From: Dokdonella sp.
Lineage (GTDB): Bacteria; Pseudomonadota; Gammaproteobacteria; Xanthomonadales; Rhodanobacteraceae
Direction: 5' to 3'
DNA: 40,579 bases
NCBI GenBank assembly: GCA_023228465.1
Contig: JALOBC010000026.1
Coordinates: forward strand, 1 to 40,579
The notes beneath the pieces are model-generated. The model made no database searches, was not told the origin of the DNA, and saw only the letters and a list, made by a program, of their open reading frames with translations. Below are positions 1-40,579 of this stretch, piece after piece. Each line of letters starts with the position of its first letter. Within the stretch, counting starts at the first letter, position 1. Position numbers and translations under genes: made by a program.

Positions 1-302
1 CCTCCGCCCCTCCGGGGCCGCGCCGCTTCGCGTCGCGTTCCGATCCGCTCCCGGCGGATCGGTCGAACCGGCATTCCATTGCGGTGGTTCTCATCCACCT
101 CGCGCAATGCCTTGCCACGTGCTGCTGTTGGAGGGAGGTGGACTACTCCGGGCTTCCTGCCCTCCGCCCCTCCGGGGCCGCGCCGCTTCGCGTCGCGTTC
201 CGATCCGCTCCCGGCGGATCGGTCGAACCGGCATTCCATTGCGGTGGTTCTCATCCACCTCGCGCAATGCCTTGCCACGTGCTGCTGGTGGAGGGAGGTG
301 GA
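1..302 (-). repeat. 160-bp tandem repeat carrying tRNA-Tyr 3' ends and GGA-loop hairpins
   Basis: Bases 1-142 match 161-302 at a period of exactly 160 with one difference (128 T versus 288 G). The array continues past the left edge of the window. Read on the minus strand, each unit begins with the last part of tRNA-Tyr (T-stem 3' half plus acceptor, TCCACCTCCCTCC). A roughly 60-base spacer with an imperfect hairpin follows, then the motif GGTTCGACC. Next come three clean hairpins: CGATCCGC/GCGGATCG with loop CGGGA (201-221, 41-61), GCCCC/GGGGC with loop GGA (166-178, 6-18), and GGGC/GCCC with loop AGGAA (150-162). The array lies directly 3' of the intact tRNA-Tyr gene and would be co-transcribed with it. 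The arrangement recalls the E. coli tyrT operon, where longer repeats also begin with the tRNA-Tyr 3' end; homology to those repeats is not claimed. Confidence 0.9.
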
Positions 303-371
303 TTCGAACCACCGAAGGCGTGAGCCAGCAGATTTACAGTCTGCCCCCGTTGGCCGCTTGGGTATCCCTCC
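286..371 (-). tRNA. tRNA-Tyr (anticodon GTA), intact
   Basis: The minus strand folds as a class II tRNA with a long variable arm. Acceptor strands are GGAGGGA and TCCCTCC. The anticodon stem GCAGA/TCTGC encloses CTGTAAA, giving anticodon GTA (complement of 335-337). The T-arm is GGTGG-TTCGAAT-CCACC. A discriminator A and an encoded CCA (complement of 286-288) complete the 3' end. This is the second tRNA in the transcript: the broken copy at 430-590 lies between it and the likely promoter. In gammaproteobacteria this tRNA commonly sits upstream of tRNA-Gly, tRNA-Thr and tuf, which would lie beyond the left edge; that is inference. Confidence 0.96.
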
Positions 372-413
372 GAAATCTTCTCTCTTGCCGAACCGCCTTA
401 TGCTCCCTTCACA

Positions 414-430
414 GCAGCGCTCCGCGCTGC
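414..430 (-). other. Perfect 7-bp hairpin with GGA loop between the two tRNA-Tyr copies
   Basis: The minus strand reads GCAGCGC-GGA-GCGCTGC, a perfect stem with a three-base loop. It begins exactly where the broken tRNA-Tyr copy loses its normal 3' end (TCCCTTGCAGC in place of TCCCTCCACCA). It has no T-run, so it does not look like an intrinsic terminator, and the intact tRNA gene lies downstream on the same strand. Its loop matches those of the hairpins in the flanking repeats. Confidence 0.8.
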
Positions 431-590
431 AAGGGAGGTGGATGACTCCGGGCATCCTGCCCTTCGCCCTTCGGGCCGCGCCGCTTTCGCGTCGCGTTCA
501 AGTTCGCTCCCAGCGAACTTGGTCGAACCACCGAAGGCGTGAGCCAGCAGATTTACAGTCTGCCCCCGTTGGCCGCTTGGGTATCCCTCC
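430..590 (-). pseudogene. tRNA-Tyr copy interrupted in the T-loop and degenerate at the 3' end
   Basis: From the 5' end (590) the minus strand is identical to the intact tRNA-Tyr through the acceptor, D-arm, anticodon GTA, variable arm and GGTGGTTCGA of the T-arm. It is then broken by 79 bases (444-522) before ATCCACCTCCCT resumes. The 3' acceptor strand is TCCCTTG rather than TCCCTCC, and no CCA follows. G1 would face G, so the outer acceptor pairs are lost. The gene sits first after a good promoter and is probably still transcribed, but a normal mature tRNA is unlikely. The T-stem halves GGTGG and CCACC can still pair around the insert. Confidence 0.85.
444..522 (-). repeat. 79-bp hairpin element inside the tRNA-Tyr pseudogene
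   Basis: This segment is homologous to the hairpin part of the 160-bp repeats, but several stems differ. On the minus strand it contains AAGTTCGCT-GGG-AGCGAACTT (500-520), GCCC-GAA-GGGC (466-476) and GGGCA-GGA-TGCCC (450-462), joined by a GCG-rich linker shared with the repeats. Removing 444-522 restores the T-loop sequence of the intact copy exactly. Both a precise insertion and a deletion between two GGTTCGA copies (one in the T-loop, one in a repeat unit) would give this junction. The second needs no mobile element. Confidence 0.8.
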
Positions 591-607
591 AGTTCACGGA
601 GCCGCGC

Positions 608-637
608 ATTCTCCGACCCGAGGGGTCCGCCTGTCAA
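608..637 (-). promoter_or_regulatory. Sigma-70-type promoter for the tRNA-Tyr transcript
   Basis: On the minus strand a perfect TTGACA (632-637) lies 18 bases from GAGAAT (608-613). Transcription would start near 600, about ten bases before the 5' end of the first tRNA-Tyr copy at 590. The -35 box overlaps the stop codon of the thioesterase gene (634-636). Confidence 0.6.
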
Positions 638-1191
638 GGCTTGGGTGCGGCGGATTTCGGCCTGCATGCCGTCAGACCGCGCTGCGCCTGGGCCACGGAC
701 CCCGACGACGGGTCGGTCGGCTCACCGAAGTGTGCAACCTGATCCTCCATGGCACGCGAAAGTTCCTGCAACTTCTGCGCTCGCTCGGCAAGGCGCCGGT
801 CGGCATCCGTCGTGGGCCGCCACGCCGGGACCGCGGCGGGCGTGCCCTCCTCCATGGCCACGAAGACGATCACGCAGCTCGTCGCCAGGCGCTCCTCGGC
901 GGTTCTGAGATCGCGTGCAACCACGTCCACCGCGAAATGCATGCTGGTGCGGCCAGTGCGGATCAGCTTGCAGCGCACGATGACCAGGTCGCCGATGAGG
1001 ATCGGCGTGACGAACTGGATGCCACCCACCGCCACCGTCACGCAGTAGCGACCGCTCCAGCCCACCGCGGCGGCGTAGCCCGCCTGGTCGATCCACTTCA
1101 TCACCATGCCGCCGTGCACCTTGCCGCCGAAGTTCACGTCGGCAGGTTCAGCCAGGAACCTGAATTCGGATTCACGCTGCTTGCCGGTCAC
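634..1191 (-). CDS. Acyl-CoA thioesterase, hotdog fold
   Basis: The 185-residue protein is a single hotdog-fold acyl-CoA hydrolase of the YciA/BACH type, which cleaves fatty acyl-CoA to free acid and CoA in the cytoplasm. The diagnostic stretch is at residues 18-37: N20, then GGKVHGG at 22-28, then WIDQAG with D35. Asn and Asp in these positions form the active site across the dimer in this family. The last 50 residues or so are charged and low in complexity and probably not part of the fold. The gene lies between ychF and the tRNA-Tyr locus on the same strand, and its stop codon overlaps the tRNA promoter. Substrate chain length cannot be predicted. Confidence 0.85.
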   Translation of the reverse strand: MTGKQRESEFRFLAEPADVNFGGKVHGGMVMKWIDQAGYAAAVGWSGRYCVTVAVGGIQFVTPILIGDLVIVRCKLIRTGRTSMHFAVDVVARDLRTAEERLATSCVIVFVAMEEGTPAAVPAWRPTTDADRRLAERAQKLQELSRAMEDQVAHFGEPTDPSSGSVAQAQRGLTACRPKSAAPKP

Positions 1192-1247
1192 GGGTGGATT
1201 TCCTCGTCACATACGGGCGCGCGGTCGCTGCAGTGGCCCGAATCCAT

Positions 1248-2339
1248 TCAGACGTTGAACCTGAAGTGCAGCACGTCACCTTCCTGCACCACGTACTCCT
1301 TGCCTTCCAGGCGCAGGCGTCCGGCTTCGCGCGCACCGGCCTCGCCCTTGTAGCGGATGTAGTCGTCGAAGGCGATGGTTTCGGCGCGGATGAAGCCGCG
1401 TTCGAAATCGGTGTGGATGACGGCCGCCGCCTGCGGCGCGGTGGCACCCTTCCTGACGGTCCAGGCACGCACCTCCTTCTCACCGGCGGTGAAATAGGTC
1501 AGCAGGCCGAGCAGCCGGTAGCCGGCACGGATCACCCGATCCAGCCCCGGTTCCTCGAGCCCCAGATCGGCAAGGAATTCACCCCGGTCGGCTTCGTCGA
1601 GCTGGGCCAGTTCCTCCTCGATCGCCGCACAGACCGGCACGACCTCGGCGCCTTCCAGGGCGGCGCGCTCGCGCAGGCGATCCAGGTGCGGATTGCCTTC
1701 GAAGCCGTCCTCCAGCACGTTCGCGATATACATCAGCGGCTTGAGGGTCAGCAGGAACAGGTCCCGCACCAGGGTCTTTTCCTCGTCGTCGAGGCCCAGG
1801 CCGCGTGCAGGCCGGCCTTCATTCAACCCGGCCGCCAGCTTCTGCAGCACAGGTCGGCGCGCGATGGCCTCCTTGTCGTTCGCCTTGGCCGCACGCTCGA
1901 CGCGGGCGAGCGCCTTGTCGACCGATTCCAGGTCGGCCAGGGCCAGTTCCGTGTCGATCGTCTCGATGTCGGAAATCGGGTCGATGCGGCCGGCCACGTG
2001 CACGATGTCGGAATGCTCGAAGCAGCGCACGACGTGCGCGATCGCATCGACCTCCCGGATATGGGCAAGGAACTTGTTGCCCAGCCCCTCGCCCTTCGAC
2101 GCCCCGGCGACCAGGCCGGCGATATCCACGAACTCGATCGAGGTCGGAATCACCTTGAGCGGCCTGGCGATCCCCGCCAACTGCGCCAGGCGCGGATCAG
2201 GGACCGGCACCACGCCCACGTTCGGGTCGATGGTGCAGAACGGGAAGTTCGCCGCCGCGATGCCGGCCTTGGTCAAGGCATTGAAGAGGGTCGACTTGCC
2301 TACATTGGGCAGGCCGACGATGCCGCATTGGATACTCAT
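1248..2339 (-). CDS. ychF: Ribosome-associated ATPase YchF (Obg family)
   Basis: The 363-residue length is the usual one for YchF. The P-loop GLPNVGKS lies at residues 9-16. The G4-like motif is NVLE (in YIANVLEDG) rather than NKxD, which marks the ATP-preferring YchF branch. The C-terminal TGS domain ends in [10 protein letters not shown]. The protein binds ribosomes and the 50S subunit and is linked to oxidative-stress responses in other bacteria. The start [15 protein letters not shown] is the family start; an in-frame upstream ATG at 2486 would add 49 unconserved residues across a spacer. It is the last of the ispE-prs-rplY-pth-ychF series, a typical neighbourhood in Lysobacterales. Confidence 0.97.
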
Positions 2340-2489
2340 GGCTGTGATCCGGAAATGGAGAATCGGGAAGCGTCGGAAGCAGGGGCTGCGGAACCGGGAG
2401 CGAGCTCGGAATGATCGGATTCTGGACTTTGCCCTGCCCTCGGCCAGGTGTATGCAGGTCGCTCGCATGCAGCCTGCCTGAAGCACTCC

Positions 2490-3077
2490 CTATTCCCGAC
2501 TCTCGACCGAGTGCAGGCGCTTCATCGCCTCGTTGAAGTCGCCGGCCACCGCCAGCGGCAGTACGTCGAGCGCCCGCCCGATCGCATCGATCATGGCCGC
2601 TTCGTCGGCCAGCGAGGGCCGACCGAGTACCCAGCCCAGCACGCGATCGCGGTGCCCGGGGTGACCGATGCCGATGCGCAGGCGATGGAAGCGCCCGTGA
2701 CCGAGCTTGGCAAGCAGGTCGCGCAGGCCGTTCTGGCCGCCGTGGCCACCATCGAACTTGAGTCGCGCCGTCCCGGGAGGCAGATCCAGATCGTCGTGCA
2801 CGACCAGCACCTGCTCGGGCTCGATCTTCCAGTAGCGCAGCGCCGCACCCACCGAATCGCCACTCGCATTCATGTAGGTGAGCGGCTTGAGCAACCACAG
2901 CGGGTTGCCATCCAGCGTGATCCTGGCGACCTGGCCACGCAGCTTCGATTCGACGCCGAAGCGCGCGCCCTCGCGCTGGGCCAGCGCATCAACGAACCAG
3001 AACCCCGCATTGTGGCGGGTTCTCAGGTGTTCGGCGCCGGGGTTGCCGAGTCCAACGATGAGGTGCAGGCCCGCCAT
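2490..3077 (-). CDS. pth: Peptidyl-tRNA hydrolase
   Basis: Pth releases peptides from peptidyl-tRNAs that drop off the ribosome, recycling the tRNA. The protein has 195 residues, as usual. N12 (GLGNPG), H22 (RHNAG), N70 (YMNASG) and D95 (HDDLD) correspond to the four active-site residues of the E. coli enzyme. The extreme C-terminus (SVESRE) is encoded by an attcccga-like spacer repeat, so the tail is probably a recent extension into intergenic sequence. The gene sits between rplY and ychF, a pairing of translation-quality genes that is conserved widely. Confidence 0.97.
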   Translation of the reverse strand: MAGLHLIVGLGNPGAEHLRTRHNAGFWFVDALAQREGARFGVESKLRGQVARITLDGNPLWLLKPLTYMNASGDSVGAALRYWKIEPEQVLVVHDDLDLPPGTARLKFDGGHGGQNGLRDLLAKLGHGRFHRLRIGIGHPGHRDRVLGWVLGRPSLADEAAMIDAIGRALDVLPLAVAGDFNEAMKRLHSVESRE

Positions 3078-3137
3078 GCAGGACGATGCCGCGCACGCAG
3101 TTGCCGCCGAAGCAACGGCTGCATGCGCGGCACGCGA

Positions 3138-3815
3138 TCACTTCTTCTCGGGCTTGGCAGCGGTGGCGGCCGGCGCCGGCGTGGCGGCTTCCTCTTCGCC
3201 TTCGCCCTCCTCTTCCACCTCGGGTTCCGGCTCGGCGCGCACTTCCTTGGCCACGACCACGGCGCGGTCGTATTCCTTGCCAAAGCGCAGGTCCGCAATC
3301 TCGACACCTTCGGGCAGGGTGATCTCCGAAAGGTGGATGATGGCACCGGGCTGCAGCGCCGCCAGGTCCACGCGGATGCCCTCGGGGAGGTTGCGCGGCA
3401 GGCAGGAAATTTCCACGTCGGTCAGCTCGTGCATGATGACCACGCCGGCCGTCTTGCCGGCCACCGAGATCTCTCCATTCACGAACTGGAACGGCACGCG
3501 CAGGCGGATGGGCTCGTTCTCGTTGATGCGCTGGAAGTCGAGGTGCAGCACGACCTGCTTGAACGGGTGGCGCTGCATGTCGCGCAGCAGTACGGGCTGC
3601 ACGTCACCGCCGAGGTTGAGGTCGAGGATCGAGGAATAGAACCAGTCGTTCTGGCTGGCGTGCCAGACGTCCTTGTGCGCCATCTGGATGCTGACCGGAC
3701 CCAGGTCACCGCCATAGACGATGGCCGGCACCATGCCGGCACGACGCAGGCGGCGGCTCGCACCCTTGCCCTCGACGTCGCGCCGTTCGACCTTGATTTC
3801 GTGTTTCGTTGCCAT
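3138..3815 (-). CDS. rplY: 50S ribosomal protein L25, long (CTC) form
   Basis: The 225-residue protein is the two-domain L25/CTC form, not the short 94-residue E. coli type. It binds 5S rRNA through the N-terminal domain. The start MATKHEIKVERRDVEG is the family start, and GASRRLRRAGMVPAIVYGG is the L25 signature region. The C-terminal 35 residues are acidic and then Ala/Pro-rich (EEEGEGEEEAATPAPAAT), a common disordered tail in this group. It lies between prs and pth. The upstream spacer at 3816-4000 contains degenerate attcccgattcccc heptamers. Confidence 0.96.
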   Translation of the reverse strand: MATKHEIKVERRDVEGKGASRRLRRAGMVPAIVYGGDLGPVSIQMAHKDVWHASQNDWFYSSILDLNLGGDVQPVLLRDMQRHPFKQVVLHLDFQRINENEPIRLRVPFQFVNGEISVAGKTAGVVIMHELTDVEISCLPRNLPEGIRVDLAALQPGAIIHLSEITLPEGVEIADLRFGKEYDRAVVVAKEVRAEPEPEVEEEGEGEEEAATPAPAATAAKPEKK

Positions 3816-4000
3816 GTTGCTTTGCCTTCTTGCTGTTGGGCCACCTTGCGGCGGCAGGGTGCCCTCCCGCGACCAGGAGGGCTGCAGTCGGGAATCGGGA
3901 CGCGGAAATCGCGGTACGCCGGCGACACCAGCAAGGTCGCTGCCTTGGGATGCCACTGCCTGCCGTTGCGATTTCCTAGGCCCGATTCCCCATTCTCGCG

Positions 4001-4975
4001 TCAATCGACGTAGAGCGAACTCACCGATTCGCCATGGGCGATGCGGCGAATGGTTTCCGCGAGCAGGTCCGCCACGGAAAGCTGGCGGATCTTGTCGCAG
4101 GCTGCGGCGGCGGGCGACAGCGGGATCGTGTCGGTCACCACCAGCTCATCCAGCGCGGAACCGTTGATGTTCTGGATGGCCGGTCCGGACAGGACCGGAT
4201 GGGTACAGTAGGCCGCCACCCGGCGCGCGCCGTTGCGCTTGAGCGCTGCCGCTGCCGCGCACAGGGTGCCGGCCGTATCGACGATGTCATCGACCAGTAC
4301 GCAGACCTTGTCCTTGACCTCGCCGATGATGTTCATCACCGTCGCCTCGTTCGGGCGCGGGCGGCGCTTGTCGATGATGGCCAGGTCCGCATCGTCCAGG
4401 CGCTTGGCGATCGCACGTGCGCGCACCACCCCGCCCACGTCCGGCGAAACGACGATCAGGTTGTCCTTGCCGTGCATGCGCCAGATGTCGGCCAGCAGGA
4501 CCGGCGAGGAGTACACATTGTCCAGCGGAATGTCGAAGAAGCCCTGGATCTGGTCGGCGTGCAGGTCCACCGTCAGCACGCGATCGGTACCGACCACGCC
4601 AATCATCTCTGCAGCCACCCGCGCCGTGATCGGCACCCGCGCCGAACGCGGCCGGCGATCCTGCCGCGCATAGCCGAAATACGGCATCACGGCCGTGACG
4701 CTGGCCGCCGAGGCGCGCTTGAGCGCATCGATCAGCGCCAGCATCTCCATGAAATTGTCCGCCGTGGGCGCACAGGTCGGCTGGATCACGAACACCTCCT
4801 GGCGGCGCACGTTCTCCTCGATCTCCACCTGCACCTCGCCATCGCTGAAGCGGCCCACCAGGGCCTTGCCGAGCGGCAGGTTGAGCTTCTCGCAGATGGC
4901 CGTGGCGAGCGGGCGATTGGCATTCCCGGTGAACACCAGCATGCCGGCGTTGTTCATGGTGGTCTCGACGCTCAT
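4001..4975 (-). CDS. prs: Ribose-phosphate pyrophosphokinase (PRPP synthetase)
   Basis: The enzyme makes PRPP from ribose 5-phosphate and ATP, feeding nucleotide, His and Trp synthesis. Key motifs are [12 protein letters not shown] (41-52), YARQDRR (102-108), [11 protein letters not shown] (137-147) and the PRPP loop DDIVDTAGT (229-237). At 324 residues it carries a slightly longer N-terminus than E. coli Prs; M7 or M12 are possible alternative starts. It is directly downstream of tRNA-Gln and upstream of rplY on the same strand, so the tRNA may be cut from a shared transcript. Confidence 0.98.
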
Positions 4976-5094
4976 GCTCTGTCACCTGGTCCGGTTGCGC
5001 CGGTCTGGCGCCTGCCACGTCATGCCTGCCGACTGGCGGTCTGCGAACCAGGCGGGCCATCGCGGCGCGCTGTGCCCGGCAGGTTCGCTTCGTT

Positions 5095-5169
5095 TGGCTG
5101 GGGCGGCAGGATTCGAACCTGCGAATGCCGGGATCAAAACCCGGTGCCTTACCGCTTGGCGACGCCCCA
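5095..5169 (-). tRNA. tRNA-Gln (anticodon TTG)
   Basis: The minus strand gives acceptor strands TGGGGCG and CGCCCCA, with the U1-A72 pair typical of bacterial tRNA-Gln. The anticodon stem CCGGG/CCCGG encloses TTTTGAT, giving anticodon TTG. The T-arm is GCAGG-TTCGAAT-CCTGC. A discriminator G and encoded CCA (complement of 5095-5097) complete it. The gene lies between ispE and prs, as it does in related genomes. Immediately 5' of it is a two-copy hairpin repeat. Confidence 0.97.
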
Positions 5170-5175
5170 TCTGGA

Positions 5176-5421
5176 GCAGTCCGGGCATCCTGCCCAGCCT
5201 GCATGGAAAGGGCCGCGGCAAGGCCGCGCCACCTTTCCCACGCCGCGATGCTTCCGCATCGCGCGGGCGGTGCGTCCTGCACCGCTCAAAACCGCGCAGT
5301 CCGGGCATCCTGCCCAGCCTGCATGCACACATCCATTGGAGCCGGGCCGCGGCAAAGCCGCGCCACCTTTCCCACGCCGCGATGCTTCCGCATCGCGCGG
5401 GCGGTGCGTCCTGCACCGCCC
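5176..5421 (-). repeat. Two-copy hairpin repeat upstream of tRNA-Gln, six GGA-loop hairpins
   Basis: Two direct copies (5176-5285 and 5296-5421) fill the gap between ispE and tRNA-Gln. The second has a short extra segment near 5325-5345. Read on the minus strand, each copy holds GCGGTGC-AGGAC-GCACCGC (5267-5285; 5399-5421, where the stem is 9 bp), then CGCGATGC-GGAA-GCATCGCG (5244-5263; 5378-5397). A stretch reading GGGAAAGG and a CTT- or TTT-loop GC hairpin follow, and GGGCA-GGA-TGCCC (5183-5195; 5303-5315) ends the copy. The last hairpin and the flanking CCGGA(C/G)T are shared with the elements at the tRNA-Tyr locus. There is no T-run, and a terminator here would separate tRNA-Gln and prs from ispE, so a structured RNA leader is more likely. 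Confidence 0.88.
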
Positions 5422-5432
5422 GGCTACCAGCC

Positions 5433-6302
5433 TCAGGCCCCGACCCTCGCGCGCAGGCGCTCGAGCAGGGGCGATTCATCTACACCGCGGGCCACGAACG
5501 CGCGCATGCCCGGCGGGGACTGCGCAGCGATCGCCTCGGCCGGCGCGCGCGAATCGAACCCTGCAAATACGCAGCCGCCCGATCCTGACAGCCGTGCCCT
5601 TCCAAAGGCGCCCAGCCAGTCGAGCGCCGCAGCGACCTCGGAATGGCGCGCCCGCGCAACCGGTTCGAACACGTTGCGCATGCTGCCGCCGGAAACAAAG
5701 AGCGGAATTGTCATCTGCGGCACATCGCGTGTCAATTCCGGCGCGGCAAACAGGTCGGCGGTCGCCACGCGCGCACCCGGGTCGATCACCACGAACCAGG
5801 CCGGCGCCAGGGCCAGCGGGGTCAGGCACTCGCCCACGCCTTCGGCCCAGGCACTGTGCCCGCGCACGAACACCGGCACGTCGGCGCCAAGCTGCAGGCC
5901 CAGCGCAGCCAGCTCATCCTCGCTGGCGCCTGCCTGCCACAACACGTTGAGTGCACGCAGCACCGTGGCGGCATCGGAACTGCCACCGCCCAGGCCCCCT
6001 TGCGGTATGCGCTTGCTGACCGCGATATCCACCCCGGCCGGACAGGCGGCAGCGGCCTGCAGGGCGTGCGCGGCGCGCACGGCGAGATCATCCGCGGCGG
6101 CCACGCCCGGCAGGCTGCCGTGGCGCACGATGCGACCATCTTCGCGCAGGCGCAGGTGGACGGTATCGCCGAAATCGAGCAGCTGATACACGGTCTGCAG
6201 CAGGTGGTAGCCGTCCGCGCGGCGACCCGTGACATGCAGGAACAGGTTCAGCTTGGCCGGAGCCGGCCACTCGCTCCAGCCATCTGCGCCCGTACTGTTC
6301 AT
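5433..6302 (-). CDS. ispE: 4-diphosphocytidyl-2-C-methyl-D-erythritol kinase
   Basis: IspE phosphorylates CDP-methylerythritol in the MEP isoprenoid pathway; dxr and uppS, also in this window, serve the same pathway and its product. The 289-residue protein belongs to the GHMP kinase family, with PAPAKLNLFLHVTGRRADGYH-type residues at 13-33 (K17, N19). The ATP-binding glycine loop is at 100-112. That loop reads P-Q-G-G-L-G-G-G-S-S-D, one residue shorter between Pro and Leu than the P-x-G-x-G-(L/I) form I know for the family. The frame is intact around it. The start codon overlaps the lolB stop (ATGA), which fixes the start and suggests translational coupling. Confidence 0.96.
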   Translation of the reverse strand: MNSTGADGWSEWPAPAKLNLFLHVTGRRADGYHLLQTVYQLLDFGDTVHLRLREDGRIVRHGSLPGVAAADDLAVRAAHALQAAAACPAGVDIAVSKRIPQGGLGGGSSDAATVLRALNVLWQAGASEDELAALGLQLGADVPVFVRGHSAWAEGVGECLTPLALAPAWFVVIDPGARVATADLFAAPELTRDVPQMTIPLFVSGGSMRNVFEPVARARHSEVAAALDWLGAFGRARLSGSGGCVFAGFDSRAPAEAIAAQSPPGMRAFVARGVDESPLLERLRARVGA

Positions 6303-6913
6303 GGCATGTCCCAGGCCCGGATGGCCAGTCGCACGCTGTAGGAATCCCTGCTCGCATACACGCGCCGCGGCAGGGCCGGCGCATGGCCCTGGGCGTAATC
6401 CCGATACTCGATATGCCAGCCGCCCTGGTCGATGGTTGCCGGCAGACCGTCGGCGCGGAAGGTGATCGCGGCCGGCCCCGGCGCGCGCATGCCGCGCACC
6501 CAGTCGGAAAGTTCCGCAAGGGGCACGTGCCAGCCCAGCTCGCGCTCGAGCAGCCAGGCCGCATCCGGGCCCTCCACGGTTCCCCCGGGCAGGCCTTCCA
6601 GGCGCGCGTGCGACGCATCGCCCGCCAGCACCCAGGTCTTGCCGGTCACCGGCGCATGCACCGTGAAGCGGAATGTCGCGCCGCTCTGGCGCCACGCCAG
6701 CGAGCCACTGCCACTCTCGCGGCCGTCGGAAACCGCCAGGCGCGCTTCCAGCTGCCAGGAGGCATCCTTGCTGCGCAACGCCGCTTCACGGGCGTCCTGG
6801 GCGGCCAGCAGGGACGCTGTGGGCAGCACCGGCTTCACGCGCGGGCCCGCGCAGGCGGCCAGCAGCAGCGCCGCCAGTCCGGCCGCGATGGCGCGCAGAC
6901 CGGCACCGTTCAT
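6299..6913 (-). CDS. lolB: Outer-membrane lipoprotein insertion factor LolB
   Basis: LolB accepts lipoproteins from LolA and inserts them into the inner leaflet of the outer membrane. The start at 6913 gives 204 residues with a lipoprotein signal ending LLLAAC, so C21 becomes the lipidated residue. The mature part contains WQLEARLAVSDGRESGSGSLAWRQ-like sequence, typical of the LolB half-barrel, and W-rich segments farther on. It overlaps by four bases (ATGA) both with the upstream TPR gene and with the downstream ispE, so the three probably form one translation-coupled unit. The family is poorly conserved, but the lolB-ispE pairing supports the name. Confidence 0.92.
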   Translation of the reverse strand: MNGAGLRAIAAGLAALLLAACAGPRVKPVLPTASLLAAQDAREAALRSKDASWQLEARLAVSDGRESGSGSLAWRQSGATFRFTVHAPVTGKTWVLAGDASHARLEGLPGGTVEGPDAAWLLERELGWHVPLAELSDWVRGMRAPGPAAITFRADGLPATIDQGGWHIEYRDYAQGHAPALPRRVYASRDSYSVRLAIRAWDMP

Positions 6914-8655
6914 GGCGCCAACCGCTTGACGGTCTCCAGCAGCACCGGGTTGTCGGCATCCTGGTCGCGTCCCTGCTGCCAGATACGGCGCGCCTCGGCA
7001 TGCTCGCCCTTGCGCCACAACACTTCACCCAGGTGGGCCGCGATCTCGGCGTCGGGCTGCTGCTTCCAGGCTGCACGCAGCAGCGGCAGCGCGGCATCGA
7101 TATCGCCCATGCGGTAATGCCACCAGCCCATCGAATCCATGATCGCCGGCTCGTCCGGCTTGAGTTCGATCGCCCGGCCGATCAGCTTGCCGGCTTCTTC
7201 GAGCGCGGGATCGCCGCTGCGGGCATGGTCGGCCAGGGTGTAGCCCAGCGCATTGAGCGCTTCGGCATTGTCCGGCTTGAGCGCAACCAGCTGGCGCAGG
7301 TCGCGCACCCCGGCCGCCAGGTCGCCATGGGTGATCTCGAACAGGGCGCGCGCGTAGATGATGTCGGCGTCCTCCGGCAGCGCCTGCAGCGCGCGGCTAT
7401 ACACCGCGCGTGCCTCGCCGAATCGATCGCGCTGCGTGAGCAGTTCGGCTTCCAGCAGGTAGGTGCCAGCCAGGCGCTCGCGATCGCCCACGGCCAACTG
7501 CTCCAGCCGCCGTACCAGCACCAGGGCCTGTTCCGTCTCCTGTGTCTGGCCGAGCACGACGGCACGGCGGATCTGTGCGTCGAACCAGCGCTCGTCGTAC
7601 TGCGGGATCATCGCGTACCAATCGAGCGCCGCCTTGCGCTGGTCCAGCATTTCGGCCAGCTGTCCGAGCAGATAGAGGCTCCGCCCGCTGCGGGGTGCCG
7701 GCGCCGCGGCGATTTCGTCGTACAGGCGTGCCAGCGCCTTGTCGTCGCCGGCGCGCGCCAGGTAGGCTGCGCGCGCCGACCAGCTCACGTCGTCCTGCGG
7801 CCCCTGGCCCAACACCCGCGCGGCGCCGCTGTCGTCGCCGTCTTCGGCCAGCAAGGCGGCATAGGCGCCGCGCAAGCGCCGGTTGGCCGGGTCGCGCTTG
7901 AGCGCTTCGCCGTACAGGGCCACGGCCGACTTGCGGTCACCCCGGTCGAGCGCGAGGCGCGCACTCCAGGCATAGCTTTCGCTGCCGTGGAAACGTGCAA
8001 GCGCGCGCCTGGCCAGGCGCTCGGCCAGGGCCTTGTCATCCAGCTTGAAGGCCAGTTGGCTGACGGCGATCCAGCTCGCCTCCTTCTTTCCAAGGTGGCT
8101 GTCGGTGGCGATGCGGTCGAGCAGCCCGGTCGCCAGGCGCGGATCGCCGGCGCCCAGCAGGGCCTGCGCCGCCAACCGCCAGCCGGTTTCATCACCAGCC
8201 TGCACGAGACTGGTGAGGTCCGCCTCGGCGGCCGCCGAATCCTGCTCGCCCAGGGCGATCCAGGCGCGCGCCTGCAGGATGCCCCGATCCGCCGGCGCCA
8301 ACGCCTGCCAACGGCTCAGCGCCTGCCGCGCCAGGGGCCAATCCCGCGTGGCCAGGGCCAGACGGGTTGCCTCCTCGGCGACCGCCGGATCGCCCGATTG
8401 TGCTGCAGCCAGGGTGAAATGGCGCGCAGCCGACCCCACGTCATTGGCCTGCAGGGCGAATTGTCCAGCCAGCAGTTGCAGCATGCCGTCACGCTCGTAG
8501 TCGAAGGACGCGGCGTCAGGCGCGCTGGCCGCCGGCGGCTGCCGCTGCAAGCCGGCACATGCGCCCAGCAGGACGCAGGCCAGGAGAATGCCCAATGCGC
8601 GGGCCAGCGTCGGCACGGACGTACCGCGGGGAGGATTCACGCGGGCGCAGAGCAT
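6910..8655 (-). CDS. Tetratricopeptide-repeat lipoprotein
   Basis: The 581-residue protein begins with a lipoprotein signal (ALGILLACVLLGAC, C33 lipidated), so it should be membrane-anchored and face the periplasm. The rest is helical and TPR-like throughout; the clearest repeats are near residues 440-570, for example NAEALNALGYTLADHA and EPAIMDSMGWWHYRMGDIDAALPLLRAAW. TPR lipoproteins of this size lie upstream of lolB in many gammaproteobacteria. A scaffold role in envelope assembly is an inference from location. No catalytic motif is visible. Its stop overlaps the lolB start. Confidence 0.88.
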   Translation of the reverse strand: MLCARVNPPRGTSVPTLARALGILLACVLLGACAGLQRQPPAASAPDAASFDYERDGMLQLLAGQFALQANDVGSAARHFTLAAAQSGDPAVAEEATRLALATRDWPLARQALSRWQALAPADRGILQARAWIALGEQDSAAAEADLTSLVQAGDETGWRLAAQALLGAGDPRLATGLLDRIATDSHLGKKEASWIAVSQLAFKLDDKALAERLARRALARFHGSESYAWSARLALDRGDRKSAVALYGEALKRDPANRRLRGAYAALLAEDGDDSGAARVLGQGPQDDVSWSARAAYLARAGDDKALARLYDEIAAAPAPRSGRSLYLLGQLAEMLDQRKAALDWYAMIPQYDERWFDAQIRRAVVLGQTQETEQALVLVRRLEQLAVGDRERLAGTYLLEAELLTQRDRFGEARAVYSRALQALPEDADIIYARALFEITHGDLAAGVRDLRQLVALKPDNAEALNALGYTLADHARSGDPALEEAGKLIGRAIELKPDEPAIMDSMGWWHYRMGDIDAALPLLRAAWKQQPDAEIAAHLGEVLWRKGEHAEARRIWQQGRDQDADNPVLLETVKRLAP

Positions 8656-8804
8656 GAGCTACCTTGGATTTCGGGTGACGGCGGGCGAGGCGGCAAGCTT
8701 AGCCGATCTGTTCCAGTGCCGCGGCAGTCGCGACATGCGCGGCGCGGGAGTCGCCCAAACCCTTGAGGGCGCTGCGTTTGGGCGCCCGGCCGCTGGCCGG
8801 CACA

Positions 8805-8835
8805 TTGGCCTGATGGGCCCGGCCGGCGATACACT
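8805..8835 (+). promoter_or_regulatory. Possible hemA promoter
   Basis: TTGGCC (8805-8810) and TACACT (8830-8835) are 19 bases apart in the 252-base gap between the divergent TPR gene and hemA. The -10 box is reasonable; the -35 box and spacing are weak. A GGGCGC/GCGCCC inverted repeat lies just upstream near 8768-8787. No other feature was seen in this gap. Confidence 0.3.
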
Positions 8836-8907
8836 ACGCGCGGCTGAACCGGCACGCGTGCAAGGGGTTCCACGCCGGGCGGCATCGGGCCGCGTTGGAT
8901 TTACCAC

Positions 8908-10182
8908 ATGACGCTGATTGCCCTCGGACTCAACCACCTGACCGCACCCATCGCCCTGCGCGAACGCATCGCCTTCCCGGCCGATGCGACGACGCCGGCG
9001 CTGGCCGGCCTGTGCGCCGAGCCGGGTATCCACGAGGCAGCCATCCTTTCCACCTGCAACCGCACCGAGCTCTACTGCACGGTCGAACCGGGCGCCGAAA
9101 CGGTGCCCGCAATCTGGCTTGGCCGCCATCAGGAAGTGACCCCGCTGCGGCTCGACGAGTTCCTCTACCGCCACCACGATGCCGACGCGGTGCGCCACCT
9201 GTTCCGGGTCGCCACCGGGCTGGAATCGATGGTGCTGGGCGAGCCGCAGATCCTTGGTCAGGTAAAGGACGCCTATGCGCTTGCCCGCGAGGCCCACACA
9301 TTGAAGGCGCCGCTGGAGCGCCTGTTCCAGAACACCTTCGCGGTGGCCAAGCGGGTGCGATCGGACACCCGCATCGGCACCAATCCGGTTTCCGTGGCGT
9401 TTACCGCCGTACACCTGGCGCGACGCCTGTTCGCCGACCTCGAAGACGCCTGCGTGCTGCTGATCGGCGCCGGCGACACCATCGAGCTGGCCGCGCGCCA
9501 CCTGGCGGAAACCGGCGTGCGCCGACTCATCATCGCCAATCGCACGCTCGAGAACGCCCAGTTGCTGGCCGGCCGCTTCGGCGGTTACGCCATTTCCCTG
9601 GCCGATCTGCCGCGCCATCTGGCCGAGGCGGACATCGTGATCGCCTCCACCGCCAGCCGCGATCCGGTGCTTGGGCGCGAAACCGTCGCCGCGGCGCTCG
9701 AGGCACGCCGGCGCAGGCCCATGTTCCTGGTCGATCTTGCCGTACCACGGGACATCGACCCTGCGGTCAGCGCGCTCGACGACGTCTATCTCTACAGCAT
9801 CGACGACCTGCACCAGGTGATCGACGACAACCTGCGCTCGCGCCAGGAGGCGGCACGCGAGGCCGAGGCCATGATCGAACTGTCGGTCGGCCACTTCATG
9901 GGCTGGTGGCGCATGCTCAATTCGCCCAACCCGGTGGTGAACCTGCGGCGTGCCGCCGAAGCCAATCGCGACGAGGTGCTGGCCAAGGCGCGCCGCCTGC
10001 TCGCCCACGGCCACAGCCCCGACGAGGCGCTGGCCTTTCTCGCCCAGACCCTCACCAACAAGCTGTTGCACGCGCCCAGCGCCAACCTGCGCAGCGCCGC
10101 ACTGCGCGGCGACAGCGAACTGTTGCAGGCCGCAAGCGAGCTGTTCGACCTGCCCGACGAGGCAACCAGGCGCGATCGTTAG
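8908..10182 (+). CDS. hemA: Glutamyl-tRNA reductase
   Basis: HemA reduces glutamyl-tRNA(Glu) to glutamate-1-semialdehyde, the first step of C5-pathway tetrapyrrole synthesis. It supplies the haem used by the cytochrome bd oxidase also encoded in this window. The 424-residue protein has the catalytic motif STCNRTE at residues 48-54, with nucleophile C50. An NADPH-binding Rossmann segment ([18 protein letters not shown]) and a C-terminal helical dimerisation domain follow. The order hemA-prfA is conserved in gammaproteobacteria. The start gives the usual [15 protein letters not shown]-terminus. Confidence 0.98.
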
Positions 10183-10322
10183 CGCGCCATCCGACCTGTC
10201 GGCGCCTGGGTGCGTGGCTGCTGGATCGGGCCCGTGGAACCGGGTGTCGCAACCCGCGCCCGGTACGCCATGGCCACCTGTCATTCCGCGCCCCGCTCCC
10301 GCCCCTTCCACACCCGGTCCCC

Positions 10323-11405
10323 ATGCTCCCCACGATTCGCCGCAAACTGGAACAACTCGCCGAGCGCCATGAGGAACTCGAGCACCTGCTCGCCAGCCCC
10401 GAGGTACTGGCCGACGCCAAGCGCCTGCGCGAAGTCTCGCGCGAGCACGCCCACCTCGCGCCGCTGGCGGCTTCGCTGCACGCCTGGGACGAGGCCGGCG
10501 CTGCGCTGGAATCGGCGCAGGCGATGCTGGCGGATGCGGAACTGCGCGAGCTTGCCGAACAGGAGATCGACACGCTCCAGGCACGCCGCGCGGAACTCGA
10601 GCACCAGCTGCGCGCCCTGCTGGTGCCGCGCGATCCGCGCGACGCCGGCAACCTGTTCCTGGAAATTCGCGCCGGCACCGGCGGCGACGAGGCGGCCATT
10701 TTTGCCGGCGACCTGCTGCGCATGTACCTGCGCTACGCCGAGCCGCGTGGCTGGCGCGCGGAAATCCTCTCTGCCCACGAGGGCGAGCACGGCGGCTACA
10801 AGGAAGTGATCGCGCGCATCGAGGGTGAGGGTGCATTTTCACGCCTGAAGTACGAATCAGGCACCCACCGCGTCCAGCGCGTGCCGGAAACCGAATCGCA
10901 GGGCCGCATCCACACCTCGGCTGCCACCGTCGCCATCCTGCCGGAGCTGGACGAGGTGGACGACATCGAGATCAACCCGGCGGACCTGCGCACCGACACC
11001 TTTCGCGCCTCGGGGGCAGGCGGCCAGCACGTCAACAAGACCAATTCGGCCATCCGCATCACCCACCTGCCGAGCGGCATCGTGGTGGAATGCCAGGACG
11101 AGCGCAGCCAGCACAAGAACCGCGCCCGCGCCCTGTCGCTGCTGAAGGCGCGCCTGCTCGACGAGGCGCAATCGAAACAGGCGGCCACCCAGGCCGAATC
11201 GCGCCGGCTGCAGGTTGGTTCGGGCGACCGCAGCCAGCGCATCCGCACCTACAACTTCCCGCAGGGGCGCATCACCGACCACCGCATCAACCTGACCCTT
11301 TACCGCCTGCCCGAGATCATCGCCGGCGACCTGGACGAACTCATCGACGCGCTGGCACGCGAGGACCAGGCCGACCAGTTGCAGCAGCTCGCGGCGCAGC
11401 GCTGA
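10323..11405 (+). CDS. prfA: Peptide chain release factor 1
   Basis: RF1 recognises UAG and UAA and triggers hydrolysis of peptidyl-tRNA. The protein has 360 residues. The stop-codon recognition loop is PET (188-190, in [10 protein letters not shown]), a variant of the PxT tripeptide found in many RF1 proteins. The catalytic motif is GGQ at 233-235 within [14 protein letters not shown]. The start at 10323 matches the family N-terminus; the frame is open upstream only as an overlap of hemA. prmC, which often follows prfA, is not found here. A short degenerate copy of the 209-229 region lies downstream at 11483-11544. Confidence 0.98.
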
Positions 11406-11433
11406 GATCGCCGGAGGAACTGCAAGGTTCGGG

Positions 11434-11470
11434 ATGCCGGCTCTCGCAGCGGCCCACATGTGGGCTCCTG
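11434..11470 (-). repeat. REP-like palindromic element
   Basis: A perfect 14-base palindrome GCCCACATGTGGGC (11452-11465) is followed on the minus-strand view by an imperfect second arm. The minus strand begins CAGGAGCCCACATGTGGGC, very similar to the AGGAGC-headed REP sequences that are scattered between genes in Lysobacterales and pseudomonads. No associated RAYT-type transposase gene is present in the window. It lies 29 bases after the prfA stop. Confidence 0.65.
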
Positions 11471-11482
11471 TCTGCCCCCCGG

Positions 11483-11544
11483 ATTGACGTGGTGGACGAC
11501 ATCGAACTCAAACCGACCGACCTGTGCACCGGTGCGTTCCGCGC
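11483..11544 (+). pseudogene. Short decayed release-factor-like fragment
   Basis: Reading frame sequence DVVDDIELKPTDLCTGAFRA resembles prfA residues 210-229, [20 protein letters not shown], at 13 of 20 positions. At DNA level 42 of 53 bases match without gaps in the best part, including 18 of the first 20. Similarity stops before the GGQ motif. No start codon or ribosome binding site goes with it. It looks like a remnant of a duplicated prfA or prfB segment left next to prfA. The stretch 11545-11645 that follows holds nothing I can identify. Confidence 0.55.
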
Positions 11545-11645
11545 AGTGGCTGCCCGGTCGAAGCCCGTGACCGTCAATGCCAGGTCGCGGCGCTCGATGC
11601 TCAGTTGCGGATCGGGCGTCAGGTCGTACGACTGTTCGCTCGATC

Positions 11646-12365
11646 TCAGAGCTTGCGCCCGATCACGTCTACCTTGATGGTAGCCTCGGGGTTGTCGGTG
11701 ACCGGACTCTCGGTTGCGGCACGGGCGCCGCCCGTCGTCGGCGCTTCGCACCGCGGCGCAGGTGCGTGCCTGCCTCCGGTCGAATAACAGATCGGCACCT
11801 TCACCGTGGCGGGGATGCCGTGGCCAGCGACGCGCTCGGGCCAGAACTGCCAGCGGCGCACGGCCTTGATGGCGGAACGCGTGAAGTCGCGCGCGACGGC
11901 TGGCGCGTCCGGTGCAGGTTCAACCGACGTCACCTTGCCGCTGGCGTCGTACCGGACCTCGAGGACGACCTGCGCGGCTACATTTTTCCGCAACTGCTCG
12001 CGCGGAAATTGCGGAGCGACGGTCTTCTCGATGCCGCCACCCGTGCGCACGTCTTCCACGCGCACGGCAAAGCCTTCGCCTTGCGGCTCCAGTGCCACGC
12101 TGACATCGAGGGTGGTTTCGGTGACGGCAGGCACGCCATCGAGCTTGCCCGGCTCGAACGTCCAGCCACGGATGGCAGCCTCGAGCGGGCCGGCCACGGC
12201 CGACTTGACCTTGCTGTGCTGCTCGAGCGCGGTCACGTGGCCGCCCGCGTCCAATGTGACTCTCCATGTGGTGTTGACGGTCGCAGGGACCTCATTTGGG
12301 ACCGCGGCCTGCGCGCCCGTGGCGAGAACGAGGGCGGCCAGGCCACCCAGCAGGATCGAACGCAT
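11646..12365 (-). CDS. Periplasmic protein with two TonB C-terminal-like domains
   Basis: The 239-residue protein has a signal peptide (MRSILLGGLAALVLATGAQAA, cleavage probably after AQA). Two similar segments follow. The first (about 30-95) contains TWRVTLDAGGHVTAL and AIRGWTFEPGKLDG; the second (about 140-210) contains VVLEVRYDASGKVTSVEPAP and AIKAVRRWQFWPERV. Both fit the TonB C-terminal pattern of a strand pair with DxxGxV followed by A(I/L)xAVxxWxFxP. There is no membrane anchor or Pro-rich spanner, so it is not a classical TonB; it may be a soluble periplasmic partner. Function unknown. It is downstream of cydC on the same strand with a 177-base gap. Confidence 0.75.
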   Translation of the reverse strand: MRSILLGGLAALVLATGAQAAVPNEVPATVNTTWRVTLDAGGHVTALEQHSKVKSAVAGPLEAAIRGWTFEPGKLDGVPAVTETTLDVSVALEPQGEGFAVRVEDVRTGGGIEKTVAPQFPREQLRKNVAAQVVLEVRYDASGKVTSVEPAPDAPAVARDFTRSAIKAVRRWQFWPERVAGHGIPATVKVPICYSTGGRHAPAPRCEAPTTGGARAATESPVTDNPEATIKVDVIGRKL

Positions 12366-12481
12366 GAGTTGCTCCTTGTGATGCGGGATCGTCCTGCAAC
12401 CCTCGCCACGCACGGCGCCGATGTCAAGCCGCCCCATGCGGAAGGCGCCGCACGCTCCCTGCGACGCCGGCACGCCTGACC

Positions 12482-12510
12482 GCTCCTCCGGCGGCGCGCC
12501 CCGGCGGAGC
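12482..12510. terminator. Possible transcription terminator after cydC
   Basis: Arms GCTCCTCCGG (12482-12491) and CCGGCGGAGC (12501-12510) pair over ten bases with one mismatch around a nine-base loop. The structure lies 33 bases beyond the cydC stop. No T-run follows on either strand, so this would be a factor-dependent or RNA-protecting hairpin if it acts at all. Confidence 0.35.
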
Positions 12511-12542
12511 CGCTGGCGCGGGATTTGCCCGCACGCCACGCG

Positions 12543-14270
12543 TCACGCCGGGCCAGCGTCGGGAACCGGCGACGGCGCGGCGATCAGCCGCCCGGCTTGC
12601 ATGGATACCTGGCGGTCCACCAGCGAGGCCAGGCCTTCCGCGCGGTGGCTGATCACCAGCACGCTGCGCCCGCGCGTCGCGTGCGCCAGCGCGGCCAGCA
12701 GGGCTCGCGCGGTGACGGCATCGAGTCCTTCCAGGGGCTCGTCCAGGATCAGGATCGGACGCTCGGCCAGCAGTGCCCGTGCGATCGCAACGCGCCGCGC
12801 CTCGCCGCCGGAGATGCGCACGCCGCCTTCGCCCAGCCAGGTGTCGAGTCCGTCGGGAAGCGCGGCCACGAAGGACTGCAACTGCGCGCAGGCGAGCGCG
12901 GCATCGATGGCCGCCGCATCCGCTGCGGGACGCGCGATGCACAGGTTCTCACGCAGGCTGGCATTGAAGATGTGCGGCTGCTGCTCGGCCACCGCGATCG
13001 CGGCGCGCACGTCGGCGGCGGCGTACTCATCGATCGCCCGCCCGCCCAGCGCGATCGCGCCGCGCTGGATCGGATGGAAGCGCAGCAGGGCATGAACCAG
13101 GCTGCTCTTGCCCGCGCCCGACGGGCCGCTGATCGCAACACGTGACCCGTATGGCAGGTCCAGGTCCAGCCCGTCCAGCGCCCACGGCCCCGCGTCCGCG
13201 TAACGCAGCCGCACGTCGCGCCAATGCAGGTCGAAACGCGTCGGAGGCGGGGCCGGGTGGGCCGGATCGTGGACTGCCGGCGGCGTGTCGGCCAGCGCGA
13301 ACACCCGCCGCGCCGCCTCGCCGGTGACCGCACCCTGGGCAAACGCTTCCGGGAGGGGCGCCAGCACCTCGAAGGCCGCCAGCGCCAACAGCACCAGCAT
13401 CGCCACGTCCGGCGCGGCGAGCGCGCCGCGCTGCAGCGCGCCGGTGGCGAGCAGCAGGCTGGCCGCGGCCAGCCCTTGCGCTGCCAAGGGCACCGCGACG
13501 GCGCCAAGGGACTGGAGGCGATCCGGCGTCGCCGGCGCCGGCGTGGCCTCGCCGGTGAGCGCCTCCAGACGCTGGGCACGTTCGCGGCCCGCCCCGTACA
13601 GGGCGAGTTCCGCCGCGCCGCGCAGGCTGTCGCTGGCCAGCGCCCGCTGCTCGCTCTCCAGCGCGACGATCGCGGCCCCGGGACCCCGGCTGCGGCGGAG
13701 CAGCCACAGCGGCAACACCACCGCGACCAGCAGCGCAGCGACCAGCGTCAGCCCCGCCAGCAGCGGCGCGTACATGGCCTGCACCAGCACGATCACCGGC
13801 ATCGCCAGTGCCGCGACCGCGACCGGCACCAGTACAGCGAGAAAGGCGTGCTCCAGGCGGTCGATATCGGCACGCAGCCGCGAAAACAGCTCCGCATCGC
13901 CGAGAAACCCGGTCCGCGCCGGCGCCAGCGGCAGGATGCGCCCGAACAGCCACATGCGCAGCTGGCTGAGCGCGCGCAAGGTCGCTTCGTGGTTGATCAG
14001 CCGGTCCAGGTAGCGCCCGCCGATGCGCAGCAGGGCGAAGGCGCGGATCAGTGCCGATGGCGTGAAGTAGTTGATCGCCGCGCCGCTGATCCCGGCCAGG
14101 CCCATGCTGGCGATGAACCAGCCGGCGACCGCCAGCAGACCGATGCCGGCCAGGGTGCTGACCAGCGACAGGGCAATCCCCAGGGCCATCCAGCCCCAAT
14201 GCGTGCGCATCACCGCCAGCAGCCGCCAGAGCAGCGCGGGCGTGGCCGGTGCAGGCACCTGCACAGCCAT
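12543..14270 (-). CDS. cydC: Cytochrome bd biogenesis ABC exporter subunit CydC
   Basis: CydC pairs with CydD to form a heterodimeric ABC transporter of the inner membrane needed for assembly of bd oxidase; haem and thiol export roles have been proposed. The 575-residue protein has six membrane helices in the first 320 residues, then an ATPase domain with Walker A GPSGAGKSS, signature RISGGEARR and Walker B ILILDEPLEGLD. The start ATG shares one base with the cydD stop (TGATG), which fixes it and implies coupling. It ends the cydABXDC series. Confidence 0.96.
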   Translation of the reverse strand: MAVQVPAPATPALLWRLLAVMRTHWGWMALGIALSLVSTLAGIGLLAVAGWFIASMGLAGISGAAINYFTPSALIRAFALLRIGGRYLDRLINHEATLRALSQLRMWLFGRILPLAPARTGFLGDAELFSRLRADIDRLEHAFLAVLVPVAVAALAMPVIVLVQAMYAPLLAGLTLVAALLVAVVLPLWLLRRSRGPGAAIVALESEQRALASDSLRGAAELALYGAGRERAQRLEALTGEATPAPATPDRLQSLGAVAVPLAAQGLAAASLLLATGALQRGALAAPDVAMLVLLALAAFEVLAPLPEAFAQGAVTGEAARRVFALADTPPAVHDPAHPAPPPTRFDLHWRDVRLRYADAGPWALDGLDLDLPYGSRVAISGPSGAGKSSLVHALLRFHPIQRGAIALGGRAIDEYAAADVRAAIAVAEQQPHIFNASLRENLCIARPAADAAAIDAALACAQLQSFVAALPDGLDTWLGEGGVRISGGEARRVAIARALLAERPILILDEPLEGLDAVTARALLAALAHATRGRSVLVISHRAEGLASLVDRQVSMQAGRLIAAPSPVPDAGPA

Positions 14271-16075
14271 CACGCTGCCCCCTGCGCCTGCCACAGGTGC
14301 GCGTAGGCACCGCCCTGCGCGACCAGCGCCGCGTGCCGGCCGTGCTCGATGACCCGGCCGCGCTGCATGAGCGCGATCGCGTCGGCGTGCGGCGCCGCGC
14401 CCAGGCGATGCGCGATCCACACCACGCTGCGGCCCGCGCCGCAACGCAGCAGCGTGCGTTCGATGGCCTCGGCGCCGGCGGGGTCGAGGTGCCGGGTGGG
14501 TTCGTCCAGCAGCCACAGCGGTGCATCGCGCAGCAGCAGGCGCGCCAGGCCGATGCGTTGGGCCTGGCCGCCGGAAAGACCGTAGCCATCCTCGCCGATA
14601 CGCGTGTCCCAGCCAGCCGGCAACACCTCGATCACCGCGTCCAGGCCGGCGGCCGCGGCCGCGTGCTGCAGGGCCTTCGCATCCGTCTGCGGGCGGGCCA
14701 GCAGCAGGTTGTCGCGCACGCTGCCGGCGAACAGGTGCGGACGCTGCGGCAGCCAGGCGATCTGCCGGCGCCAGGCGTCGAGATCCAGCGTGTCCAGGTC
14801 CCTGTCGTCGATTCGCACCCGGCCCTGCTGCGGCAGCGCGAACCCGAGCAGCACCTGCAGCAGGCTGCTCTTGCCGGCGCCGGTCGCGCCGACCACCATC
14901 AGCGTCGCCCCGGCCGGCAGTTCGAGCGTGCACCGGTCCAGGCCGTGACGCCCCGGTTCGTAGGCGAAGGAGACATCCTCGAAAGCGAGTGCCGGCGGTG
15001 TATCCGGTGGTGCGCGGCGCGCGGTTTGCCGGCGTTGCGGCAGGGGCTGCGCCAACAGCTTGTCGAGGTCGCCCGCAACCGCCAGGGCATCCATGCGTGC
15101 GTGCCGCAGTGCGCCCAGCGCTCGCAGGGGGATGTAGAACTCCGGAGCCAGCAGCAGCACGAACATGCCGCGCGAAAACGCCACGTCCCCCCATAGCAGG
15201 CGAAATCCGACCAGCACCGCCACCACCGCGATGCTGAGGGTGGCGAAGAACTCCAGCACCAGCGAGGACAGGAAGGCCACGCGCAGCACCGCCATGGTTT
15301 CGCGGCGATAACGCTCGCTGCCGGCGGCCAGGCGTGCACGCTCGCGTGCACCGGCACCGAACAGGCGCAGGGTCGCAAGCCCCTGCAGCGCGTCGAAGAA
15401 CTGCTCGCCCAGGCGCGTCAGCACCTCCCAGCGCCGCTCGCTGGCGCGCGCGGCACGATCGCCCAGCAACACCATGAACAGCGGCACCAGCGGCGCGGTC
15501 AGGAGCAGCACCAGCGCGCCGACCCAGTCGGCCGGGAAGGCCACGGCCAGCACCACCAGGGGCAGCGCCACCGCCGCCGCAAGCCGCGGCAGGTAGCGCG
15601 CAAAGTAGGGCTCAAGCGCCTCCACCCCGTCGATCAGGCGCGTCACCAGCTCGCCGCGGGCACGCCCGGCCAGCCACAGCGGGCCGAGCGCCTGCAGGTG
15701 TCCGGTCAGCTCGCCGCGCACCGCGGCCACGACCTCGCGGCCGGCGCGAAAGCCGAACTGCCGTCCGGCAACGACGAGCCCTGCACGCAGCAGAGCCAGC
15801 AGCAGGTAGGCGCTGACGGCGGGCACCAGAGCCGCGGCGGGCTGCTGCTCGAAGATCGCCGCGTGCAGGCCCCAGGCCAGCAGTGCTGCCTGGAGGCACA
15901 GCAGCGCCGTCTGCGCCACGCCGCTGGCGATCGACCAACCCAGCCAGCGCCGCACGTCGCGTGCGTGCATCTTCAGCCACGCCGATGCGCCGCTGCCTGC
16001 TGCCGGCGACCTACCTGGCCCGGGCAGCGCCCCACTCGCGAAGGGCGGCCCTCCGGGCGTGCCCGAACCCGTCAT
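14270..16075 (-). CDS. cydD: Cytochrome bd biogenesis ABC exporter subunit CydD
   Basis: The partner of CydC, with an N-terminal membrane domain and an ATPase domain: Walker A GATGAGKSS, signature LSGGQAQRIG and Walker B LWLLDEPTRHLD. The family N-terminus begins shortly before WLKMHARDVRRWLGWS. Three starts are possible. ATG at 16162 follows CAGGAGG by 11 bases but overlaps cydX by 62 bases. GTG at 16093 lies 7 bases after the cydX stop. ATG at 16075 is given here as a conservative choice with no good ribosome binding site. All keep the full fold (about 600 residues). The stop overlaps the cydC start. Confidence 0.94.
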   Translation of the reverse strand: MTGSGTPGGPPFASGALPGPGRSPAAGSGASAWLKMHARDVRRWLGWSIASGVAQTALLCLQAALLAWGLHAAIFEQQPAAALVPAVSAYLLLALLRAGLVVAGRQFGFRAGREVVAAVRGELTGHLQALGPLWLAGRARGELVTRLIDGVEALEPYFARYLPRLAAAVALPLVVLAVAFPADWVGALVLLLTAPLVPLFMVLLGDRAARASERRWEVLTRLGEQFFDALQGLATLRLFGAGARERARLAAGSERYRRETMAVLRVAFLSSLVLEFFATLSIAVVAVLVGFRLLWGDVAFSRGMFVLLLAPEFYIPLRALGALRHARMDALAVAGDLDKLLAQPLPQRRQTARRAPPDTPPALAFEDVSFAYEPGRHGLDRCTLELPAGATLMVVGATGAGKSSLLQVLLGFALPQQGRVRIDDRDLDTLDLDAWRRQIAWLPQRPHLFAGSVRDNLLLARPQTDAKALQHAAAAAGLDAVIEVLPAGWDTRIGEDGYGLSGGQAQRIGLARLLLRDAPLWLLDEPTRHLDPAGAEAIERTLLRCGAGRSVVWIAHRLGAAPHADAIALMQRGRVIEHGRHAALVAQGGAYAHLWQAQGAA

Positions 16076-16100
16076 GCCGGGCGGCGCGGACACATGCGCG

Positions 16101-16319
16101 TCAGCCTTGGCGAACCGATTGGGTAGGATCCTCGCGGCTCGCCCGCTGTTCATCCTGGGCATCCAGCAGGATGCCTCCTGACGCTGCGACCAGCACGATC
16201 ACGCCGGTGCCGAGCAGCCAGGCGAAATACCACGCGCCGGCCTCGCCGAGGATGATGCCGAGCAGGATCATCAGCATCGCCAGCACCATGAACAACACGA
16301 ACAGCAGGAACATCTTCAT
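16101..16319 (-). CDS. cydX: CydX-like small subunit of cytochrome bd oxidase, extended
   Basis: The 72-residue protein contains WYFAWLLGTGVIVLVAA (29-45), the CydX hallmark (Y-F-A-W-x-L-G at the head of one membrane helix), and ends in a charged tail. Unlike the usual CydX of roughly 30-40 residues that starts at or near MWYFAW, it carries an additional hydrophobic segment at 1-25 (MKMFLLFVLFMVLAMLMILL). No start codon lies immediately before WYFAW; the nearest in-frame ATG codons are inside the first helix. It sits between cydB and cydD, the expected place. The name rests on motif and position; the extension is unusual to me. Confidence 0.75.
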   Translation of the reverse strand: MKMFLLFVLFMVLAMLMILLGIILGEAGAWYFAWLLGTGVIVLVAASGGILLDAQDEQRASREDPTQSVRQG

Positions 16320-16346
16320 GCGTGCGCTCCTTGGGGCCTGTTGACG

Positions 16347-17480
16347 CTAGTAGGCATGCTTGTCGGCGGCGACCTGTTCCTCGCTGACCTTGCCGCGCAT
16401 CACGTAGAACGCCCAACTGGTGTACCAGACGATCAGGGGAATGAACACCACCGTGAAGCCCAGCATCCAGACCAGGGTCAGGCTGCTGGAGGAGGCATTC
16501 CACAGCGTCAGGCTCTGCGCCGGCACGCTGCTCGAGGGCAGCATGAACGGAAACATCGCGGCCCCGACACTGCCGATGACCCCGGTCCAGCCCAGTGCGC
16601 CCAGCCACCAGCCGAGCAGGGCGCGGCCATTGCGCAGGGCCAGCAACCCGGCCACCAGAGCCACGAACACCAGTGCCGGGAGCAGCCACAGCGCGGGGTG
16701 TGCCGAGAAATTGGCGTACCAGGCGCCGGCGGCCTGGGTGACCGTCTGTTGCAGCGGCGTCTGCGGCGTGCCGGGAGCCGGCGAGGCAACCAGGGTGTAG
16801 CCGCTGATCATCCGCAGCCACACGCCGCCCACGGCGTACAGCACCAGGGCCGCGCTGGCGCCAACCGTGGCCGCGCGCTGGGCGCGTGCGCGGATCGCGC
16901 CCTCGGCGCCGACCATGATCCGGCTTGCACCCATGTAGACCGACAGCGCCACCGACAGCAGCCCGCACAGGATTGCGAACGGGTTGAACAGGGCCAGGAA
17001 ACTGCCGGTGTAGGACGAAGTCAGCTTCCAGTCGAAATGGAACGGAACGCCCTGCAGGATGTTGCCCACGGCCGCGCCGAACACCAGCATCGGCACGCAA
17101 CCGCTGACGAACAGGGCCCAGTCCCAGATCGCGCGCCAGCGCGGCGAATCCAGGTGCCCGCGGTATTCGAAGCCGAGCGGGCGCACGATCATCGACCACA
17201 GCAGCACCAGCATCACCACGTAGAAGCCGGAAAACGCGGTGGCGTAGATCAGCGGGAAGGCAGCGAAGATGGCGCCGCCGCCGAGCACGAACCAGACCTG
17301 GTTGCCGTCCCAGTGCGGGCCGATGATATTGAGCGCCACGCGGCGCTCCATGTCGGTGCGGCCCACGTAGCGCAGGATGGTGCCCACGCCCATGTCCATG
17401 CCGACCATCACCGCAAGGCCGATCAGCAGCACGCCCAGCAGCAGCCACCAGGTGATCTGCAGGATCAGATACGTTTCCAT
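16347..17480 (-). CDS. cydB: Cytochrome bd ubiquinol oxidase subunit II
   Basis: CydB is the non-redox partner of CydA in the inner membrane. The 377-residue protein has about nine hydrophobic helices. Its N-terminal ITWWLLLGVLLIGLAVMVGMD and HWDGNQVWFVLGGGAIFAAFP segments are typical of the CydB/AppC-partner family. It starts three bases after the cydA stop, so the two are co-translated from one message, and cydX follows 27 bases downstream. Confidence 0.97.
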   Translation of the reverse strand: METYLILQITWWLLLGVLLIGLAVMVGMDMGVGTILRYVGRTDMERRVALNIIGPHWDGNQVWFVLGGGAIFAAFPLIYATAFSGFYVVMLVLLWSMIVRPLGFEYRGHLDSPRWRAIWDWALFVSGCVPMLVFGAAVGNILQGVPFHFDWKLTSSYTGSFLALFNPFAILCGLLSVALSVYMGASRIMVGAEGAIRARAQRAATVGASAALVLYAVGGVWLRMISGYTLVASPAPGTPQTPLQQTVTQAAGAWYANFSAHPALWLLPALVFVALVAGLLALRNGRALLGWWLGALGWTGVIGSVGAAMFPFMLPSSSVPAQSLTLWNASSSSLTLVWMLGFTVVFIPLIVWYTSWAFYVMRGKVSEEQVAADKHAY

Positions 17481-17483
17481 GAC

Positions 17484-19073
17484 TCAGGGTCCCCTGTTGC
17501 CGGCCGGCAGCACCGTTGCCGGCGCGTGATCCGGTGTGAAGGGTGCCTCGACATCCGGCCCGTCCGGCCCCTGGCGGATGGCGCGCACCATCAGGTACAT
17601 CTCCACCACCACGAAGATGCCGTACAGCAGCACGAAGCCCGCCAGCGAGAATGCCATGTACGCCACGCCGTGGGTCGAGGCCGACATCCAGGTCGGCAGC
17701 ATGCCGAACACCGTCCAGGGCTGGCGGCCCATCTCGGCAACCAGCCAGCCGGCCTCGTTGGCCAGGAAGGGGATCGGGATCATCCACACCGCCAGCCACA
17801 GGAACCAGCGCTGCCTTTCGACCGTGTTGCGCAACGTGTAGAGCACCGCCAGCACGAAAAACGCCAGCATCGCCAGGCCAAGGGCCACCATCACACGGAA
17901 CGACCAGAACACCAGCGCCACTGGCGGGATGGTGTCGCGCGCGGCGCGCGCGATGTCGGCCTCGGTGACATGGGCGGGATCGGCGACGTAACGCTGCACC
18001 AGGAAGCCGTAGCCCAGATCGTCCTCATGGGCGCGGAAGGTGGCCAGCGCCGCCGCGTCATCCGGGTTGGACGACAGGGCCTTGAGCGCCTGCACCGCCG
18101 GGATGCCGTTGCGGATGCGTTGCTCCGCACGCTGCTCCAGTTCATCGATGCCGGGCACGCTGCCATCCAGCGAGTGGGTCACCAGCAGCGACAGCGCATA
18201 GGGCACCTGCACCTCGCCGTAATTGGTCTGCTCGGACTGCGAGGGGAATGCCACCAGGTTGAACGGCAGTGGCCCCGGTTCGCTCTTCCACAAGGCTTCC
18301 ATCGCCGCCAGCTTGGTCGGCTGGGCCTGGCCGCCGACAAAGCCCAGCGCATCGCCGAGCGTGATCACGCCGAGCGAGGCCAGCACGCCGAACAGCGCCG
18401 CAATGCGGAACGAGCGGCGCGCCAGCTCGACATGACGGTTCCGGAGCAGATACCAGGCGCTGATGCCGCACACGAAGATCGCGCCGGTGACGTAGCCGGC
18501 GATGCTGGTGTGGACGAACTTGGCCTGGGCATCATGGCTGAAGATCAGCTCGGCGAAGCTGGACAGTTCCATGCGCATCGTCAGCGGATTGAACACTGCG
18601 CCGCTGGGCGCCTGCATGAAGCTGTTGGCAATCAGGATCCACAGCGCCGACAGGTTCGAACCCAGGGCCACCAGGTAGGTGACCGCAAGGTGTTGCCCGC
18701 GGCTCAGGCGTTCCCAGCCGAACACCATCAGGCCGACGAAGGTCGCCTCCATGAAAAACGCCATCAGTCCCTCGATGGCCAGCGGCGCACCGAAGATATC
18801 GCCGACGAAACTGGAATAGAACGACCAGTTGGTGCCGAACTGGAACTCCATGGTGAGTCCCGTGGCAACACCGAGCGCAAAATTGATCAGGAACAGCTTG
18901 CCCCAGAACTGGGTCATCTGCTTGTAGATGGGCCGGCCGGTGGTGACGTACACCGTCTCCATCGCGGCGAGGATGAACGACAGTCCCAGCGTCAGCGGTA
19001 CGAACAGGTAGTGGTACAGCGCAGTGGCCGCGAACTGCCATCTCGAAAGCAGGACAACCGTTTCGTCGATCAT
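17484..19073 (-). CDS. cydA: Cytochrome bd ubiquinol oxidase subunit I
   Basis: CydA carries the three haems and the quinol site of a terminal oxidase that reduces oxygen with high affinity and no proton pumping. The 529-residue protein has H21 (LYHYLFVPLT) at the place of the haem b595 ligand H19 of E. coli, the later His in KFVHTSIAGY for haem b558, and the GRQPW motif near residue 440. The segment between GEVQVPYALSLL and GRQPW contains a long periplasmic Q-loop, so this is the L-type bd oxidase rather than the short cyanide-insensitive type. It leads the cydABXDC set. Confidence 0.98.
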   Translation of the reverse strand: MIDETVVLLSRWQFAATALYHYLFVPLTLGLSFILAAMETVYVTTGRPIYKQMTQFWGKLFLINFALGVATGLTMEFQFGTNWSFYSSFVGDIFGAPLAIEGLMAFFMEATFVGLMVFGWERLSRGQHLAVTYLVALGSNLSALWILIANSFMQAPSGAVFNPLTMRMELSSFAELIFSHDAQAKFVHTSIAGYVTGAIFVCGISAWYLLRNRHVELARRSFRIAALFGVLASLGVITLGDALGFVGGQAQPTKLAAMEALWKSEPGPLPFNLVAFPSQSEQTNYGEVQVPYALSLLVTHSLDGSVPGIDELEQRAEQRIRNGIPAVQALKALSSNPDDAAALATFRAHEDDLGYGFLVQRYVADPAHVTEADIARAARDTIPPVALVFWSFRVMVALGLAMLAFFVLAVLYTLRNTVERQRWFLWLAVWMIPIPFLANEAGWLVAEMGRQPWTVFGMLPTWMSASTHGVAYMAFSLAGFVLLYGIFVVVEMYLMVRAIRQGPDGPDVEAPFTPDHAPATVLPAGNRGP

Positions 19074-19454
19074 GCGCCAAGCCCTCTTGCGCGCAGCGCC
19101 GATTCCCGCGCCGCATCCGAACCCTTGCGCGCCATTGTTGCACAGCGGGACGGGACCCCGGACCTGGCCGCGATGGTCGGCGCGCGCCGCCTTTCCAAGG
19201 CGTTGGCCAGCCTATCGTGCCGCGTTCCGGCCGAACCTGGATCCCGGCTGCGTCGCAGCTGAACTCGGGGATCGCGATGCCAGCAGGTCAACACCGCATC
19301 GGCGGGGAAAGCGCCGCTGCCCCGGTCGTCAATGGCGAGCGGTCTTGCGAATCAAGCCCTACGCCCACCGATCAAGGCGTTGGACTCGATCGCGGCAACG
19401 CCAAGCGCACGTCGTCTCTGCAGAGGCCTTGCACGCCATGGCTTGCGCGTGGCG
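19074..19454. other. Intergenic region between dapE and cydA
   Basis: This 381-base gap should hold the cydA promoter on the minus strand. I found no coding sequence, tRNA or convincing repeat. Two TTGAT half-sites occur on the minus strand near 19350-19375, but as direct copies, so they do not form an FNR or ANR site. No clear -35/-10 pair could be chosen. Confidence 0.6.
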
Positions 19455-20603
19455 TCAGACACGCGCCTGGTCGGCGCCGGCCAGCACGCGGCGGGCCACG
19501 TCGAGATAGATCCGGGGCAGACGTGCCAGATCATCGAGCGCCACGCATTCGTCGACCTTGTGGATGGTCGCGTTGATCGGCCCGAACTCCACCACCTCGG
19601 CACCGAGCGGGGCGATGAAGCGTCCGTCCGAGGTGCCACCGCCCGTGCTCTGCTCGGGCTGCAGGCCACAGTGTTCGCCGATGGCCGCAACCACTGCAGC
19701 GCGCAGCGGACCGGGGCCGGTGGCGAAGGGCTCGCCCGAGAGCCACCAGTCGAGCGTGTAATCGAGATCGTGGCCGCGCAGGATGACCTCGGTACGCTCG
19801 CGCAGGGAGGCCGCCGTGCTCGCGGTGCCGTAGCGGAAGTTGAAGACCGCGCGCAATTCGCCCGGAATCACGTTGTCGGCGCCGGTGCCGGCACCGAGGT
19901 TCGAGACCTGGAACGAGGTCGGCGGAAACGCCTGGTTGCCGTCGTCCCAGTGCGTCGCGGCCAGTTCGGCCAGTGCCGGCGCGAAGGCATGCACCGGATT
20001 CAGCGCCTGGTCGGGATAGGCCACATGTCCCTGCACGCCGTGCACCGTCAGGCGCCCGGTGAGCGATCCGCGCCGGCCCACGCGGATCAGGTCGCCCAGG
20101 CGCGCCTTCGAGGAAGGCTCGCCGACCAGGCAGGCATCGATGCGCTGGCCGCGTTCGCCAAATAGCCGCGCCACCCGGCGCACACCGTCGATGGCCTCGC
20201 CCTCCTCGTCGGAAGTCAGCAGCAGGGCGAGCGTACCGGCATGATCGGCATGCGCGCGCACGAATTCTTTCAGCGCGACCACCATCGCCGCCACGCCGGA
20301 TTTCATGTCCGCGGCGCCGCGGCCATACAGGTGTCCATCGCGCAGCGTCGGCTCGAACGGCGGCGTCGTCCAGGCCGCCGGTGGTCCGGCCGGCACCACG
20401 TCGGTGTGGCCGAGGAACACCAGCACGGGACTGCCCTGCCCGTGCGTGGCCCAGAGGTTGTCCACGGCGCCGAAGCGCAGCTGTTCGATGCTGAACCCGG
20501 CAGCGGCGAGGCGGGCCCCGATCAGCGCCTGGCAGCCGGCATCATCCGGCGTCAGCGAACGGCGGCGGATGAGTTCGCAGGTGAGGTCGAGCACGGCAGA
20601 CAT
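19455..20603 (-). CDS. dapE: Succinyl-diaminopimelate desuccinylase
   Basis: DapE removes succinate from N-succinyl-LL-diaminopimelate in lysine and peptidoglycan precursor synthesis; dapD, two steps earlier, is close by. The 382-residue M20 metallopeptidase-fold protein has H66 and D68 (GHTDVVPAG), D99 ([10 protein letters not shown]) and the catalytic pair E133/E134 (SDEEGEA). GGGTSDGRF and the final His (NATIHKVDE) complete the two-zinc site. M at 20603 (MSAVLDL) is chosen; an ATG two codons upstream is equally possible. Confidence 0.97.
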
Positions 20604-20653
20604 GGCCATCCAGGTATGCGCAGGACGCTCATCTTGCCGCAAACCGCCGCGCC

Positions 20654-21769
20654 TCACCCGGTCAGCGCCACACCCAGCAGGTGGCCGATGCCGAAGGTGA
20701 CCGCGATGGCCGCGGCGGTGATGACGAACTGGCGCGCGATCGAGAACAGCACGCCGCGGCCGGTGACCAGCGCGGTGCCGGTACCGATGATGGCCAGGCC
20801 CACGCCGGTGGCGACCAGGCTGCCGGCGAACGCAGTCTTGCCGCTGAAAGCCAGGTAGGGCGCCACCGGGAACAGTGCGCCGAAGGCAAACAGGCAGAAC
20901 GAGGAAATTGCCGCGCCCCACGCCGAGCCGCCGAGTTCCTGCGGATCGATGCCCAGATCCTCGCGCACCAGCGCATCCAGCGTGGCGCGCGGGGACTCGG
21001 TGAGGTGTTCGGCCAGGTGCTCGGCTTCCTCGTCCTCGAAGCCGCGCTCGCGGTAGATGCCGGCGATGCGCCGGCGTCCGTCCTCGGGCGCGACCGCCAG
21101 GCGCTCGGCATGCTCGGTGATCTGCGCCTGGTAGAACTCGCGCGAGGTGTTGACGCTCAGCCATTCGCCCAGCGCCATCGAACAGGCGCCGGCGACGAGA
21201 CCGGCCAGGCCGGCCAGCACGATGGTAGGCTCGCCCGCCGCGGCGCCCGCCATGCCCATCACCAGGCTGGCGTTGGACACCAGGCCATCGTTCGCGCCGA
21301 GCACCGCGGCGCGCAGGGTATTGCCACTGCCCGCGCGATGGCGGTGCGGTACCGGCGTGCGCGTCGGCAGAGGGAAGTGATCGCGGTGGGCGACCCGGTC
21401 CACGGGCGTGGCGGCAAAATCGGCATGCTCGAGCCGCACCACGGTCGGCATCACGAACTCGGTACCGAACAGGCGCGCCAGGGTCGCCAGCACGCGCACG
21501 CGCAGGCCCACGCGCAGCGGCGGCACCGGCAGTTCCGCGTCACGCAGGCGCGCTTCCCAGAAGGCCGCATTGGCCGCCTCGCCCTCGGCGATGCGCCGGT
21601 AGGCCCGCGCCAGGCGCGGATCGCGCGCCAGCTCGGCCAGCCGGCCGTAAAGCACGGCGTTGTCGCGCTCGATGCGCAGGTTGCTGTGGCAGCGGCAGGC
21701 CGCCTGCTCGTTCAGCGCCGGCCGGTGCGCGCGGCTGGCCTTACCAGTGGGCGCGCCACCCTGCTTCAT
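20654..21769 (-). CDS. Ferritin-like/VIT family iron transporter (MbfA type)
   Basis: The C-terminal two thirds form a VIT1/CCC1 membrane domain ([23 protein letters not shown] onward, about five helices). The cytoplasmic [12 protein letters not shown] segment is typical of the metal-binding loop. The N-terminal 30-80 region resembles the rubrerythrin-like domain of MbfA, which exports iron and protects from peroxide in other bacteria. Glutamates E34, E62, E64 and E72 are present, but the ExxH motif reads E64-A-A-N67, so the usual His is missing. The gene overlaps the preceding ArsC-like gene by four bases (ATGA). Substrate (Fe or Mn) is inferred from the family. Confidence 0.85.
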
Positions 21770-22119
21770 CGCCCGAAGCGCCGCTTGAAGGCATTGTCGC
21801 TGAAGCCCACCGACACTTCGCCGTCATCGGTCACCAGCACCGGGCGGCGGATCAAGGCCGGATATTCCTTGAGCAGCAGCAGCCATTCGGCATCCGAAGC
21901 GGGATTCCTGCGCTGCGGCAGGAGATTGCGCCAGGTGGTGGACGACTTGTTGACCAGCTTCTCCCAGCCGCCCAGACGCCCGGCCCAAGCCTTCAAGGTG
22001 TCCGCCGCCACCGGCTGGGCGCGGTAATCGACGAAGGTGTGCGCGACATCGAAGCGCGCCAGCCAGTTGCGCGCCTTGCGGCAGGTATCACAGGTGGGGA
22101 GGCCGTAGAGGATGGTCAT
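21766..22119 (-). CDS. ArsC/Spx family protein (YffB-like)
   Basis: The 117-residue thioredoxin-fold protein starts MTILYGLPTCDTCRKARNWL, with C10 and C13 forming the CxxC site. The SSTTWRNLLP and PVLVTDDGEVSVGFSDNAF segments are typical of the YffB/Spx/MgsR branch of the ArsC family. True arsenate reduction is not established for this branch, which includes RNA-polymerase-binding regulators and uncharacterised reductases. It lies between dapD and the VIT gene, and in related genomes it sits near dapD/dapE. The start 14 codons inside the longer frame matches the family. Confidence 0.88.
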   Translation of the reverse strand: MTILYGLPTCDTCRKARNWLARFDVAHTFVDYRAQPVAADTLKAWAGRLGGWEKLVNKSSTTWRNLLPQRRNPASDAEWLLLLKEYPALIRRPVLVTDDGEVSVGFSDNAFKRRFGR

Positions 22120-22281
22120 GGCTTGGAGAGCTGGGAACGAAGAATGCGAACGGGAATCCATCGGTGGAGAATGTACCGCGCCACGGCAGCGTCGCGGGCG
22201 CAGTCCCGAGCCACGACCAGGTCACGGCGCGCGCCGGTCATCGGAACGACGCTGCGATGCCGGAGCAAGTCACCGCGGAAC

Positions 22282-23097
22282 CTACTCCCGCAACAACTCA
22301 TTGATGGAAGTCTTCGCGCGTGTCTTCGCATCCACCTGCTTGACGATCACCGCCGCATACAGGCTGTGGCTGGCGTCGGCGGCGGGCAGTGCGCCGGCGA
22401 CGACCACGCTGCCGGGCGGTACGTGCCCGTAGCTGACTGCGCCGCTGGCGCGGTCGTAGATCTTCGTCGATTGGCCAAGGAACACGCCCATGCCGATCAC
22501 GCTGCCCTGGCCGACGATGACGCCCTCGACCACTTCCGAGCGCGCGCCGATGAAGCAGTCGTCCTCGATGATGGTGGGGTTGGCCTGCAGGGGTTCGAGC
22601 ACACCGCCGATACCGACCCCGCCGGAAAGGTGCACGTTGGCGCCGATCTGCGCACAGGAACCGACCGTGGCCCAGGTATCGACCATGCTGCCGGCGCCGA
22701 CGCGCGCGCCGATGTTGATGTAGCTCGGCATCAGCACCGCGTCATTTGCCACGTGCGCACCGCGACGCACCAGGGCCCCGGGCACCACGCGCGCGCCGGT
22801 GGCGCGGAAAGTTTCTTCATCGGCACCGACGAAACGCAGCGGCACCTTGTCGAAGGCGGCCATGGGGCCGCCATCCATGAGGCGGTTCGGATGCAGGCGG
22901 AAGTACAGCAGCACCGCCTTCTTCAGCCACTGGTGGGTGCGCCAGCCACCCGCGCCATCAGGCTCGGCAATGCGCAGGGCACCGGCTTCCAGGGCATCGA
23001 GCACCTCGTCAACCGCCGGGCGCAGGGTCGCGATGTCGTGGTCGGAGAGGGCGGCGCGACGCGTCCAGGCGTCGTCGATCAGGTCTTCAATCGGCAT
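22282..23097 (-). CDS. dapD: Tetrahydrodipicolinate N-succinyltransferase
   Basis: DapD transfers succinate from succinyl-CoA to tetrahydrodipicolinate, committing it to the succinylase branch of lysine/DAP synthesis completed by DapE. The 271-residue protein has a helical N-terminal domain, then a left-handed beta-helix of hexapeptide repeats ([21 protein letters not shown] and [21 protein letters not shown]). [13 protein letters not shown] holds the substrate loop. It overlaps the end of glnD by 11 bases, so translation is probably coupled to the nitrogen sensor. The 160-base gap after it holds no feature I can identify. Confidence 0.97.
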
Positions 23098-25762
23098 GCG
23101 GAACCTCGCGGGTCACGGGGCTGGCGCCCAGGCGGCGCAACAGGACGGCGCGCACGCGCGCCTGTGCGTCGGCATCCAGCGGAGCGTCATTCTCGTCACT
23201 CACGATGAAAAAGTCCTCCGCCCGCTCGCCGAAGGTCGCGATGCGGGCATCGTGCACGCGCACGCGCGCCTCGCGCAGCGCCAAGGCGACCTCGGCCAGC
23301 AGGCCCGGACGATCGCTGCAGACCAGGGCCAGCTGGGTGCGGCCCTGCACCTCGGCAAAGGCGAGCTGCGGCGCACGCTGGAAATGACGCTGGCGGCGCG
23401 AGAGATTGCGGCGGGCAATGCGCGGGCTGGGATCGCGCGCGCCCAGCACGCGCTGCAGGGCCGCTTCCAGCGATGCTGCACGCGCCGCGTCGATCGGGGC
23501 CTGGGTTTCCGCATCGAGCAGGTCGAAGGTGTCGAACACCTGGCGTTCCGGCGTCACGAACAGGCGCGCCACCAGGACGTTGCAGCCAAAGCGGTCGAGG
23601 GTGGCGGCGATGGCGGCAAACAGGCCATCGCGGTCGGGCGCGCAGATGAACAGTTCGCTGCTGCCGCCGCGCAGCGATTGCGCACGCACCGCCACCACCG
23701 CCCGGGTTCCGGCGCGGGCAACGACCGCTGCCTGCCAGGCAATGCGGGCCGGCTTGTGGCGCAGGAAACTGCCGCGCGGAAAGCGTGCCAGCAGGCCGAC
23801 CGCGCGATCGCGGCCGTAGCCCTCGGCGACGAGCAGGGCGAGCGTTTCGGCGCGACACTGCTCGATGCGTGCCTCGGCCTGCGGCGGTCGGCCGAGGCCG
23901 GCGCGCAGCATGTAGCGCGTGGCGGTGTGCAGGTCGGCCAGCAACCGCGCCTTCCAGCCATTCCAGAGCTTGGGGTGGGTGCCGGCGATGTCGGCGATGG
24001 TCAGGAGATAAAGGTAATCGAGCCGCTCGCGGTCACCGACCTGCACGGCGAAGCGATGCACCACCTCGGGGTCGGCGATGTCCTGGCGCTGCGCGGTGAC
24101 GCTCATCAGCAGATGCCAGCGCACCAGCCAGGCGACCAGTTCGGTGTCGCCTTCCGGCAGGCCCAGGCGCGCTCCGAACGCGCGCGCCTCCGCCTCGCCC
24201 AGGGTGGCGTGGTCGCCTCCGCGCCCCTTGGCGATATCGTGGAACAGCGCCGCGAGCAGCAGCAGCTCGGGCTTGTCGAGTGCCGCGAGGATCGGGCCGG
24301 CGAGCGGGAATTCGCCGCTCGCCGCCGGATCGGCGAAGCGCGCGACGTTGCGCAACACGCGCATCGTGTGCTCGTCCACCGTGTAGGCATGGAAGAGGTC
24401 GTACTGCATGCGCCCGACCACGCGCCGGAAGGGCGGCAGCAATGCCGCCAGCACCCCATGCCGGTTCATGCGCACCAGCGCCTCGACCGCCGGCGTGCCG
24501 CGGCGCAGCAGGTCGAGGAAGGCGGCCAGCGCATGCGGGTCGGTCACGAAGGCTTCGTCGTGACGGGCCAGCGCCTGCTGCACCAGGCGCATGGTCTGCG
24601 CCGACAGGCCACGCAATTCGGGGTGTTCGAGCTGCACCCGGAACACGTCGATCATGGCGCGCGGGCGGCGCAGGAACAGGTCGGGCGAGCGCGTCTCGAT
24701 GCGCAGGCCAAGGGCCACGAAATCACGATCCAGCACGCGTGGCGCCGATGCCGGCGGCTCGAGCAGCTCGGTCAGGCGCTCGATGCATTGCACGCCGAGC
24801 CGTTCGGCCACCGTCGCGGCACGGTAATAGCCCTGCATGAACTGCTCGACGGCGAGATTGCCGGCATGTTCGTCGCGATAGCCCAGTTCCGCCGCGAGGC
24901 GTCGCTGGTGATCGAACAGCAGACGCTCCTCGGCACGCCCGGCGACCAGGTGCAGGGCGAAGCGGTAGCGCACCAGCAGCGCCTCGGAGCGTTCCAGCGC
25001 GGCATGCTCGGTGGGGTCGATGAGGTCGCATGCGGCCATCGCCGCGAAGTCCGCGGCGCCGGCGATGCGGCGACCGAGCCAGCGCATGAGATCCAGGGTG
25101 CGCAGTCCGCCCGGGCCCTCCTTCAGATTCGGTTCGAGGTTGTAGGCCGTGTCGCCGAAACGTGCGTGGCGCGCCGCCTGCTCGGCGCATTTGGCGGCGA
25201 GGAAGGCCTGCGCCGGCCACAGTGCCGGATCGCCGACGAGGCCGGTCAGCGCGTCGGCCAGCGCCGTCCCACCGGCGAGGCGTCGCGCATCGAGCAGGCT
25301 GGTGAAGACGCTGACGTCGGCCGCGGCGATCTCGCGGCATTGGGACGGGGTACGCACGGCATGTCCGGGCTGCAGGCCGATGTCCCACAGGCAGGCGAGG
25401 AAGGCCTCGATGGCACGCGCCTGGTGCGCCAGCGAAGCGGCTTCGCCCAGGATGAGCAGGTCCACGTCCGAATGCGGAAACAGCAGGCCGCGGCCGAAGC
25501 CACCGATCGCGAACAGGGCGCTGTCCGCCGCGTCGCCGATGCAGGCCTGCCAGACGTGGCGGAGCACCCCTTCGACGGCTTGCGCGCGCACGCGCACCAG
25601 GGCGGTCGCCTCGGCTCCGGCATGAAATGCGCCCGCCAGGCTGCGGTCGGCATCGTTGAGCACCTGACGCAAGGCGCGCCGCGCCTCGGCCGAAACCCCG
25701 CTGCGCGGCATCGCTGCAGGCAGGCGCGGCAGGGTGGGAAGCATGGACACGGCGGAGGGCAT
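23087..25762 (-). CDS. glnD: [Protein-PII] uridylyltransferase/uridylyl-removing enzyme
   Basis: GlnD senses glutamine and modifies PII proteins, controlling nitrogen assimilation. The domains are in the usual order. The nucleotidyltransferase motif [19 protein letters not shown] lies near the N-terminus, the HD domain contains [18 protein letters not shown], and two C-terminal ACT domains ([19 protein letters not shown] and [17 protein letters not shown]) bind glutamine. The start is uncertain: ATG codons at 25786, 25762 and 25744 are all in frame and none has a strong ribosome binding site. The middle one gives 891 residues, in the family range. The gene overlaps dapD. Confidence 0.97.
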
Positions 25763-25928
25763 GCAGTGGATGGACGCGCCTGGCATGGGAAATGTCAACC
25801 CGCAGCGCACCCGTCGGTGGCCTGCGGCCGCTCTTCCCTCCGATCCCGCGCCTGCCGCGGCCGCACAGGGTGACGCGACCCGCGCCATCCCCTGGCCGTC
25901 GCCGGGAACGATGTGCGCGGCGTCTTCA

Positions 25929-25951
25929 CGGGATGCCACGTCGGCATCCCG
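25929..25951. terminator. Perfect 9-bp hairpin after map
   Basis: CGGGATGCC (25929-25937) and GGCATCCCG (25943-25951) pair perfectly around ACGTC, nine bases beyond the map stop codon and upstream of glnD. No T-run follows on the minus strand. It may end or protect the map message, or partly insulate glnD. The rest of the 198-base map-glnD gap shows nothing distinctive. Confidence 0.5.
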
Positions 25952-25960
25952 ACCGGCGCC

Positions 25961-26728
25961 TCAGGCCGCCCTGGGCCAGGGGGTCAGGATCTCGTAGCCA
26001 TCGTCGGTCACCGCAAGGGTGTGCTCCCACTGCGCCGATAGTGAATGATCCTTGGTGACCACCGTCCAGCCATCCGGCAACTGCCGCGTGTGCTGCTTGC
26101 CGGCGTTGACCATCGGCTCGACGGTGAAGGTCATGCCCTTGCGCAACCTGAGGCCGGCGCCGGGCTGGCCGTAATGCAGCACCTGCGGATCCTCGTGGTA
26201 CACGCGGCCGATGCCGTGCCCGCAATACTCGCGCACCACCGAATAGCCGCGCGCCTCGACGTGGCTCTGGATGGCATGACCGATGTCGCCCAGGGTCGCC
26301 CCCGGGCGCACCTGGCCGATGCCGAGCATCATCGCCTCGAAGGTCGTCTCCACCAGGCGCCGCGCCAGGACGGACGGTTCGCCAACGAAGTACATGCGGC
26401 TGGTGTCACCGTGCCAGCCATCCTTGATGACGGTCACGTCGATGTTGAGGATGTCGCCATCCTTGAGGATCTTGCCCGGCGTGGGAATGCCATGGCAGAT
26501 GACGTGGTTGACCGAGGTGCACAGGGTCTTGGGGAAGCCCTTGTAGCCGACATTGGCGGGAATCGCACCCTGCACCTCGGTGATGTGCCGATAGGCGATG
26601 CGATCCAGTTCTTCGGTGCTGATGCCCGGGCGCACGTGCGCCGCGAGGAGTTCCAGCACCTCGGCGGCCAGGCGCCCGGCAACGCGCATCTTCTCGATTT
26701 CTTCGGGGGTCTTGACGGTGACGGACAT
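25961..26728 (-). CDS. map: Methionine aminopeptidase, type I
   Basis: Map removes the initiator methionine from new proteins. The 255-residue enzyme has H79 (ICHG) and the five metal ligands D97, D108, H171, E204 and E235 at the same numbers as the E. coli enzyme family. The start MSVTVKTPEEIEKMRVAG matches the family; the upstream open frame crosses the rpsB promoter region and is not used. map and rpsB are divergent from a shared control region, a common arrangement in gammaproteobacteria. Confidence 0.98.
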   Translation of the reverse strand: MSVTVKTPEEIEKMRVAGRLAAEVLELLAAHVRPGISTEELDRIAYRHITEVQGAIPANVGYKGFPKTLCTSVNHVICHGIPTPGKILKDGDILNIDVTVIKDGWHGDTSRMYFVGEPSVLARRLVETTFEAMMLGIGQVRPGATLGDIGHAIQSHVEARGYSVVREYCGHGIGRVYHEDPQVLHYGQPGAGLRLRKGMTFTVEPMVNAGKQHTRQLPDGWTVVTKDHSLSAQWEHTLAVTDDGYEILTPWPRAA

Positions 26729-26779
26729 GGTTCCTCGCGAATGACGGACTGGCCGGCATGGCGCCCGGCCAACGGCGTA

Positions 26780-26809
26780 TTGTGACGGCGTGGCGCACCG
26801 GGTTACAAT
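26780..26809 (+). promoter_or_regulatory. rpsB-tsf promoter
   Basis: TTGTGA (26780-26785) and TACAAT (26804-26809) are 18 bases apart, a good sigma-70-type pair. Transcription would start near 26816, giving a leader of about 270 bases before rpsB. The leftward map gene starts at 26728, so the promoters of the two genes lie close together. Confidence 0.65.
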
Positions 26810-26815
26810 TCCGCC

Positions 26816-27086
26816 GTTTCGTCCACCCGGTTGCGCGGTCGCCCGCCACAGGCAGATAGGCCTCATGGCGGGTCGCTTCAAGGCCGGCGGCGAAACAGAC
26901 GGCCATGTCGGCCGAATCCGCACACGCATCGTCACCGCGTTCGGGGTGCCTCGCAAGGGGTCGTCCGCGGCGGATGCGTGGAGGCCCAACCCCGGAGTTG
27001 CACGCACGTCCGCCCCGCCCCACGCCTCCCCGCGTGGCCGCATGCAGGTGACGGGCCGCAACTCCTCCCGCGAAGGAATACCTGCA
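26816..27086 (+). promoter_or_regulatory. Long structured leader of rpsB, possible S2 autoregulation site
   Basis: The leader contains an 8-bp perfect long-range pair, GGAGTTGC (26994-27001) with GCAACTCC (27058-27065), ending 21 bases before the rpsB start. It encloses a 6-bp hairpin CCACGC/GCGTGG (27020-27037). In gammaproteobacteria ribosomal protein S2 represses its own rpsB-tsf message through a leader structure of this general kind. Equivalence is inferred from position, not from a match to a known RNA model. Confidence 0.4.
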
Positions 27087-28181
27087 ATGCCACAAGTCAC
27101 CATGCGCCAGATGCTCGAGGCTGGCGTGCATTTCGGCCACCAGACCCGCTACTGGAATCCGCGCATGGCGCCGTACATCTTCGGCGCGCGCGGCAAGATC
27201 CACATCATCAACCTCGAGAAGACGCTGCCGCTCTTCAACGACGCGATGAACTTCATCTCGGGCCTGGCCCAGAAGCGCGGCACCATCCTGTTCGTCGGCA
27301 CCAAGCGTTCTGCGCGCGAGGCGATCAGGGAAGAAGCCAGCCGCTGCGGCATGCCTTTCATCAGCCAGCGCTGGCTGGGCGGCATGCTGACCAACTTCCG
27401 CACCGTCAAGCAGTCGGTGGCGCGTCTCAAGGAACTGGAGACCATGGAAACCGACGGCAGCTTCGATCGCCTGGTCAAGCACGAGGTGCTCGGCCTGCTG
27501 CGCGAGCGTGAGAAGCTGATGAACTCGCTCGGCGGCATCAAGGAGATGAATCGCCTGCCGGACGCCCTGTTCGTGATCGACATCGGCCACGAGGACATCG
27601 CGGTCAAGGAAGCCGCCAAGCTGGGCATCCCGGTCGTCGCCGTGGTGGACACCAACTACGATCCGGCCCTGGTCGATTACGCCATCCCGGGCAACGACGA
27701 CGCCATCCGCGCGGTGCAGCTGTATGCCGCCGCCGCCGCCGACGCCGTGCTGGAGGGCCGCGCCGCCGCGCCGGACATCGTGCCCGGCAGCACCGACGAG
27801 TTCGTCGAACTCGATGCCGAAGGCAATCCCGTGCCGGCCAAGGACAAGCGCGAGCGCGACGATCGCCGCAAGCCGGGCCCACGCAAGGGCGCGCCGGGCA
27901 AGCGCGCCTCGGGCGACCGCCGCGGCCCGGCACCGCAACGCGGCAAGCCCGCAGCTGACGACGCGGCGCAGGCCGCCAGGCCCGCAACTGACGAAGCACC
28001 GGCAGCCAAGCAGGCCGCCAAGCCTGCTGCTGACGAGGCCGCCGAAGCCAAGCAGCCTGCCAAGCCTGCTGCTGACGAGGCCGCCGAAGCCAAGCAGGCC
28101 GTCAAGCCTGCCGCTGACGAGACGGCCGCAACCGAGCAGGCCGCCAAGCCTGCCGCTGACGAGGCGGCCGCAGCCGAATAA
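27087..28181 (+). CDS. rpsB: 30S ribosomal protein S2 with a long repetitive C-terminal tail
   Basis: Residues 1-230 are a normal S2: [20 protein letters not shown], then [12 protein letters not shown] and [14 protein letters not shown]. coli S2 is 241 residues; this one has 364. After residue 240 comes a basic Arg/Lys/Gly/Pro segment (251-286), then about six copies of a 14-residue unit of the form [14 protein letters not shown] (287-364). The tail is of mixed charge, Ala-rich and presumably disordered or weakly helical. It stays in frame with no stop, so it is translated. tsf follows 91 bases downstream. Confidence 0.97.
27945..28181 (+). repeat. In-frame 42-bp tandem repeat in rpsB
   Basis: The last 237 bases of rpsB are near-identical 42-base units (14 codons) with starts close to 27978, 28020, 28062, 28104 and 28146, preceded by one shorter unit at 27945. 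All differences keep the frame. The nearly identical neighbouring units suggest recent expansion and likely length variation between strains. Confidence 0.85.
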
Positions 28182-28272
28182 GGCGATCCGGCGCCTTGCA
28201 TGCGCGCCGCCAGCCTCCCGTTGATGACGGGTGGCGCCACCGGCGCCACCCCACGATTTTGTCGAGGACACC

Positions 28273-29154
28273 ATGGAAATCACTGCACAACTGGTCAAGG
28301 AGCTGCGCGAGCGTTCCGGCGCCGGCATGATGGAATGCAAGAAGGCGCTGACCCAGAACGGCGGCGACATCGAGGCCGCCATCGAGTGGCTGCGCAAGCA
28401 GGGCCTGGCCAAGGCCGACAAGAAGGCTGATCGCGTCGCTGCCGAGGGCCGCATCGTGCTGGCCCAGGACGGCGGCAAGGCGGTACTGGTCGAGATCAAC
28501 TGCGAAACCGACTTCGTCGGCAAGGACGCGAGCTTTCTCGCCTTCTCCGAGCAGGTCGGCAAGGTGGCGCTGGCCAGCAGCGGTGCGGCGGACGTCGCCG
28601 CGCTGGCAGGGGCCGCGTGGCCGGACGGTGGCACCGTGGACCAGGCGCGCCAGGCGCTGGTCGCCAAGATCGGCGAAAACATCCAGATCCGCCGCCTGGT
28701 GCGGGTGGAGAGCAACCACACGATCGGTGCCTACGTACACGGCAGCCGCATCGGCGTGCTGGTCGAGGTCAAGGGCGGTTCGGCCGAGTTCGCGCGCAGT
28801 CTCGCCATGCATGTCGCGGCGATGAACCCGCCCTATATTGCGCCTGCCGACGTGCCAGCCGAGATCGTCGCCAAGGAACGCGAGATTGCCCTGGCGCAGG
28901 TGTCGGAGAAGGACAAGGCCAAGCCGGCCGAGATCCTCGAGAAGATCACTTCCAGCAAGGTCAACAAGATCATTACCGAGATGACCCTCACCGGCCAGGC
29001 GTTCGTCATGGATACCAACGAGACGGTCGGCGCGGTGCTGAAGAAGGAGGGCGCGCAAGTGCTCTCCATGCACCGTCTCGCGGTCGGCGAAGGGATCGAG
29101 AAGAAGGAGGAGGATTTCGCCTCCGAGGTGATGAAGCAGGCCGGCCTGGCGTAA
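28273..29154 (+). CDS. tsf: Elongation factor Ts
   Basis: EF-Ts exchanges GDP for GTP on EF-Tu. The 293-residue protein begins [20 protein letters not shown], and the N-terminal UBA-like domain is followed by [24 protein letters not shown], the EF-Tu contact region with its TDFV motif. The C-terminus contains the coiled-coil and the second core subdomain, ending [10 protein letters not shown]. It is co-directional with rpsB, as in nearly all bacteria. Its 3' flank is unusually long and repetitive. Confidence 0.98.
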
Positions 29155-29212
29155 CTTGTGCGATCCGTCCGGGATCGCTGTGCTTTTGAAGTGGTTGGAT
29201 GACGGACAGGAT

Positions 29213-29243
29213 GATGCCGGTCGGATGATCCACGACCGGCATC
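29213..29243 (+). other. Perfect 11-bp hairpin downstream of tsf
   Basis: GATGCCGGTCG (29213-29223) pairs perfectly with CGACCGGCATC (29233-29243) around a nine-base loop GATGATCCA, 59 bases after tsf. No T-run follows. It could end or protect the rpsB-tsf message, or be part of a separate structured RNA, since the surrounding 200 bases are rich in GGA. Confidence 0.6.
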
Positions 29244-29292
29244 CATGCGCGGACTTTCAAGGTGAAGCACGGCTTCGGGTGGGGGCAGGATC

Positions 29293-29403
29293 AGCTGCTG
29301 AAAGCGCCTGGAGTAGGCAGGCCTGGGGTAGCTGCTGAAAGCGCCCGGGATGGGCAGGCTTGGAGCAGCTGCTGAGAATGCCTGGGGTGGGCGGGCTTGT
29401 GAA
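29293..29403 (+). repeat. Three-copy 37-bp tandem repeat between tsf and the FMN reductase gene
   Basis: Three adjacent units start at 29293, 29330 and 29367, each opening with AGCTGCTGA. Each contains a small stem-loop with compensating changes: GCCT-GGAGT-AGGC, GCCC-GGGAT-GGGC and GCCT-GGGGT-GGGC. No reading frame or known motif is associated. The stretch 29404-29526 that follows contains only the region upstream of the reductase, including the palindrome CTCCCGCGGGAG (29509-29520) that covers its ribosome binding site. Confidence 0.8.
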
Positions 29404-29526
29404 ATCGAAATGCAGTTCCTGGCTGTACGCGGATGGACAGCGTCGATTCTCCGGCCGATTCTTCACGGGTGCGACAGGCTGCTAGATGTCTGGTACCGTG
29501 TGCAGCCCCTCCCGCGGGAGCATGCA

Positions 29527-30081
29527 ATGAAGCCTGTCAATATCGCGCTGCTGGTTGGCAGCCTGCGCAAGGAATCCTACAACCGCCGCCTCGCGCGCGC
29601 CGTGGAAAAGCTCGCGCCGCCCGAGTTCTCATTCATTCACGTCCGTATCGACGACCTGCCGCTCTACTCGCAGGACTTCGACGCCGACTACCCGGCCACC
29701 GCACGCCGTCTCAAGGCCGACATCGAGGCCGCCGATGCCTTGCTGTTCGTGACCCCCGAGTACAACCGCTCGCTGCCGGGCGTGCTCAAGAACGCCATCG
29801 ACATCGCCTCGCGGCCATGGGGCACCAATTCCTTTGCCGGCAAGCCGGGCGCCGTGATCGGCTGTTCCATCGGTGCCGTCGGCACCGCCATCGCCCAGCA
29901 GCACCTGCGCGGCGTGGCCGGCTTCATCGACGTGCCCATGCTCGGTCAGCCCGAGGTCTATCTCCAGTTCAAGGATGAGCTGATCAGCGCCGAAGGCGAC
30001 ATCGCGCGCGAGGACACGCGCAAGTTCCTGCAGGGCTTCGTCGATCGCTACGTAGCCTGGGTGAGACGCTTCACCGGCTGA
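29527..30081 (+). CDS. NADPH-dependent FMN reductase family protein
   Basis: The 184-residue flavodoxin-fold protein has the FMN phosphate loop [13 protein letters not shown] (11-23) and the PEYN motif (77-80) in [20 protein letters not shown], as in the ChrR/YieF/azoreductase-like family. Such enzymes reduce quinones, chromate or azo compounds in vitro and are often linked to oxidative stress; the physiological substrate here cannot be given. GGAG at 29517-29520 is the ribosome binding site, seven bases before the ATG; it lies inside the palindrome CTCCCGCGGGAG and may be partly hidden. The gene interrupts the usual tsf-pyrH adjacency, together with the repeats upstream of it. Confidence 0.92.
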
Positions 30082-30106
30082 CGCCCACGTCGGGAAGCCG
30101 CACGGG

Positions 30107-30112
30107 TACAAT
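30107..30112 (+). promoter_or_regulatory. Possible -10 box for pyrH
   Basis: TACAAT lies 29 bases before the pyrH start, in the 59-base gap after the FMN reductase gene. No matching -35 box is present at the usual distance. An identical hexamer is used in the rpsB promoter of this window. Confidence 0.35.
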
Positions 30113-30140
30113 GCTGCGGTTTTGCCTACCCGAGCCTGCC

Positions 30141-30866
30141 ATGTCCGCCGATATCAAGTACAAGCGCATCCTCCTCAAGCTCTCCGGCGAGGCCCTCATG
30201 GGCGAGGCGGACTACGGCATCGACCCCAAGGTGCTGAACCGCCTGGCCCGCGAGATCATCGAGGTGCAGCGAGCCGGCGTGCAGATCGGCGTGGTGATCG
30301 GCGGCGGCAACATCTTCCGCGGCGCCGGGCTGGCGGCGGCCGGCATGGATCGCGTCACCGCCGACCACATGGGCATGCTGGCCACGGTGATGAATGCCCT
30401 GGCGATGCAGGACGCCATCGAAAAGGCCGGCGGCTACGCGCGCACCATGAGCGCCATCAAGATCAACGAGGTATGCGAGGACTTCATCCGCCGCCGCGCC
30501 ATTCGCCACATCCAGAAGGGCCGCATCGCACTGTTCGCCGCCGGTACCGGCAACCCCTTCTTCACCACCGATTCGGCGGCCGCCCTGCGCGCGATCGAGA
30601 TCGGCGCCGACCTGCTCCTCAAGGCGACCAAGGTCGATGGCGTGTACAGCGCCGACCCGGCCACGGACGCCAATGCCACGCGCTACGAGCGCCTCAGCTA
30701 CGAGGAGGTCATCCAGCGCAATCTCCAGGTGATGGACACCAGCGCCATCGCCCTGTGCCGCGATCACGGCATCCCGCTGCGCATCTACGACCTGTCGCGC
30801 CCGGGCGACCTGATGCGCATCGTGCGCGGCGAAGCCATCGGCACCCTGGTGGGCGCGCGCAAGTGA
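30141..30866 (+). CDS. pyrH: Uridylate kinase
   Basis: PyrH phosphorylates UMP to UDP and is a hexamer inhibited by UTP and activated by GTP in relatives. The 241-residue amino-acid-kinase-fold protein has [15 protein letters not shown] at the N-terminus, [12 protein letters not shown] (about residues 50-61) and the later [16 protein letters not shown] motif. The start MSADIKYKR is the family start. frr follows 108 bases downstream in the same direction, the standard pairing. Confidence 0.98.
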
Positions 30867-30933
30867 CGCCCCCCGGCCACACCGGCAGGCGGCACCAGGA
30901 CCGCGTTGTTCGGGAGCCTGGCCGCAGCTGAGC

Positions 30934-30939
30934 TATACT
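30934..30939 (+). promoter_or_regulatory. Possible -10 box for frr
   Basis: TATACT lies 35 bases before the frr start. The best -35 candidate (TTGTTC, 30906-30911) is 22 bases away, which is too far, so the assignment rests on the -10 hexamer and its place in the pyrH-frr gap. Confidence 0.3.
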
Positions 30940-30974
30940 CGCCGACCGACTCGGCCGACGGATGATTCCGCTCC

Positions 30975-31532
30975 ATGCTCGAAGAAATCAGGAAAGACGC
31001 ACAAGCACGCATGCAGAAGAGTGTCGAGGCGCTGGCCAGGGAGCTGCAGCGCCTGCGCACCGGCCGCGCCAGCACGGCCATCATCGAACCGCTCAAGGTG
31101 CCCTACTACGGCACCGACACGCCGATCGCGCAGGTGGCCAACGTCGCCGTTGCCGACGCGCGCTCGATCACCATCACGCCGTTCGAGAAGAACATGGTCG
31201 GCGCGGTCGAGAAGGCGATCCTCGCTTCCGACCTTGGCCTCACGCCGACCACGGTCGGCACGGTCATCCGCATCAACCTGCCGGCCCTGACCGAGGAGCG
31301 CCGGCGCGAGCTCTCCAAACACGTCGGTCATGAGGGCGAGAACGCCAAGATTGCCGTGCGCAACGTGCGCCGCGACGCGCTGCACCAGGTCAAGGAACTG
31401 CAAAAGGACAAGCAGATCAGCGAGGATGACGAACGCCGCTTCGAGGAGGAGATGCAGAAGCTCACCGATCGCTACATCAAGGAAGTGGACGGCGTGGTCA
31501 AGGCCAAGGAACAGGAACTGATGGCCGTCTGA
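30975..31532 (+). CDS. frr: Ribosome recycling factor
   Basis: RRF splits post-termination ribosomes with EF-G. The 185-residue length and the order of features are standard: MLEEIRKDAQARMQKSVEAL, then LRTGRAS, then the small second domain with PYYG and TPFEKNM. The long C-terminal helix contains NVRRDALHQVKELQKDKQISEDD. The 118-base gap before uppS shows nothing distinctive. Confidence 0.98.
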   Translation: MLEEIRKDAQARMQKSVEALARELQRLRTGRASTAIIEPLKVPYYGTDTPIAQVANVAVADARSITITPFEKNMVGAVEKAILASDLGLTPTTVGTVIRINLPALTEERRRELSKHVGHEGENAKIAVRNVRRDALHQVKELQKDKQISEDDERRFEEEMQKLTDRYIKEVDGVVKAKEQELMAV

Positions 31533-31650
31533 CCGGGGCCCGGTCCGGAGCAGGGCGGTCGCGGATCCACCGCCCGCACGGGCTGGATCGTCGCAACGCC
31601 AGGCGCCGGCCAGCGCTCCGCGCCACCCCACACACCCCTGCCCGACGCCC

Positions 31651-32397
<747 letters not shown>

Positions 32398-32404
32398 GTT
32401 CCCG

Positions 32405-33229
32405 ATGCTCAAGCAACGCACCCTGACGGCCCTGGCGCTGGCACCGATCGCGGTCGCGCTCATCCTGTTGCTGCCGACGACGATCATGGCAGCCGTCGCC
32501 GGCGGGTTGTTCCTGCTGGGGGCATGGGAATGGGCGCGCCTGGCCGGCTACGCTGAGCCCTCCTCTCGCGCCATCCTGGTCGTCATCCAGGCGGCGATCC
32601 TGGTCTTCCTGTGGCCCGTGAGTGCACTTCCTGCCGCCTGGTACGTGATTGGCGCCGGCATTGCCTGGTGGCTCCTGGCCCTGGTCTGGCTCGGCAATTT
32701 CTCGTGGGCCGCGGCGCCCACGCGGGAAAATGGCCTGATCAAGCTCGTCGCCGGTGAGCTGGCCATTGCGCCGGCCTGGCTGGCCGTGGTCACCATCCAC
32801 GGCAATGCCGACCACGGCCATTGGTGGCTGCTGTTCGTGCTGCTGCTGGTGTGGGCCGCGGACACCTTTGCCTACTTTGCAGGCAGGCGCTACGGCAAGC
32901 GCAAGCTGGCCCCGCGCATCAGCCCGAACAAGACCACCGCCGGCGCCTGGGGCGCACTTGCCGGCGGCGCACTCGTGGCCCTGGTCGGGGGCTGGCTGCT
33001 CGGCGCACGCGGCTTCGCCCTGGCACTGCTGTTCGGCCTGTCCCTGCTGACCGTGCTGGCGTCGATCGTCGGCGACCTGATCGAAAGCCTGCTCAAACGC
33101 CAGGCCAATGTGAAGGATTCAGGCACCTTCATGCCCGGCCACGGCGGCCTGCTCGACCGCATGGACAGCCTGCTGGCGGCCCTGCCCGTGTTCGCCGCCG
33201 GCAAGGCGCTGATCGACCTCGCGACCTGA
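32405..33229 (+). CDS. cdsA: Phosphatidate cytidylyltransferase
   Basis: CdsA makes CDP-diacylglycerol, the precursor of all phospholipids. The 274-residue integral membrane protein has about eight hydrophobic segments. The family signature is near the C-terminus: [20 protein letters not shown] followed by [13 protein letters not shown]. It lies between uppS and dxr with very short gaps (two bases before dxr), consistent with an operon. Confidence 0.97.
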
Positions 33230-33231
33230 GC

Positions 33232-34413
33232 ATGCGCACGCTGGCGGTCCTCGGCGCGACCGGCTCGATCGGAACCAGCACGCTGGATGTGGTCGCACGC
33301 CACCCCGAGCGCTTCCGCATCGGCGCGCTGGCGGCGCATCGCAATGTCGCGGCGCTGGCCGCCCTGTGTCTGCGCTTTCGCCCGCAACTGGCGGTCATCG
33401 CCGACGCGGCGGGCGCCGCCGAACTGGCCGCCCGCCTGGCCGAGGGCGGCTTCAGCGGACGCCTCCTCGCCGGTCCCGAGGCGCTCGTGGAAGCGGCCAG
33501 CCTGGCCGAATGCGACACCGTGGTCGCCGCCATCGTCGGCGCGGCAGGGCTGGAATCCACCCTCGCCGCTGCCCGCGCCGGCAAACGCCTGCTGCTGGCC
33601 AACAAGGAAGCCGTGGTGATGGCCGGCCCGCTGCTGCTGGACGCACTGGCGACGAGCGGGGGGGAACTGCTGCCGCTCGATTCCGAGCACAATGCCGTGT
33701 TCCAGTGCCTGCCGGCCGGCCGCCCATCCGCCACGGCTGCCGGCGTGCGGCGCATCGTGCTGACCGCTTCGGGGGGGCCGTTCCGCGGCCGCGACGCCGC
33801 TGCGCTCACGACGGTGACGCCGGACCAGGCCTGCGCGCATCCCAACTGGCGGATGGGCCGCAAGATCTCGGTCGATTCGGCCACCCTGATGAACAAGGGC
33901 CTGGAGGTCATCGAAGCCCACCACCTGTTCGGGGTACCGCCGGCACAGATCGAGGTGGTGGTGCATCCGCAAAGCATCGTACACTCGCTGGTGGAGTACC
34001 TGGACGGCTCCACACTGGCCCAACTGGGCCACCCGGACATGCGCACTGCGATCGCGCACGCGCTGGCCTGGCCGCAGCGCATCGATGCCGGCGTGGCACC
34101 ACTGGATCTGGTGCAGGCCGGACGGCTCGATTTCGAGGCGCCCGACCGCGACACCTTCCGCTGCCTCGACCTCGCCTGGCAGGCGCTCGCGCTCGGTGGC
34201 GGCGCCAGCGTGGTCCTCAACGCCGCCAACGAGGTGGCGGTGGCGGCGTTTCTCGCTGGCGGCCTGCCCTTCCTCGCCATTGCCCAGGTGATCGAAGCCT
34301 GCCTGGAACGCCTCCCAAGTACGCCCTGCCCCACCCTGCAGGCGGTGATTGACATGGATTTAACTGCGCGCCGCGAAGCGCAAAGTATCATTGCGGCGCG
34401 AGCCAGCGGCTAG
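33232..34413 (+). CDS. dxr: 1-deoxy-D-xylulose 5-phosphate reductoisomerase
   Basis: Dxr (IspC) makes methylerythritol phosphate, the step before the IspD/IspE reactions of the MEP pathway. In this 393-residue protein, [13 protein letters not shown] (8-20) is the NADPH-binding loop. [25 protein letters not shown] and [20 protein letters not shown] carry the catalytic and metal-binding residues. The start [14 protein letters not shown] is the family start, two bases after cdsA. The 132-base gap after it contains C-rich, A-interrupted sequence resembling a degraded simple repeat and no gene. Confidence 0.98.
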
Positions 34414-34545
34414 CGGCCAGGGGCTGAAAGCCACGTCACCGCCACGCGCGTCCCGGCCAAACGCCAACCCGGCGGACCTGGCGCCTGCCCCACCCAGCCC
34501 CAAGCCTTCGCAATCCCCAACCTCGAGCCCCAGTCCCTAGCCCTC

Positions 34546-35901
34546 ATGCAGCAATTCTTCGGTTCCATCTGGTGGCTGATCGTCACCCTCGGCCTGCTGG
34601 TAACCTTCCACGAGTACGGGCATTTCGTCGTCGCGCGACGCTTCGGAGTGAAGGTCCTGCGCTTCTCGGTCGGCTTCGGCAAGCCGTTGTGGTCGCGCGT
34701 CGACCGCCATGGCACCGAGTTCGCCATTGCCGCGATCCCGCTCGGCGGCTACGTGAAGATGCTCGACGAGCGCGAGGGCGAAGTGGCGCCGGAAGATCTG
34801 GCGCAAACGTTCAACCGCAAGAGCGTCGGCGTGCGCATGGCGATCGCGGCGGCCGGACCGGCCTTCAACCTGATCTTCACCGTGCTCGCCTTCTGGCTGA
34901 TGTTCGTCATCGGCAAGCCGGACTACCAGCCGGTGATCGGCCATGTCGATCACATCGCCGCAAGCGCGGGGTTCGAGCCCGGCGACCGCATCACGCGCAT
35001 CGGTGACGAGCCGGTGGCGACCTGGAGCGATGCCAGCATGGGGCTGATCCAGGCAGCGATCGAGCGCCATGACCTGCGCGTGACGGTGATCGATGCCGGC
35101 GGCAGCGAGCGCGTGCGCAAACTGCCCTTGTCCGAGCTGCCGGCCGGACTGGGTGAGGAAGCGGCCTACCGCCAGGTCGGCCTGCTGCCCAGACAGTGGG
35201 CACTGGCGCCGGTGATCGGCACGGTACAGGCGGACAGCGCCGCGGCGGCGGCGGGCCTCGAGCCCGGCGACCGGCTGCTGGCGATCGACGGGACGCCGAT
35301 CAGGGACTGGCGCGATGTGTCGCCGGCCATCCAGGCGCACGCAGCGCCAGGCCACACGCTGTCGATCGAGCTGCGCCGCGGCGAGCAGACCCTGACCCTG
35401 GCCGCCAGCCCCAGGCCCGATGGCGAGGCGGGCACGGCCCCCGGCTGGGTGCTGGGCATCGCGCCCAGACCCGGCGAGGCGCACTACGATGCACTGCTGC
35501 AGTACGGGCCGCTGGCCGCCGTGCCGCAAGCCTTCGCGCAGACCTGGCAGGTGACGCGGCAAACGCTGGACATGCTGTGGAACATGGTGACCGGCAACGC
35601 CTCGCTGAAGAACCTGTCGGGCGTCATCACCATCGCCCAGGTGGCCAACAGCTCGGCCGACCTCGGGGCCGCCTGGTTCCTCAATTTTCTCGCCATCATT
35701 TCGCTCAGCCTGGCGATCCTCAACCTGCTGCCGATCCCGATCTTGGACGGCGGCCACCTGCTGTATTACCTTATCGAACTGGTCAAGGGCAGCCCGGTCA
35801 GTGAACGCGTGCAAATCGCCGGTCAGTATGTCGGACTCACCTTGCTCATGGCCTTGATGGGCCTTGCGCTCTACAACGACATCCTGCGGATCGCGTCCTG
35901 A
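34546..35901 (+). CDS. rseP: Site-2 metalloprotease RseP
   Basis: RseP cleaves anti-sigma factors such as RseA and leftover signal peptides inside the inner membrane. The 451-residue protein has the zinc motif HEYGH at 22-26 in the first helix and the third ligand in NLLPIPILDGGHL near residue 400. Between them are two PDZ domains (DRITRIGDEPVATW and DRLLAIDGTPIRDW) facing the periplasm. It sits directly before bamA, the conserved order, which links envelope-stress signalling to outer-membrane protein assembly. Confidence 0.98.
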   Translation: MQQFFGSIWWLIVTLGLLVTFHEYGHFVVARRFGVKVLRFSVGFGKPLWSRVDRHGTEFAIAAIPLGGYVKMLDEREGEVAPEDLAQTFNRKSVGVRMAIAAAGPAFNLIFTVLAFWLMFVIGKPDYQPVIGHVDHIAASAGFEPGDRITRIGDEPVATWSDASMGLIQAAIERHDLRVTVIDAGGSERVRKLPLSELPAGLGEEAAYRQVGLLPRQWALAPVIGTVQADSAAAAAGLEPGDRLLAIDGTPIRDWRDVSPAIQAHAAPGHTLSIELRRGEQTLTLAASPRPDGEAGTAPGWVLGIAPRPGEAHYDALLQYGPLAAVPQAFAQTWQVTRQTLDMLWNMVTGNASLKNLSGVITIAQVANSSADLGAAWFLNFLAIISLSLAILNLLPIPILDGGHLLYYLIELVKGSPVSERVQIAGQYVGLTLLMALMGLALYNDILRIAS

Positions 35902-35983
35902 TCCGCCGGCGATCCCAATGCCAACACCCTGCCACGCGACGTCCCCCGTCGCGCCGCCCAACGACGTCCGGATGGAAGCGACG

Positions 35984-38461
35984 ATGAAGCCTTGTGAGAC
36001 TGCTGACTGCAACCCCCGCATGCGCGGCACCGCCGCAGCCAGGCGCGGTGGCAACCGCCGTCGGCTCGCCGTGGCGCTGGCCGCCCTCCTCGCCGCCGGC
36101 AATGCCTTCGGCTTCGATGCCTTCACCATCTCCGACATCCGCGTCGAGGGGCTCACGCGCATCGCCCCGGGCACGGTGTTCACCTACCTGCCGGTGGAGA
36201 AGGGCGACACGCTGACCCGCGACCGCGCCGACCAGGCCATCCGCGCGCTCTACAAGACCGGCTTCTTCAGCGACGTCGAGCTCGCCCGCCAGGGCGACAT
36301 CCTGGTGGTGACGGTCAAGGAACGCCCGCAGATCAGCAAGATCGCGATCCGCGGCAACAAGGACATCAAGACCGACGACCTGCTGCGTGCGCTCAAGGGG
36401 ATCGGCCTGACCGAGGGCGAACCGTTCGACGCGCTCAAGCTGTCTGAAGTGCAGGGCGAGCTCGTGCACCAGTACTACAACCGCGGCAAGTACAACGTCT
36501 CGGTGAAGACCGCCAGCGTCAACCTCGACCGCAACCGCGTCGAGGTCGCCATCACCATCGCCGAGGGCAAGGCGGCGAAGATCAAGCACATCAACATCGT
36601 CGGCAACACCACCTATACCGACGCGCAGATCCAGAACGAATTCCAGTCCGACACCAGCAACTGGACCTCCTGGTACAGCAAGGACGACCAGTACTCGCGC
36701 GAGAAGCTCTCGGGTGACCTGGAGAAGCTGCAGTCCTTCTACATGGACCGCGGCTATGCCGACTTCAAGGTGGAATCGACCCAGGTTTCGATCAGCCCCG
36801 ACAAGCGCAAGATGTACGTCGTGGCGAACATCGCCGAAGGCGACGTCTATACCGTTACCGACGTCAAGCTGACCGGCAGCCTGGTGCTGGACGAGGCGGA
36901 CCTGCGCAAGCTGGTGCAGGTCAAACCCGGCGAGGCGTTCTCGCGCAAGAAGATCGAGCAGTCGGTCGATGCCATCACCGCCGCACTCGCCAACATCGGC
37001 TATGCCTTCGCCGAAGTGCAGCCGATCCCGTCCATCGACAAGGACAAGCGCGAGGTCGGCATCAACCTGTTCGTGGTGCCGGGCCAGCGCATCTACGTCG
37101 ACCAGATCCAGTTCAAGGGCAACCAGAGCACCGCCGACGACGTGCTGCGGCGCGAGATGCGCCAGCTGGAGGGTTCCTGGTATTCGCAGGCAGCCATCGA
37201 CCGTTCCAAGGTCCGCCTGCAGCGCCTGGGCTACTTCAAGAGCGTTTCCATCGACACGCCCAAGGTGCCCGGCACCGAAGACCAGGTGAACGTGGTGGTG
37301 ACGGTCGAGGAACAGAACTCCGGCCAGTTCAGCTTCGGCCTGGGCTACTCGCAGGTGCAGGGCCTCATCGGCAGCATCGGCCTGTCGCAGACCAACTTCC
37401 TCGGCACCGGCGACCGCCTGTCCATTTCGGCCACGCGCAGCCAGGTACTCGAGCAGTACCAGCTTTCCTACTTCGAACCCTACCTCACCGACGACGGCGT
37501 CGGCATCGGCTACGACTTCCTGCACACCGAGCTCGACACCGGCCAGCAGAACATCGCCAGCTACTACTCGAACACCGACGCCTTCAACATCTTCATGTCG
37601 CTGCCGCTCACCGAGACGGATACGCTGAACGCCCAGCTCGGCATCAACAAGACCAACATCCTGACCCTGCAGGGCATGACCCCGCAGTCGATCATCGACT
37701 ACATCGACAACCTGGGCAATCGGACCTTCCACACCTGGTCAACGCAGTTGTCATGGGCGCGCGACACCCGCAATCGCTACTGGAACCCGACCCGCGGCTC
37801 GCTGCAGGCGGTATCGCTGCTGGCCACCCTGCCCGGCTCCACGGTGGAGTACTACAAGCTCAACTACCGCTTCGCGCAGTACCTGCGCATGACCGACGCG
37901 CTGACCTTCTACGGTCACTTCAACGTCGGCTACGGTGATACCTGGAAGGCGCCCAAGAGCGTCATGTCGCCGGAAGATCCGCGCTACATGGCCGACATGT
38001 CCGGCCTGCCCTTCTACGAGAACTTCTACGCCGGCGGCGTTTCCGACGTGCGCGGCTTCCGTGACAACACGCTCGGCCCGTACACGGTGTATGACCCGAC
38101 GCTGTGCCCGCCCTCGAACAAGAATTGCCGCCTGCCGCTGGGCGGCTCGTTCAAGACCGTCGCCTCGGCGGAGGTCATCTTCCCCTCGCCGTTCTCCAAG
38201 GGCGACGACGAGAGCACGCGTTTCTCGCTGTTCCTCGACGTCGGCAACGTGTTCAAGAACAACCTCTGCAATGCCGCGCTGGTACCCGATTGCAATCGCT
38301 ATTCGAGCTGGAGCGCCGACGAGCTGCGTGCCTCGGTGGGCATTTCATTCCAATGGCGCGCACCGGTCGGGCCGATCGTGATCAATCTCGCCAAGCCACT
38401 ACGCAAGCAGCCGGGCGATGATACCGAGATGATCCAGTTCACCTTCGGCAACATGTTCTAG
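35984..38461 (+). CDS. bamA: Outer-membrane protein assembly factor BamA
   Basis: BamA is the central barrel of the BAM complex that folds proteins into the outer membrane. The start at 35984 has GGAAG five bases upstream and gives 825 residues. A long signal region (RRRLAVALAALLAAGNAFGF) is followed by five POTRA domains, then a 16-strand barrel with the L6 motif VRGF (GGVSDVRGFRDN). The final residue is Phe in QFTFGNMF. The N-terminal charged segment before the signal helix is longer than usual, so M at 36020 is an alternative start. skp follows. Confidence 0.97.
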   Translation: MKPCETADCNPRMRGTAAARRGGNRRRLAVALAALLAAGNAFGFDAFTISDIRVEGLTRIAPGTVFTYLPVEKGDTLTRDRADQAIRALYKTGFFSDVELARQGDILVVTVKERPQISKIAIRGNKDIKTDDLLRALKGIGLTEGEPFDALKLSEVQGELVHQYYNRGKYNVSVKTASVNLDRNRVEVAITIAEGKAAKIKHINIVGNTTYTDAQIQNEFQSDTSNWTSWYSKDDQYSREKLSGDLEKLQSFYMDRGYADFKVESTQVSISPDKRKMYVVANIAEGDVYTVTDVKLTGSLVLDEADLRKLVQVKPGEAFSRKKIEQSVDAITAALANIGYAFAEVQPIPSIDKDKREVGINLFVVPGQRIYVDQIQFKGNQSTADDVLRREMRQLEGSWYSQAAIDRSKVRLQRLGYFKSVSIDTPKVPGTEDQVNVVVTVEEQNSGQFSFGLGYSQVQGLIGSIGLSQTNFLGTGDRLSISATRSQVLEQYQLSYFEPYLTDDGVGIGYDFLHTELDTGQQNIASYYSNTDAFNIFMSLPLTETDTLNAQLGINKTNILTLQGMTPQSIIDYIDNLGNRTFHTWSTQLSWARDTRNRYWNPTRGSLQAVSLLATLPGSTVEYYKLNYRFAQYLRMTDALTFYGHFNVGYGDTWKAPKSVMSPEDPRYMADMSGLPFYENFYAGGVSDVRGFRDNTLGPYTVYDPTLCPPSNKNCRLPLGGSFKTVASAEVIFPSPFSKGDDESTRFSLFLDVGNVFKNNLCNAALVPDCNRYSSWSADELRASVGISFQWRAPVGPIVINLAKPLRKQPGDDTEMIQFTFGNMF

Positions 38462-38551
38462 GAGCCCGTCCGAACCATGCAATCGCAAGCGATACGCCAC
38501 CAGTTCGCCCCTCGCCCGCCAGCAGGCTGCTGACGGGCACCCGGCGGCACG

Positions 38552-39100
38552 GTGCGAGGAAGGCTCTTGGCGCAGCATGCACATCCGGCAGCAATCCTGG
38601 CCTCGCTGCTTGCCATCGCGCTGGCCCTGGGCGGGCCGCTCCGCGCTGCGCCACCGGAATCCGTGCGCATCGGCTACGTGGACATGAAGCGCCTGCTCGA
38701 CAATGCACCCCAGGTGGTGGCGAGCCGGCGCAAGCTGGAACGCGAATTCGCCGCGCGCGATACGGCGCTGCAGGACGAAGAGAAGCGCGCCGCGGCCCTG
38801 CGTCTGCGCCAGGCGGCCGCAACGGGCGCGGAGGCCGAAACGCTGCAGCGCGAACTGGATGCGCTGGAGCGCTCGATCCGCCGCAGCCGCGAGAACCTGC
38901 GCACCGAACTGAAGGCACGCAGCGACCAGGAGCTCGACCAGAGCTGGCGCCAGATCAACGATGCCGTGGTCGAATTCGCCCGCGAGCAGGGCTACGACCT
39001 CATCGTACCCAGCCCGGTCATCTTCGCCAGCCCCAGGGTCGATGTGACCGAGCGCATCCTCGAGCGCCTGCGGCGGACCGCGGGGAAGGCCCAGCCGTGA
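38552..39100 (+). CDS. skp: Periplasmic chaperone Skp/OmpH family
   Basis: Skp holds unfolded outer-membrane proteins on the way to BamA. The frame has no ATG at the right place. GTG at 38552 gives MRGRLLAQ and a signal peptide with basic residues; TTG at 38567 lies just after GAGGAAGG and has a better ribosome binding site. The GTG start is listed. The mature part begins near ESVRIGYVDMKRLLDNAP, the OmpH signature. A long charged coiled-coil stretch follows (about residues 60-130), forming the tentacle, then a YDLIVPSPVIFASPRVDVTERIL tail. It overlaps lpxD by four bases. Confidence 0.93.
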   Translation: MRGRLLAQHAHPAAILASLLAIALALGGPLRAAPPESVRIGYVDMKRLLDNAPQVVASRRKLEREFAARDTALQDEEKRAAALRLRQAAATGAEAETLQRELDALERSIRRSRENLRTELKARSDQELDQSWRQINDAVVEFAREQGYDLIVPSPVIFASPRVDVTERILERLRRTAGKAQP

Positions 39101-40134
39101 CCGCGCCCAGCTTCAGCCTGGCCGAGCTGGCCGCGCGCTTCGGCCTGGGCGTGCATGGCGATCCGGCCTGCACCGTCACCGGTGTCGCCACGCTCGCCGC
39201 CGCCGGCCCGGCTGAGCTGGGTTTTCTCGCCAACCCGCGCTACCGCGCCCAGCTCGCCGCCACGCGCGCCGGCGCGGTCGTGCTGCGCGCCGCCGATGCC
39301 GCCGACTGGTCCGGCAACGGCCTGCTGGCGGACGATCCCTATCTGGCCTTCGCGCGCATCGCCACACTGTTCGAACGCCTGCCGGCGACGCAGCCGGGCA
39401 TCCACCCGAGCGCCATCGTCGATGCGCGCGCGCAGGTGGCCGCGGGCGCCGCCATCGGACCGTTCTGCTGCATCGCCGAAGACGCCGTGATCGAAGCCGG
39501 CGTGGTGCTTGGCCCGCACTGCGTGATCGGCCCGCGCTGCCGCGTGGGCGCGCAGGCACGCCTGGTCGCCCGCGTGACCCTGGTGCAGGATGTGCGCCTC
39601 GGCAAGCGCGTGCTGGTGCATCCGGGCGCCGTGCTGGGTGCCGACGGCTTCGGGCTGGCCTTCGACCGCGGCGCAGGCGAGGGGCACTGGCAGAAGGTCC
39701 CGCAACTCGGCGGCGTCGAGATCGGCGACGATTGCGAGATCGGCGCCAACACCACCATCGACCGTGGCGCCCTCACGGACACCGTGCTCGAACATGACGT
39801 GCGGCTGGACAACCAGATCCAGATCGCCCACAACGTGCGCATCGGCGCGCACAGCGCACTGGCCGGCTGCGCGGCAGTCGCCGGCAGCGCCACCCTCGGC
39901 CGCTACTGCCTGATCGGCGGCGGCGCTGGCATACTCGGTCATTTGAGCCTCGCCGATCGCGTCACCGTCACCGCCATGAGCCTGGTCACCCATTCCCTGC
40001 GTGAAGCCGGCGAATATTCCTCGGGCACGCCGATCCAGCCCAACCGGCAATGGCGGCGCAACGCGGCCCGCTTCAGGCACCTGGACGAGATCGCGCGGCG
40101 CATCGGCGCCGCCCCCAAGGAACCCGAATCATGA
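39097..40134 (+). CDS. lpxD: UDP-3-O-acylglucosamine N-acyltransferase
   Basis: LpxD adds the second acyl chain in lipid A synthesis. The 345-residue protein starts with GTG in a GTGA overlap with skp. The N-terminal uridine-binding domain (MTAPSFSLAELAARFGL and GFLANPRY) is followed by a hexapeptide-repeat beta-helix. The catalytic His lies in the IQIAHNVRIG segment. The C-terminal helix ends in a four-base overlap with fabZ (ATGA). The order skp-lpxD-fabZ is conserved, with lpxA and lpxB expected next. Confidence 0.98.
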   Translation: MTAPSFSLAELAARFGLGVHGDPACTVTGVATLAAAGPAELGFLANPRYRAQLAATRAGAVVLRAADAADWSGNGLLADDPYLAFARIATLFERLPATQPGIHPSAIVDARAQVAAGAAIGPFCCIAEDAVIEAGVVLGPHCVIGPRCRVGAQARLVARVTLVQDVRLGKRVLVHPGAVLGADGFGLAFDRGAGEGHWQKVPQLGGVEIGDDCEIGANTTIDRGALTDTVLEHDVRLDNQIQIAHNVRIGAHSALAGCAAVAGSATLGRYCLIGGGAGILGHLSLADRVTVTAMSLVTHSLREAGEYSSGTPIQPNRQWRRNAARFRHLDEIARRIGAAPKEPES

Positions 40135-40579
40135 ACAAGCTCGCCCCCGCCTTCGAACTGCCGATGAACGTCGAGCAGATCGCCGCGATGCTGCCGCACC
40201 GCTATCCCTTCCTGCTGCTCGACCGCATCATCGCCTGCGAACCGGGCAAGCAGATCACGGCGATCAAGAACGTCACCGTCAACGAGCCCTTCTTCCAGGG
40301 CCATTTTCCCAGCCATCGGGTCATGCCTGGGGTCCTGCTCATCGAGTCGATGGCGCAGGCCGGCGGCGTGCTGACCATGCTTTCACGTTCCTTGGATGCG
40401 GCCGATTCGCTGGTGTTCTACCTGGTGCGCGTGGACAAGGCGCGCTTCAACCGACCGGTGGTACCCGGCGACCAGTTGCGCCTCGAGGTCGACTACAAGC
40501 GCTCGCTGCGCAACATGAGCCAGTTCCAGTGCCGGGCGCTGGTGGAAGACACCGTGGTCGCCGAGGCGGAGATCCTGTG
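40131..40579 (+). CDS. fabZ: 3-hydroxyacyl-ACP dehydratase FabZ (cut by window end)
   Basis: FabZ dehydrates 3-hydroxyacyl-ACP in fatty acid elongation and shares its substrate pool with lipid A synthesis. The visible 149 residues include LPHRYPFLLLDR (21-32) and the active-site residues H58 (GHFPSHRVMPG) and E72 (LIESMAQAGG) of the hotdog fold. The reading frame is open to the last base, so the stop codon lies outside. The start overlaps the lpxD stop. Confidence 0.97.
   Translation, partial: MNKLAPAFELPMNVEQIAAMLPHRYPFLLLDRIIACEPGKQITAIKNVTVNEPFFQGHFPSHRVMPGVLLIESMAQAGGVLTMLSRSLDAADSLVFYLVRVDKARFNRPVVPGDQLRLEVDYKRSLRNMSQFQCRALVEDTVVAEAEIL

Follow-up and report, generated by a model that had tools for sequence, protein, structure and literature searches.

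The repeat that lies between ispE and a tRNA-Gln gene of Dokdonella sp. is a member of a dispersed family of elements with four hairpins (H1 to H4), which has spread by MITE-like movement. We propose, with a probability of about one half, that this family encodes a four-hairpin RNA and disperses RsmA/CsrA-type sites. The repeat was found in a stretch of 40,579 nucleotides (the window), and its relatives were collected with R1, a covariance model made from an alignment of eight copies and seeded by matches to the window repeat; the tRNA-proximal window copy is itself one of the eight seed sequences. The features of the locus are the following:

6299–6913, minus strand: lolB-like gene (name presumed from synteny)
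5433–6302, minus strand: ispE, upstream of the repeat on the same strand (name from the initial annotation; used as protein query)
5707–5735, minus strand: promoter-like site TTGACA-17-GACAAT within ispE, with nucleotide-level conservation in congeners
5300–5432, minus strand: tRNA-distal copy of the four-hairpin element (R1 match 5297–5420, 46.4 bits)
5403–5417, minus strand: H1 of the distal copy, identical to the proximal H1
5176–5299, minus strand: tRNA-proximal copy of the four-hairpin element (R1 match 5177–5286, 89.6 bits)
5269–5283, minus strand: H1 of the proximal copy, GGTGC-AGGAC-GCACC, CsrA-like loop
5244–5263, minus strand: H2 of the proximal copy, CGCGATGC-GGAA-GCATCGCG; GGA not conserved in the element family
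5201–5243, minus strand: H3 of the proximal copy, long stem closed by CGCGGC-CTT-GCCGCG; the element family keeps the stem sequence, with a free loop
5181–5197, minus strand: H4 of the proximal copy, CTGGGCA-GGA-TGCCCGG, CsrA-like loop
5095–5169, minus strand: tRNA-Gln with anticodon TTG; the proximal R1 match lies 7 nt upstream
4001–4975, minus strand: gene that we take to be prs-like

The repeat at the ispE–tRNA-Gln locus

Along the minus strand, the lolB-like gene is followed by ispE, two tandem copies of the repeat (5176–5432), tRNA-Gln and the prs-like gene, in agreement with the place between ispE and tRNA-Gln that the initial annotation had given to the repeat. The distal R1 match starts 13 nt past the end of ispE. 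The two copies are in direct orientation and identical at 103 of 120 aligned positions, with 14 gap positions; they look like a local duplication and are thus not two independent observations.

Six GGA-loop hairpins had been announced for this repeat. Folded singly, each copy indeed exposes three such loops, AGGAC (H1), GGAA (H2) and GGA (H4, here GGGCA-GGA-TGCCC), with H3 as a long GC stem, but folding the whole 257-nt stretch yields four GGA hairpin loops (H1 and H2 twice, with stems of at least 4 bp). In this joint minimum free energy structure the H4 arms of one copy pair with those of the other, so that six simultaneous GGA loops represent one of several possible folds; this pairing weighs against the reading proposed above. 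The stretch GGGAAAGG, which had been described as single-stranded, pairs with CCTTTCC within H3 in the tRNA-proximal copy. The cluster of GGA-loop hairpins is rare in its own genome: four GGA loops were found in one and three in three of 3390 other 257-nt stretches (440 kb, both strands), and a genome-wide habit of forming such hairpins was rejected. Perfect hairpins of at least 8 bp numbered 161 in 440 kb; their loop contains GGA or TCC in 21 cases, three of them from the window repeat.

At the gathering score, Rfam 15 recognizes nothing in the window besides tRNA and t44 (t44 RNA, RF00127, at 26901–26990 on the plus strand, 61.6 bits), and no family matching the repeat was found. The best non-tRNA match to the repeat is RsmW (RF02809, CsrB clan), whose first hairpin, AGGACGC, aligns to H1 and whose later hairpins align poorly to the element. 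Its score of 28.8 bits, against a gathering score of 52 (E-value 0.0041 for a 366-nt stretch, 0.37 in a larger search), does not amount to a known CsrB/RsmY-like RNA at this place. TwoAYGGAY, considered as a known family, is absent from the weak Rfam matches, which is informative only if Rfam 15 holds this family. TwoAYGGAY is named in a table of PMC2864571.

Dispersal and conservation of the four-hairpin element

A DNA search of 16 genomes of the genus returned similar stretches both at ispE–tRNA-Gln and at unrelated places. R1 gave at least 55 matches in these genomes, 12 of which were positive, with at least 11 matches in the richest and at least 8 in the genome of the window; at ispE–tRNA-Gln itself, matches are present in five (the own genome, G001, G002, G004 and G011). 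In the taxonomic family, 58 of 197 genomes, from 8 of 26 genera, carry matches, whereas 139 gave none at stricter filters with 19 candidates scored per genome, which speaks against our proposal. Matches number at least 24 in G057 and, as the highest count, at least 27 in G040; these copy numbers are lower bounds, since 150 candidates were scored per genome (19 in the 197-genome search). The core of the element measures about 110 nt, or about 140 nt with its ends. No element was detected at nine ispE loci of named genomes, including one Lysobacteraceae MAG (best score 12.7 bits, E-value 0.98), and a single G057 copy (L177:1440–1640) used as query had no match in plasmids and phages. Two copies (L131 in G001 C6 and L133 in G002 C1) have tRNA-Leu on one side and a gene on the other, with csrA at a distance of about 1.8 kb in both genomes, and another (L135, G014 C212:38176–38293) sits close to tRNA-Gln, on its other side and on the opposite strand.

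The structure of the element is firmly established. RNAalifold applied to the eight-copy seed alignment gave 41 pairs, 17 of which had changed on both sides. In 57 aligned copies, 37 of the 41 pairs had changed on both sides, compared with a mean of 25.9 in shuffled alignments (none of 500 shuffles was as high), and the structure was held in 87.8% of cells, against 72.5% for shuffled and 33–47% for slid versions; copies of the element are related, so these and the following counts are not independent.

Conserved loop motifs were recognized in two of the hairpins, CA(N)GGA(U/C)G in H1 and CAGGANG in H4. In two alignments, GGA is present in the loop of H1 in 42/57 and 87/92 copies, of H4 in 45/57 and 63/92, of H2 in 7/57 and 2/92 and of H3 in 0/57 and 0/92, counts that are biased towards the window repeat, given the seeding of R1. 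The CsrA-type reading of the three loops per copy can therefore be kept for H1 and H4, but not for the GGAA loop of H2. Alignment A5 combines 73 of the 76 R1 matches from the search covering G057 and G040 with 19 from the 197-genome search, leaving out three weak matches in G023 and G095 and the remaining matches of the latter search. The stems of H1 are exchanged under a constant GGA loop (GGCAC, GATCC, GGTGC, GACGC and GGTAC among them); in H1 and H4 the loop is thus more constant than the stem, whereas H3 shows the reverse, a constant stem sequence with a free loop. In most copies the H3 stem is built around ACGTGGCGCGGC/GCCGCGACCGT and contains an unpaired T and a G-A mismatch; no other sequence of the element is conserved as strongly, despite the free loop.

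To reduce circularity, a loop-blind model, R2, was made from H2 and H3 alone; its seeds are the same eight copies and its 14 genomes were picked as R1-positive. R2 recovered at least 64 matches in these genomes. Minimum free energy folding placed a GGA loop at the H1 position in 51/61 copies, at the H4 position in 45/63 and at both in 36/60, compared with 49/479 and 29/239 (10–12%) in control stretches located 100–400 nt away. A strict finder of bulge-free hairpins recovered GGA at H1 in 48/61 copies and at H4 in 16/64 (control hairpins, 34/515), the low H4 count, which also weighs against our proposal, being due to a bulge in this hairpin; the string GGC[AG]GGANGC occurs in 49/64 R2 copies. 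Among 47 non-redundant copies, the strict finder recognized GGA in the H1 loop of just 28 and A(N)GGA in 21, which counts against our proposal.

Wobble pairs point in the same direction for the strand that carries GGA. In all copies, G-T outnumbers A-C in the stems (175:92 and 245:185, with A-C concentrated at few positions), and at well-paired positions of the 47 non-redundant copies the numbers are 73 and 29, although some preference for G-U over A-C is built into R1 and into the alignments fitted to this model, which weakens the argument. Neutral decay would give equal numbers, so that this excess points to a function as RNA. Judging from these sequence patterns, the RNA inside the element is under constraint.

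The initial annotation had proposed a dedicated sponge RNA gene. CsrB/RsmB and RsmX/Y/Z are stand-alone, Gac-controlled sRNA genes, and the repeat consensus of CsrB is CAGGANG. These RNAs share GGA hairpin loops and CAGGANG heptamers with the element, and the several CsrA-like hairpins, a possible release from a pre-tRNA and the weak match to RsmW would fit a gene of this type. However, copies are dispersed beside unrelated genes, which led us to reject a single-locus sRNA gene; each copy has just two conserved GGA loops; the match to RsmW remains below the Rfam threshold; and, in contrast to the Gac-controlled genes, no promoter of its own was found for the element, no GacA box near the repeat (two chance-level matches lie elsewhere in the window) and no terminator-like site in 4950–6400. 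A dedicated CsrB/RsmXYZ-type gene is therefore not borne out and appears very unlikely.

Mobility and genomic context

Many copies of the element in G057 are sharp-ended, and some are near-identical. By eye, a hairpin with GAGCGGTTTGCAAAACC makes up their left end, and the imperfect inverse of this end, GGTTTTGCAAACTGATC, stands at the right, where it doubles as the outer stem of H4; the inverted ends read GAGCGGTTTGCAAAACC / GATCAGTTTGCAAAACC. Dispersed copies of the own genome have different ends, CAGGGTGTTGAAAA / CAGGATGCTGAAAA, flanking the same four hairpins (also by eye). In relatives, the same 5-bp word is present on both flanks in 16 of the 48 copies for which both ends were found, whereas 2000 shuffles gave a mean of 1.26 and a maximum of 6. 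Derivatives with internal deletions and solo ends are present as well. The inverted ends together with the 5-bp target duplications indicate that the element has spread like a MITE, a conclusion that we regard as firm for the family. The window copies display by eye neither ends nor a target duplication, and a limited search for an autonomous partner transposon or transposase (exact 13-mer, in G057 and G040) found none; both results stand against the proposed reading. Four 13-mer sites of these two genomes located away from the listed R1 matches are remnants of the element.

The QMITE1 and QMITE2 repeats of Coxiella burnetii (PMC5896051) are likewise small and non-autonomous, occur in tens of copies between or beside genes, and are MITEs that give rise to sRNAs, which makes them comparable to the element as a source of small RNA (putatively so for the element). 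They differ by direct repeats of 2–3 or 7–11 nt, instead of 5, and the abstract describing them contains no reference to CsrA or to paired binding sites (PMC5896051).

Gene context was determined with a home-made caller based on codon usage. In the genus, the orientations of the element relative to its flanking genes are ++33, --7, -+7 and +-5 (52 copies for which both neighbours were called, those at ispE–tRNA-Gln among them); the element thus tends towards the sense of its neighbours, and many copies stop 10–50 nt short of the next gene. In the wider family, orientations are about random (++26, --21, -+20 and +-14; 81 copies with both neighbours called), as expected for a plain mobile element and contrary to what would favour our proposal. 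The element may have a role in cis in the genus, its dispersal not being directed. Many randomly oriented copies with loops not kept as GGA had been named beforehand as evidence against a CsrA-binding RNA; the random orientation is indeed seen, but the loops are kept as GGA.

These observations bear on the alternative that the element is a plain MITE or REP-like repeat, whose hairpins are retained by kinship or by a role of the folded DNA in transposition, independently of RsmA. The target duplications, the defined ends, the near-random orientation, the near-identical G057 copies and the deleted and solo-end derivatives all agree with this explanation. Common descent alone, however, does not predict loops steadier than stems in H1 and H4 and the opposite in H3, nor does the explanation account for loops that fit A(N)GGA while N varies freely or for the excess of G-T over A-C on one strand. 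Moreover, inverted ends and 5-bp duplications suggest a DDE transposase, an enzyme that needs no inner hairpins. We consider a plain mobile repeat possible, though at clearly less than an even chance.

REP-like elements can stabilise upstream mRNA, and the hairpins could similarly protect or process the 3′ end of ispE or the 5′ side of pre-tRNA-Gln, with GGA being incidental, for instance a Shine-Dalgarno mimic. The many genus copies that end shortly ahead of the next gene would suit such an RNase barrier or spacer, as would five copies at tRNA-Gln ending 8–11 nt before the tRNA (coordinate difference). Yet in three congeners ispE is separated from tRNA-Gln by just 5, 9 or 48 nt, with no R1 match there, and the free N of ANGGA, which would break complementarity to the anti-Shine-Dalgarno sequence, argues against a simple mimic. 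This protective role seems unlikely to us.

A putative pre-tRNA leader and the CsrA/RsmA network

The promoter-like site within ispE, about 275 nt upstream, is the only one found for the repeat (0.1 expected from shuffles). Across 15 ispE genes (the own genome and 14 congeners), the -10 hexamer is conserved in 15/15 and the -35 hexamer in 14/15. The site is kept with or without the element, including in three genomes with a spacer of 5–48 nt between ispE and tRNA-Gln, and therefore probably serves tRNA-Gln. A conserved promoter that would carry the repeat into the leader of pre-tRNA-Gln makes release of this leader by RNase P plausible. Regulatory RNAs released from tRNA precursors are known among tRNA-spacer sponges, such as the 3′ETS of leuZ, which pairs with sRNAs; the element would instead be a 5′ leader with sites for a protein.

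Other repeats are associated with tRNA genes. On the minus strand of window positions 1–300, a tandem repeat of about 160 bp overlaps the end of tRNA-Tyr (286–371) and reiterates, by eye, the 3′ end of this tRNA; it contains CCGATCCGC-CGGGA-GCGGATCGG hairpins with GGA in the loop as well as GGGCAGGAAGCCC, has no significant R1 match, and resembles the rtT-type repeats of tRNA ends. Elsewhere in the own genome (L065, C27:9500–11700), tandem units of about 180 bp follow tRNA-Ser; every unit contains the 3′ end of this tRNA (by eye), GGGAATG-hairpins whose loop is CGGGA, and GGCGC-AGGAC-GCGCC, and there is a match to Rfam sX4 below gathering (56.5 versus 70 bits).

The genome search for csrA recommended in the initial annotation found one gene, whose product contains VHREEI. 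R44 is important in CsrA (PMC4066749), its numbering on the VHREEI product being our own. Of 27 genomes, 23 yielded a csrA gene; the other four are incomplete or fragmented drafts, namely G013, G015 and G191 (77–90% complete) and G109 (94%, in 240 contigs). The primary CsrA site is A(N)GGA (PMC4066749); the loop bound by RsmE is ANGGAN, with A and GGA contacted (PMC7652899), a motif also employed in PMC3791407. Many H1 hairpins read CACA-NGGA-UGUG, compared with RUACARGGAUGU for the SELEX consensus (PMC7652899), and in the window copies the motif takes its shorter form, AGGA, which is included in the primary-site list of PMC4066749. The element thus presents paired A(N)GGA hairpin loops as in CsrA/RsmA-binding RNAs, in fewer copies by the strict finder, and two GGA sites per copy would suit a dimer. 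Two published observations stand against binding through these loops: the stems of H1 are long and GC-rich, whereas a very stable structure might be disadvantageous to CsrA according to a review (PMC7652899), and RsmU with all four of its GGA motifs changed was still bound by RsmA (PMC7694677). From its sequence, we rate binding of RsmA by the element RNA as about even.

RsmU, a 3′-UTR-derived sRNA that sequesters RsmA in Xanthomonas campestris (PMC7694677), is comparable to the element as an RsmA-binding RNA (putatively so for the element) that comes from a transcribed region flanking a gene, outside the known sponge families. By its description RsmU is set apart: it is a single locus after comEA, in the 3′-UTR of this gene, with four predicted GGA motifs and more than 90% identity within Xanthomonas, to which it is reported to be specific, whereas our repeat lies at ispE–tRNA-Gln (PMC7694677). 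Neither the element itself nor any repeat carrying CsrA sites appeared among the matches listed in our literature search, and a term search of a MITE review (PMC10969869) gave no mention of CsrA, Xanthomonas or Stenotrophomonas.

In the mechanism that we propose, H1 and H4 would offer A(N)GGA loops that an RsmA/CsrA dimer can hold, with H2 and H3 acting as spacers or scaffold. Transposition would have put the element beside many genes, and transcripts crossing it in sense would gain a pair of RsmA sites. In the window, transcription from the promoter in ispE would cover about 265 nt of this gene, then the doubled element and tRNA-Gln. Once the tRNA is matured at 5169/5170, a leader RNA would remain that bears up to four RsmA-type hairpins and whose putative physiological effect would be to titrate RsmA or to control RNA stability. 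This full version, a transposable element moving pairs of RsmA/CsrA sites whose window copies, captured by a tRNA promoter, form a standing RsmA sponge released from pre-tRNA-Gln, is tentative and on present evidence rather doubtful.

The usual explanation of CsrA/RsmA networks invokes dedicated sponge RNAs and point changes close to ribosome binding sites. If our proposal is correct, a mobile element with RsmA-motif hairpins would be a direct route for writing genes into the CsrA/RsmA network, and a global post-transcriptional regulator would gain new targets and sponges by transposition. With known sponge RNAs as queries, no significant homologue was reported in any sequenced Xanthomonas genome (PMC7694677); the element described here could help to explain how RsmA is balanced in relatives of Xanthomonas.
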